A program made the position numbers and the translations under genes. The notes under the pieces were generated by a model that ran no database searches, had not been told where the DNA came from, and saw only the letters and a program-made list of their open reading frames with translations. DNA of 64,000 nucleotides. It comes from Gemmatimonadota bacterium (GTDB taxonomy: Bacteria; Gemmatimonadota; Gemmatimonadetes; Longimicrobiales; Gaopeijiaceae). Shown here piece after piece: positions 1 to 64,000 of this stretch (the stretch's first letter is position 1; each line of letters begins with the position of its first letter). The stretch lies in assembly GCA_027623325.1 (NCBI GenBank), contig JAQBXY010000001.1, positions 1 through 64,000 of the forward strand. The letters are read 5' to 3'.

Positions 1-217
1 GGCCTTTTAGGGCCGTCTTAATTGCTGGCACGCTGGTGCCGTCGGGGGAGGAGTCCATCCCATCAGTTGCTGACGCCGAAGAGCTAGTCAGAGCGCTGCG
101 CGCTTGTGCGCAGGCGGGCGGCCCAGCAGAATCGCAAGACGTCAACACTAGGTGGGCTGATCCTACGCGTAGGGCGACGAGCCCGTCGGGCCACCGGACG
201 AGACCATTGGGGGGAGT

Positions 218-1609
218 GTGAGCGAGATGAGGATTCCAGTTGGGATGCTGCTGTCGATCTTGGCGCTGGCTTTCACATCGACCGTCGCAGACGGGCAGGT
301 CCACGATCGCGGAGATCTGGTCGCCGCTCTCGACTCCGCCGCCCGGGCGCACGTCGAGCACCCGATGGTCGCGGGGGTGTCTGTCGCCGTTGTCCGCGGA
401 GAAGACACACTCCTCCAGGGTGGTTACGGATATGCGGATCTCGAATGGGGGGTCGGGACGCCCGAGGACGCCTCGGCGAGCTATGAGATCGGCTCCATGA
501 CCAAACAGTTCACGGCCGCCGCCATCATGCAGTTGGTGGAGCAGGGGAAGTTGGACCTGGACGCTGATTTCACGCAGTACCTCACCGATTTCGATGCTCA
601 AGGGCACGTCGTGCCGCTCCGGCGCCTCCTCGATCACACCTCCGGGATCAAGGGCTATACGGAGATGCCCGTCTTCGGCAGCCTCTCGATACAGAACCTC
701 CCGCGGGACACTCTGGTATCGCTGGTGGAAGCCGAGCCCTTCCAGTTCGAGCCAGGCACCGCACAGATCTACAACAACTCTGCCTTCTTCCTCCTCGGTC
801 TCATCATTGAGAAGGTCTCTGGCCAAAGCTATGAGGAGTACGTCCAGGAACACCTGTTTAACCCATTGGGAATGGACGACTCGTACTACTGCTCGGAAAG
901 CGCCATCAAGGAAGGCCGTGCTCACGGGTACGACGGCTCCCCTCAGGGTCTCCAGAGGAAGGGCTACCTGGACCACACCTGGCCGTACGCCGGGGGATCC
1001 CTCTGCTCCACTGTAGGCGATCTGATCGTGTGGAATCAGAACCTCCACGGGGGAGACGTTCTGTCGGAGGCCTCCTACCACGCGCTGACCAGCCCCATGC
1101 CCCTGGTAGATGGAACACCCCTGGAATATGCGATGGGGTTGGGCGTCGGGGATCGGGCAGGTGTACGCGTCATAAGTCACGGAGGTGGAATCAACGGCTT
1201 TCTCTCCGCCGGTCTCTATTTCCCGAGCGAAGAGCTCACCATAGTCGTGCTCCAGAACTCGACCGGCCCGCAGGGGCCGGGGGTCTTGGGTGATGCCTTC
1301 ACGGAACTCATCCTGGGTCCGGTGCCCGCTCCGGTTGCCGTGGACTATTCTGGAAACCTGGACGTTCTGGTCGGCGAGTACATTGGCCCGACTCGTGCCA
1401 CTCACCTGCACATGTCGGTCAGTCGCGATGGCGGTGAGTTAATCTTCACGCCCCGCGGTCAGGCGACTGGGCAGCGTCCAGTTCACGTCGGAGACGGCGT
1501 CTGGCAGCTCGGGGGAACCCGGTATTCGTTTGACGTGCTTGAGGATCGCGCCGTGGAACTGATGATGTTCCAGGGTGCGTCACGGTACCGACTGAGGCGC
1601 AATCCCTGA
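218..1609 (+). CDS. Exported serine hydrolase, class C beta-lactamase-like
   Basis: This is a 463-residue member of the beta-lactamase/CubicO serine hydrolase family, whose members act as penicillin-binding-protein-like peptidases or esterases in the periplasm. A Sec signal peptide covers about residues 5-27, with VADGQ near the cleavage site. The catalytic SxxK motif is SMTK (93-96), the YxN motif is YNN (185-187), and the KTG-equivalent is HGG (321-323). The C-terminal 100 residues form the small beta domain often found in this family. The start is GTG, preceded by a GGGGGGAG Shine-Dalgarno tract; an ATG lies three codons downstream. It is monocistronic, and its neighbour downstream is an oppositely oriented toxin-antitoxin pair. 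The substrate cannot be read from sequence. The family call is secure. Confidence 0.93.
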   Translation: MSEMRIPVGMLLSILALAFTSTVADGQVHDRGDLVAALDSAARAHVEHPMVAGVSVAVVRGEDTLLQGGYGYADLEWGVGTPEDASASYEIGSMTKQFTAAAIMQLVEQGKLDLDADFTQYLTDFDAQGHVVPLRRLLDHTSGIKGYTEMPVFGSLSIQNLPRDTLVSLVEAEPFQFEPGTAQIYNNSAFFLLGLIIEKVSGQSYEEYVQEHLFNPLGMDDSYYCSESAIKEGRAHGYDGSPQGLQRKGYLDHTWPYAGGSLCSTVGDLIVWNQNLHGGDVLSEASYHALTSPMPLVDGTPLEYAMGLGVGDRAGVRVISHGGGINGFLSAGLYFPSEELTIVVLQNSTGPQGPGVLGDAFTELILGPVPAPVAVDYSGNLDVLVGEYIGPTRATHLHMSVSRDGGELIFTPRGQATGQRPVHVGDGVWQLGGTRYSFDVLEDRAVELMMFQGASRYRLRRNP

Positions 1610-1770
1610 CCGGCGGGTTTGACTGAGACTGAACCCCGCCAGTACGCCATCGTTGCCGGCTCCTGAGAATTGCTGCTGTCGGCGTAGGCTATGAGGGGAG
1701 CTCGCTGACGCTCGCTGGCGAACTCACAGCTGCGGGAGCAGAATTCCAAATCGTTAGGTCGCAACAGAGG

Positions 1771-2178
1771 TTAGGTACTGCGCGATGTGCGAGCCGTGCG
1801 TCGCTTGCTGGCCGGCTTCGCTGTCTTGGCCCCGAGTGCCGCGTTCGGGCGGCGCTGACGGGCAACTTCGGAGATCGCCGTTTCGACCCATGCGTTGAGG
1901 CTCATGCCCTCGGCCTCGGCTGCGGTGGCGACGACGCGGTGAACCTCAGGCGTCGTGCGGATCAAGAACTCGCCTCGGTACGGGCGCTCGACTTCCTTAC
2001 CTGCCTCCACACAGAACTCGAGGTAGTCCTCGACGGAGTCTTCCATTGCAGCGCGTAGATCGTCGACCGACCGGCCTTCGAAGGTTACGACGTCCTGGAG
2101 TCCGACGACCCGCCCGTGAAACGCATCGATAGACGGGTCGAACTCGAAGACCCCTGTGTACCCCTTGTACTCGATCAT
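1771..2178 (-). CDS. hicB: HicB-family antitoxin
   Basis: This 135-residue protein is the antitoxin of a HicAB type II system. Residues 1-60 form the HicB partial RNase H-like fold that covers the toxin (start MIEYKGYTGVF, then the VVTFEGRSVDDLRAAMEDSV segment). Residues 68-110 contain a ribbon-helix-helix-like DNA-binding part (IRTTPEVHRVVATAAEAEGM). The tail is basic and low in complexity. Its ATG overlaps the stop of hicA by four bases, so the toxin gene comes first, the usual hicAB order. HicB proteins normally repress their own promoter; a double palindrome immediately upstream of hicA is the likely operator. No transmembrane or enzymatic signature is seen. Confidence 0.9.
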   Translation of the reverse strand: MIEYKGYTGVFEFDPSIDAFHGRVVGLQDVVTFEGRSVDDLRAAMEDSVEDYLEFCVEAGKEVERPYRGEFLIRTTPEVHRVVATAAEAEGMSLNAWVETAISEVARQRRPNAALGAKTAKPASKRRTARTSRST

Positions 2179-2426
2179 GGCGCTACTCCCGCGTTCTCCA
2201 GAAATCGTCTTACATCCTCAAGCGTGGCCTTCCCGGTAACCCGCTTGGGGTGGGGGCCATGAAACGTGGCCACCCGCTCCCCGAGTCGAAATCGAACCCG
2301 AGACCCTCGTCCCTCAGAGATTTCGCCACCCAGCGCTCCCTCCACGCGCGACCTGCGGACGTCCGCTCTCGTGGGCCTTTCGAAGATCGCTCGTAGCGTG
2401 TTCCGCTGAGTTGCGTTCATGGTCAT
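2175..2426 (-). CDS. hicA: HicA-family mRNA interferase toxin
   Basis: This 83-residue protein matches the HicA dsRBD-like toxin fold, ending in the family signature TLEDVRRFLENAGV. It belongs to the HicA variant that carries GSRVRF where the classical family has GSHHxF, followed by TFHGPHP. The catalytic histidine is therefore likely supplied by the FHGPHP segment, which is inference. HicA toxins cleave mRNA and are held inactive by HicB, which is encoded directly downstream with an ATGA overlap. The start could be the ATG at 2426 or the one two codons later (2420). The first lies almost inside the upstream palindrome, so autoregulation probably occludes the ribosome site as well as the promoter. 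Confidence 0.88.
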   Translation of the reverse strand: MTMNATQRNTLRAIFERPTRADVRRSRVEGALGGEISEGRGSRVRFRLGERVATFHGPHPKRVTGKATLEDVRRFLENAGVAP

Positions 2427-2449
2427 ATGATATCATAGGGTGATATCAT
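2427..2449. promoter_or_regulatory. Tandem palindromic operator upstream of hicAB
   Basis: The word TGATATCAT occurs twice (2428-2436 and 2441-2449). The core TGATATCA is itself a perfect palindrome, and the two copies are 13 bases apart. The element sits directly before the hicA start codon. HicB antitoxins bind inverted repeats at this place, so this is the probable autoregulatory operator. The AT-rich word also stands out from the surrounding GC-rich DNA. Confidence 0.6.
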
Positions 2450-2467
2450 GAGCAAGTTGCGATCTGC

Positions 2468-2875
2468 CTACCTGGGTCTGTCCTGCAGCACTTCCCAGAA
2501 CCCTCTTGGCGAGAGCACCTTGATCGGCAACTGGTCTGCGACGTCGAGGAGATCCCGGTCTCCGGTCACGAGCACGTCGGCAAGACCCGCCACCGCCTGC
2601 GCAAGGACCACGGCGTCGTCCGCGTCGCGGATGGCTGACTCAATGGCTGCCCCCGACGAGGTGACGACTGCTTCCTGTCGGAGGAACGCCTCCGTTTCAC
2701 TGACGGCTTCCTTCGGCATCCCCATCTTTCTTTCGAGCACCCTGCTGAGTTCAACGAGTACCTGCTCGCCCAGAACTAGCTGATGTTCGGACAGCACCAC
2801 CGCGAAGATGTCGGCGCAGATACCCCGAGTGGTGAACGCACTGACCAAGACGTTGGTGTCGAGGCCAACCCTCAA
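2468..2875 (-). CDS. PIN-domain toxin, VapC-like
   Basis: This is a 135-residue single PIN domain of the kind annotated as a putative toxin component of a toxin-antitoxin system. These are Mg-dependent endoribonucleases. The acidic residues expected for the active site are visible: D6 in GLDTNVLVSA, E42, the D84/D86/D87 cluster, and D106 in VTGDRDLL. The gene starts with TTG inside the TGA stop of the upstream ribbon-helix-helix gene (four-base overlap), so the two are translationally coupled. Length is normal for the family. It differs from canonical VapC in the long helix between E42 and D84, which favours the COG1569-type branch. Confidence 0.88.
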   Translation of the reverse strand: MRVGLDTNVLVSAFTTRGICADIFAVVLSEHQLVLGEQVLVELSRVLERKMGMPKEAVSETEAFLRQEAVVTSSGAAIESAIRDADDAVVLAQAVAGLADVLVTGDRDLLDVADQLPIKVLSPRGFWEVLQDRPR

Positions 2876-3093
2876 GACACGTCCCGGAACACGTCCTCGT
2901 CGGTCAGGTAGCCGGCGGCTTCTGCGAAGGGCATCATCCTCTTCCGCAGGTCGTCGAACTGCGCCGAGGCGAGTTGGCGGCGGAGTGCTTCGCGCACGAT
3001 GTCACTTCGCGACCGTCCGCTACGTTGGGCAGCCCGCTCCAGGCGCTTCTCCAACTCAGGGTCGAGACGAATCGTCAGGGCTGAGGTTTTCAT
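2872..3093 (-). CDS. Ribbon-helix-helix antitoxin paired with PIN toxin
   Basis: This 73-residue protein has a CopG/Arc-type ribbon-helix-helix domain at the N-terminus (ALTIRLDPELEKRLERAAQR, then SRSDIVREALRRQL). The acidic C-terminal tail (EAAGYLTDEDVFRDVS) would wrap the toxin. The open frame extends 26 codons further upstream, but the ATG at 3093 gives the canonical family start MKTSALTIRL, so that start was chosen. The gene overlaps the PIN toxin by four bases, forming a classic antitoxin-first module. A direct repeat overlapping and preceding the start codon is the likely binding site for autoregulation. Confidence 0.87.
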   Translation of the reverse strand: MKTSALTIRLDPELEKRLERAAQRSGRSRSDIVREALRRQLASAQFDDLRKRMMPFAEAAGYLTDEDVFRDVS

Positions 3094-3110
3094 GTATGAC
3101 AATGTATGAC
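3092..3110. promoter_or_regulatory. Direct repeat, probable antitoxin operator
   Basis: ATGTATGAC occurs twice, at 3092-3100 and 3102-3110, a 10-base period that places both copies on one face of the helix. It overlaps the start codon of the ribbon-helix-helix antitoxin. Tandem half-sites spaced by one helical turn are typical targets of such antitoxins. This is inferred from position and periodicity only. Confidence 0.5.
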
Positions 3111-3196
3111 GCCCGGCGCCTTCTAACAAGCGATTGCATCTGACACGGGTTTGCGGATAGGGAGCTGGCAACTCGCCTGACGGCTCGCACCCCTTG

Positions 3197-3417
3197 TTAG
3201 CAGCCGAATTGAAGGGCGTTCTGGACCGTGACGATCCGGTCCCCTTCCTCGGGGGGGAGTGTCGCCGAGGTCAGGCCGTGGATGATGCCAAACGCGCACG
3301 CCCCCACGGTCACTCCGAACGTCATCCGATCCACGACACCGTTGAGAGCCCCAGATGCTTACGAAGCATCCGCACGCTCAACTTCACGTCGAGCCAGGAG
3401 AAGTTGAAAAGCCACAT
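3197..3417 (-). pseudogene. Frameshifted stub of an ADOP/MacB-type ABC permease
   Basis: Reading leftward from an ATG at 3417 gives MWLFNFSWLDVKLSVRMLRK, the typical N-terminus of the duplicated orphan permeases that accompany PadR regulators. That frame ends at a TGA (3324-3322). The adjoining frame from 3325 continues the family sequence (MTFGVTVGACAFGIIHGL, then ATLPPEEGDRIVTVQNAL) until a stop at 3197. Loss of one base in GG-ATG would explain the break. Only about 75 of the roughly 800 residues expected remain. It lies just downstream of the PadR and permease-prefix genes, exactly where the permease should be. It is non-functional as it stands. Confidence 0.7.
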
Positions 3418-3474
3418 AATCGGCGCAGACGTGGGCCAGGCCCGGGATCCATGCCGGCCCCGGCTGCTACCCGC

Positions 3475-4845
3475 CTATTGGAACCGGAACACCATCGGAA
3501 AGATCACCACCACGATGCATGCCCACACGGCGTACACCGGGATGTACGCCGTCTGCCATCGCTCCAGTGGCGCGAAGCCATCGCGTTTCCCGACGAACCT
3601 CGCGTAGAGGACGGCCGACCAGCCCAGGTTCACCACCAGGATCAGGTTCTCTCCCAACGCGGCCACTCGGTTGGGGCTGAAGCCGAATTCGGAGATGCGG
3701 GCCAGGATCGCCGAAAGTGCCAGGGCATCCACGAGGAGGGCGCAGATAACCAGCGTGAGGGACATCACATCGAACCAACCGGGTTCGGCCTGCGGATCTC
3801 TTGCCGAGATGCTGTACAGGAGCAAGGCCACCACAAGCACTAGGAGCAGGTCGAATCCGATCAGGACATCACGGTCCACGTCGATTCCGCTTCCGGTCAC
3901 GACCATGGTGACCAGAAACGCCAGGAGCATGACGGTAAAGAGGGGCGTGAACAGCAGGGTGAGCACGGGCGCCATGTTCTCGATGACGCTCTGCTTGGCC
4001 TCCACCAACCAACCGGCGATGATCACCGCCCCCGCTGCGCCGACGGGCAGAATCCACGTGGCCACGAGCCACTCCGCGTCCAAACCGATCGCACTGAAAA
4101 CGAATGCGGTGAGCGCCATCAGCACTGCGCCGCCCAGGGCGATGAGCACGTAGTAAATGAACCACTCTCCGGAGAAGCGCACGTAGTTCATCCGGTGGTC
4201 ATGGCTTCGCCAGGCGCCGCCTGCGTAGGCGATGCCCACTGCGAGCCAGAGTGCCATGGGGACGTGCACGATGGCCAAGACGAGCGTGCTTCCCTCGGAG
4301 TCGAACGGAATGGCATTCATGGCCACGGCGCCCGCGAGGAACAACGCCCCCAGCCAGGGCCAGCTCGCAGAGTCCATCTTTCGCTTCCACGCAAAGAAGC
4401 CGGCGAGGAAGGGGAGGACGAGGAACGTTATGTTGCGGGCGTAGAATAGGGTGCCGGCCTCGCCATCCCATCGGATTCCGAAGAGCTCGGGGGCTTTTAT
4501 GGCCACCCCCGCAGCGACGGCCATAAACAGAGCTACAAGAGCCTCCCGGCCCCACTGCGTCCCTCGCCCCTCGGAATCTGCGACAACCAGGCGCTTCCAG
4601 AGTCGCTCGGAGTGCTCCTGAGCGAACTCCCGGGACAGTGTGTCGAGTTCGCCAAGGCGCTTCACGCCGATGAGGAACGCCTCCTCGGCGTCGAGGCCCG
4701 CCTCCTGAAGGTCGGTCACCTGACTCCGGAGGTGGTCTTCGAGTTCCTCCACGTCGGTGGAGGCGATGGCTTGCCGTCGGCGAAGGTATGACCGCCACTC
4801 ACTGATCCGCTCATCGAGCACCTGCACGCTTCCTTCGTCGGCCAT
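3475..4845 (-). CDS. Permease-prefix-domain multi-pass membrane protein
   Basis: This is a 456-residue protein. Residues 1-85 form the soluble helical permease-prefix domain (VQVLDERISEWRSYLRRR, later EAFLIGVKRLGELDTLSREF). About ten hydrophobic segments follow, to the C-terminus. The domain is known at the front of ADOP-type permeases and in companion proteins of PadR-controlled loci; its precise job is not established. The ATG at 4845 was chosen over an in-frame start 24 codons earlier because it shares its A with the TGA of the PadR gene (TGATG), implying coupled translation. The cognate permease downstream is only a remnant, so this protein may now be an orphan. Confidence 0.72.
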   Translation of the reverse strand: MADEGSVQVLDERISEWRSYLRRRQAIASTDVEELEDHLRSQVTDLQEAGLDAEEAFLIGVKRLGELDTLSREFAQEHSERLWKRLVVADSEGRGTQWGREALVALFMAVAAGVAIKAPELFGIRWDGEAGTLFYARNITFLVLPFLAGFFAWKRKMDSASWPWLGALFLAGAVAMNAIPFDSEGSTLVLAIVHVPMALWLAVGIAYAGGAWRSHDHRMNYVRFSGEWFIYYVLIALGGAVLMALTAFVFSAIGLDAEWLVATWILPVGAAGAVIIAGWLVEAKQSVIENMAPVLTLLFTPLFTVMLLAFLVTMVVTGSGIDVDRDVLIGFDLLLVLVVALLLYSISARDPQAEPGWFDVMSLTLVICALLVDALALSAILARISEFGFSPNRVAALGENLILVVNLGWSAVLYARFVGKRDGFAPLERWQTAYIPVYAVWACIVVVIFPMVFRFQ

Positions 4846-5198
4846 CAGATCACCTGTGGAACGAGTTGGAACAACTGAAACGGGGTCGCGCCGAGCGTCT
4901 CGTTCACGACCTTCCACTGCCGCTGCTGGTCCCGGAGCTCCTCAGAGCCCTCGTTGGTGAGGCGGTAGTATTTCCGCCGCCGACCCGCCTCGGACCGACC
5001 CCAGTGGGCCGAGACCAAACCGTTCCGCTCCAGCCGATGGAGGACCGGGTACAGCATCCCGTCCGTCCACTGCAACCTTCCGCCGGACAGCTCGTCGACG
5101 CGCTTGATGATGGCGTAGCCGTAGCTCTCCCCCTCACTGAGGATCGCCAACACGAGAGGCGTGGCGGACGCCGCGACGAGGTCTTTGCCTATGTCCAT
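4845..5198 (-). CDS. PadR-family transcriptional regulator
   Basis: This 117-residue protein has a winged-helix PadR domain with the usual opening (DLVAASATPLVLAILSEG), the SYGYAI helix and the WTDGMLYPVLHRLER recognition region, then a short dimerisation tail. PadR proteins repress transcription, often of transport genes encoded beside them. The ATG at 5198 matches the family start; a TTG four codons upstream is possible. The gene is first in a leftward unit with the permease-prefix protein. A perfect 9-bp inverted repeat lies about 55 bases upstream and resembles PadR operators of the ATACAT type, suggesting autorepression. Confidence 0.9.
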   Translation of the reverse strand: MDIGKDLVAASATPLVLAILSEGESYGYAIIKRVDELSGGRLQWTDGMLYPVLHRLERNGLVSAHWGRSEAGRRRKYYRLTNEGSEELRDQQRQWKVVNETLGATPFQLFQLVPQVI

Positions 5199-5235
5199 GC
5201 CAGGGGGCAACGCGGGGTATCGGATCGGTAGCGCT

Positions 5236-5273
5236 GATACATAGAGGTATTATACATAGTGCTTCTATGTATA
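5236..5273. promoter_or_regulatory. PadR operator candidate, inverted repeat
   Basis: TATACATAG (5251-5259), a five-base spacer and CTATGTATA (5265-5273) form a perfect inverted repeat. A third half-site, GATACATAG, lies at 5236-5244. The element is upstream of the PadR gene in a notably AT-rich patch. Its symmetry and ATACAT core suit a dimeric winged-helix repressor. The rest of the PadR-to-lipoprotein gap (5274-5437) shows no convincing gene. Confidence 0.6.
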
Positions 5274-5437
5274 GCAAGCGCACCGAGTCACTCAAGAGTA
5301 TGTACAGGGTCGAGTCGCCGCCGTGCTGCTCGACGAGTCCTATCGTCAATGGGGCTACGGCATCCAGGGGAGCTTCGTCGTGGAACTTCCCATCGGGAGG
5401 TAGCGCCCGCCTAGTCCCTCGGCCTCCGCGCCCGCAC

Positions 5438-6187
5438 TCATCGTGACAGAATGGCCCGAACCGCCAGGAGTCGCGTGCGGCCGATCGTATCCCCGCTCGC
5501 GAGATCAACGTTGAAGGAAGTCCTCGCCCTCGTGACCCCGTCTTCGGCCTGAAAGCCTTCGAAGCGCGTCTCGATCCACCGCTGCTCGGGGTCGATATCC
5601 GGGTGAAAGGCACGGAAGTCGCGATTGGCGAGGATCCGACAGCTGGATCGATCCAGTCGATACCAGACCTCGAAACCATCCCGGAGCGTCACCTTCACCA
5701 ACGCCGTTTCAGACGAGACGGACTCCGGATCATCGACGAGTTCGACGACGTGGCCGTTCCGCGTCATGTCCTGAAGCGTCCAGAGATGACCGGGTTGCTC
5801 AAGGCCGTGCCACAGAGGCGCGGCTGCGGACTCGTCGATGGGCACGGGAACCGAAGCCCCTTGGGGGAGCTGCCAGCCGGCTCCGTGCTCCCATCCTTCC
5901 GAAAAGACCCGCTCCGTGCCGGCGAAGACGTCGATCCGGACGACTCCCGCGCGATCAGCCCGATAAAGTCCAGTCAAGCTGAACCCGGGCTCTACGATCT
6001 CCAGATCGAACTCCACGGCCTGGATCGCGCGGAGTGCTTCTCCTCCGATTGCACGGTCGTTACAAGCCAGGAGGCTGGCCAGTTCCTCATCCACCGCCGG
6101 TGTCGCATTCGGCCCCTCGGCTCGGGGCGCCTGGCATGCCGCCAAGGTGAAGAGCAGCCATACGGCCAAGAATCGGGTCAAAGCCAT
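5438..6187 (-). CDS. Lipoprotein of unknown function
   Basis: This 249-residue protein has a lipoprotein signal: a hydrophobic stretch after MALTRF and the lipobox LAAC with Cys18. The mature part looks like an all-beta periplasmic domain of the LolA/outer-membrane-lipoprotein-sorting type (FDLEIVEPGFSLTGLYRADR, IDVFAGTERVFSEGWEHGAGW, YRLDRSSCRILANRDFRAF). That assignment is by general pattern, not a diagnostic motif. The ATG at 6187 is preferred over an upstream in-frame start because it places the signal peptide at the N-terminus. It is a lone gene, divergent from a truncated propeller gene. I do not recognise a specific function. Confidence 0.65.
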   Translation of the reverse strand: MALTRFLAVWLLFTLAACQAPRAEGPNATPAVDEELASLLACNDRAIGGEALRAIQAVEFDLEIVEPGFSLTGLYRADRAGVVRIDVFAGTERVFSEGWEHGAGWQLPQGASVPVPIDESAAAPLWHGLEQPGHLWTLQDMTRNGHVVELVDDPESVSSETALVKVTLRDGFEVWYRLDRSSCRILANRDFRAFHPDIDPEQRWIETRFEGFQAEDGVTRARTSFNVDLASGDTIGRTRLLAVRAILSR

Positions 6188-6373
6188 GTGATAGTTTCGG
6201 TGAAGGGAGTCGACGCCGGTTCGACACGTCACACGGTCCCAACCGTTGCGCCCGGGACGCGTCGACTACGAAGCAGTCCTGCGGCGAGTCCACCGGAATC
6301 CGCCGCTATCCTTTCCGTCGCAGTCGCGGTGGCCCTCAGCGATCCGAAACACACCTTTCGAAAGGTACGCACG

Positions 6374-6691
6374 TTGCTCAACCGCTCCCCCTTGGCTGGC
6401 CTTGGTCTCCTATGCCTGATTTCGGCCAGCTGCGATCGTGCGTCTACCATCGGACCCGAGTCACTCCCCCAGTGGAGTCTCGGCGAGCCCACCGTCGTCC
6501 TGGGAAATCTGGATGGCGGACCCACGGCGTTCTCACCCATCCGAGCGGTGGCTTCGGGTCCGCGCTCTGAGGTGCACGTCCTCCTACCACAGGATCATCA
6601 GATCCGCATCTTCGCCAGCAATGGAGACTTCGTCGGCGAGATCGGTCGTGAAGGGGACGGTCCCGGTGAGTTCCAAAACCCCAGCGGATGA
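6374..6691 (+). pseudogene. Truncated 6-bladed beta-propeller lipoprotein
   Basis: About 105 codons begin with a signal peptide and a possible lipobox (LLCLISASC) and continue into the first blade of a 6-bladed beta-propeller (HVLLPQDHQIRIFASNGDFV, GREGDGPGEFQNPSG). The frame then stops, where family members continue for 250 or more residues. A TTG at 6374 is the plausible original start, with AAAGG upstream inside a 12-bp palindrome (CCTTTCGAAAGG, 6354-6365). Nothing downstream restores the frame before the oppositely oriented NHL gene, so the 3' part appears deleted. A short functional protein is unlikely. Confidence 0.6.
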
Positions 6692-6751
6692 GTTCGACGT
6701 GCCGCATCTGGTGAAGCGCCCCATCGTGCGTTGAGCACGCCACGGCAGTCC

Positions 6752-7804
6752 TCAGCGGTGGAGGCCGCTCTGCCGCCTCACGTACTTCCGTAACATCCGC
6801 GGCCCTACTTCCGCACCGTACACGCTACCCTGAGCATCGACAGCCACTCCCTCAGCCGCGCTGGTCGCCGAACGGTCGGGGTTGGGCTCCGGGTCCGGAA
6901 TGAACGCCGTTACGAATCCCGTACGAGCGCTTCCGATGTAGATCCCTCGTCGCCAACCGGCATTCCGACCGAGGTTGGACTCCGAGTCAGCCGAGTACAG
7001 GACGTCGTTCGAGTCGATGAAGAGTCCGCTGGGGCGCCCGAACTGGTGCCACGTCTCGAGGTGCTGACCTTCGGCCGTGAAAATCTGAATCCGACTGTTC
7101 GCTCGATCTCCCACGAACAGGCGACCCTGCGAATCCATCGCAAGCGCGTGAGGGTCTCGAAACTGCCCATCGTCGCCGCCGGTCTCTCCCCACTCCATGA
7201 GAAACTTCCCGTCGCGATCGAACTTCACGACTCGATTGTTCCCGTCCTCATGGTGCCCATCCACGACGAAGATGCTGCCATCGGGTGCGACCAGCATGTC
7301 CGAGGGTCGAAGGAAACGGTCCGGTCCCGCCCCCGGATTCCCCTTCTGCCCGAGGCGCATGAGCACTTCCCCCTCAGGACTGAACTTGATGATCTCATGC
7401 CCCCGCCCGACCGGCTCTTCCTGGTAGTAGCCGACCGCGTCCGCGACCCAGACGTTTCCTTCGAAGTCGACGTGGATCCCATGGGGCCAGTAGATCATCC
7501 CCGCACCGAAGCTCGTGAGCAGCTTGCCATCGAGATCGAAGCGGAGAATCGGATCGACATCGTCGGCGCCGACACACCCGTTGGCTCCACAGCGCTCGGC
7601 TACCCACATAGACAGGCCGTCGGGTGCCGGGTACACCGCGCTCGTCGCGCCCCAACTGCGCCCTTCGGGTAGCTGGCCCCACACTCCCGCGACGGTAGAG
7701 TACGGATTAGGTGCGATCATCTGTGCGGTCGCGCTTGCCGCGAGAACGGTGAACGCGAGTGCGAGAGCCGCGAGCGGCAGACAGTAGGAGCGGGCTACAG
7801 ACAT
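6752..7804 (-). CDS. Exported NHL-repeat beta-propeller protein
   Basis: This 350-residue protein has a Sec signal peptide (LPLAALALAFTVLAASATAQ) and a propeller of NHL repeats. The repeat cores are WPHGIHVDFEGNVWVADAVG, LRPSDMLVAPDGSIFVVDGH, FRDPHALAMDSQGRLFVGDR and GRPSGLFIDSNDVLYSADSE, with a last strand GVAVDAQGSVYGAEVG. Such exported propellers resemble the peptidyl-alpha-hydroxyglycine lyase fold, but most bacterial members have no assigned reaction. The ATG at 7804 starts the signal peptide; an upstream ATG at about 7834 would add ten residues. It lies 38 bases after the HupE-like gene and probably shares its transcript. Confidence 0.8.
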   Translation of the reverse strand: MSVARSYCLPLAALALAFTVLAASATAQMIAPNPYSTVAGVWGQLPEGRSWGATSAVYPAPDGLSMWVAERCGANGCVGADDVDPILRFDLDGKLLTSFGAGMIYWPHGIHVDFEGNVWVADAVGYYQEEPVGRGHEIIKFSPEGEVLMRLGQKGNPGAGPDRFLRPSDMLVAPDGSIFVVDGHHEDGNNRVVKFDRDGKFLMEWGETGGDDGQFRDPHALAMDSQGRLFVGDRANSRIQIFTAEGQHLETWHQFGRPSGLFIDSNDVLYSADSESNLGRNAGWRRGIYIGSARTGFVTAFIPDPEPNPDRSATSAAEGVAVDAQGSVYGAEVGPRMLRKYVRRQSGLHR

Positions 7805-7842
7805 CGACGTACTCCGAAAAACGATGGGGCTCATGGGGCCAA

Positions 7843-9198
7843 TCACATTGGGTCGACCCCAGCCTCTGCGCCAGTCGTGCGGGCCGCCAGTCGGACGAAC
7901 GCTCCACGGAGTACCAAGAGCGTCCCCAGGATGATCAACGCCAACATGGCCCACCGTAGGGCCGTCGCACCCAAAGCGGCATTCATAGCTGGAGCTGTGA
8001 AGTCGTATTGGAAGAGCGTTTTGCCCCGGTCCACCATCCAGTGCCACCCCGTATGAGCCAGGACCGCGGACAGCAAGACCACGACGGCCACCTCGGGAAG
8101 GCCTCTCCGGAATAGAAAGCGAAGGAGCGGAACAGCGATCGCCAGAACGAAGAGCTGTCCGAACTCGACACCGACGTTGAACGACAGCAACGACGTCAGC
8201 AGGTGCCCGCCTGCGAACTGAAGTGACTCGGACAGAGCGAACGAGAAGCCGAAGCCGTGCACGAGGCCGAAGGCGAAGGCGACCATCCAACGATGGGTAA
8301 GCTTCGAGCCAACGATGTTCTCGAACGCCATGAACACGATGGATAGCGCGATCAGCGTCTCGATGAGGGCCGGAAACCAGAGCACGTCGGGTGCCAAGCC
8401 CAGGGCCGACGCGATGAGCGTAATCGAATGGGCTATGGTGAACGCGGTGACGATGGGCACGAGCGCCAGGAAGGTCCCGATCGGAGCCACGAGGCACAAC
8501 AAGAACAAGATGTGGTCGATGCCGTCCAGGATGTGCTCGAAGCCGAACACGACGAATCGCCACATGGCCTGGTGCCAGCGCGGGTCGAGCCGAACGAGGC
8601 CAGGATTGCCCACGTATTGAAAGATGCGCTCCGCTCCCCCGGCCGGGAGGAAGCGCAGTACCGTGAGCGTTCGAAGGCCAAGGTGTGCCATCCGGGCGTC
8701 GATGGAGAAGTCGGCCTGCGCGTCGGTGATGGGCACCTCGAAGAGCAGGTCGATGGCGGCCTGCTGCCAGAAAAGCTCGGTCTCGGGTCGGAGGGGAGGG
8801 CTGGTCACGCCCGCCATCGCCCGGTCGAAATCGACGAAGGAACGGTCGCCGGGTTGGGAGACTCTCATCGCGCTCAACGTGAGAACGCCCAGGTCCTCGG
8901 AGCCCTGGTAGAGCGACACGTAGTCCCCGATCCACTGCACCGCGGCGTCACGGATCAGTTCATCCGCCTCCGAGATTTCCAGATAACCTGGCCCACGCTG
9001 TGGAAAATCGTAGTCACGAAGTGCACCGAGCGGGACCCGAACCAGCATGCGGAGCGTGCCAGCGTCCGGCTTCACGAACATCTGAATCGTCACATCGGTG
9101 GGAATCTCGTGCGCCTCGGGCCAGGACGGCAGCAGCAGAATCAGCGCAACGACGAGCGCCGCGGTCCTTCGATTCACTGGATGCGGTAGGGTGGCCAT
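7843..9198 (-). CDS. HupE/UreJ-family membrane protein
   Basis: This 451-residue protein has an N-terminal signal anchor and a periplasmic domain of about 210 residues, followed by a HupE/UreJ-type membrane domain. Conserved His/Asp motifs of that domain are visible: FEHILDGIDHILFLLCL, FTIAHSITL and FGLVHGFGF. HupE/UreJ proteins are thought to move nickel or other metals, but this long two-domain branch is uncharacterised. The start was taken at the ATG at 9198 (MATLPHPVNRR), which precedes the signal segment; the open frame runs almost 100 codons further without coding character. Metal transport is inferred from the family. Confidence 0.85.
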   Translation of the reverse strand: MATLPHPVNRRTAALVVALILLLPSWPEAHEIPTDVTIQMFVKPDAGTLRMLVRVPLGALRDYDFPQRGPGYLEISEADELIRDAAVQWIGDYVSLYQGSEDLGVLTLSAMRVSQPGDRSFVDFDRAMAGVTSPPLRPETELFWQQAAIDLLFEVPITDAQADFSIDARMAHLGLRTLTVLRFLPAGGAERIFQYVGNPGLVRLDPRWHQAMWRFVVFGFEHILDGIDHILFLLCLVAPIGTFLALVPIVTAFTIAHSITLIASALGLAPDVLWFPALIETLIALSIVFMAFENIVGSKLTHRWMVAFAFGLVHGFGFSFALSESLQFAGGHLLTSLLSFNVGVEFGQLFVLAIAVPLLRFLFRRGLPEVAVVVLLSAVLAHTGWHWMVDRGKTLFQYDFTAPAMNAALGATALRWAMLALIILGTLLVLRGAFVRLAARTTGAEAGVDPM

Positions 9199-9321
9199 GG
9201 GGCTGACTCTCGGTCCGAATCGGCAATTCGTCCAGGGGCGATTGCCCCATTCCTGATCGCCGCGTAGCGTATCCACCCTCGGCGGGGCGCGACGCCCTGT
9301 CCTCCGATCTGGAGAAGATGG

Positions 9322-10521
9322 ATGATGCAGAAGCGTACCGTGCTCCTTGGTGTGGGTTTCGTAGCGTCGATCACCGTGCTGGCGTGTGCCTCGGAAGCGC
9401 TCGACAGCCTGAACGCACAGAACGTCGGAAGCGATGGGATGGCGCCGATGTTCGAGGTCGATCCGTTCTGGCCGAAGCCGCTTCCGAACCACTGGATTCT
9501 GGGCTCAGCCGTGGGCGTCGGTGTGGATTCGAGAGACCACGTGTACATCATTCACCGGGGCGCGATGTCGTTGAACGAGCGCACGGAAATGGGTGCGGGC
9601 ACGGACCCGCCGTCCGGCGAGTGCTGCGTCGCGGCTCCGTACATTCTGGAGTTTGACCCGGCAGGCAATCTCATGAACGCGTGGGGCGGTGAGAACGGCG
9701 CCAACTACACGTGGCCTGCGTCGAACCACGGCATCACGATCGATCCGAACGACAACATCTGGATCGGCGGCAATGGCGAGGGCGACGGTCACATTCTAAA
9801 GTTCTCACGCGACGGGCAGTTCCTGGCGCAGTTCGGCATCCCCGGACAGGACCTGGGGAGCACGAGCACGGAGCACTTCGGCCGACCCGCGAAGATCTCG
9901 TTCAACCAGACCGGTGACGAGGCCTACGTCTCGGACGGGTACCGCAACAAGCGGGTTGCCGTTCTCGACGCGACCACCGGCGAGGTCAAGCGCTTCTGGG
10001 GCGCCTACGGCAATACGCCGAGCGACGAGAACACTGGGCGTTACGATCCCAATGCCGCGCCGATCGACCAGTTCCGGACCCCGGTCCATTGCGCCGAACC
10101 GGCTGAAGATGGCCTCGTCTACGTCTGCGATCGTCCGAACGACCGCATTCAGGTGTTCCAGACGGACGGCACGTATGTCAAAGAGGTTCGAATTGCACCC
10201 GCAACGCTGGGTGACGGATCGACCTGGGACATCGCGTTCTCTCGTGACCCCGCGCAGACCTACATGTATCTGGCCGACGGCAAGAACATGAAGGTCTACA
10301 TCATGGACCGGCAGTCGCTCGAGGTCCTCACGAGCTTCGGAGACGGCGGCCGTCAGCCGGGACTGTTCTTCGCGGTGCACTCCATCGCGACGGACTCCCA
10401 GGGCAACATCTTCACGACGGAGACCTACGAGGGTAAACGTGTGCAGAAGTTCATCTTCAAGGGCGTCGGCCCGATACCGTCCGACAACCAGGGTGCGCCC
10501 TGGCCCAGGATCGGCGGCTGA
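9322..10521 (+). CDS. Exported beta-propeller (NHL-like) lipoprotein
   Basis: This 399-residue protein has a lipoprotein-type signal (ITVLACASE, Cys22) and propeller repeats such as DHVYIIHRGAMS, ASNHGITIDPNDNIWIGGNG, EAYVSDGYRNKRVAVLDATT, VYVCDRPNDRIQVFQTDG and HSIATDSQGNIFTTETYEGK. It is probably a surface or periplasmic propeller. The family is common in environmental Gemmatimonadota and Acidobacteriota but has no established function. ATGATG at 9322 is preceded by GGAGAAG at good spacing. It diverges from the HupE/NHL pair, with about 120 bases between the starts. A strong UUCG hairpin terminator follows. Confidence 0.8.
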   Translation: MMQKRTVLLGVGFVASITVLACASEALDSLNAQNVGSDGMAPMFEVDPFWPKPLPNHWILGSAVGVGVDSRDHVYIIHRGAMSLNERTEMGAGTDPPSGECCVAAPYILEFDPAGNLMNAWGGENGANYTWPASNHGITIDPNDNIWIGGNGEGDGHILKFSRDGQFLAQFGIPGQDLGSTSTEHFGRPAKISFNQTGDEAYVSDGYRNKRVAVLDATTGEVKRFWGAYGNTPSDENTGRYDPNAAPIDQFRTPVHCAEPAEDGLVYVCDRPNDRIQVFQTDGTYVKEVRIAPATLGDGSTWDIAFSRDPAQTYMYLADGKNMKVYIMDRQSLEVLTSFGDGGRQPGLFFAVHSIATDSQGNIFTTETYEGKRVQKFIFKGVGPIPSDNQGAPWPRIGG

Positions 10522-10552
10522 CACGGCCCCACCCAGACCCACACCGGCATCC

Positions 10553-10590
10553 GCGGCCTCATCCCCTTCGGGGGGTGGGGCCGCTGTGTT
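10553..10590 (+). terminator. UUCG-tetraloop intrinsic terminator
   Basis: A 14-bp stem (10553-10566 with 10571-10584, including two G-U pairs) is closed by a TTCG tetraloop and followed by TGTGTT. It lies about 30 bases after the stop of the beta-propeller gene. The U tract is short. Confidence 0.7.
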
Positions 10591-10678
10591 GGACAGCTCC
10601 GCCTTACCCCATGATTGACGGCCCTTCGGCGGAAGGGCACACTTACGCCTCTCACGACCCTGCAGGAGGGCCTCGGAC

Positions 10679-11572
10679 TTGAGTCTTTGGGGCGAACTTA
10701 AGCAACGTCGGATCACCCAAGTCGTCTTCGCCTACCTGGCGGGCGGCTGGATGGTCCTGGCCGTGATCGATCAGGTGGTCGACCGGGAGGTCCTGCCGCT
10801 CGTCGTCTATCAGGCGGTGCTGACCCTATACCTCGTGGGCATTGCCGGGGCGTTCGTCGTCGGATGGTATCACGGGGAACTCGGCGAACAGAGGGCCCCG
10901 CTCCGCGAGATCATCCTCCTGAGCATGGTGGCAGTCGTAGGCCTCGGGGCGACCGGGGTCGTGATCCGGAAGGCGATGTCCGAAGCGACGATGCGGACCG
11001 CCCTCGCCGATTCTGGCCTCGATCTCCGTAGCATCGCGGTGCTTTACTTCGAGGACGCGAGCTCCGACGGATCCCTGCTCCCGGTGGCCGAGGGAATCAC
11101 GGAAGGGCTCATTAGCACGCTCACGCAAGTTCGGGAGCTCGAGGTAACTCGAGGTAACCTCGCGAAACGGGGCACGCGCCGTTCGTGACATCGACGCCAG
11201 TCCCGACTCCCTTGCCACGATTCTGGTCGTCGGCACACTCGTCGACGGCACCGTCGACCGAGTTGGACAGAGCATCCGCGTGTCGTACCGCATTCTCGAA
11301 GGTCAGTCAGGGGTAGCGCTGTTTCGTGGATCATTGGATTGGCCCTCTGACGACCTCGCGTCAGTCAGCAGTGGCCTCGCCACTGAGGTGGGCAACGCCC
11401 TCCGAGAGCAGATCGGTGTCGAAGTGCGGCTCAGGGAAGGACGGGCCGCCGCCCCGAACTCTGCGGCGTGGCTGCAGGTCGCGAGGGCAGAGCGCTCCAT
11501 CGCCGACGCCGCCGAGGCGTTACGCGAGGGCGACGGGGAGGCAGTGTCCGACGCCTTCGACGCCGCCGAGCC
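10679..11572 (+). pseudogene. Broken TPR/adenylate-cyclase-like membrane protein
   Basis: The first frame (10679-11188) gives the typical N-terminus of the large TPR proteins of this phylum: SLWGELKQRRITQVVFAYLA, two or three membrane segments, then a soluble segment with SIAVLYFEDASSDGSLLPVA and GITEGLISTLTQVRELEVT. A perfect 10-bp tandem duplication (11138-11157) then shifts the frame. The family sequence resumes in another frame (VTSRNGARAVRDIDA, VGTLVDGTVDRVGQSIRVSY, APNSAAWLQVARAERSI). It ends abruptly at about 11572, where an antisense MscS gene begins to match. The TPR half is missing. The gene is both frameshifted and truncated. Confidence 0.75.
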
Positions 11573-12375
11573 TCGGCCACCTCTCGAGTTACGCGTTCAA
11601 CGTGCTCGAGGTCGCTGCCGTAGCTGACGCCGACGTCGACACTCACCCATAGGGCCTCGTGCGGTAGACTGAAATTCTTCACGATCGAGGACGCGAGGAC
11701 CGAATTCGGTACGGCCACGAGGTTCCCGTCGGGAAAGGTCTGAATCGTGGTGTTACGGGCCTTCACATCGGTGACCCAGCCGGCCTCCCCAGAGCTGAGC
11801 TGGATGTAGTCGTGGGGGCGAACCTGGCGAGCCAGAATGATGTGGACGCCCGCGAAGAGGTTGCCGAGCGTGTCCTGAAAAGCCAGGGCGACTGCAAGTC
11901 CACCGATTCCGAGAGCGGTAATCAGCGGTGTGATGTTGATCCCCAGGTTCTGCAGAATGATGAACAACCCCAACACCAGGACCATGCCCCTCGCGAGGTT
12001 GACCACGAGTGTGGGCGAGCCGATCGCGCCCGAGGTCGTGGTAGACAGCATCTCGATGGCACCACCCGCCAACCGCATTCCGCCCACGACGATCGATCCG
12101 ATGATCACGACCATGAGGACGCGGCTCACCGTAAGAACGACCACATCTGGCACGTCGCCTACGGAGAGCGCGAAGTAGGCCCCACCCGCGCCCAGCCAGA
12201 TCGCGGGTAACCCACGCAACGATCCGACGAGGAGATCGTCCCACTTGAAGCTGCTGATTACGGCAAGTCTGTGAGCCCGCTCCACGACGAGGCGTTCGAC
12301 CAGATAGCCGAGCAGCAGTCCGCCCAGAGAAAACGCAATTCTCTGCACCCACGGTGATTGGACGAAATCAGGCAT
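11431..12375 (-). CDS. MscS-family mechanosensitive channel, altered C-terminus
   Basis: Residues 1-268 of this 314-residue frame are a normal small-conductance mechanosensitive channel. Several N-terminal membrane helices come first, then the pore helix and beta domain (LITALGIGGLAVALAFQDTL, NLFAGVHIILARQVRPHDYI, WVTDVKARNTTIQTFPDGNL, VPNSVLASSIVKNFSLPHE) and the start of the alpha/beta vestibule domain (VGVSYGSDLEHVERVTREVA). After about residue 268 the sequence becomes Arg/Pro-rich and matches the antisense of the neighbouring broken TPR gene. The true C-terminal 50-100 residues appear to have been lost by a rearrangement. It is the last gene of a tight operon, six bases after the cNMP-binding gene. 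Channel activity is doubtful. Confidence 0.8.
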   Translation of the reverse strand: MPDFVQSPWVQRIAFSLGGLLLGYLVERLVVERAHRLAVISSFKWDDLLVGSLRGLPAIWLGAGGAYFALSVGDVPDVVVLTVSRVLMVVIIGSIVVGGMRLAGGAIEMLSTTTSGAIGSPTLVVNLARGMVLVLGLFIILQNLGINITPLITALGIGGLAVALAFQDTLGNLFAGVHIILARQVRPHDYIQLSSGEAGWVTDVKARNTTIQTFPDGNLVAVPNSVLASSIVKNFSLPHEALWVSVDVGVSYGSDLEHVERVTREVAEARRRRRRRTLPPRRPRVTPRRRRRWSALPSRPAATPQSSGRRPVLP

Positions 12376-12381
12376 ATCGGG

Positions 12382-14331
12382 TCACAGCTCCAGAATCTCG
12401 GTGAGCACTTCTCGAGTGACCGCGTAGAGGGGCGGGACTCCTTCGGCCGCCCGCAAGCGCGCCGACAAGTTCGCATCGTGCCGTAGCGGCAGGTCCGAAG
12501 TGTAGTACAGGAAGCGCAACGCCACGTCCTGCGAGATCGCTCCCCGGTTCATCGATTGAACGAGATGGCGAAGATAGAACGCACCCTCCATCTCGAGGCC
12601 CATGCACCGCCAGATATGCCGATTGAAATGAAGCATCGTGCGGTTCTGCAACAGCGTCCCGGTCACCGTCAGCATAGTGCCGACGTGGACACGCCGGTCG
12701 GGCAGGCGTGCACGCAGCCTAGAGAGATCCATCCTGCCATCTCCTGGGATGGCGTGGAAGTGGTTCCGGTACTGCTCGACGAAACCCGTCGCCACGAGCA
12801 CATCGCCGCGCTCTCCAACGAGTCCTCCCGCCTTCCCCAGGACGTTCACACTGGCGAGGTTGCGGCCGAAGAGGGACGCGAGATTTCCGACGATGTGTTC
12901 GGCCTGTTCACCGAATGCGTAGTCGATGTTCACCACGAGCGACGGCCGGCTCGGCGCCGCGTTGGGAATCCCCGGATCAGTGTCACTCCATTGAACCCGC
13001 GCCGTGTCGATGAGTTGGACCGCGATCCCCGTGAAAGCCGTCCACCCGAGGTTCAGAATGCCGGCCTGCCGTTCAGCACGAGCCCTCTCTTCTCTGCGCT
13101 CAGGTGACGCCCCCACGTAGTCGCGCGCCAGGGCACACGCGAGGTCGTACTCGTCATGCCAGAGGTCGTCGGCAAACGGATGCCCCGATGACCGGCCCCA
13201 CTCTAGAATGTCCTGCGCGTTCCGACCGATCCACGGACTGAGGCAATTCGGTACGGAATGGGTGTTGCTGCTGATCACGTGCACGGCCAGATCGCTCGGA
13301 AGGTCGGCCGGATCGCAGCCGTACAGTGTCCGGGTGGCCTCTGCGATCTGTTTGCACCACGTCTCGGCGTGGGCGCTGTTGTAGTCGTTGGGCTCTTTGT
13401 GCACCTCGATCCGAAAGTCCTCGTGGTGCATCGCGATCTCTTTCACTCTGTCGGCCGTGTCGGACGGCCATATCGTAGCGAGTGAGTCGAGGCCTACCTC
13501 TCCCACGAAGTCGAGGCCTCCACGATCCCGCACCCGGCGCCGAATCTTGCGCGCCTCGATGGTATAGAGACACAAGCAGCTGATCAGGTCGACCAGATCC
13601 GATGCGCCGTCTCGGACGAGCACCATGTTCTTACCCGGTATCATCTCATACACGGCCCGACGTCGCGCAGCGGTGGGCACCGCGCGAAACCGTGAATCCG
13701 GGTCGACGTAGAGCGCCGGCAACGTCTCGGTCAGATAGAAGGCGAGCGTCCGCGTAAGGTTGTCGGGGAGCCTTCTGACGGCGTAGGTGAGCGCCCCGAT
13801 GTCCAGTTCGTCGGGGTTGGTCGCTCCCGGATGCAACGCAGGCTCGAGCTGTTGGTAGAACGGCAGGAGCCGCTCCAGATCAATCGAGCCCCTCCCCACC
13901 GCACGGAGCAGTTCGAGCAGAAACCGATCGAAGGGCGCAAAGATCGCTTGCTTGCTCCGGAGGATCCCACCGAGCGCCTGGGCGAAGGGCGTCGACTCGT
14001 GGACCAGTCGAAGGAACCGATCTCCTGACATTGTGAGTGCGCGCACGGCCTCCGCGGCTTGCACCTCGACAGCGCGGGGCTCGTCAAACAGAGCTGCCCG
14101 TTCCCCTATGTAGTGGCCCGCCGTAACCGTTCGGGGAGGGCCCCTGTCGGCGAACCTCCTGTCGAGGAGCCGCACCGATCCTTCCGCGATGAGAAACACC
14201 CTCGTGTCCTCCCGATCGCCCTGCTCGATCAGGACCTCACCGGGCTCGAACGTCTCCTCGGTGAGGTCCCCTCTAAGGGCCTCCCGCTGCTCGGGTGACA
14301 GATACCGGAACGGGATGACCTGATCGAGCAT
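12382..14331 (-). CDS. cNMP-binding domain fused to a phosphorylase-like domain
   Basis: This is a 649-residue protein. Residues 10-110 form a cyclic-nucleotide-binding domain with an intact phosphate-binding cassette (GERAALFDEPRAVEV, 76-90). The middle is a helical region of unknown type. The C-terminal 160 residues look like the purine nucleoside phosphorylase/MTA nucleosidase fold: NVLGKAGGLVGERGDVLVAT, then GLEMEGAFYLRHL (578-590) matching the catalytic glutamate motif, and YYTSDLPL (609-616) matching the family's ISD segment. It may belong to a DUF6909-type family, but I cannot confirm that. It is sandwiched with six-base gaps between a small protein and an MscS channel. The phosphorylase assignment is inference from motifs. 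Confidence 0.65.
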   Translation of the reverse strand: MLDQVIPFRYLSPEQREALRGDLTEETFEPGEVLIEQGDREDTRVFLIAEGSVRLLDRRFADRGPPRTVTAGHYIGERAALFDEPRAVEVQAAEAVRALTMSGDRFLRLVHESTPFAQALGGILRSKQAIFAPFDRFLLELLRAVGRGSIDLERLLPFYQQLEPALHPGATNPDELDIGALTYAVRRLPDNLTRTLAFYLTETLPALYVDPDSRFRAVPTAARRRAVYEMIPGKNMVLVRDGASDLVDLISCLCLYTIEARKIRRRVRDRGGLDFVGEVGLDSLATIWPSDTADRVKEIAMHHEDFRIEVHKEPNDYNSAHAETWCKQIAEATRTLYGCDPADLPSDLAVHVISSNTHSVPNCLSPWIGRNAQDILEWGRSSGHPFADDLWHDEYDLACALARDYVGASPERREERARAERQAGILNLGWTAFTGIAVQLIDTARVQWSDTDPGIPNAAPSRPSLVVNIDYAFGEQAEHIVGNLASLFGRNLASVNVLGKAGGLVGERGDVLVATGFVEQYRNHFHAIPGDGRMDLSRLRARLPDRRVHVGTMLTVTGTLLQNRTMLHFNRHIWRCMGLEMEGAFYLRHLVQSMNRGAISQDVALRFLYYTSDLPLRHDANLSARLRAAEGVPPLYAVTREVLTEILEL

Positions 14332-14337
14332 CTCGGT

Positions 14338-14760
14338 CTAGGCGCTCGCTGCCAGACTCGCGAAATACTCCCGCATCGCGACCATGCGCTCGGGAGCGCC
14401 CGGCCAATCCTTGGCGACCTGCTCCACGTTCTTGAACAGGCCCGGCTGCCCTGTGGCCGCGCGCACCTCTTCGATCATGTGCTCCACCTTGCAGTACATA
14501 GCCAATAGTTCACCGCAGGTGTCGTAGAACATCGGAGCGTCCAAAGCGCCATGAACGACGAAAGTGGCAGCCATGTCCCAATAGCCCGCGGCCATTCGGA
14601 GAAAAACGCCGTTCTCTGAACCCATGGCCGCCACCACGTCCTCGGGAGAGGACGGGTTGAAGGAGCGTACGCACCAATTCCTCGCCTCGCGAAGCTTCGG
14701 GTCACGGCGGATCTCATACAGGCGCATCAGCGTCTGGGCGTTCTCGTGAGGAGTGCTCAA
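14338..14760 (-). CDS. Small helical protein of unknown function (DUF4760-like)
   Basis: This 140-residue soluble, alpha-helical protein has segments such as LMRLYEIRRDPKLREARNWC, FLRMAAGYWDMAATFVVHGA and CGELLAMYCKVEHMIEEVRA, which recall DUF4760-type proteins, though no catalytic motif is seen. The start codon is TTG at 14760 with AAAGGGAAG upstream. It is the first firmly supported gene of a leftward operon with the cNMP-binding/phosphorylase-like protein and the MscS channel. That context suggests a shared role in a signalling or stress response. Function unknown. Confidence 0.7.
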   Translation of the reverse strand: MSTPHENAQTLMRLYEIRRDPKLREARNWCVRSFNPSSPEDVVAAMGSENGVFLRMAAGYWDMAATFVVHGALDAPMFYDTCGELLAMYCKVEHMIEEVRAATGQPGLFKNVEQVAKDWPGAPERMVAMREYFASLAASA

Positions 14761-14908
14761 GTGGCTTCCCTTTCTTATGAATTAACGGTCGTGCGAACCC
14801 AAGAATTAGCGGATCGGACGGGGTGGCGCACGGGGGCCGTCTTAACTTTCTTCCGGCCATGAAATCCGCACCCACTCGCCTCGCGCCAACGGTTACGCCG
14901 AAGCACAT
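14714..14908 (-). CDS. Possible small leader ORF with perfect Shine-Dalgarno
   Basis: A 64-codon frame starts at ATG 14908, five bases after a perfect AAGGAGG (14920-14914 read leftward). The protein (MCFGVTVGARRVGADFMAGR onward) is basic, has no recognised domain, and overlaps the start of the next gene by 46 bases in another frame. The ribosome site is the best argument for it; codon character is unremarkable. It could be a leader for the operon or an accident of the prfC upstream hairpin, since the same bases read rightward are CCTCCTT. Confidence 0.25.
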   Translation of the reverse strand: MCFGVTVGARRVGADFMAGRKLRRPPCATPSDPLILGFARPLIHKKGKPLEHSSRERPDADAPV

Positions 14909-14935
14909 CAACACCTCCTTCCTTTAGGTGGCGTC

Positions 14936-16549
14936 GTGACTACCTCCCTCGCTCGGGAGATCCGCCGGCGGCGCACATTCGCCATCATCAGCCACCCTGA
15001 TGCGGGCAAGACTACGCTTACCGAAAAGCTCCTGTTGTACGGCGGAGCCATCCGCTCCGCCGGCTCCGTGAAGTCCCGCCGAGCGACGCGTCACGCCACC
15101 TCGGATTGGCTGGACATGGAGCAGGAACGTGGCATCTCGATAACGGCCAGCGTCCTGCATTTTGACTACCAGGGGTTTCGCATCAACCTGCTCGATACGC
15201 CGGGTCACCAGGACTTCTCGGAAGACACGTATCGCGCGCTCATGGCGGCAGACAGTGCCATCATGCTCCTCGACAATCGAAAAGGTGTCGAGACCCAGAC
15301 GCGAAAATTGTTCAGCGTCTGCCGAAAGCGACGGCTCCCCATCTTCACCTTCGTCAACAAGTGCGACCGCGTAGGAGAGGACCCCATCGGGCTCCTCGAC
15401 GACGTCCAGAGGGAGCTTGGGATCGACTGTTTCGTATCGACCTGGCCGGTCCGCAGGGATGGACACCTGGTCGGCGTTTATGACCGCGACAGCGCTCGTG
15501 TCCTACTGTATGAGCGGACGGAGGACCACGGCCAATCGAAGCCGCGCGCCACTTCCGTCGCCCTCGATTCGACAGAACTCGAGGCGGCGCTCGGCGCATC
15601 GGGCGTCGACAGATTGCGGCAGGAGATCGAACTCCTCGAGGTTGCGGGCACCGTTCCTGACCTGGCTTCCGTTCTGAGGGGCGAGGCGAGTCCCGTGTAC
15701 TTCGGCAGCGCGCTGACGAACTTCGGGGTCGATGCTTTCCTGGAGCGCTTCTTGGCGCTCGCGCCAGCCCCATCGGCCAGGGAAGGCTCGGATGGCATGG
15801 TCGACCCCATCACGGCGCCGTTCTCAGGCTTCGTGTTCAAGGTGCAGGCGAACATGGATCCACGGCACCGCGATCGTGTGGCGTTCGTGCGCATCTGTTC
15901 GGGCCGTTTCGAGCCCGGTGCGGAAGCCGTCGTGTCGAGAACGGGGAAGACGCTTCGCCTCGCTCAGCCGCAGGAATTCATGGCCCGTGAGCGTGTCCAT
16001 TCCGAAGGGGAAGCCGTCGCCGGGGACGTGGTTGGCCTGCTCGACCGTGGCAGTTTAAGAGTTGGCGACACGGTCGCGGTCGGCGGACAGATCGAATACC
16101 CGGGCGTTCCGCGATTCTCGCCCGAGCACTTCGCGCAGATTCGCATCGAGGACGCTCTTCGCCGTAAGCACCTCGACCGTGGCCTTCGGCACCTCGCCGA
16201 AGAAGGGACGATCCTACTTCTGTTCGCTCCCTCGATCACCGGCCCCGTCCCCATCGTCGGCGCGGTCGGAACGCTTCAGTTCGACGTTCTGCTCGATCGT
16301 TTGGAGCGCGAGTACGGGGTGAAGGCACGCTTGGAAAGCCTACCGTTTCACTGCGCGCGCTGGGTCACCGGCCCTGCGGCCGCGATTCAGAAGGTGGCTA
16401 CAGCGTATGGTCGGCGTGAGGTCGAAGACGCAGATGGCGCACAGCTGATCCTGTTCGACAACGAATGGACGCTTCAACGCAGCGTCGAGCAGGAGAAGGA
16501 CCTGACCTTCTACGACGTGCAGCCGAGGCGCACCAATTCGGCAAGCTGA
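14936..16549 (+). CDS. prfC: Peptide chain release factor 3
   Basis: This is a 537-residue translational GTPase that recycles RF1/RF2 from the ribosome. The G1 motif HPDAGKTT (20-27), the switch I region with MEQERGISIT, the G3 motif DTPGH (87-91) and the G4 motif NKCD are present. The RF3-specific C-terminal domains follow (PFSGFVFKVQANMDPRHRDR, and later FHCARWVTGP). Length is close to the E. coli protein. The start is GTG at 14936 with AGGTG five bases upstream. A short hairpin (CACCT at 14912-14916 pairing with AGGTG at 14926-14930) could mask the ribosome site. It appears monocistronic. Confidence 0.95.
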   Translation: MTTSLAREIRRRRTFAIISHPDAGKTTLTEKLLLYGGAIRSAGSVKSRRATRHATSDWLDMEQERGISITASVLHFDYQGFRINLLDTPGHQDFSEDTYRALMAADSAIMLLDNRKGVETQTRKLFSVCRKRRLPIFTFVNKCDRVGEDPIGLLDDVQRELGIDCFVSTWPVRRDGHLVGVYDRDSARVLLYERTEDHGQSKPRATSVALDSTELEAALGASGVDRLRQEIELLEVAGTVPDLASVLRGEASPVYFGSALTNFGVDAFLERFLALAPAPSAREGSDGMVDPITAPFSGFVFKVQANMDPRHRDRVAFVRICSGRFEPGAEAVVSRTGKTLRLAQPQEFMARERVHSEGEAVAGDVVGLLDRGSLRVGDTVAVGGQIEYPGVPRFSPEHFAQIRIEDALRRKHLDRGLRHLAEEGTILLLFAPSITGPVPIVGAVGTLQFDVLLDRLEREYGVKARLESLPFHCARWVTGPAAAIQKVATAYGRREVEDADGAQLILFDNEWTLQRSVEQEKDLTFYDVQPRRTNSAS

Positions 16550-16651
16550 GGTGGACCGCCACCCGACGGCCGCGTCCCCGTCGATTGTACTTGCTACCCT
16601 CCGCCGGGAATCGTATCCATGCGGAGACCCGATCCTTCAGATCTGAAGAGC

Positions 16652-17026
16652 ATGGCCAACGTCCTCATCGTGGACGACGACGAAACTGACCGCCTCTTGA
16701 TGCGCACGATTTTGGGCGCGGCGGGCCATGACCTCTACTTCGCATCGAACGGTGAAGAGGCCCTCAAGCTCTACCTGAGGCATCCGATCGACGTCGTCGT
16801 CACGGACATTCAGATGCCCCGAGGCGACGGAATCGAGTTGATCAGCGCGCTCGTGGGGCTCGATCCCGACGCCTCGATCGTCGCGGTGTCAGGACAGGCA
16901 CCGCATAAGCTTCAGGTCGCCCAGCTGGCTGGCGCGAGGTTGATCCTGCCCAAGCCTCTCACCAAAGAGGGGCTCACCGACGCCGTCGCGAAGGCATCCC
17001 AGCCGCTCGAGAACGACTCCCTCTAG
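16652..17026 (+). CDS. Single-domain response regulator (CheY-like)
   Basis: This 124-residue receiver domain has no output domain. The acidic pocket is D8/D9, the phosphoacceptor is D52 in VVVTDIQMP, the switch Ser is S80 in VAVSGQ, and the conserved Lys is K101 in ILPKPL. The start at 16652 (MANVLIVDDD) is preferred to an in-frame ATG 11 codons upstream because it gives the standard receiver N-terminus. No histidine kinase is encoded nearby, so the partner is elsewhere. It is convergent with the caspase-like gene. Confidence 0.88.
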   Translation: MANVLIVDDDETDRLLMRTILGAAGHDLYFASNGEEALKLYLRHPIDVVVTDIQMPRGDGIELISALVGLDPDASIVAVSGQAPHKLQVAQLAGARLILPKPLTKEGLTDAVAKASQPLENDSL

Positions 17027-17065
17027 ACTGAAGCGCCCTCGCGGCTGGCCTAGCGGGACGCCTCG

Positions 17066-18847
17066 TTAGGAGCCGCTCCCGCCCACGATGGCCAGCGGAA
17101 TATCGCCGAGCCCACTCCGTTGCGGGTTCTGGCGGCCGTTGGTTGCACCACGAACGCTCTCGCTCACGTGCTCGAAGAGTTCGGTGAACGTGACGATCCC
17201 GTTTCCGTCGCGATCACCCGCGCCACGCAGGCCGTCGAGCATGAAGTGGGTGAAGACGCCATGGCCTCCCCAACGCTCGTCCTCGAGGCTGAACTCGTTC
17301 GTATCGGCAGCCGTCATCATGAGGCGTCGAGACGGGGAAAACAGTCCCTGGAAGCCACCGGCGATCTCGTTTGCCTCGCCACCACCAACCGCGTCTCCGT
17401 CGGCCGTACCCGCAGAGTGGCACGCGTCCGCAATGACCAGAACGCGTTCCGCAGCGATCTGCCTACGCAGTGCCACCTTCACGTCCCACATGGGGAAGCC
17501 CGTAGCCGCGAGCGAGCCGAGATCAGCGTCGGTTGGGAGCAAATACAGGTTGTCCGGGCGGCCCGGGTCCGGCGCCCCATGCCCGGCATAGTAGATGACC
17601 ACGAGATCATCCCAATCCGCCTGCTGCAAGAAGACGAACAGCGCCTCCCTCATGGCGGCCCCTGTCGCCTGCTCGTTTTCCAGATACAGAACTTCGTCGA
17701 ACGGACCAGCCGCGTCGCTTTCGAGAAAGTCCTTCACAGCCCGCGCATCGGCCGGCGCGAACTCCAGATCGGGAATATCCTCGGACGCATACTCGCCCAC
17801 GCCGACCACGACGGCCCACCGCTTGTCGATGCGCGGCGCTGCGAACGTCTGCACAGTCTGGCCGCCTGAGCCGCGAGCGACGATGTGGACGCTGTCCTGA
17901 CTGATCGGCAGAGTAAACTCCCTCGTGAACCGACGCGCGGTGGCCCCACCGAGGCCGAGACGCGAAATCTCCTCCGCAGTCATCGCTTCCATCTGAGCCG
18001 GTTGGCCGTGGACCTCGACGCCATCCGCGTCTCCGACGACCACACCCTCAAGTCGGACCACGTTCTGCACGCCCGAAAGCCCTCCCTGATTTCGGCGCAT
18101 CACGCCGATGCCTCGGGTCGCGGCACCTCCATCTGCAGGAAGGACATCCGCGCGCAGCACGGCCAAACCGGGTGCTGTTCCGCCTCCCCCATTCGATGAC
18201 GGAGCGGCACTCGCGGTCTGGGAGGTCGCAGCCTGTACCGAACCTGGGTCGGGAACCCAATACGCCGCCTCCTGCCACGTGCGGGACTCCCAGTCGTTGA
18301 GCACGGGCCCGATAAACTGCCCGATCACTTCCTGTGTGGCGGCACGGATGGCCTTGGCACGAGCGGCCTGATCGGTCGCCTCAATCGCACGTGCGTCGGC
18401 GACCGCCGTAGAGACCACCTGACCCAAGTCGAGTCGCAGCGCTCGCACAGCGACCTCGGTGGTCGCCGTGATAAGCGAGCCACCACCCGGCGAAGCACGA
18501 GTCGCGTAGTCGGCCACGCCCAGGATGAGAACCTGTGCGCCCCAGTCCCGGCCCAGTTGCGTAGCGGCGCCGTCGTTGCCGTTCATCGCCGCGGCGACGA
18601 GTGCCTGTGCCGACGCATCGATCGCGAGAGCAGGATCGATCACTGGGAAACCAGCCTCGAGCAGAAAAGCGGTCATTTCACGGGACGCGACCTTGCCTCG
18701 TCCCTCTTCCTGAATGAACACCATCGTGCGCGGGAGTTCGCCCGAAAAGACGATCGCCTGTCCGGCGAGGACGCTCGGGAGAAGCAGGAGGCCAGCGAAG
18801 AACAGCATCGCCGGCCTGCACGCGCCCGTGGTCATATTGCCTCTCAT
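17066..18847 (-). CDS. Exported caspase-like (C14) peptidase with CsgG-like N-terminal domain
   Basis: This 593-residue protein has a signal peptide (residues 10-30, ending VLAGQ). Residues 35-190 form a domain resembling CsgG/LpoB-type lipoprotein cores (VLILGVADYATR). A Gly/Ser/Ala linker follows, then a beta domain at 225-340. The C-terminal peptidase C14 domain (343-593) carries the catalytic dyad: His423 in IYYAGHGAP and Cys476 in LVIADACHSAG. A canonical EF-hand loop, DRDGNGIVTFTE (545-556), lies inside it, suggesting calcium dependence as in metacaspases. The ATG at 18847 follows the stop of the CsgG gene by four bases with GGAGG upstream. The two genes form an operon. Confidence 0.85.
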   Translation of the reverse strand: MRGNMTTGACRPAMLFFAGLLLLPSVLAGQAIVFSGELPRTMVFIQEEGRGKVASREMTAFLLEAGFPVIDPALAIDASAQALVAAAMNGNDGAATQLGRDWGAQVLILGVADYATRASPGGGSLITATTEVAVRALRLDLGQVVSTAVADARAIEATDQAARAKAIRAATQEVIGQFIGPVLNDWESRTWQEAAYWVPDPGSVQAATSQTASAAPSSNGGGGTAPGLAVLRADVLPADGGAATRGIGVMRRNQGGLSGVQNVVRLEGVVVGDADGVEVHGQPAQMEAMTAEEISRLGLGGATARRFTREFTLPISQDSVHIVARGSGGQTVQTFAAPRIDKRWAVVVGVGEYASEDIPDLEFAPADARAVKDFLESDAAGPFDEVLYLENEQATGAAMREALFVFLQQADWDDLVVIYYAGHGAPDPGRPDNLYLLPTDADLGSLAATGFPMWDVKVALRRQIAAERVLVIADACHSAGTADGDAVGGGEANEIAGGFQGLFSPSRRLMMTAADTNEFSLEDERWGGHGVFTHFMLDGLRGAGDRDGNGIVTFTELFEHVSESVRGATNGRQNPQRSGLGDIPLAIVGGSGS

Positions 18848-18851
18848 TGAT

Positions 18852-19538
18852 CTATGTACCTCCCCGGAGACGCTCCAACGCTCGTCGAGCATCCCGATGA
18901 TTCGGGTGAATCGCCAACGTCGCCTCGTAGCGCGCGATGGCTTGGGCAGTTTCTCCTCGGTCCTCGAGATCCACTGCTCGACTGAACTCGATCGTGGCGC
19001 CGACAGGAATCGGCTCCATCGCCGGCCGCTGGGACGGAGGAACGAGGTTGAGCTTCGCCCCGAATTCGTCGGCCAGATCAACGACCACCGCGAAGAGCTC
19101 ACTGGTCTTGTTGGACTTCTTGAGTACAGTCACGATCTCGGACGTTTCGACGTCGACCGCACGGATGTCCATCCTGAAATTGTCGACGATGCTCGTAACC
19201 TGGCCGTGCAGCACGTACTGCACGCCCAACATCTTCCCGACCTCGATCGCGTCGGACTCTTCGATGCGGCCTGACAGGTTCAGGTCCTGTTCACGCAACA
19301 ACTCGTTCAGCTGCGCGCGCTCGACGACCACCAGTCCGGGTCGACTGCTGAACTCGGTGACGAGCATGGCGCTGATGGCTTTCCCGAGGTTCACCGAGGC
19401 ACCGCCCTCACCCATCATGAAGCTGCTGAAGTCCATGACGGCGATCGTTGGAATGTCTTGGGCCCACGACGAGGTCGCGGTAGAACCAAGAACGGCCACC
19501 GCAAGACCAGCGGACAAGACGATCGAGCGTTTACGCAT
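18852..19538 (-). CDS. Exported CsgG-family protein
   Basis: This 228-residue protein has a Sec signal peptide (to about residue 26, SSWAQ) and a CsgG/HfaB-type domain (IAVMDFSSFMMGEGGASVNL, LVTEFSSRPGLVVVERAQLN, then the GVQYVLHGQVTSIVDNFRMD segment). The C-terminal 40 residues form one TPR-like helix pair (RGETAQAIARYEATLAIHPN). CsgG proteins form outer-membrane secretion pores for curli; this family member lacks an obvious lipobox, so pore formation is not assured. GAGGAGAACCG precedes the ATG at 19538. It is first in the operon with the caspase-like protein and divergent from a second CsgG-like lipoprotein. Confidence 0.85.
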   Translation of the reverse strand: MRKRSIVLSAGLAVAVLGSTATSSWAQDIPTIAVMDFSSFMMGEGGASVNLGKAISAMLVTEFSSRPGLVVVERAQLNELLREQDLNLSGRIEESDAIEVGKMLGVQYVLHGQVTSIVDNFRMDIRAVDVETSEIVTVLKKSNKTSELFAVVVDLADEFGAKLNLVPPSQRPAMEPIPVGATIEFSRAVDLEDRGETAQAIARYEATLAIHPNHRDARRALERLRGGT

Positions 19539-19584
19539 TCGGTTCTCCTCAACCGGGGATTCAATCCCCGAGGGGCCAGCCGGG

Positions 19585-19645
19585 GGAGGTGCGAAAGGCG
19601 GGCAAAACAGGAAATTTTTCCTTTGCCCGCCGATTGGCCACCTCC
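19585..19645. promoter_or_regulatory. Large structured inverted repeat in divergent promoter region
   Basis: A perfect 10-bp inverted repeat (GGCGGGCAAA at 19597-19606, TTTGCCCGCC at 19622-19631) surrounds an AT-rich 15-base loop. A second 7-bp pair (GGAGGTG at 19585-19591, CACCTCC at 19639-19645) lies outside it. The element sits midway between the CsgG/caspase operon and the TPR/CsgG lipoprotein gene. It could be a shared operator or a folded 5' leader. It is not followed by a U tract on either strand, so termination is unlikely. Confidence 0.5.
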
Positions 19646-19746
19646 TTAGTTTATAGTGGTACCAAAGGGGATGCGAGAAGATTCTTCTGCTCGGCTCCCC
19701 TTGTTTTGTCTCGTAACGTCTTGCCGCTCCCAAAGGAGCTCCGCCC

Positions 19747-21252
19747 ATGATGTACCCCTCAAAACGCCCAGCGAGGCACTCCTTTCTCCTCGCGCTCGGT
19801 CTGGGGCTGTCCGCCTGTGCAGGCGGCTTACCCGAGGTACAGCCGGTCGATATTCCCCGGCTCCAGCAGGAGGTCGCGGCTTCGCCCGACAATTCGAACC
19901 TGCATGTGCAACTGGGCATGGCGCACTTCAAGGCTACGGATTACGAGGCGGCGCGGGTCTCGCTTCAGCGAGCGGTCGACGCCGGCAACGAGACCGGTCC
20001 GGCGTTCCTCTATCTGGGTATGGTGCAGGAAGAGCTGCAGGATTGGTCCGCAGCCCGCGAAGCGTACAACCGGTATCTGGGCGTGGGCGCCTCGGCGCCG
20101 GCCCGCGGCGAGGTCCGAAAGCGCCTCACCCTGATCGGTCGCAATCTCCTGCGGGCCCAGGCTCAGCAAGCGTTGGCCCAGGAGCAGGAAATCACGGCGA
20201 CCGGGCAGATCACACCACAGTCCGTCGCGGTGCTCCCCCTCGCCTTCAATTCTGACCGTGAGGACTTGGAGCCGCTGATCTACGCGCTCTCCGACATGAT
20301 GATCACGGACTTTAAGGTGTCCAACGCGCTCATCGTGCTCGAGCGGGCTCAGATCCAGACGCTCCTCGACGAGATGGCCCTGAGTTCCGCCGGTTATGCC
20401 GAACCGACGACAGGCGCCCGGGCAGGCAGGTTGCTCCGGGCCGAACACGTGTTCCAGGGCGTTCTCACGACACTCGGCGACAATGATCTCCAGACCGACG
20501 CCGATGTATTGAACGTTCCGAGCAGCGCGTCAGCGGGGCAGCTGACCGAATCGGCGGTGCTCGAGCAGCTGTTCGACATGGAGAAACAAATCGTCATCCG
20601 GACGATCCGTGAACTTCTCGGCGTTGAACTGACGCCGGCCGAAGAGCAGGCGATTCTCGAGAATCGCATGGGGAACGTGCTCGCCTTCCTCGCTTACGGC
20701 GGAGGACTCCGCGAATTGGACCGCGGAAACTACGACGCGGCGCAGGCAGAGTTCGAGCTCGCGGCATCGCTTGAGCCCGGAGGGTTCCAGGGCTTGGAGG
20801 TTGCGATGGCGGAGGCAGCGGCAATGACGGACGCAGCCGCAGCAGCCACTGCCGATCTCGCCGGCGTTGCGAGCGCGACTGGAGAGACCGGAGCCGGTGT
20901 CCTGGCACCTCCATCGGCAGCCACCACGGAAGGCATCGGTGCACTCGCCCCAGCGGCGCCCGTGGGAGCGTCGTCGACGACCCCCGGTCAGACACCGCCA
21001 CCCGGGCAGTCGCCTACACCAGGAAGGATTTCAATCAGCACGCTTACAAACGTCGCCGAGGGGGTCGATCCGACACCCACAGCAAGCACGCTGAATCTGG
21101 GCTCGACCTCGCAGAGCCGGGACCAGACCACGGCTCAAACCCAGGATACCAATCGTGATCCGGCCCAGGAGGCACAGAACCAGGAGAGTGTTCCTGGCAC
21201 GGCTCAGGCTCAGATCCGTATCGTGATTGTTCGGCCCGGAGGTGAGCTGTGA
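19747..21252 (+). CDS. Lipoprotein with TPR and CsgG-like domains
   Basis: This 501-residue lipoprotein has the lipobox LSAC with Cys24. Residues 40-130 are TPR repeats (LHVQLGMAHFKATDYEAARV, AFLYLGMVQEELQDWSAARE). Residues 160-300 form a CsgG-like core (SVAVLPLAFNSDREDLEPLI, MMITDFKVSNALIVLERAQI, LLRAEHVFQGVLTTLGDNDL). Another TPR-like pair follows, and then a long Ala/Thr/Pro/Gln-rich disordered tail (350-490). The arrangement suggests a periplasm-facing assembly factor anchored in the outer membrane. ATG 19747 has AAAGGAG upstream. Its stop overlaps the next start (TGATG), so it is translated together with the beta-barrel protein. Confidence 0.82.
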   Translation: MMYPSKRPARHSFLLALGLGLSACAGGLPEVQPVDIPRLQQEVAASPDNSNLHVQLGMAHFKATDYEAARVSLQRAVDAGNETGPAFLYLGMVQEELQDWSAAREAYNRYLGVGASAPARGEVRKRLTLIGRNLLRAQAQQALAQEQEITATGQITPQSVAVLPLAFNSDREDLEPLIYALSDMMITDFKVSNALIVLERAQIQTLLDEMALSSAGYAEPTTGARAGRLLRAEHVFQGVLTTLGDNDLQTDADVLNVPSSASAGQLTESAVLEQLFDMEKQIVIRTIRELLGVELTPAEEQAILENRMGNVLAFLAYGGGLRELDRGNYDAAQAEFELAASLEPGGFQGLEVAMAEAAAMTDAAAAATADLAGVASATGETGAGVLAPPSAATTEGIGALAPAAPVGASSTTPGQTPPPGQSPTPGRISISTLTNVAEGVDPTPTASTLNLGSTSQSRDQTTAQTQDTNRDPAQEAQNQESVPGTAQAQIRIVIVRPGGEL

Positions 21253-22385
21253 TGTCACGCGGCCTGCGGTTCGCGCTCGGTGCGTCGCTCCTCGTCGCGA
21301 CGGTGCAACCGGTGTCGGCACAGTACGTCATCGGTGGCGGCGTCGACTACGTAGGGTACACGTTCGACGCCGGACTCGGCGCCGACGCAGCTCAACTCTT
21401 CATGATCCCCGTGGCAGTCCGGATCCCTGTGTCGGACGCACTCACCTTCGATCTGTTCGGTGCGTGGGCCGAAGGCAGGGTCGAACAGGAAAACACGGTC
21501 CTGACGCTCGCGGGGCCGGTCGACGCGAGCATCAAGGCTTCCTATCAGGCCACACCGTGGGCGCTCGTTTCGATCGGCGCCAACATCCCGACGGGAAACG
21601 CCACGCACACGAACGAGGAGGCCATCGTAGCATCGGTCTTGTCGACCGACCTCCTGGGCTTCCGCGAAGCCACCTGGGGAACCGGCCTCGCATTCACCAC
21701 GTCGGTCGCGACCGCAGCGACCGCGGGAGGTTTCGGACTCGGGATCGCAGCGGCTTATGCCGTCCGCGGCGAGTTCGAACCGAGCGCGGACGATCCGCTC
21801 AAGTATCAGCCAGGAACCGAGACGCGCGTTCGGCTCGGAGTCGATCGCAATTTCGGAAACAGCACGTTTACGGCGGGTGCATCGTTCATCAATTACACCG
21901 AGGACAAGGCCAACAAGGAGAACCTCTTTCAGGCCGGCAACCGGCTCCGCTTCGACGCGACCTTCGCCTTTCGCGCCGGTGCCGGAATCTGGACGATCTA
22001 CGGAGCCAATTTGATGCGCGAGAACGGAGATCTCCGCCTCGATGTCATCGATGAGTTGGGACAGTTGGTGGGACAGGAGACGATCACGACAGCCAAGCAG
22101 AACATGATCGTGGGCGGACTGATGGGCACGGTGGGCCTCGGCGGCGGCTTCGTCTTCCGTCCCCATCTGGACTACAAGATGCAGACCCGCGAAGAGGAAG
22201 ACGGAAACGAGGCCGGATCGGGTTGGATCCTCGCCGCGGGTGGAGACATTCCGCTCCGGATCTTCGGTGGCTACGACTTCTTCCCGAAGGCTCGTGTCTT
22301 CTTCGGGTCGCTCCAAGACGCGGCCGGTGGCAACATCTCTCTTCTGGGTATGGAATTCAAAGGGACGATGCGCTGGGCCTTCTGA
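21252..22385 (+). CDS. Outer-membrane beta-barrel protein
   Basis: This 377-residue protein has a signal peptide (to about residue 23, VSAQ), alternating amphipathic beta strands throughout, and a C-terminal aromatic residue (GMEFKGTMRWAF), the signature recognised by the BAM machinery. It resembles transporter-like outer-membrane barrels in broad pattern only. The ATG at 21252 overlaps the stop of the TPR/CsgG lipoprotein gene; a GTG one codon upstream is also possible. Co-translation with a CsgG-like lipoprotein and divergence from a CsgG/caspase operon suggest one envelope complex. A strong terminator follows. Confidence 0.8.
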   Translation: MSRGLRFALGASLLVATVQPVSAQYVIGGGVDYVGYTFDAGLGADAAQLFMIPVAVRIPVSDALTFDLFGAWAEGRVEQENTVLTLAGPVDASIKASYQATPWALVSIGANIPTGNATHTNEEAIVASVLSTDLLGFREATWGTGLAFTTSVATAATAGGFGLGIAAAYAVRGEFEPSADDPLKYQPGTETRVRLGVDRNFGNSTFTAGASFINYTEDKANKENLFQAGNRLRFDATFAFRAGAGIWTIYGANLMRENGDLRLDVIDELGQLVGQETITTAKQNMIVGGLMGTVGLGGGFVFRPHLDYKMQTREEEDGNEAGSGWILAAGGDIPLRIFGGYDFFPKARVFFGSLQDAAGGNISLLGMEFKGTMRWAF

Positions 22386-22414
22386 TGCCCTGAGCGGATC
22401 TCCGCCCTACAATG

Positions 22415-22450
22415 GGGCGTCCGGCTTCACGGCCGGACGCCCTTTTGTTT
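22415..22450 (+). terminator. Intrinsic terminator after the outer-membrane barrel gene
   Basis: A 10-bp GC stem (GGGCGTCCGG at 22415-22424, CCGGACGCCC at 22433-22442) is followed by TTTTGTTTTC. It closes the TPR/CsgG-barrel operon before the phosphofructokinase gene. Confidence 0.85.
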
Positions 22451-22476
22451 TCACTTCGCACCGAGACTACCGAGAC

Positions 22477-23562
22477 ATGACCCAGATTCGCCGCATCGCC
22501 GTGAACACTGGTGGCGGAGACGCACCGGGCCTCAATGCCGTCATCCGAGCCATTGTCCTGAGCGCGGAGCAACTCGGGTGGGAGGTGTATGGCATCCTCG
22601 ATGGCTACAACGGACTCTTCCGTGACGAGGGCGTGATCCGGCTGGACCGGAAGGCCGTGCGGGGTATTACCCATCTGGGGGGAACGATTCTGGGGACAAC
22701 GAACCGTGGCAATCCGGCCAAATGGCCTGTCGTTGCGGCTGACGGCACGGTTACGCACGAGGACCGAACTCAGGAGGTCGTCGACGCGATCAAGGCGCGC
22801 GACATCGACGTCCTGATTGCGATCGGGGGGGACGGGTCTCTCGGCATTGCGAACCTGCTCTCGCAGAAGGGGCTCGCTGTCATCGGCGTCCCGAAGACCA
22901 TCGACAATGATCTCGCGGCTACGACTCTGACCTTCGGCTTCACGACGGCGGTCGAAACCGCCACGGAGGCGCTCGGCAAGTTGCACTCGACCGCGGAAGC
23001 CCACGAGAGAGTCATGGTCGTCGAGCTCATGGGTCGTACGGCTGGCTGGATTTCACTCTTCGCTGGGATCGCCGCCACGGCCGATGTGATTCTCATTCCT
23101 GAGATCCCCTACGACCTGGATTCGGTCTGCGCGAAGATCGAGCGTCGCTACACGAGTGGCTCGGAGTTCGCGATCGTCGTGGTCGCGGAGGGAGCCTTTC
23201 CAAAAGGCGGCACACCTCTCTTCAAGCAGAAGACCGGCGGACAGGCTCGGCTGGGCGGGATCGGGAAGATGGTCGCCGACCAGATCAGCGAGAGGACGGG
23301 GCGCGAGAGTCGCGAACTGGTCCTCGGTCACTTGCAGCGAGGAGGCGGACCGAACGCGTACGATCGATTGCTCGCGCTTCGCTTCGGGGCCGCCGCCGTC
23401 CGGATCGCAGCTCAAGGAACGTTCGGAACGATGGTCGCGCTCGATCCGCCCCTGGTGCTAGCCGTCCCCCTGGCCGACGCAGTCGCGAAGATCAAGACGG
23501 TTCCGCTCGATGGAGACATCATCCAGACGGCCCGCTCCCTGGGAATCTGCCTCGGGGACTAG
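22477..23562 (+). CDS. pfkA: 6-phosphofructokinase (mixed-substrate type)
   Basis: This 361-residue enzyme phosphorylates fructose 6-phosphate in glycolysis. It has the opening NTGGGDAPGLNAVIRAIV, the nucleotide-binding GGDGSL, the catalytic PKTIDNDL, the VMVVELMGRTAGWIS helix and the LGHLQRGGGPNAYDR substrate loop. Glycine in GGDG with lysine in PKTIDND is the combination seen in the group III mixed-substrate branch, so the phosphoryl donor (ATP or pyrophosphate) cannot be fixed by inspection. The ATG at 22477 directly follows a terminator; the frame's upstream extension lies inside the barrel gene. Its end overlaps the converging methyltransferase remnant by four bases. Confidence 0.93.
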   Translation: MTQIRRIAVNTGGGDAPGLNAVIRAIVLSAEQLGWEVYGILDGYNGLFRDEGVIRLDRKAVRGITHLGGTILGTTNRGNPAKWPVVAADGTVTHEDRTQEVVDAIKARDIDVLIAIGGDGSLGIANLLSQKGLAVIGVPKTIDNDLAATTLTFGFTTAVETATEALGKLHSTAEAHERVMVVELMGRTAGWISLFAGIAATADVILIPEIPYDLDSVCAKIERRYTSGSEFAIVVVAEGAFPKGGTPLFKQKTGGQARLGGIGKMVADQISERTGRESRELVLGHLQRGGGPNAYDRLLALRFGAAAVRIAAQGTFGTMVALDPPLVLAVPLADAVAKIKTVPLDGDIIQTARSLGICLGD

Positions 23563-24075
23563 CCCGCCAGTGGCTTCTCACCGGTAAACAGGACTGCCTT
23601 CACTCCGTACGCCTCTGCCGAATTCTGAGTGGACTGCTGCCGAAACCGGAACCCAGGGACGACGACCGACTTTACCCGCTTGAAGCCCGCCGACTCGAGG
23701 ACCTCGAACAACTCTCCCTCCGGGAGAGCACCTCCGATTCACGACGCCCAGAGCTTCGGGTCGTTGACGATGGATTGAGAGAGTTGCTTCGCGCTCACGA
23801 TATCCGTGAATGAGAATCGGCCTCCGGGCCTCAGGACGCGAAACAGCTCGCGGATCACCTTCCGCTTCTGGAAGGAGAGGTTGATCACCCCGTTCGAAAT
23901 CACGACATCGACACTGCTGTCGTCGAGTGGAATCTCCTCCATACGGCCCTCTCGACACTGCATCTGAGTTCCGGACAAGAGCGCATTGGCCTGCGACCGA
24001 AGGCACATGGCGGGGTTGAGGTCGAGGCCGATTACCGTTCCTGTCAGGCCCACCGCCCACGCAGAGATGATGCCT
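23559..24075 (-). pseudogene. 5'-truncated ArsM-like methyltransferase with in-frame UGA
   Basis: The frame contains most of a class I SAM methyltransferase of the arsenite-methyltransferase type: VGLTGTVIGLDLNPAM, the MEEIPLDDSSVDVVISNGVI segment and ELFRVLRPGGRFSFTDIV. The N-terminal 80 or so residues with the SAM glycine motif are missing. After LWAS an in-frame TGA (23741-23739) is followed by 59 sense codons that continue the family (IGGALPEGELFEVLESAGF) to a TAG. The UGA occupies the place where ArsM relatives carry a conserved cysteine. A 7-bp stem with a GGA loop starts 11 bases after it. Either a decayed selenoprotein gene or a nonsense-mutated relic is possible. Confidence 0.6.
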
Positions 24076-24082
24076 GAACGAG

Positions 24083-24240
24083 CTGAAGTTCGAGCACCCC
24101 CTCGTACTGTTCCGCGGCCTCTTCGGGTCGGCCGGTGTAGCGAAACGCCTCGCCGTAGTGGAAGTGGGAGTTGGGGTCAGCCGGGAAGGTCTCGGCGTTG
24201 AGCCCGAAGAGCGTGACAGCCTCGGACCACCGATACGATC
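24083..24240 (-). pseudogene. TPR-repeat fragment
   Basis: One frame of about 50 codons reads as a TPR pair (RWSEAVTLFGLNAETFPADP, NSHFHYGEAFRYTG, RPEEAAEQYEGVLELQ), the type that ends TPR-containing serine hydrolases in this phylum. It has no start, no parent gene and no signal, and abuts the truncated methyltransferase on the same strand. It is best explained as deletion debris. The bases from 24241 to 24383 hold nothing recognisable. Confidence 0.5.
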
Positions 24241-24383
24241 GCTGACCAATACTTCGTGCGGATCATGTAGATCCCCCTGATCGGTTCCACTTCGCCCTAC
24301 GCTGGCGCGGCCGCGACCTTTCACGCGGCGGGGAGAGGGCCACTTCGCTTGCGCCGCCCACCCAGACGCGGGAGCTTGGCCAG

Positions 24384-24509
24384 ATGAATCTTCCAGAACA
24401 GGCGCCGGGCCCCGAAACCGATTTCCGGCGGACGCTCATCCGAGTCCTGGTGACGCAGGTCGTCGCGCTAGCGCTACTCGGCCTTCTCCAGCTCCGCTAC
24501 CACGTCTGA
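24384..24509 (+). CDS. 41-residue single-span membrane protein upstream of symporter
   Basis: This short frame begins MNLPEQAPGPETDFRRTLIR, then one hydrophobic helix (VLVTQVVALALLGLLQLRYH). GGGAG lies nine bases before the ATG, and its stop is 12 bases before the symporter start. Size, position and topology suggest a small accessory subunit of the sodium:solute symporter, comparable in kind to small partners of other transporters. It shows no homology that I can name. Confidence 0.6.
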   Translation: MNLPEQAPGPETDFRRTLIRVLVTQVVALALLGLLQLRYHV

Positions 24510-24521
24510 CGTAGGCGCACC

Positions 24522-26183
24522 ATGCACTGGATCAACTGGGCCATCGTCGTCGCCTATCTCGTCTTTGTAGTCACGGACGGGATTCGAAAATCGAAAGACA
24601 CCGACACGATGGCCGGCTACTTCGCCGCCAATAAGAGCCTCCCCTGGTGGGTCGTCGGCCTATCGGTGATGGCGACGCAGCTTTCCGCCGTCACCATGAT
24701 CGGAACCACGGGACAGGGCGCTACGGACGGACTTCGATTCGTTCAGCTCTATTTTGGCCTTCCGATTGCGATGGTGATTCTCGGCGTGACTCTCGTGCCG
24801 ATGCTCCACGGCTCGGGCGTCTTCACCGCCTACGAGTTCCTGGAGCGCCGTTTCGACGCGAAAACGAGATCGCTGACCGCGTTTCTCTTTCTTTTGTCAC
24901 GGGGGATGTCCTGCGGCGCGATCATCGCGGCGCCCGGGGTCGTCTTCAGCGCGGTCTTCGGGATCCCGTTGGCCTGGAGCGTCGCTCTGATCGGTATCCC
25001 TACCGTCATCTACACGATGATCGGTGGCGTACAGGCGGTCGCCTGGGCCGACGTCAAGCAGATGTTCCTCATCGTGATCGCACTCTTGGCGATCGTGGCG
25101 GTCCTGATCTTTCAGATGCCCATTGCACCCGACGATGCCCTCCGGATCGCGGGGGCGACTGGACGGCTCAAGACGTTCGACTTTTCCTTCGACCTGAGTG
25201 AGACGTACACGTTCTGGTCGGGTGTCCTCGGCGGGACTTTCCTGATGCTCTCGTATTTCGGGACCGATCAGAGTCAGGTGCAACGCTACTTGACCGCGCG
25301 CTCGGTCGACGAGGCGAAGAGTTCGCTCCTGATGAGCGCCTATTGGAAGATTCCCCTTCAGGCTCTGGTGCTCCTCGTCGGCGTCGGGGTCTTCGTGTAT
25401 TCCCAGTTCGTGCGCCCGCCCCTCTTGTTCAACCCGGCGCACGAAGCCGCGGTCTCGGCGGAACGGGGCGCGGCGTACGACGACCTTCAGGCACAGTATG
25501 CCAATGCGTTTACGCTGCGCGAAACCGCCGCACTCAGCGTTGCCGACGCCGCGGACGACGCGACCGCTGCCACAGCGATGGGTGTGTTTCTCGCGCGCGA
25601 GGCCGACATCCAGGTAATCCGTGGTGAGGCATTGGGGCTTGCCGCCGAGGTCACCGGCGAGTCGGTGACGGATGTGAACTACATCATCCCGCGATTCGTG
25701 CTTTCGGAGCTACCCCTCGGTCTCGCGGGCCTCTTCATCGCGGGCGTCATCGCGGCCGCCATGTCCAGTGTCGCCGCGGAACTCAACTCGCTGGCGACGA
25801 CCAGTGTCATCGACTTCTACCGCCGTTGGGTGAAGCCGGAGGCGCCCGACGCCCACTACCTCAGAATTTCGCGCGGCGCGACGGCCTTCTGGGGGCTGTT
25901 CGCTTGCATCGTCGCGACGTATGCGGCGACGCTCGGATCGCTCATCGAGGTCGTAAACCGTTTCGGCTCGTTCTTCTACGGTTCGATTCTGGGCGTCTTC
26001 CTGCTGGCCATGATCCCGCGCGCACGTGGGACAGGAGCGTTCGTGGGCCTGATCGCGGGCATGGCTACGGTCGCGGCGGTGACGTTCGGAGCACCGTCCG
26101 TGTCCTTCCTCTGGCACAACGTGATCGGAGCCATCGTCGTTCTGGCGGTCGGTGTGGCCATGGGAGACCGCAGCGGCGCCTGA
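24522..26183 (+). CDS. Sodium:solute symporter (SSS family)
   Basis: This 553-residue membrane protein has about 13-14 helices of the SSS/SLC5 fold. Recognisable parts are TMAGYFAANKSLPWWVVGLS, the sodium-site region SVMATQLSAVTMIG, SYFGTDQSQVQRYLTARSVD, GLFIAGVIAAAMSSVAAELN and FGSFFYGSILGVFLLA. A roughly 90-residue acidic/alanine-rich extramembrane insert (about 305-390) separates the helices of the second half. Substrates of this branch range from sugars to carboxylates and cannot be chosen here. It follows the 41-residue membrane protein by 12 bases. Confidence 0.92.
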   Translation: MHWINWAIVVAYLVFVVTDGIRKSKDTDTMAGYFAANKSLPWWVVGLSVMATQLSAVTMIGTTGQGATDGLRFVQLYFGLPIAMVILGVTLVPMLHGSGVFTAYEFLERRFDAKTRSLTAFLFLLSRGMSCGAIIAAPGVVFSAVFGIPLAWSVALIGIPTVIYTMIGGVQAVAWADVKQMFLIVIALLAIVAVLIFQMPIAPDDALRIAGATGRLKTFDFSFDLSETYTFWSGVLGGTFLMLSYFGTDQSQVQRYLTARSVDEAKSSLLMSAYWKIPLQALVLLVGVGVFVYSQFVRPPLLFNPAHEAAVSAERGAAYDDLQAQYANAFTLRETAALSVADAADDATAATAMGVFLAREADIQVIRGEALGLAAEVTGESVTDVNYIIPRFVLSELPLGLAGLFIAGVIAAAMSSVAAELNSLATTSVIDFYRRWVKPEAPDAHYLRISRGATAFWGLFACIVATYAATLGSLIEVVNRFGSFFYGSILGVFLLAMIPRARGTGAFVGLIAGMATVAAVTFGAPSVSFLWHNVIGAIVVLAVGVAMGDRSGA

Positions 26184-26190
26184 CCCGCGG

Positions 26191-27219
26191 TCACCTCAAC
26201 GCGCCGCGCACGTCCTGGCTCCAGCGCCCGATCCATCCGTGCAGTTCGGCGGCGAGTGTGTCGATAGCAAGCGGATGAGGAGTCCATGGCTGGTCCAGTT
26301 CGAAGCCTGGAGGAAGGTCGGCCATGGCCACCGCTCCGTGGGAGGGCTCCCAGCGCGTGAACCGCTTCCTCGCGGTCAACACCTCGGCGGCGCCGAGGTG
26401 TTCGACGAAGCGACGGGCCGCTTCCTGGACGTCGGTGCCAGCCATGATCCCGACACCTCGGGCAACGACCGGTGTGCCCGTTTCCGGCGCCCGGTAGTGC
26501 AGCCAGTCCGCGCCCGAATGCCTGGCTTCTTCGACAACGGCTCGCGGCAGGATCGTGAACAGCGCGTCGCCCGACTCGAGCGCCCGGAAGATCTCACGCG
26601 CATCATCCACGTAGCGTTCGGCTCTCGTGTCGAGTCTTGCGAGACGATCGAACGCCACGGGCAGGTCGCCCCCCTCACGCATGACGTCGACGATCAATGC
26701 GCCGAGGAGGTACGCCCCGTCCTCCGTCGTGGACGGCTCCAGGAAGTGTGCCTCTTCAGCCCATCGGAAGTGGAAGAGGTCGATCCAATCCCGTGGAGCG
26801 CGCGTCAACGGAAGTTGTTCCCTGTTGAAAGCGATGACATAGGGAGAAACGAGCGTGACATGCCACCGATCGTCGCCGTCGGAAGCACCGAGCAGATTGG
26901 CTCTGTCGGCGTCCGCCGTCACCCACGAGGGGCGGTAGGCTTGGAGAACACCGGCCTTCGCAGCCTGTGCGAGTCCGATGGCCGAAGCACCCCACCAAAC
27001 ATCGAACGACGCCCCCCTTTCGGCCTGCGCTTCGGCAAACGACTCGTCGTCATCGCGTACCGAGAAACGGAGATTGATGTCGAGGTACTTCGCTTCGAAC
27101 GACTTCTCGACGAAGTCGCGCAAGTCGCGCGGGAGGGTGGTGCGGACGACGAGCGTGGTCTCCCTACCCGAGCATCCGCACGCCACGAGAGCGCAGGTGA
27201 GGAGAATCGTCCGGCGCAT
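26191..27219 (-). CDS. Solute-binding lipoprotein (ABC type)
   Basis: This 342-residue protein has a lipoprotein signal (LLTCALVACGC) and an extracellular solute-binding fold like that of iron/sulfate-type binding proteins (TTLVVRTTLPRDLRDFVEKS, FDVWWGASAIGLAQAAKAGV, LVSPYVIAFNREQ, PRDWIDLF). The ATG at 27219 was chosen because it shares a base with the stop of the PIG-L gene (TGATG); an upstream start adds only non-family sequence. No permease or ATPase follows it. Its partner may be the BMP-type importer encoded upstream in the same run or may be elsewhere. Confidence 0.75.
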   Translation of the reverse strand: MRRTILLTCALVACGCSGRETTLVVRTTLPRDLRDFVEKSFEAKYLDINLRFSVRDDDESFAEAQAERGASFDVWWGASAIGLAQAAKAGVLQAYRPSWVTADADRANLLGASDGDDRWHVTLVSPYVIAFNREQLPLTRAPRDWIDLFHFRWAEEAHFLEPSTTEDGAYLLGALIVDVMREGGDLPVAFDRLARLDTRAERYVDDAREIFRALESGDALFTILPRAVVEEARHSGADWLHYRAPETGTPVVARGVGIMAGTDVQEAARRFVEHLGAAEVLTARKRFTRWEPSHGAVAMADLPPGFELDQPWTPHPLAIDTLAAELHGWIGRWSQDVRGALR

Positions 27220-29897
27220 CACCGGCCCGGGGCGAAAGCGTTCCACTCCTCCGCCCGGAGCGAGATCAGATTCGCGAAGAGCCGATAGGCTCCAGGGACC
27301 TGTCCGAACCACTGCCGGAAAAACGAAAGACCAGTGTAGACGAACAGCCCATCGCCCACGGGAGCGACGAGGAGCGATCCCCTCTTTGGCTCTTCGCCCG
27401 GATCATTGAGTTCCATGACCGGCACGTAGCGGTCGTCCCACTCTGCACCGAAGTACAGTCCACGCTCCTGCACCCAGTCATCGAAATCGGTCTCGGTAAT
27501 GCGATTCGGGGTGGTGAAGATCGGAGCGGCGGGCTCGAGCATGAGAACCGCCGCGGTCTCGTCGGCCACGCGAGGAGAGTTTCGCCCAACTACCAGATCG
27601 TAGGGGGCCAGATTCCCGAGCGGACCCCGATTGTATTGGACGACGACGGTTCCGCCGGATCTCGCGAAGTCGAGCAGTTGACCCGCAGCAGCCTGGACAT
27701 CGGGGCGGGTCTCGTAGGCGCGCACCCCAAGCACAATCGTCCCGAAACCCTCGAACGCACCATCCCGCACTCGAGCTTCGTCCAACAGTTCCACCTCGGC
27801 ACCCATTTGACGAACGGCCTCCGGACCATCGTCTCCTGAACCCATGATGTACCCAACACGCAGCCCCTCCGACACGGCCACAGGCACGATCGACACCACG
27901 ACCTCAGCGGGCGCGAAAAGTGCTGCCCGTTCGATGTGATCGTAGTCGATGAGCGCGTATCCCTCCTGGAACGACCGACCTTCGGCCGTTTCTGCGACGA
28001 CCTCGAAACGATGACGCCCAGCCGTGACAGCGGCATCCGGTTGAATCGCGAAAGTCATAGCCCGCTCGGCTCCAGCCTGCCCCAGCTCGAATTCCTGGAC
28101 CGACGGCGACACAGTCCAACCCGAGGGCGCACGTAGACTCACCCGACCCGAGTCACCCGTGTCCGACTCCGAGCGCACTACCACGGACACCGATCGCGCG
28201 CCTGTGCGGCCCTGAGGCCAGGTCAGTCCTGCCGGCGACGCCCGCACCGACACGGACGGCACGACCAGCACGAGCCTTTCGTATTCGCCGTAGCTCGGAT
28301 CGACCCCGACGTAACGCCACTCTCGCGACATCGTGCGTTCCACTGCGGAGGCACCTTGATCGGCATCGGCAAGAAACGAGAAGACTGCGTCGGCCGTCAC
28401 CGCGATCGGGTCCCTTGGCAGACCCCATAACGTGTGGTCGTTCGGCCAACGATAACGCACGCCGTCACGGTCCTGTCGCAGGTAGTAGAGCCGCGAGACA
28501 TCGGCATCGCGGGGGACCGCGACCTCGAAGGTCCAGCGCGCGAGGGACCCCGTCTCGAGCATCCCGGATGGCGCGAGTCCCTCGACCGCCGACAGACTCG
28601 CGCGCCATCCCTCGGGCAGGTGAAGCACCGCGTCGGGGGCCGCGATCGTATAGGCGCCCCCGTTCCACAACTGGGCCTGCACTCGAACGGTCTGCCCGGG
28701 AACAATCAGATCATCGTCCGAGCGGACGTCGAACGAGACTCCCGTCGCGGCCATGATCGCCCGATTCAGGACATCGTGCTTTTCGGCCGTCGCCCGGTCG
28801 AACTCCCTATCCCTGGCGGCGCCCCCCACCCTACGGGCTTCCGACAGGTGGTCCATCGCCTCCATGAGGTCGGGAGCAATCCGGGCGGGGTCGAGGCCCA
28901 AACCCTCGATCGCACGATGCACGGAAGTGCGATACGCCTCGAGGTGCTGACGCGCGGCACGCGCTGTCGCCGCGGGAAGCCGCGCGGTCAGCCCGACGAG
29001 TGTGGTGTCGATCCCCGAGAAGAGCTCCTGTCCTTCGTCCCGGACGCGACTCTCCACCAGAAGTACACCGGTGAGACGAGGCCCCGCGGGTTGCGCGGAG
29101 CCCATGTCCTGCGAGCGGTGCTGACTCCGACTCTCCATGGAAAGCTGGAGCAGGGATCGTCCCAGAAGAGGATCGAGTCGGCCCGTCTCGATATCGAGAG
29201 ACCCGTCGTCTAGATCAGCAGCATTGGAGAAGAAGCGTCGCCTCGACGTCTGGTACAGCTTGGAGGGGGCCCACGCCTCGAGGCCCAGCGCGAGCTGCTC
29301 CGGGAAACGCGCCGGATCGGCAGCAGCGGCAAAGGCCGCGGTCGCCATGAGGCCAGCAGCCTGGTGCTGGCCGTGGCCATCGCTTGGGGTCCCGCTGAAG
29401 ACCGACACGATCACCTGTGGACGGTACGTGCGGACGACCCAGACTACATCCGCCAAAAGCTCCTCACTCGGCCAGAGCGACAGCGCTTCCTCCGCACTCT
29501 TCGAGAATCCGTAGTCGAACGCTCTCGTGAAGAACTGATCCCCACCGTCGAGCCTGCGGGCGGCCATCAACTCACCCGTACGAACGATTCCCAGTCCCTC
29601 CCACAGCTCCGGCCCGATGAGGTTCTGACCGCCGTCTCCTCGAGTCAGCGCGAGGTAGGCCGTCTCGGCTCCCCACCCACGCGCGAGCGTGGTGAGAAGG
29701 CTCGTGTCTTCGTCATCGGGGTGCGCGCCAATCATCAGAACCCGTTTCACACCGTCCATTTGACGCAGCAGAAGGCCCGTCGCGACGACGCCCGTCCCTT
29801 CCATGCTCTGAGAACGCACCTCGGTAGGACTTCCCGACAGGACCGAAAGAGCCAGGACCAGCAGCACCCGCCACCGGGCTGAGCGGTAAGCCCGCAT
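27219..29897 (-). CDS. Exported PIG-L/LmbE-family deacetylase
   Basis: This 892-residue protein has a signal peptide followed by the zinc-dependent PIG-L domain. AHPDDE (about residue 58) and the HGQH segment supply the metal ligands. The middle carries Ig-like/NEW3-like beta domains (VQAQLWNGGAYTIA, TFAIQPDAAVTAGRHRFEVV). The last 250 residues resemble a glutamine-amidotransferase-like/ThuA-type fold (IVLGVRAYETRPDVQAAAGQ). Such proteins deacetylate N-acetylglucosamine-containing molecules; exported members are thought to act on sugar polymers. It lies 77 bases after a permease gene and overlaps the downstream lipoprotein by one base, so it probably belongs to the importer operon. Confidence 0.85.
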   Translation of the reverse strand: MRAYRSARWRVLLVLALSVLSGSPTEVRSQSMEGTGVVATGLLLRQMDGVKRVLMIGAHPDDEDTSLLTTLARGWGAETAYLALTRGDGGQNLIGPELWEGLGIVRTGELMAARRLDGGDQFFTRAFDYGFSKSAEEALSLWPSEELLADVVWVVRTYRPQVIVSVFSGTPSDGHGQHQAAGLMATAAFAAAADPARFPEQLALGLEAWAPSKLYQTSRRRFFSNAADLDDGSLDIETGRLDPLLGRSLLQLSMESRSQHRSQDMGSAQPAGPRLTGVLLVESRVRDEGQELFSGIDTTLVGLTARLPAATARAARQHLEAYRTSVHRAIEGLGLDPARIAPDLMEAMDHLSEARRVGGAARDREFDRATAEKHDVLNRAIMAATGVSFDVRSDDDLIVPGQTVRVQAQLWNGGAYTIAAPDAVLHLPEGWRASLSAVEGLAPSGMLETGSLARWTFEVAVPRDADVSRLYYLRQDRDGVRYRWPNDHTLWGLPRDPIAVTADAVFSFLADADQGASAVERTMSREWRYVGVDPSYGEYERLVLVVPSVSVRASPAGLTWPQGRTGARSVSVVVRSESDTGDSGRVSLRAPSGWTVSPSVQEFELGQAGAERAMTFAIQPDAAVTAGRHRFEVVAETAEGRSFQEGYALIDYDHIERAALFAPAEVVVSIVPVAVSEGLRVGYIMGSGDDGPEAVRQMGAEVELLDEARVRDGAFEGFGTIVLGVRAYETRPDVQAAAGQLLDFARSGGTVVVQYNRGPLGNLAPYDLVVGRNSPRVADETAAVLMLEPAAPIFTTPNRITETDFDDWVQERGLYFGAEWDDRYVPVMELNDPGEEPKRGSLLVAPVGDGLFVYTGLSFFRQWFGQVPGAYRLFANLISLRAEEWNAFAPGR

Positions 29898-29973
29898 TAG
29901 TCACTCCACGAACGAATCAATCGATGACACAGAAGCCTAAGATAGGTCGGCCCCACAAAATGGGGACAGCCGC

Positions 29974-30897
29974 TCACTCCGAACGCCAGGGCAGCGCCAG
30001 GGCCGCTGGCGCCCTCGACCGACCGACCCACCCCGCCAGGGCGGCCAAGGTGAGCACATAGGGAAGCGCCAGGAACAGTTGGTAGGGGGCGTCGAATCCG
30101 AACGCCTGCAAAAAGAACTGCAGTGCCGACGCAGCGCCGAAAAAGAGGGCAGCACACAGTACAAGCAGCGGATTCCAGCGACCCAGGACCACGACCGCGA
30201 TCGCGATGAAGCCTCTGCCCGCGCTCATGCCCTCGGCGAACGTGCCCGCATGAGCCAACGCTAGATGGGCTCCTGCGAGCCCTGCGAGTCCACCCCCAAA
30301 CACTGTGGCCAGGAAACGAACCCGCCGCACCCGCACGCCGGCCGCATGGGCTGCAATGGGCGCCTCGCCCACCGCTCGCAGCTCGAGGCCCCACGCGGTC
30401 CGGAAGAGGAAGTACCACAGGGCAGGCGCCAGAGCGTAGGCGACGTAGGCGGTGGGGGCCTGGTCGAAAAGGGCACCGCCGATCCAGGGGATGTCCGAAA
30501 GGAGCGGCACCGGCGCAGATGGAAGGGTCGGCAACGTGAGTGCCGTGCCGGTAGCACCGAAACGAGCCTGGTACACCGCCCCAGTCAGCCCGAGTCCTCC
30601 CAAGGTGATCGCAGTGCCCGTGATGATCTGATCGGTACCGAGCCCGATCGCGAATGCGGCGAACACAAAGGCAACGGCCACACCCGCCAGGGCACCGGCC
30701 ATGACGCCAACCGCCGGATCTCCAAAGGCGAGGGCGCCCACGGCCCCACCGAGGGCCCCCGCGATGATGGACCCCTCGAGGCCAATGTTGATGACGCCGC
30801 TGCGCTCGGTGATCGTCTCGCCCAGCGCTGCTAAAGCGAGCGGGATTCCCAGTCGGACCCCGGACTCCAGGAACAGGGCGATCTCGATCTCGTTCAC
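29974..30897 (-). CDS. BMP-type ABC importer permease (second)
   Basis: This 307-residue inner-membrane permease is of the branched/simple-sugar-nucleoside class that works with BMP-family binding proteins. It has eight or so helices and the conserved ITERSGVINIGLEGSIIAGA segment, GTDQIITGTAITLGGLGLTG and ELRAVGEAPIAAHAAGVRVR, the coupling region. The ATG overlaps the stop of the other permease by four bases. Together with that permease, the double ATPase and the lipoprotein it completes an importer, most likely for nucleosides. Confidence 0.92.
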   Translation of the reverse strand: MNEIEIALFLESGVRLGIPLALAALGETITERSGVINIGLEGSIIAGALGGAVGALAFGDPAVGVMAGALAGVAVAFVFAAFAIGLGTDQIITGTAITLGGLGLTGAVYQARFGATGTALTLPTLPSAPVPLLSDIPWIGGALFDQAPTAYVAYALAPALWYFLFRTAWGLELRAVGEAPIAAHAAGVRVRRVRFLATVFGGGLAGLAGAHLALAHAGTFAEGMSAGRGFIAIAVVVLGRWNPLLVLCAALFFGAASALQFFLQAFGFDAPYQLFLALPYVLTLAALAGWVGRSRAPAALALPWRSE

Positions 30898-31967
30898 GAA
30901 CCCCCTCGCCTTCCCACGGCCCGCAGACGGGCCAGGGCGAGGACGGTGAGGATGACCGAAGCCTCGACCACACCGACCCAGGCGGCAGGAACGCCGGCCT
31001 CACGCTGCATGGCGCCCGCACCGGCCTGCAGCGCGCCGAAGAACACGCCCGCCACGACAACGCCAATTGGATCTAGCGCACCGAGCAGCGCGACGGCGAT
31101 AGCAGTGTAGCCCCACCCCGGCGAAAGCCCCTCGTAGAGGGCATAGGTCAGACCCGAGATCTCGACACCACCCGCGATTCCGGCGATCCCGCCCGAGACC
31201 AGGAAGCTCGCCAGCACGACCCTACCCGTTCGAATTCGACCGGCGACGCGCGCCGCCTCGGGTGAGGCGCCTACCGCCCGGAGTTGAAAGCCGAAGGTCG
31301 AGCGGCGCAGCAGCACCGCGAGGCCGGCGGCCAGCAGTAGCGCGAGGGCAAATCCAAGGTGAAGTCGCGTGCTAGGGACAAGTATTGGGAGCCGCGCAGC
31401 CTCGACGAGTCGATCGGTCTGCGGGAAGACGCCACGCGACTCTTGGAGAGGTCCATGGACCATATATGCTGCGAGGTATATCCCAACGAAGTTCATGAGG
31501 ATCGTCGTGATCACCTCGCCTATCCCGAGACGTAAGCGCATCAGCGCAGGCACCATCGCCCACGCGGCGCCCCCCAGCGTAGCCGCCATCAACACCGCGG
31601 GAACGAGAATCAGAGCCGGAAGGGTCGCACCCCTGAGACCGACCCACACCGCCGCGATCGCACCCGCGTACAGCTGACCTTCCGCCCCGATGTTCCAGAC
31701 CCCGGCTCGAAACGCCAACGACACCGCCAGGCCCGTGAGGATCAGAGGTACCGAGCGCACGAGTGTAATCGAGGCAAACGTGTTCCAGGATCCGAACGAT
31801 CCTCGGAACATGGCGCCTGCCGCGACTTGTGGGTCATAGCCCCCCCACCACAAGAGCACCGCCCCGATGAGGGCGGTCGCGCCCACGGCCACGACGCCGA
31901 CTCCGACGCGCGCGCGAACATCCTTGGCCACATCGACACCACCCGGTCGGGCAGCATGTTCACGCAT
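30894..31967 (-). CDS. BMP-type ABC importer permease (first)
   Basis: This 357-residue inner-membrane permease of the same importer has the conserved RAGVWNIGAEGQLYAGAIAA and the coupling segment FGFQLRAVGASPEAARVAGR. It is the longer permease of the pair, as usual for the YufP type. The ATG at 31967 (MREHAARPGG) was chosen over a start 21 codons earlier; it overlaps the ATPase stop by eight bases. The four-gene order lipoprotein, ATPase, permease, permease is the standard BMP arrangement. Confidence 0.9.
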   Translation of the reverse strand: MREHAARPGGVDVAKDVRARVGVGVVAVGATALIGAVLLWWGGYDPQVAAGAMFRGSFGSWNTFASITLVRSVPLILTGLAVSLAFRAGVWNIGAEGQLYAGAIAAVWVGLRGATLPALILVPAVLMAATLGGAAWAMVPALMRLRLGIGEVITTILMNFVGIYLAAYMVHGPLQESRGVFPQTDRLVEAARLPILVPSTRLHLGFALALLLAAGLAVLLRRSTFGFQLRAVGASPEAARVAGRIRTGRVVLASFLVSGGIAGIAGGVEISGLTYALYEGLSPGWGYTAIAVALLGALDPIGVVVAGVFFGALQAGAGAMQREAGVPAAWVGVVEASVILTVLALARLRAVGRRGGS

Positions 31968-33450
31968 GTGCGAACGCACCCCCGAGCATGAGCGCCCCCA
32001 CGCCCTCACGGCTCCTCTGACCTTCATCAACCTCGAGGAGCCGGCCCCTCGTCATGGCGAACACTCGATCCGATAGCGCCAGAACCTCATCCAGGTCTGT
32101 ACTGACAAGCACTACGCCGACACCAGTCGCCACGAGTCTTCGAATTTCGTCGTGTACGAATGCGGCTGCTGCTACGTCGAGTCCGCGTGTCGGATTCTCT
32201 GCTATGAGCAGGTCGGTCGCGATCGAGAGCTCGCGTCCGACGACGACACGCTGCTGGTTTCCGCCCGAGAGCGACCCCGCCAGGACCGACGTGGACGTCG
32301 CCTGCACCTCGAATCGCTCGTGAATCGTCTCGGCGTGGCGGGTAAGCTCACTCCATCGGAGCCAGGGTCCGTCCTGGTACGCGGCGACACGATGAAGGGC
32401 CAGGGCAACGTTGTCCGTAAGATCGAAGGCGGCGATCAGTCCTTCCGTGGAGCGATCCTGGGGGATGAACCCAAGACCCTCGGGGAGTGTCACGGACCCA
32501 CGCGTCGCAGACACGCGACCCGCCAGCAGAAGCGCGAGCGAGCGCTGGCCGTTGCCCTCGACGCCGGCAACGCCCACGACCTGCCCGCGGTACACGTGAA
32601 GCGAGACTTCCTCCAGGTCGACACCAGGCCCACCCGTCACCGACACGCGATCCAGGTGGGCCACGCTCTCGCCCGGCTCCCTCTTCGTCGATCGAGGCTC
32701 GACGTCCACACCGATCGCGATGGCGTCCACCGGGTCCGCGCCGACCATCGCGCGTACGAGGTCGGGTATCTCATAGTCGCCTGGAACGGTAGAAAGCACC
32801 GTTCGGCCCGCTCTCAATACCGTGAGCCGATCCGCGACCATAAGAACTTCGTCGAGCTTGTGGGCCACCAACACCACCGCTCGTCCTTCCGCCGCCAGCT
32901 CCCGGAGTAGTGCGAAGAGCCCCGAGATTTCGTTCGGAGCGAGCACGGCCGTCGGTTCATCGAGAACCAACACCCTCGGGTTTTTCAAGAGAGCCTTCAG
33001 GATCTCGAGCCTCTGCTTGTCTCCCACGCCCAGGTGATCGACGCGAGAGTCCAAAGGCACTCGCAGGCCGATACGATCCATGAGCTTCAGGGCCTTCGCT
33101 CGCACGTCCCTGACCGGATCAGCCCACCCGCGCGCCAGGCCGAGGGCCAGATTCTCAAGGACGCTTTGGGCCGGAACGAGGGCGAAATGCTGGTGAGCGA
33201 GCGCGATGCCGCACGTCCACGCCTCGCGAGGCGTCTGGAAGGACACGACCGATCCGCCGACCTCGATCGTACCGGCATCGGGACGCAGCATACCGCCGAT
33301 CACATTCAGGAGCGTGGTCTTGCCCGCCCCGTTGGCTCCGAGCAGCCCGTGGACTTCACCCGCCCGAAGTATGAGGTCGGCCCCGTCGAGAGCGACAACC
33401 GACCCGAACCGCCGCTCGATGCCGTCGAGCCGGGCCAGCACTTCACTCAC
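31960..33450 (-). CDS. Double-domain ABC ATPase of BMP-type importer
   Basis: This 496-residue protein has two ABC ATPase domains in tandem. The first has Walker A GANGAGKTT, a signature of the LGVGDKQRLEI form and Walker B VLVLDEPTAVL. The second has the degenerate Walker A VAGVEGNGQRSL, the signature LSGGNQQRVVVGREL and AENPTRGLDVAA. One normal and one degenerate site is standard for this sugar/nucleoside ATPase class. Its start overlaps the lipoprotein stop by four bases. Confidence 0.94.
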   Translation of the reverse strand: MSEVLARLDGIERRFGSVVALDGADLILRAGEVHGLLGANGAGKTTLLNVIGGMLRPDAGTIEVGGSVVSFQTPREAWTCGIALAHQHFALVPAQSVLENLALGLARGWADPVRDVRAKALKLMDRIGLRVPLDSRVDHLGVGDKQRLEILKALLKNPRVLVLDEPTAVLAPNEISGLFALLRELAAEGRAVVLVAHKLDEVLMVADRLTVLRAGRTVLSTVPGDYEIPDLVRAMVGADPVDAIAIGVDVEPRSTKREPGESVAHLDRVSVTGGPGVDLEEVSLHVYRGQVVGVAGVEGNGQRSLALLLAGRVSATRGSVTLPEGLGFIPQDRSTEGLIAAFDLTDNVALALHRVAAYQDGPWLRWSELTRHAETIHERFEVQATSTSVLAGSLSGGNQQRVVVGRELSIATDLLIAENPTRGLDVAAAAFVHDEIRRLVATGVGVVLVSTDLDEVLALSDRVFAMTRGRLLEVDEGQRSREGVGALMLGGAFAHA

Positions 33451-34466
33451 CGCACTCCCACCTCCCCTTCTACGAAGGCAACACGGGGAACCACCAATTC
33501 ACCCGAGCGGATCTGCGTGCGGGAGAGGTCGATCCGTTCGAGGAGATCGAGCGGGACGACGTGCGCCAGTGCCGGGTTGATCACGAAGTCCACGACCTGC
33601 TGATTCGAGCCCGCGTAGATCGCTTCGCCGCCGACGTCGCCTTCCTGCCAAGCGAGGGCGACGGCTACGAACGCCTCGGGAATCCGGATCACCGCGCTCC
33701 CGACGATCACGTCGGGAGCTACGTCGTTCTGGTCGCTGTTCATGCCGAGCGCCCACGTCGTCCGACCTGCAGCAACGGACTCGCGCACGGCCTGGAAGAC
33801 ACCGAACGACGCCGCGTCTACGTTGTGGATGATGACGTCGGCACCACGATTGATCTGGGCAACGGTCGCTTCCTTCGCCGCCGCGACGTCGTTCCAGTCA
33901 CCCGTGAAGGTCTCGAGAACACGCACCTCCGGATCAATCGCTCGAGCCCCAGCCTCGAACGCCCGGAACGTCCCCTGCGCAGGGGGAATCGCGACACCCC
34001 CGACCATGCCAACGATGCCGGTGCGAGACAGCCCCGCCGCGGCCATTCCGGCCAGGTAACTGCCCTCCTCGAGACGAAAAATGAGCGGCACCACATTGGC
34101 GGCGACCCGCCCCCCACCCGACACGATGATGGTCGTGTTCGGAAACAGCTCACCTGCTCGGATGGCGGCGTCCTGATACTCGAAGCCGTGCGCGAAGATG
34201 AGGTCGTACCCATCGGCTGCGTATGCCAGGAACGCCTCATCGAATTCGGCGGGGGTCCTGGTCTGTTGGTGGCTTACCTGAGCACCGAGGAAGCTCTCGA
34301 TCAGCTTGAGTCCGTCGTAGGCACCGGCGTACCACCCCGCGTCGCTGACCGGCCCCGAGGTGAGTAACGCGGCACGGAGGGCCACATCGACTTCCGAGTC
34401 CCCTCCGGAGCAACCGACCGCCACAACCGACGCGAGGATGGAGAGGAACCGGGAGGGTCGATTCAT
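33447..34466 (-). CDS. BMP-family substrate-binding lipoprotein
   Basis: This 339-residue lipoprotein (lipobox VAVGC) is of the PnrA/Med family, binding proteins that mostly take up purine nucleosides. Typical segments are ALLTSGPVSDAGWYAGAYDG, DGYDLIFAHGFEYQDAAIRA, GMVGGVAIPPAQGTFRAFEA and ADVIIHNVDAASFGVFQAVR. It is the first gene of the leftward importer run and diverges from an SNF-family transporter, with about 150 bases between the starts. The nucleoside specificity is known of the family and inferred here. Confidence 0.9.
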   Translation of the reverse strand: MNRPSRFLSILASVVAVGCSGGDSEVDVALRAALLTSGPVSDAGWYAGAYDGLKLIESFLGAQVSHQQTRTPAEFDEAFLAYAADGYDLIFAHGFEYQDAAIRAGELFPNTTIIVSGGGRVAANVVPLIFRLEEGSYLAGMAAAGLSRTGIVGMVGGVAIPPAQGTFRAFEAGARAIDPEVRVLETFTGDWNDVAAAKEATVAQINRGADVIIHNVDAASFGVFQAVRESVAAGRTTWALGMNSDQNDVAPDVIVGSAVIRIPEAFVAVALAWQEGDVGGEAIYAGSNQQVVDFVINPALAHVVPLDLLERIDLSRTQIRSGELVVPRVAFVEGEVGVR

Positions 34467-34537
34467 CGTGGACGCTCGGGCGTGAGGGTCGATCGGAACG
34501 GGCTACAGTAAACCGCTGCTTGTCGGGAGTTCAAAGC

Positions 34538-34588
34538 GCCCGGTATGTTCGGGCCGAAGCCCCGCCCCGTGAGGGCGTCCGGCGGGGC
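34538..34588 (+). other. Two consecutive hairpins in the SNF transporter 5' leader
   Basis: GCCCG/CGGGC (34538-34542 with 34550-34554) and GCCCCGCC/GGCGGGGC (34559-34566 with 34581-34588) can fold one after the other, 30 bases before the transporter ATG. Neither has a U tract. They may be a folded leader or simply GC-rich chance pairing. No known riboswitch consensus was recognised. Confidence 0.3.
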
Positions 34589-34617
34589 CGCCCCGATCCT
34601 GTGCACTCGGAGAACGC

Positions 34618-36018
34618 ATGACAGAGCAACGCGGCAACTGGACCTCGAGCATGGGCTTCGTTCTCGCCGCCACGGGCAGTGCCATCGGTCTCGGCAACTT
34701 GTGGAAATTCCCATTCATTACGTGGGAGAACAATGGCGGCGCGTTCGTCCTCGTCTATTTGATCTGCATCGCCGCGGTCGGCCTTCCGATCATGATGGCT
34801 GAAGTACTGATCGGGCGAAAATCGCAGAAGAGCGCCGTGGGCGCGCTGAAGGAAGCAGTCGGTCCCGCGTGGGGCCTGGTTGGCGGCTGGGGCGTCGTGT
34901 GTGGCTTCATTCTCCTGAGCTACTACACGGTCATCGCCGGTTGGTCTCTCTTCTACTTCACGAAGACGCTGGGTTGGACGGCGACCGGATTCCCTGCGGA
35001 CCTTCAGACCGGAGAGCTCTTCGGAGCGCAGGTCTCGAACGCCGGCTTGCAGGTAATGCTCTCCCTGGGCTTCACCATCGCGACGATATCCGTCGTCTAC
35101 TTCGGCGTGCAGAAGGGGATCGAGCGCATCGCGAGGATATTCCTCCCGATACTGTTCGCCATCCTGCTGCTGCTCCTCGTCAGTGCTCTCGGCATGAGTG
35201 GGAGCGGCGAGGCGCTGGCGTTCATCTTCCGACCGGACTTCGGACGCCTGGAGCCTAGTGGGCTGCTGGAGGCTCTGGGACACTCCTTCTTCACGCTGTC
35301 CCTCGGGATGGGAGCCATGATCACCTTCGGTTCCTACATGGATCGCAATCAGTCCATTGCGAAGGCATCCGCCCTCATCGTCTGCCTCGACACCCTGATC
35401 GCGCTCGTGGCAACCGTGATCATGTTTTCCGTGATTTTCTCCGTCCCCGGCATGGCCGAACAGGTTGGGTCCTCCACCGTGGGCATGCTGTTCATTTCTC
35501 TGCCGGCCCTCTTCTACAGTGAGGTTCCCTTCGGAGCGTTGCTCGGCCCGCTCTTCTACGTCTTGGTGGCGCTGGCCGCGCTGACATCGACGGTCTCGCT
35601 TCTGGAGGTGGTGACCTCCTTCTTGATCGACGAGCGCGGCATCACCCGTCACAAGGCGACGGTCATGAGTGGCGGCGCCATTTTCGTCTTCACGATCATG
35701 GCGGCACTGTCCTTCGCCGACGTACCGATCCTCTCGACGATGCACCTGTTCGGTGAGGGCGATACCGCCAAGATCGGTTGGTTCTCGACGGCGGATCACT
35801 TCGTGTCGAACTGGATGCTGCCGACGGGCGGCTTCGCCATCACGATGGCAGCTGGCTGGTTCATGACCCGGGAGGCGACGGAGGGCGAGCTCGTAGACGG
35901 CACCGAACCCCGGTGGTTCCACTATGGTGCTTGGCGCTTCTTCATCCGGTTCGTGGCGCCGATCGCCGTGGGAGCCATCATCGTGTCCGTCATGTTCTTC
36001 AACGTGGACTTCAGCTAG
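34618..36018 (+). CDS. Sodium-dependent SNF-family (neurotransmitter-type) transporter
   Basis: This 466-residue transporter has the LeuT fold. The first helix carries the invariant AIGLGNLWKFP with NNGGAF behind it, and the sodium/substrate segment FFTLSLGMGAMITFGSYM is in the middle. About 11-12 helices are present. Bacterial members import amino acids with sodium. The protein is single-gene, divergent from the BMP operon and closed by a 13-bp hairpin terminator. Substrate not assignable by inspection. Confidence 0.94.
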   Translation: MTEQRGNWTSSMGFVLAATGSAIGLGNLWKFPFITWENNGGAFVLVYLICIAAVGLPIMMAEVLIGRKSQKSAVGALKEAVGPAWGLVGGWGVVCGFILLSYYTVIAGWSLFYFTKTLGWTATGFPADLQTGELFGAQVSNAGLQVMLSLGFTIATISVVYFGVQKGIERIARIFLPILFAILLLLLVSALGMSGSGEALAFIFRPDFGRLEPSGLLEALGHSFFTLSLGMGAMITFGSYMDRNQSIAKASALIVCLDTLIALVATVIMFSVIFSVPGMAEQVGSSTVGMLFISLPALFYSEVPFGALLGPLFYVLVALAALTSTVSLLEVVTSFLIDERGITRHKATVMSGGAIFVFTIMAALSFADVPILSTMHLFGEGDTAKIGWFSTADHFVSNWMLPTGGFAITMAAGWFMTREATEGELVDGTEPRWFHYGAWRFFIRFVAPIAVGAIIVSVMFFNVDFS

Positions 36019-36053
36019 CTCAATCGGTAGCAGCCACGGGTCCAGAACACAGG

Positions 36054-36090
36054 AGCCCCGCCGGATCTTTCATCCGGCGGGGCTTCCTTT
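36054..36090. terminator. Strong hairpin terminator between converging genes
   Basis: A perfect 13-bp stem (36054-36066 with 36072-36084) with loop CTTTC is followed by TCCTTT. It lies 36 bases after the SNF transporter stop and 40 bases from the converging beta-propeller gene, so it may serve both. Confidence 0.85.
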
Positions 36091-36131
36091 GATGAGCCTC
36101 TGCACGTGGGTACCCACAGGTTCCTAGCAGT

Positions 36132-37424
36132 CTAGTTCAACACCGGAGGCAGGCGCCGTACCACAATGATCGGGACGTCGAATTCGTCGGTCTCGATGTA
36201 CGCAGCCAGCCCGTCCGGACCGAAAGCGTCGGGCATCTCCGTCACTCCCGTTTCGAAGGTGCCCACATACTGTCCGGCCGGTGTCACGACATCGATCGGG
36301 CCACCTTCACTGGGCGCGTCACCACGCCGCTGCGCCCATATCTTCCCGGTCCACGTCGTCTCCAGCGCCATGAGAACGGGGAGCTCGGGATAGAACTCCA
36401 TCCCTTCGATCTGACCGCGCATCATTTCGTTCACCGCTTCCTGACTCGGCGACTGCGTCCCGCCCCCGGGACCCGAGACCATCATTCGCATCCTCGGGCC
36501 TTCTCCAGCCTCGAGTTCGGCGAGCCTACGTTCCTTCTCGGCTTCCTGCATCCGCGGTGTCACGGGTCGGGGGCGAAGTGGTCGACGAAGCACTCGCGAC
36601 ACGCCTCCCTCCGGTGGGGTCACCTTCAGCTGATACGCGGACGAATCGGAAAACACGATTCCTCCATCAGGCAGGGCACCCACGAGGAGGCCCGGCTCGA
36701 ACGTCCGTGGACCGGCCGTCGACATTTGGATGCGCATGCCTCCACCCGACAGCTCCTGGGGATTTTCGTTGCGGGGCGGCAGCCAGCCTTCGGCCAAGAC
36801 CGTAGACCGAGCCTCCGCGCCGACCAACGAGATTCGGTCGATGGGACGCGTCCTGGGCTCGTCCGGAACCGCACCGGGCCCCCCGCGCATGGCCACGATT
36901 GTGCCAGCTCCGCCGGAGATCACCGCTTCGCCGCTCGGGTGCGGCGCGAGGTCTCCCATCCCTATTGCCCCCCCTCCGCCCATGCTCACCATTCGCTCGA
37001 ACGAGCCGTCCGGACGGAACAGTTGGTAGGACCGATGACCCCAGTCCGCGACCACGACCCGTCCGTCCCGCATGACAGTGAATTGGCGCGCCATACGGAA
37101 CTCGCCCGGGCCCTCACCGGCCTGGCCCAGTTCGCGAACGAACCGTCCGTCCCGGTCGATGACCGAAATTCGGGAAGCCTGGCGGTCGAATACATAAAGA
37201 TTTCCGCTCGCGTCGAACGCGGCGCCGGCGATCTCTCCGAACGTCTCCCACTCCTCGCCGTCGAACGATCCGATCCGAAAGACCTCCTCGAAGTCGGCAC
37301 TCAACCGACGGTCCGCGGCCGGCAGGTCGATCACTTCTTGTGCACCGAGCGGTACGAGGAACAGCAGCCCCACCGTCGCCGCTACTCCCGCCCCCAACAC
37401 GTCACGCTTCAGAATCACGACCAC
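36132..37424 (-). CDS. Exported 6-bladed beta-propeller protein
   Basis: This 430-residue protein has a signal peptide (ending LGAQ) and 6-bladed propeller motifs: GAAFDASGNLYVFDRQASRI, VRELGQAGEGPGEFRMARQF, VMRDGRVVVADWGHRSYQLF and VGALPDGGIVFSDSSAYQLK. A charged, Arg/Met-rich helical insert (about 285-330, ERRLAELEAGEGPRMRMM) interrupts the last blades. GTG starts at 37424 or, with better Shine-Dalgarno spacing to AGGGGG, two codons later. No function is established for the family, which is expanded in this phylum. Confidence 0.78.
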   Translation of the reverse strand: MVVILKRDVLGAGVAATVGLLFLVPLGAQEVIDLPAADRRLSADFEEVFRIGSFDGEEWETFGEIAGAAFDASGNLYVFDRQASRISVIDRDGRFVRELGQAGEGPGEFRMARQFTVMRDGRVVVADWGHRSYQLFRPDGSFERMVSMGGGGAIGMGDLAPHPSGEAVISGGAGTIVAMRGGPGAVPDEPRTRPIDRISLVGAEARSTVLAEGWLPPRNENPQELSGGGMRIQMSTAGPRTFEPGLLVGALPDGGIVFSDSSAYQLKVTPPEGGVSRVLRRPLRPRPVTPRMQEAEKERRLAELEAGEGPRMRMMVSGPGGGTQSPSQEAVNEMMRGQIEGMEFYPELPVLMALETTWTGKIWAQRRGDAPSEGGPIDVVTPAGQYVGTFETGVTEMPDAFGPDGLAAYIETDEFDVPIIVVRRLPPVLN

Positions 37425-37563
37425 CCCCTGGTTCCACAGGTCTTTCCATCATCTCCGACAAGTGTAGATGATAGGGGAGTCGGGAGGGGTTGCCTCGGCA
37501 ACGCCAGCCCACACCTTTCAGGTCCCTCGGGCTCGTTCAGAGACCAACCCAAGACAGGTGCGC

Positions 37564-39657
37564 ATGATCAAGGACCTTCTCGATCGAGTCATCGAAAAGC
37601 GGCCCACCACACTCCGCTTCGATGGTCGTATTCTCTATCTGCTGGACGACACCGAACTGGTCCGCGGACAGCTCTACGACGGTCAGGACGTGGTCCTCAC
37701 GAACGAGCTTCGGGAGAATTTGAGGGACCAGATCTCGACCGACGAGATCACGCCCGCGTACATCTGTTTCTTCTACGACGAGACGCTGGGCGATTTCCCG
37801 TACCTGGGCCTCCGCACCACCACCCGTGCAACGGGAGAGACCGAGTATCCGGTCACGCGCCACGCCGTCCGAGACGGCGGCTTCGTGTGCTCGGTCGCCG
37901 GCAAACGCCGTGGCAAAGGAAGCAGTCGCGAAGCGAGTCCCTACGCCGAACTGCACGCCGGCATCAAGGTCGTGGTCGCCGAGAGTATCGAGCGCATCTA
38001 CAACGAGAACTGCCAGAACCTCGGCGTCCTGACAACGAACGACTTCTCGATCATCGCCCGCATCGAATCAGGCGACGAGATCGCCCTTTCGGAGTTCACG
38101 GAAGGAAAGGACGAGATCACCCGCCAGATCATCGAATACGGTGGGCTCTTCGAGTTCAACGTGGCTCGCCTCCAGGGCAAGGTGACCATCCCCGTCACCG
38201 CCGCGCTCGAAGCCGGCCCTTCGAAGTCCCGGCCCATGACCTTGGCTGAGAAGATCTTCGCGCGGCACCTCGTCACGGATGCCAAACAGGGTGCGACCGG
38301 TGTCGCGTGGGTCCAGCCCGGGGATGCCGGCTTCTTCCGTACCGACATCCGCTTCAGTCACGAGTACGTGACCCCCATGGCCTCGATTTTTTTCGAGGAC
38401 AAAGTCGGCAAGGACGCAAAAGTCGTAGATCCGGATTCCATTCTCTTCTTCAGAGACCACCTGACTTTCTTGTCGAAAGTCATGAGCCAGGAGCGAATCG
38501 AAGAAGGCCTCCTCGATGTGGCCAACGAGCTCGAAGTCAAGCAACGCGAGTTCAGCGTGAAGCAGGGAGTGACGCTCTACGGCGAACAGATGGGTCATCA
38601 GCTCGGGTCGCAGGCCATATGTCACTCCAAGATCCTGGAGTCGTACGCCGAGCCCGGCATGCTGATCATCGGTACCGATTCGCACACGCCGCACGCCGGT
38701 GCGATCGGCGCCGTCGCGTTCGGAGTCGGCACCACGGCGATCTTCAATTCTTGGATCACTCAAGACGTCCGGGTTGAGGTCCCGCCGTCGTTCAAGGTCA
38801 TCATCAGCGGGACTCCCGCCTCGAATGTGACCGCGAAGGACTACATGCTCGAGATCCTCCGTCACCCGTACATCCGGGACGGTCACGCGATCGGTCAGAT
38901 CATCGAATACGCCGGCCCCGCGGTCGAAGCGCTGGGGGTCGATGAGCGGGCTACCATGGCAAACATGGCCGCGGAGGTGGGTGCGTTCACGGGCATCATT
39001 GCGGCGGATGAGAAGTCCATCGACTTCATGGTTGCGGAACGTGGAATGGATCGCGCCCGAGCCGAAAAGCTCGTCGAGGGCATGCAGAGTGACCCCGGTG
39101 CCGAATACGTGAAGGTCATCGAAATCGACGCTTCGTCGATTCGCCCCATGGCGGCGCTACCCAACGATCCGGGGAACGGTGTCTTCATCGATGACCTCGG
39201 TTCCGAGCCGATCCGCATCGACATCGCGTACGCCGGGTCGTGCACGGCGGGAAAGAAAGAAGACATGGACATGTACGCCCGTGTGTTCGCGGACGCGGAC
39301 GAGCAGGGGCTGCGCGTGCATCCCGACGTGAAAGTCTTCATTCAGTGTGGGTCCACCGAGGTGCGCGAGTACTGCCGCGAGCAGGGCTACCTCGATCTCT
39401 TCACACGAATGGGCGCAGAGTTCATCGAGCCGGGGTGTGGGGCCTGCATTGCCGCCGGCCCCGGAGTCACTACATCGCCCGACCAAGTGTCCATGTCTTC
39501 TCAGAATCGCAATTTCCCCGGACGGTCAGGCCCAGGAAACCTCTACCTCGGCTCACCGTATTCCGTCGCGGCGAGCGCCGTGGCTGGACACGTCACGAGT
39601 TGGACGCCGGGGCGAAAGTTCGAGCAATTGAGACCAAGGAAACTCTCAACGGTCTGA
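37564..39657 (+). CDS. Aconitase-family hydro-lyase with N-terminal swivel domain
   Basis: This 697-residue protein joins a LeuD-like swivel domain and a LeuC/aconitase-like Fe-S catalytic domain. The swivel has GSSREASP (119-126) and a following IYNENCQNLGVLTTNDF. The catalytic domain has GTDSHTPHAGAIGAVAFGVG (DSHT 372-375) and the three expected cluster cysteines: C560 in AGSCTAG, and C625 and C628 in PGCGAC. The swivel precedes the catalytic part, the order seen in AcnB rather than in AcnA. It could be a 3-isopropylmalate, homoaconitate or citrate-type dehydratase. ATG 37564 was chosen on the AGGTG site; 32 upstream codons look non-coding. The dipeptidase gene starts 16 bases later. Confidence 0.85.
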   Translation: MIKDLLDRVIEKRPTTLRFDGRILYLLDDTELVRGQLYDGQDVVLTNELRENLRDQISTDEITPAYICFFYDETLGDFPYLGLRTTTRATGETEYPVTRHAVRDGGFVCSVAGKRRGKGSSREASPYAELHAGIKVVVAESIERIYNENCQNLGVLTTNDFSIIARIESGDEIALSEFTEGKDEITRQIIEYGGLFEFNVARLQGKVTIPVTAALEAGPSKSRPMTLAEKIFARHLVTDAKQGATGVAWVQPGDAGFFRTDIRFSHEYVTPMASIFFEDKVGKDAKVVDPDSILFFRDHLTFLSKVMSQERIEEGLLDVANELEVKQREFSVKQGVTLYGEQMGHQLGSQAICHSKILESYAEPGMLIIGTDSHTPHAGAIGAVAFGVGTTAIFNSWITQDVRVEVPPSFKVIISGTPASNVTAKDYMLEILRHPYIRDGHAIGQIIEYAGPAVEALGVDERATMANMAAEVGAFTGIIAADEKSIDFMVAERGMDRARAEKLVEGMQSDPGAEYVKVIEIDASSIRPMAALPNDPGNGVFIDDLGSEPIRIDIAYAGSCTAGKKEDMDMYARVFADADEQGLRVHPDVKVFIQCGSTEVREYCREQGYLDLFTRMGAEFIEPGCGACIAAGPGVTTSPDQVSMSSQNRNFPGRSGPGNLYLGSPYSVAASAVAGHVTSWTPGRKFEQLRPRKLSTV

Positions 39658-39673
39658 GGGGCACCTCCCGACC

Positions 39674-40822
39674 ATGAAAAGGCGTGACTTCGTTAGGATG
39701 GCGGGAGCGGCGGCGATTACTCCGCTCGTCCCTGGATCGGGGATCAGGACCGCGCGGGGCACCCACCCCTCGGCGAGCCATCCGACCCCGTGGCCCGGCT
39801 ACGACGACGCGATCGTGATCGATGCCCTGTCGGGACCGATCCAATTCAACATCCCGCAGGAGGGGCTCCCGCTCGGCCCCACCGCACTCGACCATGTTCG
39901 TCGCTCCGGAGTCACCGGCGTGAATCTCACGGTGAATGGGAGAGATTCGGAGACGGGTAGCGCGTATACCAACTCGGTCGCCCGCATTTCGCAGTGGCTC
40001 ACCGAGGTCGAGGCGAATCCAGAGGTTTTGGTGCTCGTCCGGGGCGTCGCGGATCTGCATCAGGCGAAGGAACGCGGAGCGCTCGGACTGATCCTCGGTT
40101 TCCAGGACGCGGTGCCATTCGAGAACGACCTGCGCCTCATCGACGACTTCTATGCGCGTGGCCTACGGATCGTCCAGCTCACGTACAACGTTCAGAACCG
40201 TATCGGGACGGGCTGCTTGGCTCCGACAGACGGGGGGCTCACCGCCCTCGGACGCGAGGCCGTGGCCCGCATGGACGACCTCGGAATTCTGGTCGACTTG
40301 TCGCACTGCGGGAGCCGGACGACGCTCGACGGGATCCTGACCTCCGCAGGGCCGGTGGCGATCACGCACTCCGGATGTAACACGATCTTCCGCCATCCGC
40401 GCAGCAAGGACGATGAAGCGCTTCGTCTGTTGGCCGATCGCGGAGGGGTCGTCGGCATCTACCTGATGCCCTTCCTGAACGCGAGTGGGCCGCCGACCGC
40501 GGACGCAGTACTTCGCCACATCGACCACGCGCTCTCGGTGTGCGGTGAGGATCACGTAGGCATCGGAAGCGATCAGGGGATCGTGCCCTTGGACGTCAGC
40601 GGCGACTTCCAGGAACGGTTCGTGGAGGTGTCGACCCAACGCTCAGCTGCTGGGATCGCAGCCCCGCGCGAGGACACGATCCCGTACGTTCCTGAGTTGA
40701 ACGACGCCCGCAAGCTCGAAACGATCGCGGACCTGATGGCTGCCCGCGGTCACTCGAGCCGGGTTATCGAGAAGGTCCTGGGCGCGAACTTCGCGCGACT
40801 CTTCGGTGAGGTGTGGCGTTAA
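39674..40822 (+). CDS. Tat-exported membrane-dipeptidase-like (M19) peptidase
   Basis: This 382-residue protein begins with a twin-arginine signal (MKRRDFVRMAGAAA) and continues as a zinc-dependent M19 renal-dipeptidase-type barrel. Metal and active-site segments are VIDALSGPIQ in place of the usual HxD strand, GFQDA for the bridging acid, VDLSHCG, ITHSGC and VGIGSDQG. The first metal motif is atypical (DALSG rather than DGHND), as in several exported relatives. Export by Tat fits metal loading in the cytoplasm. Its end overlaps the kelch gene by 17 bases, implying co-expression. Confidence 0.85.
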   Translation: MKRRDFVRMAGAAAITPLVPGSGIRTARGTHPSASHPTPWPGYDDAIVIDALSGPIQFNIPQEGLPLGPTALDHVRRSGVTGVNLTVNGRDSETGSAYTNSVARISQWLTEVEANPEVLVLVRGVADLHQAKERGALGLILGFQDAVPFENDLRLIDDFYARGLRIVQLTYNVQNRIGTGCLAPTDGGLTALGREAVARMDDLGILVDLSHCGSRTTLDGILTSAGPVAITHSGCNTIFRHPRSKDDEALRLLADRGGVVGIYLMPFLNASGPPTADAVLRHIDHALSVCGEDHVGIGSDQGIVPLDVSGDFQERFVEVSTQRSAAGIAAPREDTIPYVPELNDARKLETIADLMAARGHSSRVIEKVLGANFARLFGEVWR

Positions 40823-41951
40823 CGATCCACTCGCGTGGCGAGGAAGAATCCGGCAGCCGGGGGCGCGCCGTTCGATATCCCTAGCGGCTGCTCTGAGCCT
40901 GTTTTATTGGGGGTGCGCGCCGGCTTCGCCCGCGCCAGAAACTGACGAACCCTCCGACGTCTGGAGCGCCGGCCCTCCCCTCCCCACTCCGATTACGAAC
41001 AACGCGGTTGCTGCGGTCGAGACCACGGAGGGCATATCTGTCTTCTCCTTCCTCGGCCTCGATGCTTCCAAGAAGTGGAGCGGCGTCACCAACGCAGCCT
41101 TTCGATGGAACGTCGGGGAGGCAGCATGGCGAGAGATCGAGCCCGTACCTGGCCCGGGCCGCCTCGCATCGACGGCTCAGGTTATCGATGGGCTCATCTA
41201 CGTCGTCGGGGGATATACCGTCGCGGAAGACGGCACTGAGCGCTCGGTTCCGGACGTCAACGTCTACGATCCGGTCGCAGAGAGTTGGTCACGTGCGCCG
41301 GACATCCCGGTTCCGACCGACGACGCAGTGGCCGGGGTCTGGAGAGGAACACACATCGTGCTCGTTTCGGGATGGCACGACGACGGCAATGTGCCTGACG
41401 TCCAGCTCTTCGAGCCAGCATCCGGTCGCTGGACCTCGGGCACACCGATTCCCGGGAATCCCGTGTTCGGGCATACGGGCGCGGTGGTCGGCGACCGGAT
41501 CGTATATGTCGACGGTACGGTCATGTCCGACGTCGCGCCGCGGTTCTCGATCGAAGCCTCGTCGTGGGAGGGGGTGCTCGACGGAAGTGACCCGACCCAC
41601 ATCTCATGGACCCGCGTAGCCCAGCACCCCGGTCCACCGCTGTATCGAGCGGGTGGCGCATCGGTCGGAAACTTCGCTCTCTTCGCCGGCGGCGCAGACA
41701 ACCCGTACAACTACGACGGCCTGGGCTACGACGGCGTGCCGTCTCAGCCTCTTCGTCAACTCCTCGCTTGGGGTCCGGGCGCGTCGGCCTGGCGGTACCT
41801 ACCGGCTCCTCCCATAGCCAGCATGGACCACCGCAACCTCGGGACGGCTGCGAGCCGGGTGTTTCTCGTCGGGGGGATGATCGCCAACCAGGAGGTCACC
41901 GCCAGAGTGTGGATGGCGGACATCGAGGCCCTGTTCGCCTCCGTGTTCTAG
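40806..41951 (+). CDS. Exported kelch-repeat beta-propeller protein
   Basis: This 381-residue protein has an N-terminal signal with a cysteine after the hydrophobic stretch (AAALSLFYWGCAPA), possibly a lipoprotein with a weak lipobox. Kelch repeats are recognisable as STAQVIDGLIYVVGGYTV, NVYDPVAESWSRAPDIPVPT, VQLFEPASGRWTSGTPIPGN and GGASVGNFALFAGGADNPYN. The GTG start overlaps the dipeptidase stop by 17 bases, so the pair is coupled. Kelch propellers bind partners or, more rarely, act as lyases or epimerases; no catalytic set is evident. Confidence 0.78.
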   Translation: MRCGVNDPLAWRGRIRQPGARRSISLAAALSLFYWGCAPASPAPETDEPSDVWSAGPPLPTPITNNAVAAVETTEGISVFSFLGLDASKKWSGVTNAAFRWNVGEAAWREIEPVPGPGRLASTAQVIDGLIYVVGGYTVAEDGTERSVPDVNVYDPVAESWSRAPDIPVPTDDAVAGVWRGTHIVLVSGWHDDGNVPDVQLFEPASGRWTSGTPIPGNPVFGHTGAVVGDRIVYVDGTVMSDVAPRFSIEASSWEGVLDGSDPTHISWTRVAQHPGPPLYRAGGASVGNFALFAGGADNPYNYDGLGYDGVPSQPLRQLLAWGPGASAWRYLPAPPIASMDHRNLGTAASRVFLVGGMIANQEVTARVWMADIEALFASVF

Positions 41952-42085
41952 TCGAGCGATGATCGCCCTTTCCGTAAAACCGACAACGCGGCGATATTCC
42001 CCCCGCTTTTCCCAATGACCACGGACCGAGGTCCACCATTGCACTCAGGTGATCAGCGCTACCCGAACCGCGCACATCACCGCTC

Positions 42086-44098
42086 ATGACAAGGACAGCG
42101 ATGCACGCAGAGGGCACGGTCGCCCCGACCGATCAGGGAACGAAGTCCGGCTCAGTCCACCCTGCCGAGGCCTGGACCACCCGAGACTCGGCCGCCCTTT
42201 ATCGCGTCGAGGAGTGGGGTGGTGGGTACTTCGGCGTGTCCGCGGCCGGGACACTCGAAGCCTATCCGAACGCCGATCCTACTCGGGCGATCGACCTACA
42301 CGACGTGATGCGGGGCCTAGCCGACCGCGAGATCACCTCTCCCGTCATCGTTCGATTGCCCGGGATCCTCGAACACCGCATGCGGGAACTCCGCCGTGCC
42401 TTCGACGGCGCGTTCGAGGAAAGCGGGTACGGTGGAAAGTACTCCTGTGTCTACCCTATCAAGGTCAACCAGGAGCGGCACGTCTGCGAAGTCATCCGCG
42501 ACATCGGCGCCGAGCTCGACTTCGGGCTCGAGGTTGGTTCGAAGCCTGAGTTGATCGCTGGCCTGGCGCTCACCTCGGGCTTCAATGGGATGCCCCTGGT
42601 GTGCAATGGGTTCAAGGACGCCGAATACATCGAGACGGTGGTCCTGGCGGCCAAGATGGGTCGCAACATCATTCCCGTCGCAGAGCAGGCGCACGAGCTT
42701 CGCCTCATCAAGCGGTCCGCGGGTGCACACAAGATCCTACCCAACTTCGGCATCCGGGCCAAACTGGCTGCACCGGGTGTGGGTCGGTGGGCCGGTTCCT
42801 CTGGTTTCCGTGGCAAGTTCGGCCTGACGGTTGGTGAGATCCTGCACGCGGTCGAATACCTGACCGAAGAGAACCTGCTCGGTGGCCTGAAGATGCTGCA
42901 CTGCCACATCGGGTCTCAGATATTCGACATCCGAGCCATAAAGCACATGGTGAGCGAACTCGCCCACCTGTACGTCGAACTCGTTCGACTCGGGGCCCCT
43001 CTAGAGATCCTCGACATCGGTGGGGGACTCGGTGTTGACTACGATGGCTCGCAGTCCGCCACGGAGTCGTCGATCAACTACACGCTCGACCAATATGCCG
43101 CTGATGTGGTCCACCGGGTCCAGGCCGTATGCGACGAGGCTGGGGTCGCACACCCGCACCTGATGACGGAGTCCGGTCGGGCGATCGTGGCACACTCCAG
43201 CGTGCTCATGTGCGAAGTCATCGGGAGTCGCATGTTTCCCTCCGAGCCAAACAAAGCTCTCCTGGAATCGGCGCTGGCCGTCGATGAGCCCGCCGCACCA
43301 CTCCTCGATGCGTACGATGCGTATTTAAGGAAGGACACGTCGGATCTTTTAGAGATCTACGCCGATGCCGAGCACGCTCTGTCGGAGGCGACGAACCTCT
43401 TCAACCTCGGGTATATGGACCTGCGCGGGCGAGCGGCCTGCGAAGAGATCTACTGGGCGATCGGCGGCGCCGCGCTCCGCCATTTCGGTGACGAGCTTCC
43501 CGAGGCCTTGGCCGAGTTGCCCGACCTGCTCGCCGACCTGTACTTCGTGAATCTGAGCGTCTTTCAATCGCTCTTGGACTCGTGGGGCATCGGACAGCTC
43601 TTCCCGATCGTGCCGATCCACCGCCTGAACGAAGAGCCAACACGCCGGGGTGTCCTCGCGGACATCACGTGCGACTCCGACGGCCGGGTCGACAGGTTCC
43701 CGGGCGATGGTGGTGTGAAGACGACTCTCGAGCTGCATGCATCGAGCGAGGGAACACCCCACGGCATGAACGGCGGCTCCGAGCCCTATTACATCGGCAT
43801 ATTCCTGACCGGTGCGTACCAGGAAACACTCGGCGACCTCCACAATCTGCTGGGCGACACGAATGCCGTTCACGTCACGCTCGGCGACGATGGTCGCTGG
43901 CAGATCGACACCGTCGTCGAGGGCGAATCCGTGCGCGAGGTGCTCAGCTACGTCCAGTACGACCCTGAAGACATGAGGAACCGTCTCCGACGGGACGTGG
44001 AGACCTCCATCCAAGCTGAACGCCTCGGGGTCGCGGAGGGGGCAAGTTTCCGGAAGTTCCTGGACGAGAGCCTCCAGGGATACACCTATCTCGAGTAG
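42086..44098 (+). CDS. speA: Biosynthetic arginine decarboxylase
   Basis: This 670-residue PLP enzyme of the alanine-racemase-fold decarboxylases makes agmatine, the first step of polyamine synthesis. The PLP lysine is K126 in CVYPIKVNQERHVCEVI. The GLEVGSKPELIAGLAL, HCHIGSQIFDIR and LDIGGGLGVDYDG motifs of SpeA follow, and the C-terminal ITCDSDGRVDRF segment supplies the second half of the active site. Length is normal (about 630-660). ATG at 42086 or 42101 could start it. No other polyamine gene is adjacent. Confidence 0.96.
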   Translation: MTRTAMHAEGTVAPTDQGTKSGSVHPAEAWTTRDSAALYRVEEWGGGYFGVSAAGTLEAYPNADPTRAIDLHDVMRGLADREITSPVIVRLPGILEHRMRELRRAFDGAFEESGYGGKYSCVYPIKVNQERHVCEVIRDIGAELDFGLEVGSKPELIAGLALTSGFNGMPLVCNGFKDAEYIETVVLAAKMGRNIIPVAEQAHELRLIKRSAGAHKILPNFGIRAKLAAPGVGRWAGSSGFRGKFGLTVGEILHAVEYLTEENLLGGLKMLHCHIGSQIFDIRAIKHMVSELAHLYVELVRLGAPLEILDIGGGLGVDYDGSQSATESSINYTLDQYAADVVHRVQAVCDEAGVAHPHLMTESGRAIVAHSSVLMCEVIGSRMFPSEPNKALLESALAVDEPAAPLLDAYDAYLRKDTSDLLEIYADAEHALSEATNLFNLGYMDLRGRAACEEIYWAIGGAALRHFGDELPEALAELPDLLADLYFVNLSVFQSLLDSWGIGQLFPIVPIHRLNEEPTRRGVLADITCDSDGRVDRFPGDGGVKTTLELHASSEGTPHGMNGGSEPYYIGIFLTGAYQETLGDLHNLLGDTNAVHVTLGDDGRWQIDTVVEGESVREVLSYVQYDPEDMRNRLRRDVETSIQAERLGVAEGASFRKFLDESLQGYTYLE

Positions 44099-44127
44099 GC
44101 CTCAAGGCCCCCGTAACTACTGGGTTT

Positions 44128-44156
44128 TTGAGTCTGGCATCCTTCCTGCATAATGA
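44128..44156 (+). promoter_or_regulatory. Promoter candidate for the OmpA-like lipoprotein gene
   Basis: TTGAGT (44128-44133), 17 bases, then TAATGA (44151-44156) fits a housekeeping promoter, 70 bases before the ATG. The same stretch contains GG (44136-44137) and GC (44148-44149) exactly ten bases apart in TGGCATCCTTCCTGCA, the minus 24/minus 12 spacing of sigma-54 sites. Both readings are weak. Confidence 0.35.
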
Positions 44157-44225
44157 TTTCTCGTCGTCGGGGGGAATCCAGATCCCACCGTTCTGGAAGC
44201 AAACGTTACCAGGGGAGCTCACCGA

Positions 44226-44906
44226 ATGAGCACATTCAAATTGAATTCAAAGGGGCTCGGTATTGTGGCCGCGCTCGCCGTCGCGGGCTCCGCGGGAGCC
44301 TGCAAGACGGTCAGTCCGGAAGACATGGACGCGAGCCTCGCTTCGCTCCGCGCCGAGATGCAACAGGAGATGGCGGCCGCGGATACTCGGGTCGCTTCGA
44401 ATCTCGACGGCCGTTTCAACGGAATCGAGCGTCGGATGGCAGCCCTCGAGTCCGAACTTCAGCAGATGGAGCGCGACTTCGAAGTGTCGATCGCACGGCT
44501 CGAGGATGAGCTTCGATTCAACGTGCCGGTCTACTTCGGCTTCGATGACGCGACGGTCGAGCAGGATGATGAGGCTGTTCTGAACCGCTTCGCGTCCGTG
44601 GCGCAGAAGTACTACCCCGATGCCATCATCACCGTGGAGGGGTTCACCGACCCCTCCGGGAACGAGGCGTACAACCTCGGACTCGGTGAGCGACGTGCAA
44701 AGGCGGTCGCCGAGTATCTTGCGCTCAGCACCGAGGTCGGTAGCGCGCGTGTGCGAGCGGTCAGCTACGGCGAGGACACCCGTAGACTCGTCATGCCGGA
44801 CGGCTGGGGCCCCAGTACGGCGGGGTGGGAGAACCGTCGCGTCGTCCTCGTGATCGATCACGACGGTGTCGCGCCTGCGATGGCAACGGTTTCAGAAGGA
44901 GAGTAG
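44226..44906 (+). CDS. OmpA-family lipoprotein with coiled coil
   Basis: This 226-residue protein has a lipoprotein signal (SAGAC, Cys26), a predicted coiled coil over residues 34-100 (heptads through SLRAEMQQEMAAADTRVASN and IERRMAALESELQQMERDFE) and a C-terminal OmpA/MotB peptidoglycan-binding domain. That domain contains VYFGFDDATVEQDDEAVLNR and the TVEGFTDPSGNEAYNLGLGE, RRAKAVAEYL signature. It probably tethers the outer membrane to the cell wall, the coiled coil acting as spacer. Length is similar to Pal-type and Lpp-spacer proteins. It stands alone between a promoter-like site and a hairpin. Confidence 0.9.
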   Translation: MSTFKLNSKGLGIVAALAVAGSAGACKTVSPEDMDASLASLRAEMQQEMAAADTRVASNLDGRFNGIERRMAALESELQQMERDFEVSIARLEDELRFNVPVYFGFDDATVEQDDEAVLNRFASVAQKYYPDAIITVEGFTDPSGNEAYNLGLGERRAKAVAEYLALSTEVGSARVRAVSYGEDTRRLVMPDGWGPSTAGWENRRVVLVIDHDGVAPAMATVSEGE

Positions 44907-44935
44907 TTCTCCTTCCTTCGTGACGCGAACGTCGA

Positions 44936-44967
44936 CGAGGCCGCCGAGATTCTTCTCGGCGGCCTCG
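44936..44967. terminator. Hairpin between converging genes
   Basis: A 14-bp perfect stem (44936-44949 with 44954-44967) with loop TTCT begins 29 bases after the OmpA-like gene and ends two bases before the stop of the outer-membrane remnant on the other strand. No U tract is present. Confidence 0.6.
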
Positions 44968-44968
44968 T

Positions 44969-45339
44969 TCAGTATAGGTATCCGAGTCCGATGTAGATCG
45001 GCATTCCGGTTTTGCGTTCCATACGAGCAGACCGCGACCAACGAATCGGTTCTTGGTCGCGTTCGCTGAAGAGCACGAAGTCGCGGCTCCCCCGGTCGTA
45101 AGAAAGACGGTAGGTTGGACTGTCCACTCGTACGGTGTCAGCGCACGGTCCCCGTAGGAGTACGTCTCGACGATGACGCCATACCCGAAGCCCTCGTCCG
45201 CTTCAAAGTTGATGGCAGGTAACGCGCCCACTTCGAGCCCGACCGGACCTTGGTGGCCTGAAGTAGCGTAGGGGATGACGACGAAAATCGTCGCTAGCAG
45301 GCGAACCGTCCACAGGAGTACACGCCCATGCACCGCCAT
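44969..45339 (-). pseudogene. Internally deleted outer-membrane protein remnant
   Basis: The leftward frame from ATG 45339 gives a signal-like helix (VLLWTVRLLATIFVVIPYAT) and then barrel-type sequence (LEVGALPAINFEADEGFGYG, ALTPYEWTVQPTVFLTTGG) typical of BamA/surface-antigen-like porins. At a C-rich run near 45086-45093 the reading must change frame to continue plausibly (SRDFVLF, then MERKTGMPIYIGLGYLY) to a stop at 44969, ending in an aromatic residue. Only about 120 of several hundred expected codons survive. Loss of one base plus large internal deletions explains it. Confidence 0.55.
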
Positions 45340-45433
45340 CCGGTCACTTCGCTGACTTGCATCGCCTCGCGTGAGCGCCGCCGACACGAGTAGTATCATC
45401 CCGAATCGATCATCTCCGCTCCAAAAACTCAAC

Positions 45434-46879
45434 ATGCGAACTCTCAGCCTCACGCTGCTGACGTCCCTTCTCCCCGTGGTCGCGTCGTCTCAAACAACCC
45501 CGACAGAGATCGCTGCTGCCGCCGACGTCCTCGCGCAGATCGAGGCGCTGGAGCAACGAATCGATCCCTCCGCGATGAGCGCTCGAATCGTAGGGCGTAA
45601 TGACGCCGCCCGTAGCGCGCTCATGGCCTACGCAGGTACAGCGTGGGACGCCGACATGCAGGCGCTCTCGGACCACATCGGTCGAGATCCCGAGGTCGGC
45701 TGGGCCGAGTTCCGCGCCGTCGACACGTTGGTTTCGGTACTGCGCTCCAGGGGCTTTTCTATCGAGGTCGGGGTGGCCGATCTCCCCACCGCCTTTGTCG
45801 CGACTTGGGTATCTTCCGCCGGGCCGGCTGGACCCACGCTAGGACTCATTGGTGAATACGACGCACTCCGTGATATCGACGGTGCATTCCACGGTGACCA
45901 GCACAACGCGCAGACACCGATCGCGATCGCGGTCGCATCCGCGCTCCAGCACTACATGGAGTCGTCACGGGTCGCAGGCACGATCAAGGTCTTTGGAACC
46001 CCGGCTGAAGAGGTGGGACCGCCCGCCAAGACGATCATGCACGATGCGGGCGTGTTCGATGGCACGGACATCCTGGTACGCAGCCACTCGAGTGTGGAGA
46101 CCGCGAGGGGACGCGCGGGCTTCGGGGTTTGCTGCCTGAACATCAACGAAGTGAAGTACGTCTTTTCAGGTCGCCCGGCCCACCAGCTCACGTCCTGGAA
46201 TGGTCGTAACGCTCTGTCGGCTGCGGTGCGCTTCTACTCTTCTGTCGACGGACTCCGCTCGACGTTTCGGCCCGAGGCGTCGATACAAGGGGTCATCCCC
46301 GAAGGAGGCGTGGCGCCCAACGTCGTACCGGCCCGTGCCGTCGTCGACTACTACATTCGATACCCGGACGAGGTGTACCTGGCGCATATGACGCGCATGA
46401 TCGACGACGCCGCCCGCGGCGCCGCTCTTGCGACAGGCACGGAGGTGACCATCGACCGGTACGGCGAGTATCGTGACGGGATCACGCTCGGGACGCTCGA
46501 CGAGTTGTACTTCGCTTATGCCAAGGAGCTCGGCGCTCCTCGAATCAACGAGGTACCGCAGCGGCCGGCCGGCTACGAAGAGACGGGCTGGGTCACACGA
46601 GACATCCCCGGAGTCGGCGTCAGCGTCTTCAGCTCCCGCGAGACCTACCACACGAAGGGGATGGAGTCGGACGGCTTGAGCGAGGTTGGCCATCGCGCCT
46701 TCCGCCTGGACGCTCAAATCATGAGCGGAATACTCTATGACTATCTGACAAACGCGTCGCTCCGAGAGGCGGTGGCCGAGGAGCACAAAGAGCTGAAGGG
46801 GCTGATGGGGGAGTACCATCAACGTCTGCGTGAGGTGTATGCCCCTGAGATCGGACCCGGCGTGGGGGCGGAGCGATGA
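45434..46879 (+). CDS. Exported M20-family amidohydrolase (AbgB-like)
   Basis: This 481-residue protein has a Sec signal peptide and an M20 metallopeptidase fold of the aminobenzoyl-glutamate hydrolase/amidohydrolase branch. Visible motifs are IGEYDALRDI (140-149), the metal-site HGDQHN (153-158), the catalytic GTPAEEVGPPAKTIM, and GRPAHQLTSWNGRNALSAAV of the lid domain. It hydrolyses an amide bond, but the substrate is unknown. ATG 45434 was chosen to place the signal at the N-terminus. It overlaps the dehalogenase-like gene by four bases (ATGA), so the two are coupled. Confidence 0.87.
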   Translation: MRTLSLTLLTSLLPVVASSQTTPTEIAAAADVLAQIEALEQRIDPSAMSARIVGRNDAARSALMAYAGTAWDADMQALSDHIGRDPEVGWAEFRAVDTLVSVLRSRGFSIEVGVADLPTAFVATWVSSAGPAGPTLGLIGEYDALRDIDGAFHGDQHNAQTPIAIAVASALQHYMESSRVAGTIKVFGTPAEEVGPPAKTIMHDAGVFDGTDILVRSHSSVETARGRAGFGVCCLNINEVKYVFSGRPAHQLTSWNGRNALSAAVRFYSSVDGLRSTFRPEASIQGVIPEGGVAPNVVPARAVVDYYIRYPDEVYLAHMTRMIDDAARGAALATGTEVTIDRYGEYRDGITLGTLDELYFAYAKELGAPRINEVPQRPAGYEETGWVTRDIPGVGVSVFSSRETYHTKGMESDGLSEVGHRAFRLDAQIMSGILYDYLTNASLREAVAEEHKELKGLMGEYHQRLREVYAPEIGPGVGAER

Positions 46880-47766
46880 CATACGTCCCGCCGTTCACAC
46901 CGGACCCCCGCCTGTTCCCCTTCCGGTCGAAATGGTTCGACAGTCGCGTCGGCAAGGTTCACTACATCGACGAAGGCGTCGGCGATCCGATCCTCTTCCT
47001 GCACGGGAATCCCACGTGGAGCTTCCTGTATCGTGGAATCATCATTCGACTCAAGCCGAAGTTCCGGTGCATCGCCGTCGATTACCCCGGATTCGGACTC
47101 TCTAGCCGACCCACCGACTACGACTACACGCCGTCGGAGCACGCTGGAATCGTCAAGGACCTCGTCCGGCACCTCGATCTCCGCGACCTGACCATCATGG
47201 GCCAGGATTGGGGGGGGCCAATTGGTCTTCGCGTAGCCATCGATGAGCTCCCTCGGCTGCGCGCGCTCGTCATGGGCAACACATGGTTCTGGCCTCTCGA
47301 CTCCTGGCAGGGGAAGACCTTCGCCTACGTGATGTCGATGGCGCCCATGCAGACCCAGATTCTCAATCACAACCTGTTCGTGGAAAAGATCATCCCGCTG
47401 GGAGTGAAGCATCGGCTTTCCGAAGAGGTGCTGCATCACTACCGGGAGGCCATGCCCACGCCGACGAGTCGAATCGGTGCTGCCGAGTTCCCCGTGCAGC
47501 TCACGGCGGCGACTCCATGGCTGGCGCGTCTCGAGACCGATGTGGCGGACAAGCTCTCGAACGTGCCATTGCTCCTGACCTGGGGACTCCATGACCCAAT
47601 GTTCTCACGCCCGTTCATGGAGCGGTTCCGCGAGACGTTTCGAGCAGCCCGTGTCCACCGTCTGGACGCGAAGCACTACATCCAGGAAGACGCTCCCAAG
47701 GAAATCGCCGAGGCGATCGCGAACTTCCTTGTGCCCTCCGGTACAACCACCACCGTCGGCGGCTGA
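46876..47766 (+). CDS. Haloalkane-dehalogenase-like alpha/beta hydrolase
   Basis: This 296-residue hydrolase has the complete signature of haloalkane dehalogenases. The oxyanion/halide motif is HGNPTW (43-48, halide ligand N45), the nucleophile is D111 in GQDWGGPIG with halide-binding W112 after it, the acid is D240 in TWGLHDPMF, and the base is H267 in AKHYIQED. An aspartate nucleophile in place of serine separates it from esterases. Its start overlaps the M20 gene and its stop abuts the crcB start (TGA then GTG), so a halide-releasing reaction coupled to fluoride export is conceivable. The substrate is unknown. Confidence 0.85.
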   Translation: MTYVPPFTPDPRLFPFRSKWFDSRVGKVHYIDEGVGDPILFLHGNPTWSFLYRGIIIRLKPKFRCIAVDYPGFGLSSRPTDYDYTPSEHAGIVKDLVRHLDLRDLTIMGQDWGGPIGLRVAIDELPRLRALVMGNTWFWPLDSWQGKTFAYVMSMAPMQTQILNHNLFVEKIIPLGVKHRLSEEVLHHYREAMPTPTSRIGAAEFPVQLTAATPWLARLETDVADKLSNVPLLLTWGLHDPMFSRPFMERFRETFRAARVHRLDAKHYIQEDAPKEIAEAIANFLVPSGTTTTVGG

Positions 47767-48147
47767 GTGGCCGCGCTCGTCATCGGTCTCGGAGGGGCCA
47801 TTGGTGCGGTCGCACGCTACCTGCTCACGGACTGGGTCCGAGCCATCGCAGGGGACGCGTTTCCCTGGGGGACCCTGGCCGTCAACGTCCTCGGCTCGTT
47901 TCTCATCGGCTTCATGCTGTTGTGGCTCCAATCCGTGGCTCCGTCCACTCAGGCGCGTCAGTTCGCGGTGATCGGCGTGCTGGGTTCGTTCACCACCTTC
48001 AGCACGTTCAGCTATGAGACGGTGGCCCTCGTGCGAACCGGAGAAATCTGGAGGGCAGGCGGATATGCCACCGGTTCTATGGCCCTCGGCCTCATAGGGG
48101 TGCTCGCAGGAGCCGCTGTCGCGGCGTGGATGACGGGCCGTGGCTGA
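47767..48147 (+). CDS. crcB: CrcB/Fluc fluoride channel
   Basis: This 126-residue protein has four helices and the Fluc hallmarks: GGAIGAVARYLL, WGTLAVNVLGSFLIG with the pore Asn40, and GSFTTFSTFSYE with the phenylalanine and threonine track. These dual-topology dimers export fluoride. The GTG start follows the dehalogenase-like stop without a gap. No fluoride riboswitch consensus precedes it, as the gene is internal to the operon. Confidence 0.94.
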   Translation: MAALVIGLGGAIGAVARYLLTDWVRAIAGDAFPWGTLAVNVLGSFLIGFMLLWLQSVAPSTQARQFAVIGVLGSFTTFSTFSYETVALVRTGEIWRAGGYATGSMALGLIGVLAGAAVAAWMTGRG

Positions 48148-48221
48148 CACGGATTCGTTGCGACACACCTAGAGAGTTCCTATCGTCGAGTGCGATCGGT
48201 CGCACGAGGCGAACCGACCCG

Positions 48222-48707
48222 ATGGAGACGACGATGCCCAGACACCGTGTAAACTGCTTCTCGACCCTGTTTCTCCTGGTGGCATCGGCCTGCGCTCCGG
48301 CGGAGCGAGGTGACAGTGGAGAGATCGAAACCGCGGGGTCGGTCGACGCCTTCGCGATCCAGGTCGGTGACTGCTTCGACGACCAGTCCGGCTTCTCGGA
48401 CGAAGTCTCGGACGTACCGGGAGTCCCATGCTCCGTGCCGCACGACAACGAAGTCTACGCCACGTTCGACCTTGAGGCGGGCGAGTGGCCCGGCGAGGAG
48501 CTCCTCAACGAACTCGCCGACGAAGGATGCCTCGAGCGATTCGCGTCGGCCATCGGAGCGGACTACGACGATTCGGTCCCCGTAATCGGGACCCTAATGC
48601 CGAGCAAACAATCCTGGGGCCAACGCAAGGACCGCGAGGTCGTGTGCGTGGCCTACCACATGGAGCTCGAGAAGCTCACCGGATCGGTGTTGCGCAGCGG
48701 CATGTAA
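48222..48707 (+). CDS. Lipoprotein with septum-formation-like domain
   Basis: This 161-residue protein has a lipoprotein signal (LFLLVASAC) and a Septum_form-type domain: FAIQVGDCFDD, then VPGVPCSVPHDNEVYATFDL, and a terminal VCVAYHMELEKLTGSV. Two pairs of cysteines probably form disulfides. This domain is common in actinobacterial membrane proteins of unclear function. ATG at 48222 (or 48234) puts the signal at the N-terminus. It is a lone gene followed by two tRNAs on the other strand. Confidence 0.75.
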   Translation: METTMPRHRVNCFSTLFLLVASACAPAERGDSGEIETAGSVDAFAIQVGDCFDDQSGFSDEVSDVPGVPCSVPHDNEVYATFDLEAGEWPGEELLNELADEGCLERFASAIGADYDDSVPVIGTLMPSKQSWGQRKDREVVCVAYHMELEKLTGSVLRSGM

Positions 48708-48715
48708 GCCCGCAG

Positions 48716-48788
48716 TGGTCGCTGCAGGACTCGAACCTGCGACATCTACGATGTGAACGTAGCGCTCTACCAGCTGAGCTAAGCGACC
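48716..48788 (-). tRNA. tRNA-Val (CAC)
   Basis: The leftward sequence folds as a complete cloverleaf: acceptor GGTCGCT/AGCGACC, D arm GCTC/GAGC, anticodon stem CTACG/CGTAG with loop TTCACAT (anticodon CAC), and T arm GCAGG/CCTGC with TTCGAGT. The discriminator is A and CCA is not encoded. Confidence 0.95.
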
Positions 48789-48838
48789 AGAAACACTCGG
48801 GGCCCGGACCGAAATCCGGACCCCCTTGTGCGTCTCAA

Positions 48839-48911
48839 TACCCCCACGGGGACTCGAACCCCGGTCTCCGCCGTGAGAGGGCGATATCCTGGGCCACTAG
48901 ACGATGAGGGC
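48839..48911 (-). tRNA. tRNA-Glu (CTC)
   Basis: The leftward sequence has the tRNA-Glu D-arm GTCTAGTGGCCCAGGA, anticodon loop CTCTCAC (anticodon CTC), and T arm CGGGG/CCCCG with TTCGAGT. The acceptor stem GCCCTCA pairs with TGGGGGT using two G-U pairs, one of them the terminal pair. CCA is not encoded. It lies 50 bases from the tRNA-Val on the same strand. Confidence 0.92.
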
Positions 48912-49090
48912 ATTATGGACCCTCCGATTTTCTGGAGGGCTCAAATGTTACCCAACCGTCTCAGGAAGCTCAACCCCTCAACGCTTTCGGAAGCCCGGGA
49001 GTCTCATCTGTTACACCATACTCCTGACCTCCGGTGCTGGGACGGGCAGGCGATGGTCTCGTAACTAATTATGGAATAGGGAGTTGAGGG

Positions 49091-49408
49091 ATGCCGGCGG
49101 CGGAACTGGTGGCGAAACTGAATCCTGAGTTTATTCGGGGTTGGCTCAATTCACGGCGCGGTTGGAAGCGCCGGGCGAACAAGCTCACCAAGGACTTCCG
49201 CTTCACGCACTTCCGCGATTCGATCGTTTTCGTGAACCGCGTGGCGACGCTGGCCGACACACACAAGCATCATCCGGACATCGACGTGCGCACCTCCACT
49301 GTGACCCTTTCGCTTTGTACGGAGAAGGCGGGCGGGATCACGGAGAAGGACATCGACCTGGCGGAGCAGATCGACTTCGCGTCCTCGTTCGGAGGCCTTC
49401 AAGACTAG
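49091..49408 (+). CDS. Pterin-4a-carbinolamine dehydratase-like protein
   Basis: This 105-residue protein has the PCD/DCoH fold: GWKRRANKLTKDFRFTHFRD, FVNRVATLADTHKHHPDIDV and the LAEQIDFASSFGG end. PCD recycles tetrahydrobiopterin for aromatic hydroxylases and can also be a transcription coactivator. The HKHHPDI active-site element is present, but the later TH(D) element reads LCTEKAGGIT, so the second catalytic histidine/acid is missing. A PCD-like protein of altered or lost dehydratase activity is possible. No phenylalanine hydroxylase is adjacent. Confidence 0.85.
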   Translation: MPAAELVAKLNPEFIRGWLNSRRGWKRRANKLTKDFRFTHFRDSIVFVNRVATLADTHKHHPDIDVRTSTVTLSLCTEKAGGITEKDIDLAEQIDFASSFGGLQD

Positions 49409-49415
49409 GGGAGAT

Positions 49416-49433
49416 CCCGAGCACATGCTCGGG
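49416..49433. terminator. Hairpin filling a convergent gap
   Basis: CCCGAGCA and TGCTCGGG form an 8-bp stem within the 25 bases separating the converging PCD-like and lipase stops. It could terminate both transcripts, though it has no U tract. Confidence 0.5.
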
Positions 49434-50135
49434 TCACGAATCGCGTTCGTCCCCACGGTTCGCCAAAAAGGCGCGAATGATCTCGAACGCCTCCAGGTCT
49501 CGAAGCAACCCTGCGTGGGTCGGACAACAGAGTTCGTGATCGGGCACCCCTGGAAGCGTGGCACTCTCCCCGGGCACGACGTGCGTGTCCACGACGGTTC
49601 GGATGGTGATCGCATCGACGCCGATGGGTGCGGTCATGGCGGCGTTCAGAGTGTCCAGGAAGGCGCTGCCCGGCATCATCTCTTCTCTCCCGCCCCCCCA
49701 CGCCAGGTGCGCAGACAACGTGCCTCGGTGCGGAGAGCCCACGAAGACCACACGTCGCACCGGCGCCCCCGGCCGCTCCCTCAGATACCATCGGGTCGCG
49801 AGCCCACCCATCGAGTGAGCCACCACATCGACCTCCGCCGCCCCGGTCGCCTCCATTAAGTCACGGATCGCGGATTCGAGTTCGATCGCATGATCTCGAT
49901 TACTACCCGTCGGATCCGCGAAGGTGATCGTGGCTACATGACCCGTAGGCCAGCCTGCCCCGATGAGCCGAATACGTAGCGCCGCCAGGTCGCGTGCCGT
50001 GTCCAACCACCCCGGAACGAGCAGAACCGGGACTGAGGTCGCGGGACCGACCGGCACCTCGACGCCCGGCGTCCCGGCAGCCATCATGACGAGCACGGCG
50101 GCGAGCATCGATACGGGAGCCAGTCCTCCTCTCAC
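49434..50135 (-). CDS. Exported triacylglycerol-lipase-like alpha/beta hydrolase
   Basis: This 233-residue hydrolase has a hydrophobic N-terminal signal (LAAVLVMMAAGTPG), the oxyanion strand VPVLLVPGWLD and the nucleophile elbow AHSMGG with Ser108. VFVGSPHRGT is typical of lipase-like esterases. GTG 50135 was chosen: it overlaps the upstream aminotransferase stop (GTGA) and has GAGGAGG at ideal spacing, whereas an in-frame ATG nine codons later has none. The last 40 residues contain an H (THAGLL) that may complete the triad. Confidence 0.82.
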   Translation of the reverse strand: MRGGLAPVSMLAAVLVMMAAGTPGVEVPVGPATSVPVLLVPGWLDTARDLAALRIRLIGAGWPTGHVATITFADPTGSNRDHAIELESAIRDLMEATGAAEVDVVAHSMGGLATRWYLRERPGAPVRRVVFVGSPHRGTLSAHLAWGGGREEMMPGSAFLDTLNAAMTAPIGVDAITIRTVVDTHVVPGESATLPGVPDHELCCPTHAGLLRDLEAFEIIRAFLANRGDERDS

Positions 50136-51487
50136 AGCACCTCCTCGATCACTTCCGCGAGCTGTTCGACCACGAAGTGCACCTGTTCGTGGGTGAGCCC
50201 GATGGGTGGAGTGAGTTCGAGAACATGGCCGTCGTCCCCGGCAGGCAGGACAATGAGCCCTCTCTTCAGAGCTCCTTCTGCCACCCGCGAGCCGGCCCCG
50301 ACGCTGCGCCCCGAACCCTCGGCGAATTCGATCCCAAGTAACAGGCCCATGCCTCTGACGTCTGCTACACCACGACACCCGGATAGTCGTTCGGTCAGGG
50401 CCGCCAGCAAGTCGTTGCCCTCCTCTTCGACCCGTTGAGCCAGATCGCTCGTCGTGAGCACATCAAGGAAATCAGCTGCGACCGCACAGGCCAGAGGGTG
50501 CCCCAGAAACGTGCTGGTGTGAACAGCCTCTCCATCGGTTTGCGGCCACGCGTCCATCACCGCGCCGCGGGCCAGGCATGCGGAGATCGGAAGGCCCGCA
50601 CCCAACGCCTTCCCGACACAGACGATGTCCGGGACGAGTCCGACGCGCGACGACGCGAGGACGGCCCCGCACCTACCGAGGCCGGTCATGATCTCGTCCG
50701 CAATCAGAATTGCACCCGCCGAGCGGGCGATATCGGATAAGGCGGCCATGAAGCCCGCGGGCGGGACTCGGGCACCGCCTCGTGCCTGGACGGGCTCCAC
50801 GATGACCGCGCCGATTTCATCGCCGTTGGGCGCTCCGCTCGAGAGCAGGCGTTGTACCGCCTCCAGTGAAACGGCCCCTCCCTCAGCTCCGTCGCGGACC
50901 GTGTCGGGGAAAGGGGCGAAGCCGACACCCCCGTAGACGCGCCGCTCGAAGGGCGCCCGAAAATGCCCGCGCTCCGTGACTGCGAGCGCCCCGAGGGTGA
51001 GTCCGTGATAGCCACCCTCGAACGCGATGACACCAGGCCTGCCGCTCGCCACCTGGGCCGTCTTGAGCGCTGCCTCCACAGCCTCCGAGCCCGTCGAAGA
51101 CAGGATCACTTTCGCGTCAGGCCAGGGAGCGATCAGGGCGAGTCGCTCCAGAAGCTCGAGCTTGCTCACCGGCGGGTGGATATCGCCCATGCCATGGATA
51201 AGGCGTTCCGACTGCGCTGCGATCGCCGATCGAGCCAGCCGACTCGTGTGACCGACCAGAGCAACGCCAAAGGCGCCGGTCAGGTCGATATAGACGTTCC
51301 CGTCTGCGTCGCGGACGTTGGTGCCCGCGGCCTCCTCCCAGAAGATGGGCCAGTGCGCCGTGAGGTGGGTCACACCTCGTGACTCGACCCTCCTCAGGCG
51401 GTCCGCCAGGGCCTGCGACGCAGGTCCCGGTGGCGGGACCGTCACATGTGGCAGTCGCGAGCCGAGCGGTTCGCTCAACTGACCCAA
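50132..51487 (-). CDS. Class III aminotransferase
   Basis: This 451-residue fold-type I PLP enzyme belongs to the ornithine/4-aminobutyrate/diaminobutyrate group. It has ILSSTGSEAVEAALKTAQVA, the GGYHGLTLGALAVTE segment, IGAVIVEPVQARGG, LIADEIMTGLGRCG and the PLP lysine in CVGKALGAGLPIS. GABA or similar omega-amines are likely, but the exact substrate is not readable. It overlaps the lipase gene by four bases and follows fabI on the same strand with 34 bases between them. Confidence 0.9.
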   Translation of the reverse strand: MGQLSEPLGSRLPHVTVPPPGPASQALADRLRRVESRGVTHLTAHWPIFWEEAAGTNVRDADGNVYIDLTGAFGVALVGHTSRLARSAIAAQSERLIHGMGDIHPPVSKLELLERLALIAPWPDAKVILSSTGSEAVEAALKTAQVASGRPGVIAFEGGYHGLTLGALAVTERGHFRAPFERRVYGGVGFAPFPDTVRDGAEGGAVSLEAVQRLLSSGAPNGDEIGAVIVEPVQARGGARVPPAGFMAALSDIARSAGAILIADEIMTGLGRCGAVLASSRVGLVPDIVCVGKALGAGLPISACLARGAVMDAWPQTDGEAVHTSTFLGHPLACAVAADFLDVLTTSDLAQRVEEEGNDLLAALTERLSGCRGVADVRGMGLLLGIEFAEGSGRSVGAGSRVAEGALKRGLIVLPAGDDGHVLELTPPIGLTHEQVHFVVEQLAEVIEEVL

Positions 51488-51521
51488 GGATTCTCCTTAG
51501 CTGGCCGTCGCTTCGTCCGGT

Positions 51522-52421
51522 CTATTCGCTCGCGAGCAGGGGATCGGCCTGCATGCCCATGGCGTGATACCCCTTGTCCACATGAAGCGTCTCGCCCGTG
51601 ATCCCGGACCCCAACGGAGAGCACAGAAACGCCGCAGCGGAGCCGACCTCTTCTGCGGTGTTGGCCTCGGGAAGTGCCGCGTTCAGGCGATAGTAGTCCA
51701 CCATCTTCTCAATCGTGCCGATCGCCTTGGCTGCCCGACTCGCCAGGGGCCCAGCGCTGATGGTGTTCACACGAATCCCCCAGCGGCGACCGGCCTCGAA
51801 AGCCAGCGTGCGCGTATCGCCTTCCAGGGCGGCCTTGGCGGAACTCATGCCTCCTCCGTACCCCGGAATGACGCGCTCAGCGGCCAGGTACGAGAGTGAT
51901 ATGACTGCGCCGCCCGGCCGCATGAGCGGACCGAACCGCTGCACCATACTGACCAGAGAAAACGCGCTCGCGCTCACGGCAGCGAGGTAGCCGGGCCGGC
52001 TCGTGTCGAGCAGATCGTTCTTGACCTCGGGTCCGTTCGCGAGGGAGTGCACCACGATGTCGAGACAATTGTCGCCGAAGTCCGCCCGGAGCTGGTCGGC
52101 CACGCCCTGAATCGTGTATCCCGTGAGATCGACGTACCGCTTGTCGGAGCGCACATCCTCCGGCACATCCTCGTCGTTGTCGAAGACAGCGTCGAGCGGG
52201 TAGATGCGCTCGAAGCGGATCTCGCCACCGTCGGGCAGCGAAGTATCGAGCTTTCCGCGCTCCAGGCTCTTCGTGAAGATGCGGAGCGTCGGAGGCCACG
52301 TCCCTATGCAGACCGAGGCCCCCGCCTGGGCCAATGCCCGAACGATGGCCCATCCGTATCCTCTATCATCAGCGACACCCGCGACGAACGCGCGTTTGCC
52401 TGTCAGGTCGATCGAGAGCAT
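51522..52421 (-). CDS. fabI: Enoyl-ACP reductase FabI, plant-type length
   Basis: This 299-residue short-chain reductase carries out the last step of fatty-acid elongation. It has [20 protein letters not shown], the [20 protein letters not shown] segment and the catalytic tyrosine and lysine of [20 protein letters not shown]. Its insertion after the first strands ([18 protein letters not shown]) and the GMSSAK region match the longer plastid/cyanobacterial-like subtype rather than the roughly 260-residue E. coli form. It is not clustered with other fab genes. Confidence 0.92.
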
Positions 52422-52517
52422 GTGCGTTGGCTCCTCGGACGTTCTCGGCTTGGAGAACCGAAAGCTATGCGTCCTGGCGGCGACCGCCTACCCCGTGCGC
52501 GACACCGGCAGGCCTTC

Positions 52518-53477
52518 CTAAATGAGGTAAACAGTAGCGCCTATGTAGGCGCCGAGAAGGATCGCTCCCTCCCATCTACGAATGCGCCATCCGCTTCGAA
52601 GCACCGGAAAGAGCAATACCGAGATGAAGAGGACGGCCGGTAGCTCACGCGTCAACAAAGTACTCGGGATGACGAGGGGTTCGATGACCGAGGTCACACC
52701 CAGAATGCCCGCGACGTTGAAGATGTTGGAGCCGATCACATTGCCCACAGCGATGTCCGACTCCCGGCGGACCGCAGCTACCAAGGAGGTGGCCAGCTCG
52801 GGCAGGGACGTGCCCACGGCAACCACGGTCAGCCCGATCACGACCTGTGAAAGCCCGAGCGCGCCGGCGACCTGAACCGCTCCCTCGACGATGCAGTACC
52901 CACCGAGAACAAGGCATCCAGAACCCGCAATGACCCACATCACATCGGGGAGGTGTGCCATCGCTCCACCGACGGAAGCTTTCATGAAGCTCTCGTATTC
53001 GCCCAGGATCTGGGGAGCCTCCTCCCCGACCGATTGGAACACGAAGACCAGGTAGGCAGCCAGGGCCATCAGCAAGAGCACCCCGTCGCCCCCGCTGAGT
53101 CGGAGGTCCCAAACGAGCGGATACAAGGCCACGGTTACAAGCAACATGAGTGGCATCTCTCGCCACACGACCCGGGCCTGCACATCGAGCGGCCGTACGA
53201 TCGCCGTGAGACCGAGGATCAGACCGATGTTCGCCAGGTTGGATCCCATGATGTTGCCGAGGGCGAGGTCTGAATTGCCCCCGTACGCCGCGACGACGCT
53301 CACGACCAACTCGGGCGCAGACGTGCCAAAGGAGACCACCGTGAGCCCCACCACGATCGGGGTCACCCCCAGAGTCGCGGCAAGGCGTGCAGAGCCGCGA
53401 ACCAACCACTCGGCCCCGAAATAGAGGACTCCGACCCCAAGCGCCATCAAGGCGACATCGAGAACTAGATCAGGCAC
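52518..53477 (-). CDS. Calcium/sodium antiporter (YrbG/CaCA type)
   Basis: This 319-residue membrane protein has ten helices and two inverted repeats. The ion-binding motifs are VVSFGTSAPELVVS with GNIMGSNLANIGL in the first repeat, and VVAVGTSLPELATS with GNVIGSNIFNVAG in the second. Both alpha repeats are intact, so transport of calcium against sodium or protons is likely. It overlaps polX by eight bases and is the last gene of the ligA-polX run. Confidence 0.93.
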   Translation of the reverse strand: MPDLVLDVALMALGVGVLYFGAEWLVRGSARLAATLGVTPIVVGLTVVSFGTSAPELVVSVVAAYGGNSDLALGNIMGSNLANIGLILGLTAIVRPLDVQARVVWREMPLMLLVTVALYPLVWDLRLSGGDGVLLLMALAAYLVFVFQSVGEEAPQILGEYESFMKASVGGAMAHLPDVMWVIAGSGCLVLGGYCIVEGAVQVAGALGLSQVVIGLTVVAVGTSLPELATSLVAAVRRESDIAVGNVIGSNIFNVAGILGVTSVIEPLVIPSTLLTRELPAVLFISVLLFPVLRSGWRIRRWEGAILLGAYIGATVYLI

Positions 53478-55229
53478 GACGGTCCAGCCAGATCCTGAAG
53501 TCGGCGACCGATTTCGCGTTCAGGACATCACCCGGCTCGAGCCAGCCCCGCCGGGCCTGATCCACACCGAACCTCATGTCCAGGAGCCCACGAGGGGAGT
53601 GAGCATCGGTGCTGATGACGACCGGGACCCCAAGTTCCTTCGCACGATGCACGTGGACGTCATTCAGATCGAGCCGATTGGGGTTCGCATTCAATTCGAC
53701 GGCCACGCCCAGATCGGCGGCAGCCTCGAGAACGCTCTCGACGTCCATATCGAACGGTTCCCGCCGGTTGATCCGTCGCCCCGTGGGATGCGCGAGAATA
53801 TCGACGGTGGGATGAGTCATGGCCTTCAATACCCGCTCCGTCATGGTCCTCTTGTCCAGATCCATGAAAGAGTGCACCGAGATAACGACCAGGTCGAGTT
53901 CTTCGAGGATCTCGTCGGGCATGTCGAGCGAGCCGTCCTTCAGGATATCGACTTCGGCGCTCAGTAGAATGTCGATCCCATCGACCCGCTCCCTGACCTC
54001 CGCGATCTCCGCCCACTGCGCCCTCGCCCGTTCCGGAGTGAGTCCCTGCACCATGGCCATCGCCTGACTGTGATCCGTCACAGCCATGTATGTATAACCC
54101 AGGCTTCGGCACGCCAGCGCCATCTCCTCGACCGACGACGTCCCGTCACTCCATGTGGAATGCATCTGGAGGTCACCCCTGATGTCTTCCAAGGATACGA
54201 GAGCCGGCATCGCTCCAGTCGCCGCAGCCTCGACCTCGCCCCGGTTTTCTCTGAGGACGGGGGGCACCCAGGCCAGGCCCAGTGTCGCGTACACACCTTC
54301 TTCGGTATCGCCCGCCAGCCGCTCCCCATCCTCCTTTCCCAAGGTCGCCGGGTCGGCGTCCTCGGGAACTCGAAACACGCCCCACTCGTTCACCCGGAGT
54401 CCCAGACGTACCGCTCGCGTGCGAATGACGACGTTGTGCTCCTTGGAGCCCGAGAAGTACTGCAGGGCCGCTCCGTACGAACGGGACGGAATGACGCGAA
54501 GGTCGACCTGAAGTCCGGAGTGGAGCACGATACTCCCCTTGGTGGGTCCCGCCCCTTCGACGCGCGCCGCGCCGCTGAAGGCCACGAAGTGATCGACGAC
54601 CGGTGTCCCGTCTCCCTCGCACCGTGCCAAGATATCGACGTCGCCGATCGTGTCCTTTCGCCTGCGCAGGCTCCCGGCGACGTCGATCGCCTCGACCCCC
54701 GGGGCGCTCGCCATGTGCTCCAGGACCCCGGCGATCAGCTTCTCGGCCTCGTGAATCTGGAAGCGGCCCGTGTGCTTCTTATGATCTTCGATCGATCGCC
54801 TGATCTTCGCCGCGCTCTTCACTCCGAAGCCGGCGAGCGCTTGGACGGTACCCGCATCGAGCTGAGCCTCGAGGTCGGCGACGGTTTCGATCTTGAGCGC
54901 CTCGAAAAGCTTCTTCGCCTTCTTCGGCCCGACGCCATCGAGGCGAACCAGATCCACCAAGGTCACTGGAATCTCTGCCGAGACTTCATCGAGGCGGCTG
55001 ATCCTCCCGGTCTGGATCAACTCGACGATGTGCGTGGCCACGCTCGTGCCGATGTCCGGCATCTCGGTCAGATCTTCGCCCGCCTCCACCATCGACGAGA
55101 GCGAGCGACTCAGACTGTTGATCGTGTTGATGGCGTTGCGGTATGCGCGTATCCGGAACGGATTCGCGCCCTGGATCTCCAGCAGATCGGCGAGCGTCGT
55201 CAACGTCCGTGAAACGTCGAGGTTCTCCA

Positions 55230-55230
<1 letters not shown>
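53470..55230 (-). CDS. polX: DNA polymerase X family protein with PHP exonuclease
   Basis: This is a 586-residue PolX. The N-terminal helix-hairpin-helix and 8-kDa-like region holds LLEIQGANPFRIRAYRNA and GVGPKKAKKLFE. The nucleotidyltransferase palm follows, with VAGSLRRRKDTIGDVDIL whose aspartates bind metal. The C-terminal PHP domain (DLQMHSTWSDGTSSVEEMAL, YMAVTDHSQ, ISTDAHSP) is the 3'-5' exonuclease/AP endonuclease. It fills gaps in base-excision repair. The ATG shares a base with the ligA stop, so polymerase and ligase are coupled. Confidence 0.95.
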
Positions 55231-59091
<3,861 letters not shown>

Positions 59092-59096
59092 AGCAT

Positions 59097-60281
59097 ATTC
59101 TGGACGTCCAAGCCCTCAGGGCAGATACCCCCGGCTGTTCGCATCGCGTTCATCTGAACAACGCCGGGGCATCGCTCATGCCTCGCCCCGTGATCGCCGC
59201 GATCACGGGGCATCTCGACCTGGAAGCCACGATCGGCGGATATGAAGCTGCCGCTGAGGCCGCGACCGAGATCGCCGACGCCTACGATCAGGTCGCGCTG
59301 CTGCTGTGCACATCAGCTGACCGGATCGCCTTCACGGAGCACGCGACGGCTTCCTTCGTGGCTGCTCTCTCTTCGGTGCCGTTCGAACGCGGTGATGTAT
59401 TGGTCACCACGCGTAACGACTACGTCTCGAACCAGATCCAGTACCTGTCGCTCGCCCATCGATTCGGTGTCGAGGTCGTAAGGGCACCAGATGCTCCCGA
59501 AGGTGGTGTCGACCTCCTGGCGATGGAGGAGCTGATCCACCGTCGACGTCCCCGGCTGGTGGCGGTGACACAGATTCCGACGAACTCTGGCTTGGTTCAA
59601 GACGTGGCGAGCATCGGCAAGATGTGCCGCGCACGCGACACCCTCTACCTCGTGGACGGATGTCAGTCGTTGGGACAAATGCCCGTCGATGTAGAGGCGA
59701 TGGGTTGTGATTTCTTCTCGGCGACGGCACGCAAATACCTCCGAGGACCTCGGGGGGCTGGAATTCTCTACGTATCGGACCGTGTCCTCGAGAGCGGACT
59801 CGAGCCGCTCTTCCCCGACATGCGCGGAGCGGATTGGATCGCGGACGATCTTTACCAACCAGCACCGGATGCGAAGCGCTTCGAGACGTGGGAGTTTGCT
59901 TGGGCCCTAGTGCTGGGAACCGGCGCGGCCGCTCGTTATGCCAACGCGATCGGCATGGAGGTCGTCTGTACGCGCGTCCGCGCACTCGCCGAACTTCTTC
60001 GGGAGCGACTCCGATCCATGACGGGCGTGCGTGTTCTCGATGTCGGCCCGGAACTCGGAGCGACCGTCACGGGGTCCGTGACGGGGCACCATCCCGCGAC
60101 GCTGGTCCGCACACTCAGGACGATGGGAATCAACACCTCATCTCAATCCAGAATCGACGCCGTCATCGACTACGACGCGAAGGGTGTCGACGGAGCGCTG
60201 CGTATGTCGCCGCACTATTTCAATGACGAGTCCGACCTCGACGCCCTGGTCGACGCCCTGGGCGAAATCGTCTCCCGATGA
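59097..60281 (+). CDS. Class V PLP-fold aminotransferase-like enzyme (non-AUG start)
   Basis: This is a PLP enzyme of the cysteine-desulfurase/isopenicillin-epimerase group. It has QIPTNSGLVQDVASIGKMCR, the PLP-aspartate in YLVDGCQSLGQMPVDVEAMG and the lysine in SATARKYLRGPRGAGILYVS. The first ATG (59178) would cut off the conserved N-terminus. The in-frame sequence upstream (LDVQALRADTPGCSHRVHLN, NAGASLMPRP) clearly belongs to the family. The only available initiation codons are ATT at 59097 or CTG at 59100, just after the amidohydrolase stop; the ATG is the fallback. Function unknown. Confidence 0.82.
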   Translation: MLDVQALRADTPGCSHRVHLNNAGASLMPRPVIAAITGHLDLEATIGGYEAAAEAATEIADAYDQVALLLCTSADRIAFTEHATASFVAALSSVPFERGDVLVTTRNDYVSNQIQYLSLAHRFGVEVVRAPDAPEGGVDLLAMEELIHRRRPRLVAVTQIPTNSGLVQDVASIGKMCRARDTLYLVDGCQSLGQMPVDVEAMGCDFFSATARKYLRGPRGAGILYVSDRVLESGLEPLFPDMRGADWIADDLYQPAPDAKRFETWEFAWALVLGTGAAARYANAIGMEVVCTRVRALAELLRERLRSMTGVRVLDVGPELGATVTGSVTGHHPATLVRTLRTMGINTSSQSRIDAVIDYDAKGVDGALRMSPHYFNDESDLDALVDALGEIVSR

Positions 60282-60342
60282 AGAAACCCGGCTGCGCCCC
60301 CGTAGCGGACATGACAGGAACTGGGGCGGGGAAGGAGTAGAG

Positions 60343-60909
60343 TTGCAACGACAGTTGGAGCTGGAGCTCATCCGAAAGTGCAAAGCGGGCCAATCCCGGT
60401 TCTATGAACCGCTGGTTCGGGCATACGAACCGGCGGGACTACGGCTTGCGGTAGCGATGCTGGGCAACACAGAGGACGCGAAGGACGCGCTGCAAATGGC
60501 TTTTATCAAAACGTACGACACGCTTCCGCGCTTCGACCTGCGCCGGCCGTTCGGGCCCTGGTTCTTTCAGATTCTGCGCAATCAGTGCCGTGACTTGCTG
60601 AGGAGCCGAAAGGCGAAGTTCAACGTGGAGGCCCTGGACGAGCAGATCGAACAAAAACCCGCCGATGCAGAGGGTGGGCCGGAGCGCACCCGACAGCGAA
60701 GCGAAGCCATCGAGTTGCTGTGGAAGGGACTCGAGGGCATCGGCACCGAGCACCGTGAGATCTTGGTCCTCAAGGAACTCGAGGGCTTTCGATATTCGGA
60801 AATCGCACAGATTCTAGAGATCCCGGAGGGCACCGTAGCGAGCCGACTCTATCATGCGCGGAGCGCTCTGCGAGAGGCTCTTCTCCAGATGGACGCGGAG
60901 TACCCTTAG
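60343..60909 (+). CDS. ECF-type RNA polymerase sigma factor
   Basis: This 188-residue protein has sigma region 2 (RFYEPLVRAYEPAGLRLAVA, NTEDAKDALQMAFIKTYDTL) and region 4 (LLWKGLEGIGTEHREILVLK, SEIAQILEIPEGTVASRLYH). The TTG start at 60343 is preceded by AAGGAG at proper spacing; no ATG in frame is suitable. It directs transcription in response to a signal held by its anti-sigma partner, whose gene starts one base after its stop. Confidence 0.92.
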   Translation: MQRQLELELIRKCKAGQSRFYEPLVRAYEPAGLRLAVAMLGNTEDAKDALQMAFIKTYDTLPRFDLRRPFGPWFFQILRNQCRDLLRSRKAKFNVEALDEQIEQKPADAEGGPERTRQRSEAIELLWKGLEGIGTEHREILVLKELEGFRYSEIAQILEIPEGTVASRLYHARSALREALLQMDAEYP

Positions 60910-60910
60910 A

Positions 60911-61336
60911 ATGGCGAGTCCAATCTCTTCTGACGACCTCATGCGATACCTCGACGGCGAGCTTTCCCCCGAAGACCGCGCTCGAGTGGATACCGAACTC
61001 GGTACTTCGACCGAACTCCAACGCGAGGTCGCGATCTTCCGGGCGCTCAAGTCGGACTTCCATGAACTCAGCTTCCAGCCCGGCCGGCATACCGCATCGG
61101 TCTGGGATCAGGTGAACCGGCACGTGAATCGGCCGATCGGTTGGTTCTTGGTGATCGCCGGCCTGGTCATCTGGATGACGTACGGAACTTATGTCTTCGC
61201 TACCTCATCCGTGTCATCCTGGGAGAAGCTCGCGACCGGAGCGATCGCCATCGGCATCTTGATGTTACTCGCTTCCGTGATCTGGGAGCGGTACCAGGAT
61301 TGGGGCACGGATCCCTACCGGGATATCCACCGATGA
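60911..61336 (+). CDS. Membrane anti-sigma factor
   Basis: This 141-residue protein has a cytoplasmic N-terminal helical domain (DDLMRYLDGELSPEDRARVD) typical of anti-sigma factors, without the HxxxCxxC zinc motif, followed by two hydrophobic helices (WFLVIAGLVIWMTYGTYVFA and LATGAIAIGILMLLASVIWE). ATG 60911 lies one base past the sigma-factor stop. It probably sequesters the ECF sigma at the membrane. It overlaps the YbjQ-like gene by four bases. Confidence 0.83.
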   Translation: MASPISSDDLMRYLDGELSPEDRARVDTELGTSTELQREVAIFRALKSDFHELSFQPGRHTASVWDQVNRHVNRPIGWFLVIAGLVIWMTYGTYVFATSSVSSWEKLATGAIAIGILMLLASVIWERYQDWGTDPYRDIHR

Positions 61337-61656
61337 TCGTCGTGACCACGTCGGGCGTGACAGGGTCGAAGATCGTGGAAACGTTGGGCATGGTGCGCGG
61401 CAGCTCCATTCGAACCCGCCACGTCGGAAGTGACTTGATCGCCTCGCTCCGCAATCTCGCCGGCGGGGAAATCCCGGAGTACACCAAGATGTTGGCCGAG
61501 GCGCGTGAACAGGCGATCGATCGAATGGTGGAGGAGGCCCAAGTGCTCCATGCAGACGCGATCGTGACTGTACGCTTCCAGACATCGATGGTCATGTCCG
61601 GTGCCGCGGAGATGCTCTGTTACGGGACAGCGGTCCGGCTGGAGACCATCGAGTAG
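61333..61656 (+). CDS. YbjQ/UPF0145-family protein
   Basis: This 107-residue protein is of the YbjQ family, which forms pentamers and is suspected to bind metal. It has the signature VVTTSGVTGSKIVETLGMVR, a conserved arginine/acid pair (EYTKMLAEAREQAIDRMVEE) and ADAIVTVRFQTSMVMSGAAE. It overlaps the anti-sigma gene (ATGA) and completes a three-gene unit with the ECF sigma factor, which hints at envelope or metal stress. Confidence 0.9.
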   Translation: MIVVTTSGVTGSKIVETLGMVRGSSIRTRHVGSDLIASLRNLAGGEIPEYTKMLAEAREQAIDRMVEEAQVLHADAIVTVRFQTSMVMSGAAEMLCYGTAVRLETIE

Positions 61657-61729
61657 CACATTACCGCTTGCCGGGCATGCGGCGCCCGCGACATCTTCGC
61701 GGTTCCCCCCCCTCGCTCAACGGTAGACT

Positions 61730-62488
61730 GTGGCGAATCTTGCCCTGCTCCAACCCGACGTGCGGGTCGCGGCGCGCTTCATTGGCGCGCTGGCCGGGGC
61801 TCACACCATTGTGGTCTATCCTTCGTGGTGCGCCCTGGAGAGCTCGCTCGAGTCGGGCGAGGTGGACGTCTGTGTCCTCGACGCGGCGGACCTGGGCCTC
61901 GACGGCATCGCTGAACGTCTCACCTCGCTGAGGGGATGCTTTCCGAACATCGCGATCGTCGCATCCGTCGAGTCGGAGGGCGGCGAGGGGTACTTCGATC
62001 TGGGAGGTCTCGGCGTGGACGGCGGCGTCGTGGGCAGCTCCAGACCGGTGAAGCTCCGGGCAGGCATCGACACCGCGTTGGCCGTAGCCCGGGCTCGACA
62101 CATCGAGCGGGTGCTGAAGACGAGGATCGCAGAGCCAGGGCCCGCTGTCGTCGCGTGGGCCGTCGAGCACGAGGGCGGCGACACGTCCGTTGAGCGCCTT
62201 GCCTCATCTCTCGGGCACTCGCCACCGGGTCTTCGTGAGGTCATGGCCGAGATCGGACTACCCTCGCCGGCGCGGATCCTACTCTGGGGACGGCTACTCC
62301 TCGCCGGCGCCCGACTCGGCGACGACGGTCGGCGCGTCGAAGATGTGGCCTTTTCACTGGGCTACACGACTTCGACCGCCCTGTCTCGGGCGATGAAGCG
62401 ACACACCGGACTCACTCCTGCCGAGGTCTCGCGTAGAGGAGGCCTCTCGGTGGTGCTCGACGCGCTCTTCCCTGCACCCATCTCATAG
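61730..62488 (+). CDS. AraC-type transcriptional regulator
   Basis: This 252-residue protein has a C-terminal AraC/XylS double helix-turn-helix (ASSLGHSPPGLREVMAEIGL, then VEDVAFSLGYTTSTALSRAM, KRHTGLTPAE). The N-terminal 120 residues look like a degenerate response-regulator receiver domain (VDVCVLDAADLGLDGIAERL) lacking a clear phosphorylation set. The start is GTG. It does not overlap its neighbours. Confidence 0.82.
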   Translation: MANLALLQPDVRVAARFIGALAGAHTIVVYPSWCALESSLESGEVDVCVLDAADLGLDGIAERLTSLRGCFPNIAIVASVESEGGEGYFDLGGLGVDGGVVGSSRPVKLRAGIDTALAVARARHIERVLKTRIAEPGPAVVAWAVEHEGGDTSVERLASSLGHSPPGLREVMAEIGLPSPARILLWGRLLLAGARLGDDGRRVEDVAFSLGYTTSTALSRAMKRHTGLTPAEVSRRGGLSVVLDALFPAPIS

Positions 62489-62568
62489 ATGGAATTTCGA
62501 ACGAGAACTCGACATCGGGTTATTTCGTAGGGAACGTGAGGTACCAAACCCCCAACCCGCGACTCGCA

Positions 62569-64000
62569 TGAGCGACTACAAGCTCCCGGACCTGCCCTCG
62601 GACGAAGAGCTGGGCATTACCAACGAAGATCGCGAGAAGTACGAGGAGGATGCGGGTGGGGATCGGCCGGAACTCTCCGATGCAGAGATGGCCGCCCTAC
62701 TCGGCGAATCCGCCGGTGCTAAGAAGGACGCGACGAAGCCCAAGGCGAAGGCGCCGGAGGGAAAGGCCGCGGACAAGGCGGCGAGCAAGGACGCGAAGCT
62801 CAAGGCGAGGGAAGCGAAGAAGCAGGCTCAGACGGACAAGAAACAGGCCCGCTCGGAGGAGGCTAGGGCCGCCCTGACCGTTCGCAGCAGGTGGCGCGGC
62901 CCGGTGACCTTCGCCGTGATCCTCGGAGTGTGTGCGGTCGCAAGCACCCGCTCAGGCATGCCTCGTCCGGTGCCGGCGAACGCTCCGGACACCGCCTTTT
63001 CGTCTTCACGCGCGATGTCCACTCTGATCGAGATCGCGAGGCGACCCCATCCGACCGGCTCCCCGGAGCACGCGAGGGTCCGGACCTTCCTGGTCGATCG
63101 GCTTCGCGCCCTCGGCCTCGACCCCGAAGTTCAGACGACCACGACTGTCGTCCAGAGCTCCCCCGTCGTTCGGGCCGCTACCGTACGCAACATCGTGGCG
63201 CGCATTCCGGGCAGCGCCTCGACGGGTGCGCTCTTGATCACCGCCCACTACGACAGCCGCGAACTCTCTTCGGGCGCGGCGGACGACGGCTTCGGCGTCG
63301 TCGCGATCATCGAGGCCGTACGCGCGATTCAAGCTGGCGAATCCCTCCGCAACGACGTCATCGTGTTGATTACCGATGCCGAGGAGCTAGGGCTCCTGGG
63401 TGCGAAGGCCTTCGTGGACGAGCACCCCTGGATGAGTGACGTCTCGCTCGCCCTCTCCGTGGAAATGAGAGGTGGTGGGGGCCCCTCCATCATGTTCGAA
63501 ACCGGCCCGGACAACGGTTGGGTCGTAGGCGCCATGAAGGACTTCGACTCGCATCCCTTCGCGAACTCCCTCTCCCTCGAGATCTACAAGCGCCTACCCA
63601 ACGGAACGGACTTCACCCGGTTCAAGGACGCCGGCGTTCAGGGGCTGAACTTCGCAGCGATCGATAGGGCTCACGTGTACCACCAGGCCTTGGACCGTCC
63701 GGAGAACGTGTCCGAAGCGACGCTGCAACATCACGGCTTTCACACCCTCGGAGCGCTGAAATATTTCGGCAACGCCGACCTGACCGTCGTAAACGGTCCC
63801 GACTTGGTCTACTTCAGTGTCCCCCTCTTCGGACTGTTCACCTACGACGTGGCGTGGGTCCTGCCCATTTCCGGGCTCCTTGTCGTGTTGTTCGGCCTGT
63901 GTCTGCTCTTGGGGTACCGCGTCGGGGTCAGGCCGGGCGCCGCGGTCGCCGGTCTGGTGGTTGCGGTGCTGAGTGGTGCCCTCGCGTACGGTCTCGCGTA
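62569..64000 (+). CDS. Membrane-anchored M28 peptidase, incomplete at window end
   Basis: The frame is open from ATG 62569 to the window edge (477 codons). Residues 1-105 form a charged low-complexity region rich in Lys, Ala, Asp and Glu (EGKAADKAASKDAKLKAREA). A signal-anchor helix follows at 112-128. The M28 aminopeptidase/glutaminyl-cyclase-like domain shows metal ligands H227 in TAHYDS, D240 in GAADDGFG and E272/E273 in TDAEELG, and a later AIDRAHVYHQALD. Further helices start at about residue 420 (FGLFTYDVAWVLPISG), as in multi-pass M28 proteins of the Fxna/ERMP1 kind. The 3' end is outside the window. Confidence 0.85.

Follow-up and report, generated by a model that had tools for sequence, protein, structure and literature searches.

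The window analysed here is a 64,000-nt stretch of a Gemmatimonadota contig that belongs to a 3.35 Mb draft genome. At positions 17066-22385 it encodes four exported proteins, here called A, B, C, and D (Table 1). The two operons lie back-to-back, A then B on the (-) strand and C then D on the (+) strand. A preliminary description of this DNA had proposed two coupled operons facing each other; the coupled pairs A-B and C-D were recovered, but the operons point away from one another. Export signals were found by inspection in all four products (Sec signal peptides in A, B, and D; a lipobox in C), which bears out the earlier proposal of an exported four-protein envelope locus. RF3 and response regulator genes border the locus on one side, and a phosphofructokinase (PFK) gene borders it on the other. 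The flanking genes scanned were RF3, the response regulator, PFK, SSF, DUF6909, and DUF4760 (ten window proteins in all). At 12382-14760 of the window, a DUF4760 protein precedes a protein in which a cNMP-binding domain is fused to DUF6909; in G001 (L073), DUF6909 has decayed.

Table 1. Features of the divergent four-gene envelope locus (positions refer to the window)
Feature	Position	Strand	Description
B, exported caspase-like peptidase (C14, orthocaspase type)	17066..18835	-	589 aa, signal peptide
Domains of B			CsgG/TolB/PelC-fold putative docking domain ∼32-181; probable beta-sandwich ∼223-332; caspase ∼339-575
A, CsgG-like domain plus C-terminal TPR, periplasmic	18852..19538	-	228 aa, Sec signal peptide
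Shared divergent intergenic region	19539..19746	.	208 bp, promoter-like sequence
C, outer-membrane lipoprotein	19747..21252	+	501 aa, lipobox LSAC
Order of parts in C			N-terminal TPR, CsgG-like domain, second TPR, low-complexity linker, C-terminal strand IRIVIVRPGG
D, outer-membrane beta-barrel	21249..22385	+	377-378 aa, start GTG 21249 or ATG 21252

The shared intergenic region was inspected by eye together with the intergenic sequences of relatives. An imperfect inverted repeat, GGCGGGCAAA...TTTGCCCGCC, lies upstream of a TATAGT-like box. At the related locus L062 both arms of the repeat are altered together, to GGCGAGCAAAA...TTTTGCTCGCC. A perfect 17-bp palindrome, CGGGGATTCAATCCCCG, precedes gene A and is specific to the window.

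Protein B scored 64 bits against Pfam Peptidase_C14 (cut-off 21.4). Its catalytic dyad, His419/Cys472, is intact and is invariant in the aligned relatives; the preliminary description had numbered the same residues His423/Cys476, counting from an ATG four codons upstream. B also carries a DACHS motif, the Asp of which we take, by analogy with the family, to fit a basic-residue pocket, and B probably cleaves after Arg/Lys. Identity with the EACC1/defence-type caspases was rejected on score, B reaching 102.7 bits against the EACC1-associated caspase model NF047832, below the curated cut-off of 140. The N-terminus of B had no match in Pfam. Taken as a whole, the predicted structure of B is poor (pLDDT 56.7), yet it is good at the N-terminus, and in a structure search model residues 32-181 matched CT253, PelC, TolB-N, CsgG, and FlgT with Z of 10.8-11.8 (11.4 for PelC), with LpoB also among the fold matches. 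A profile of this domain aligned in register to A, weakly (hhalign probability 29, E = 6e-4). The predicted fold thus confirmed that the N-terminus of B is CsgG-like.

Pfam CsgG matched A at 60.4 bits and C at 28.8 bits (cut-off 20.8), the match to A covering profile positions 6-101 of 210 only. The earlier statement that CsgG-like sequence occurs in three of the four products therefore holds, by sequence for A and C and by predicted fold for the N-terminus of B. Proteins A and C are homologous along the CsgG domain and the TPR (hhalign probability 99.8, E = 6e-28), and because they align to each other across both parts we regard them as paralogues. Beyond the core that A represents, C possesses N-terminal TPRs, a lipid anchor, the low-complexity linker, and the C-terminal strand. 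In Pfam, C also matched TPR_2 (33.1 bits).

Protein A aligned to CsgG in two pieces, A 50-116 with CsgG 57-127 and A 106-144 with CsgG 139-178. Both pieces reuse A residues, and CsgG 128-138 and its neighbours have no counterpart in A; this unmatched stretch is presumably where the first membrane hairpin of CsgG sits. Since the two pieces overlap on A, the intervening segment with the first hairpin is missing from A. The second hairpin was also called absent, judged solely from the short A sequence. In contrast, the CsgG partners of the C36-type proteins described below align as a single piece through CsgG 57-177. A is not a lipoprotein. A CsgG pore or curli secretion role for A was rejected on the missing first-hairpin segment in this alignment. 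The comparison with CsgG put forward earlier thus yielded a related fold, but one that in A is devoid of that segment. A secretion pore is not supported, given the lack of the segment and of any substrate gene among the flanking genes scanned. A profile scan gave weak LpoB, FlgO, and FlgT matches for A, the LpoB score of 20.8 bits lying below the NCBIfam equivalog cut-off of 110.55.

No Pfam match was found for D. It was predicted as a barrel of roughly 16-18 strands (mean pLDDT 85.6, pTM 0.78), and the solved barrel nearest to it was PelB, as seen in PelBC (Z 20.0), effectively level with PgaA, CdiB, CymA, and BcsC; porins and two-partner secretion barrels lie within 1-2 Z units. The C and D genes overlap by 1-4 nt, an overlap kept in most relatives inspected, and D is translationally coupled to C. 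The D family was detected in 163 of the 395 phylum genomes sampled, and at nearly every locus read C immediately precedes it. We concluded that lipoprotein C and barrel D form an old pair, translationally coupled and spread across the phylum.

The C-terminal PGG of C was considered as a protein motif and rejected: the Shine-Dalgarno sequence of D falls at the same place, as a result of the overlap between C and D. The strand preceding PGG is still conserved among distant relatives and may be in contact with barrel D. Across the phylum, a low-complexity linker in C leads into a C-terminal strand that closes with RRP(GG) (∼21205-21249 in the window). The linker was also considered as a substrate that arose with B, and was rejected, linker-bearing tails of 110-118 aa being present without B as well. 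The earlier idea of a self-processing complex is not supported, as the linker of C does not track B. In another family of the phylum, C-D lies close to genes identified by eye as yebC, ruvC, and ruvB (L142, L143, L144, L146, L148, L153, and L155). At L087:7724-10057 an apparent Ser/Thr kinase gene, also identified by eye, lies directly upstream of C-D and is co-directional with it.

Eleven genera, represented by 13 Gemmatimonadota genomes, have the complete divergent A-B/C-D unit: the window genome, G008, G030, G031, G018, G028, G015, G308, G226, G396, G420, G309, and G415. In most of them, as far as the contig covers the site, the unit sits at the RF3/PFK site of the window. This confirmed that the four-gene arrangement recurs far beyond chance, with the dyad intact, the outcome that the preliminary description had named as support. 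The N-terminal domain of B occurs in 13 of the 395 phylum genomes, always directly after A. The A and B genes overlap or sit within ∼16 nt of each other in the window and its relatives, and they are translationally coupled in the relatives. G044 has a single 807-aa frame that joins A and B; there the B part has lost its signal peptide and retains His/Cys. We concluded that A-B is a tight pair; the fusion supports the functional link between the protease and a CsgG-like protein that had been suggested for this locus.

Partial forms of the locus were also found. A is divergent to C-D and B is absent in G017, G206, G409, and G410; A is co-directional with an adjoining C-D in G353, G233, and G412; and A-B lacks an adjacent C-D in G005, G057, and G007, the last with a decayed C-D, which means that the link between the two modules is not required. 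In the tree of A, B carriers gather on one side (19/23), with at least four independent losses of B within the genus of the window; the fused A-B row forms a long branch and its placement is unsure. Two decayed loci retain an intact A, one alongside terminal remnants of B, C, and D (G011, L074:8381-9852) and one with a C-terminal piece of B (G001, L073:9605-10508). B is dispensable in several close relatives. The dN/dS of A between G011 and G013 was 0.18, with synonymous sites near saturation. Purifying selection on A persists where B, C, and D are gone, so A has a role independent of B. We concluded that the locus consists of two modules, C-D and A-B, that differ in age, and is not one obligate machine. 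Of the single complex proposed earlier, the tie between A and B remains, but A-B and C-D are separate modules.

The window genome encodes a second exported caspase (L075 9420-11318; G000:C36), whose C-terminus is related to the N-terminal domain of B (BLAST E = 7e-5; profile E = 1.3e-6); the putative docking domain is thus placed at opposite ends in the two proteins. The gene directly after the second caspase belongs to the CsgG family and matches FlgT_C weakly at its end (both genes at L075:9420-12281). Elsewhere in the phylum the domain is attached to other effectors. G336 (C35, L243:7827-10252) encodes a TIR protein (TIR_2, 82 bits) with the domain at its C-terminus, adjoining a CsgG-family gene, and G353 (C159, L244:277-3589) encodes a Ser/Thr kinase (173 bits), again with the domain C-terminal, whose gene is tail-to-tail with a CsgG-family gene. 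The TIR protein and the kinase each have an apparent transmembrane segment. In G041, a docking-domain protein cut off by the contig end also adjoins a CsgG-family gene. The phylum sample yielded 14 docking-domain genes of B type and four of C36 type, and each of them either neighbours a CsgG-type partner or is fused to one. Being orthologues, the 14 A-B loci do not count as separate events. The four C36-type loci vary both in their effector and in orientation, and the C36-type genes adjoin CsgG genes in two different relative orientations. Beyond B and the four C36-type proteins, the docking-domain profile search returned two weak matches, which by eye are CsgG-fold proteins.

We compared the locus with known systems. 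With the CsgG curli channel it shares the Pfam CsgG domain in A and C and the predicted fold in B, but A lacks the first-hairpin segment and is no lipoprotein; apart from the CsgG domains themselves, no curli genes were found among the ten window proteins scanned. With the PelB/PelC exporter it would share a CsgG-fold domain without membrane hairpins, a lipoprotein, TPRs, and a large outer-membrane barrel; in PelBC, a 16-strand barrel with TPRs carries a ring of PelC (PMC12141448). In the window, however, the TPRs are on lipoprotein C and on A rather than on the barrel chain, and there is a protease partner. No genes for polysaccharide synthesis, including Pel, were present among the flanking genes scanned. 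B resembles the orthocaspases (family C14) in its caspase domain, intact His/Cys dyad, and DACHS motif, and differs from them in being Sec-exported and in having a CsgG/TolB-type domain and an adjoining CsgG-like partner. A 2012 survey of prokaryotic caspases lists partners including TPR and WD40 as well as N-terminal helices that may be signal peptides, and a term search of it found no architecture joining a caspase with CsgG or a curli component (PMC3501461). Our literature search found no publication pairing a caspase with CsgG; its coverage of subscription journals was thin, which makes this weak evidence.

The best explanation, to which we give roughly even chances, is a two-module envelope system in which B docks on A through its own CsgG/TolB-type domain, so that the protease is positioned near C-D. 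Lipoprotein C would present its TPRs and CsgG/PelC/TolB-type domain at the periplasmic side of barrel D, and C-D would seat the complex in the outer membrane. A-B would be an add-on, with A a soluble periplasmic paralogue of the core of C. CsgG/PelC/TolB-type subunits pack into ring or stack assemblies in PelC, CsgG, and FlgT, and the docking of B on A would probably use such ring- or stack-forming surfaces. A would position and control protease B beside C-D, and when the complex changes state, B would cut a protein of the periplasm or outer membrane, Arg/Lys being the probable cleavage residues. This explanation is based on exports (inspection), folds (profile and prediction), the dyad, co-inheritance of A and B, one fusion, and domain sharing; we infer the physical docking, oligomer, substrate, and trigger of A-B from these.

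The main rival is a PelBC-like export machine, in which D exports, A and C form a funnel and TPR scaffold, and B matures a product encoded elsewhere. The polysaccharide exporters PelB, PgaA, and BcsC are among the nearest solved barrels of D, the hairpin-less CsgG-type domain of B matches PelC, and PelBC is built from parts such as the TPRs of A and C. We nevertheless consider this rather unlikely: porins and two-partner secretion barrels come within 1-2 Z units of those exporters, the scanned flanking genes include none for polysaccharides or a substrate, C-D elsewhere has housekeeping genes as neighbours, and B is rare among D carriers (13 vs. 163 genomes). Envelope maintenance, with A and C as LpoB/TolB-type sensors or regulators of envelope assembly and B as an ordinary periplasmic quality-control protease, would fit the weak LpoB/FlgO/FlgT matches of A, the presence of LpoB and TolB among the fold matches of the domain of B, and the purifying selection on A after loss of B, C, and D. 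The LpoB score of A (20.8 bits) against the NCBIfam cut-off (110.6) and the absence of a penicillin-binding protein among the flanking genes scanned make it unlikely.

A very improbable reading is that the genes are unrelated passengers at a conserved RF3/PFK insertion site, linked by history and not by function. The shared site in many relatives and the separate losses of B, C, and D in some species would agree with it, but the A-B fusion in G044, the conserved translational coupling of both pairs, the recurrence of A-B-type domain pairs at other loci with differing gene order and orientation, and the fact that B never occurs without A all speak against it.

We suggest tentatively, as a possibility short of even likelihood, a modular envelope signalling or death system in which a CsgG-family periplasmic sensor/scaffold works with a docking domain that has interchangeable effectors. 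The effectors would be an exported caspase (in two domain orders) or a TIR or Ser/Thr kinase anchored in the membrane, its effector part facing the cytoplasm. Conflict systems that swap TIR, kinase, and caspase effectors (e.g. PMC7159879) resemble this arrangement, in which such effectors are joined to one common accessory domain. They differ in that the accessory domain of the present case is CsgG-like and by prediction periplasmic, and any part it plays in defence would be conjectural. If the modular system is true, the sensor in the window would be tied to an outer-membrane lipoprotein/barrel complex, and envelope damage or surface contact would turn on a periplasmic caspase.

Bacterial caspase homologues have mostly been studied as cytosolic stress or defence proteases. 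The exported caspase relative described here, from many genera of soil and sediment Gemmatimonadota, has a partner that is conserved and in one genome naturally fused to it, and its docking domain is common to other effectors. C-D is newly defined as a phylum-wide lipoprotein/barrel pair. CsgG-type domains in Gemmatimonadota need not signal curli secretion, as annotation pipelines may assume. The docking domain, fused elsewhere to other signalling domains, suggests a new design of envelope protease/signalling switch.
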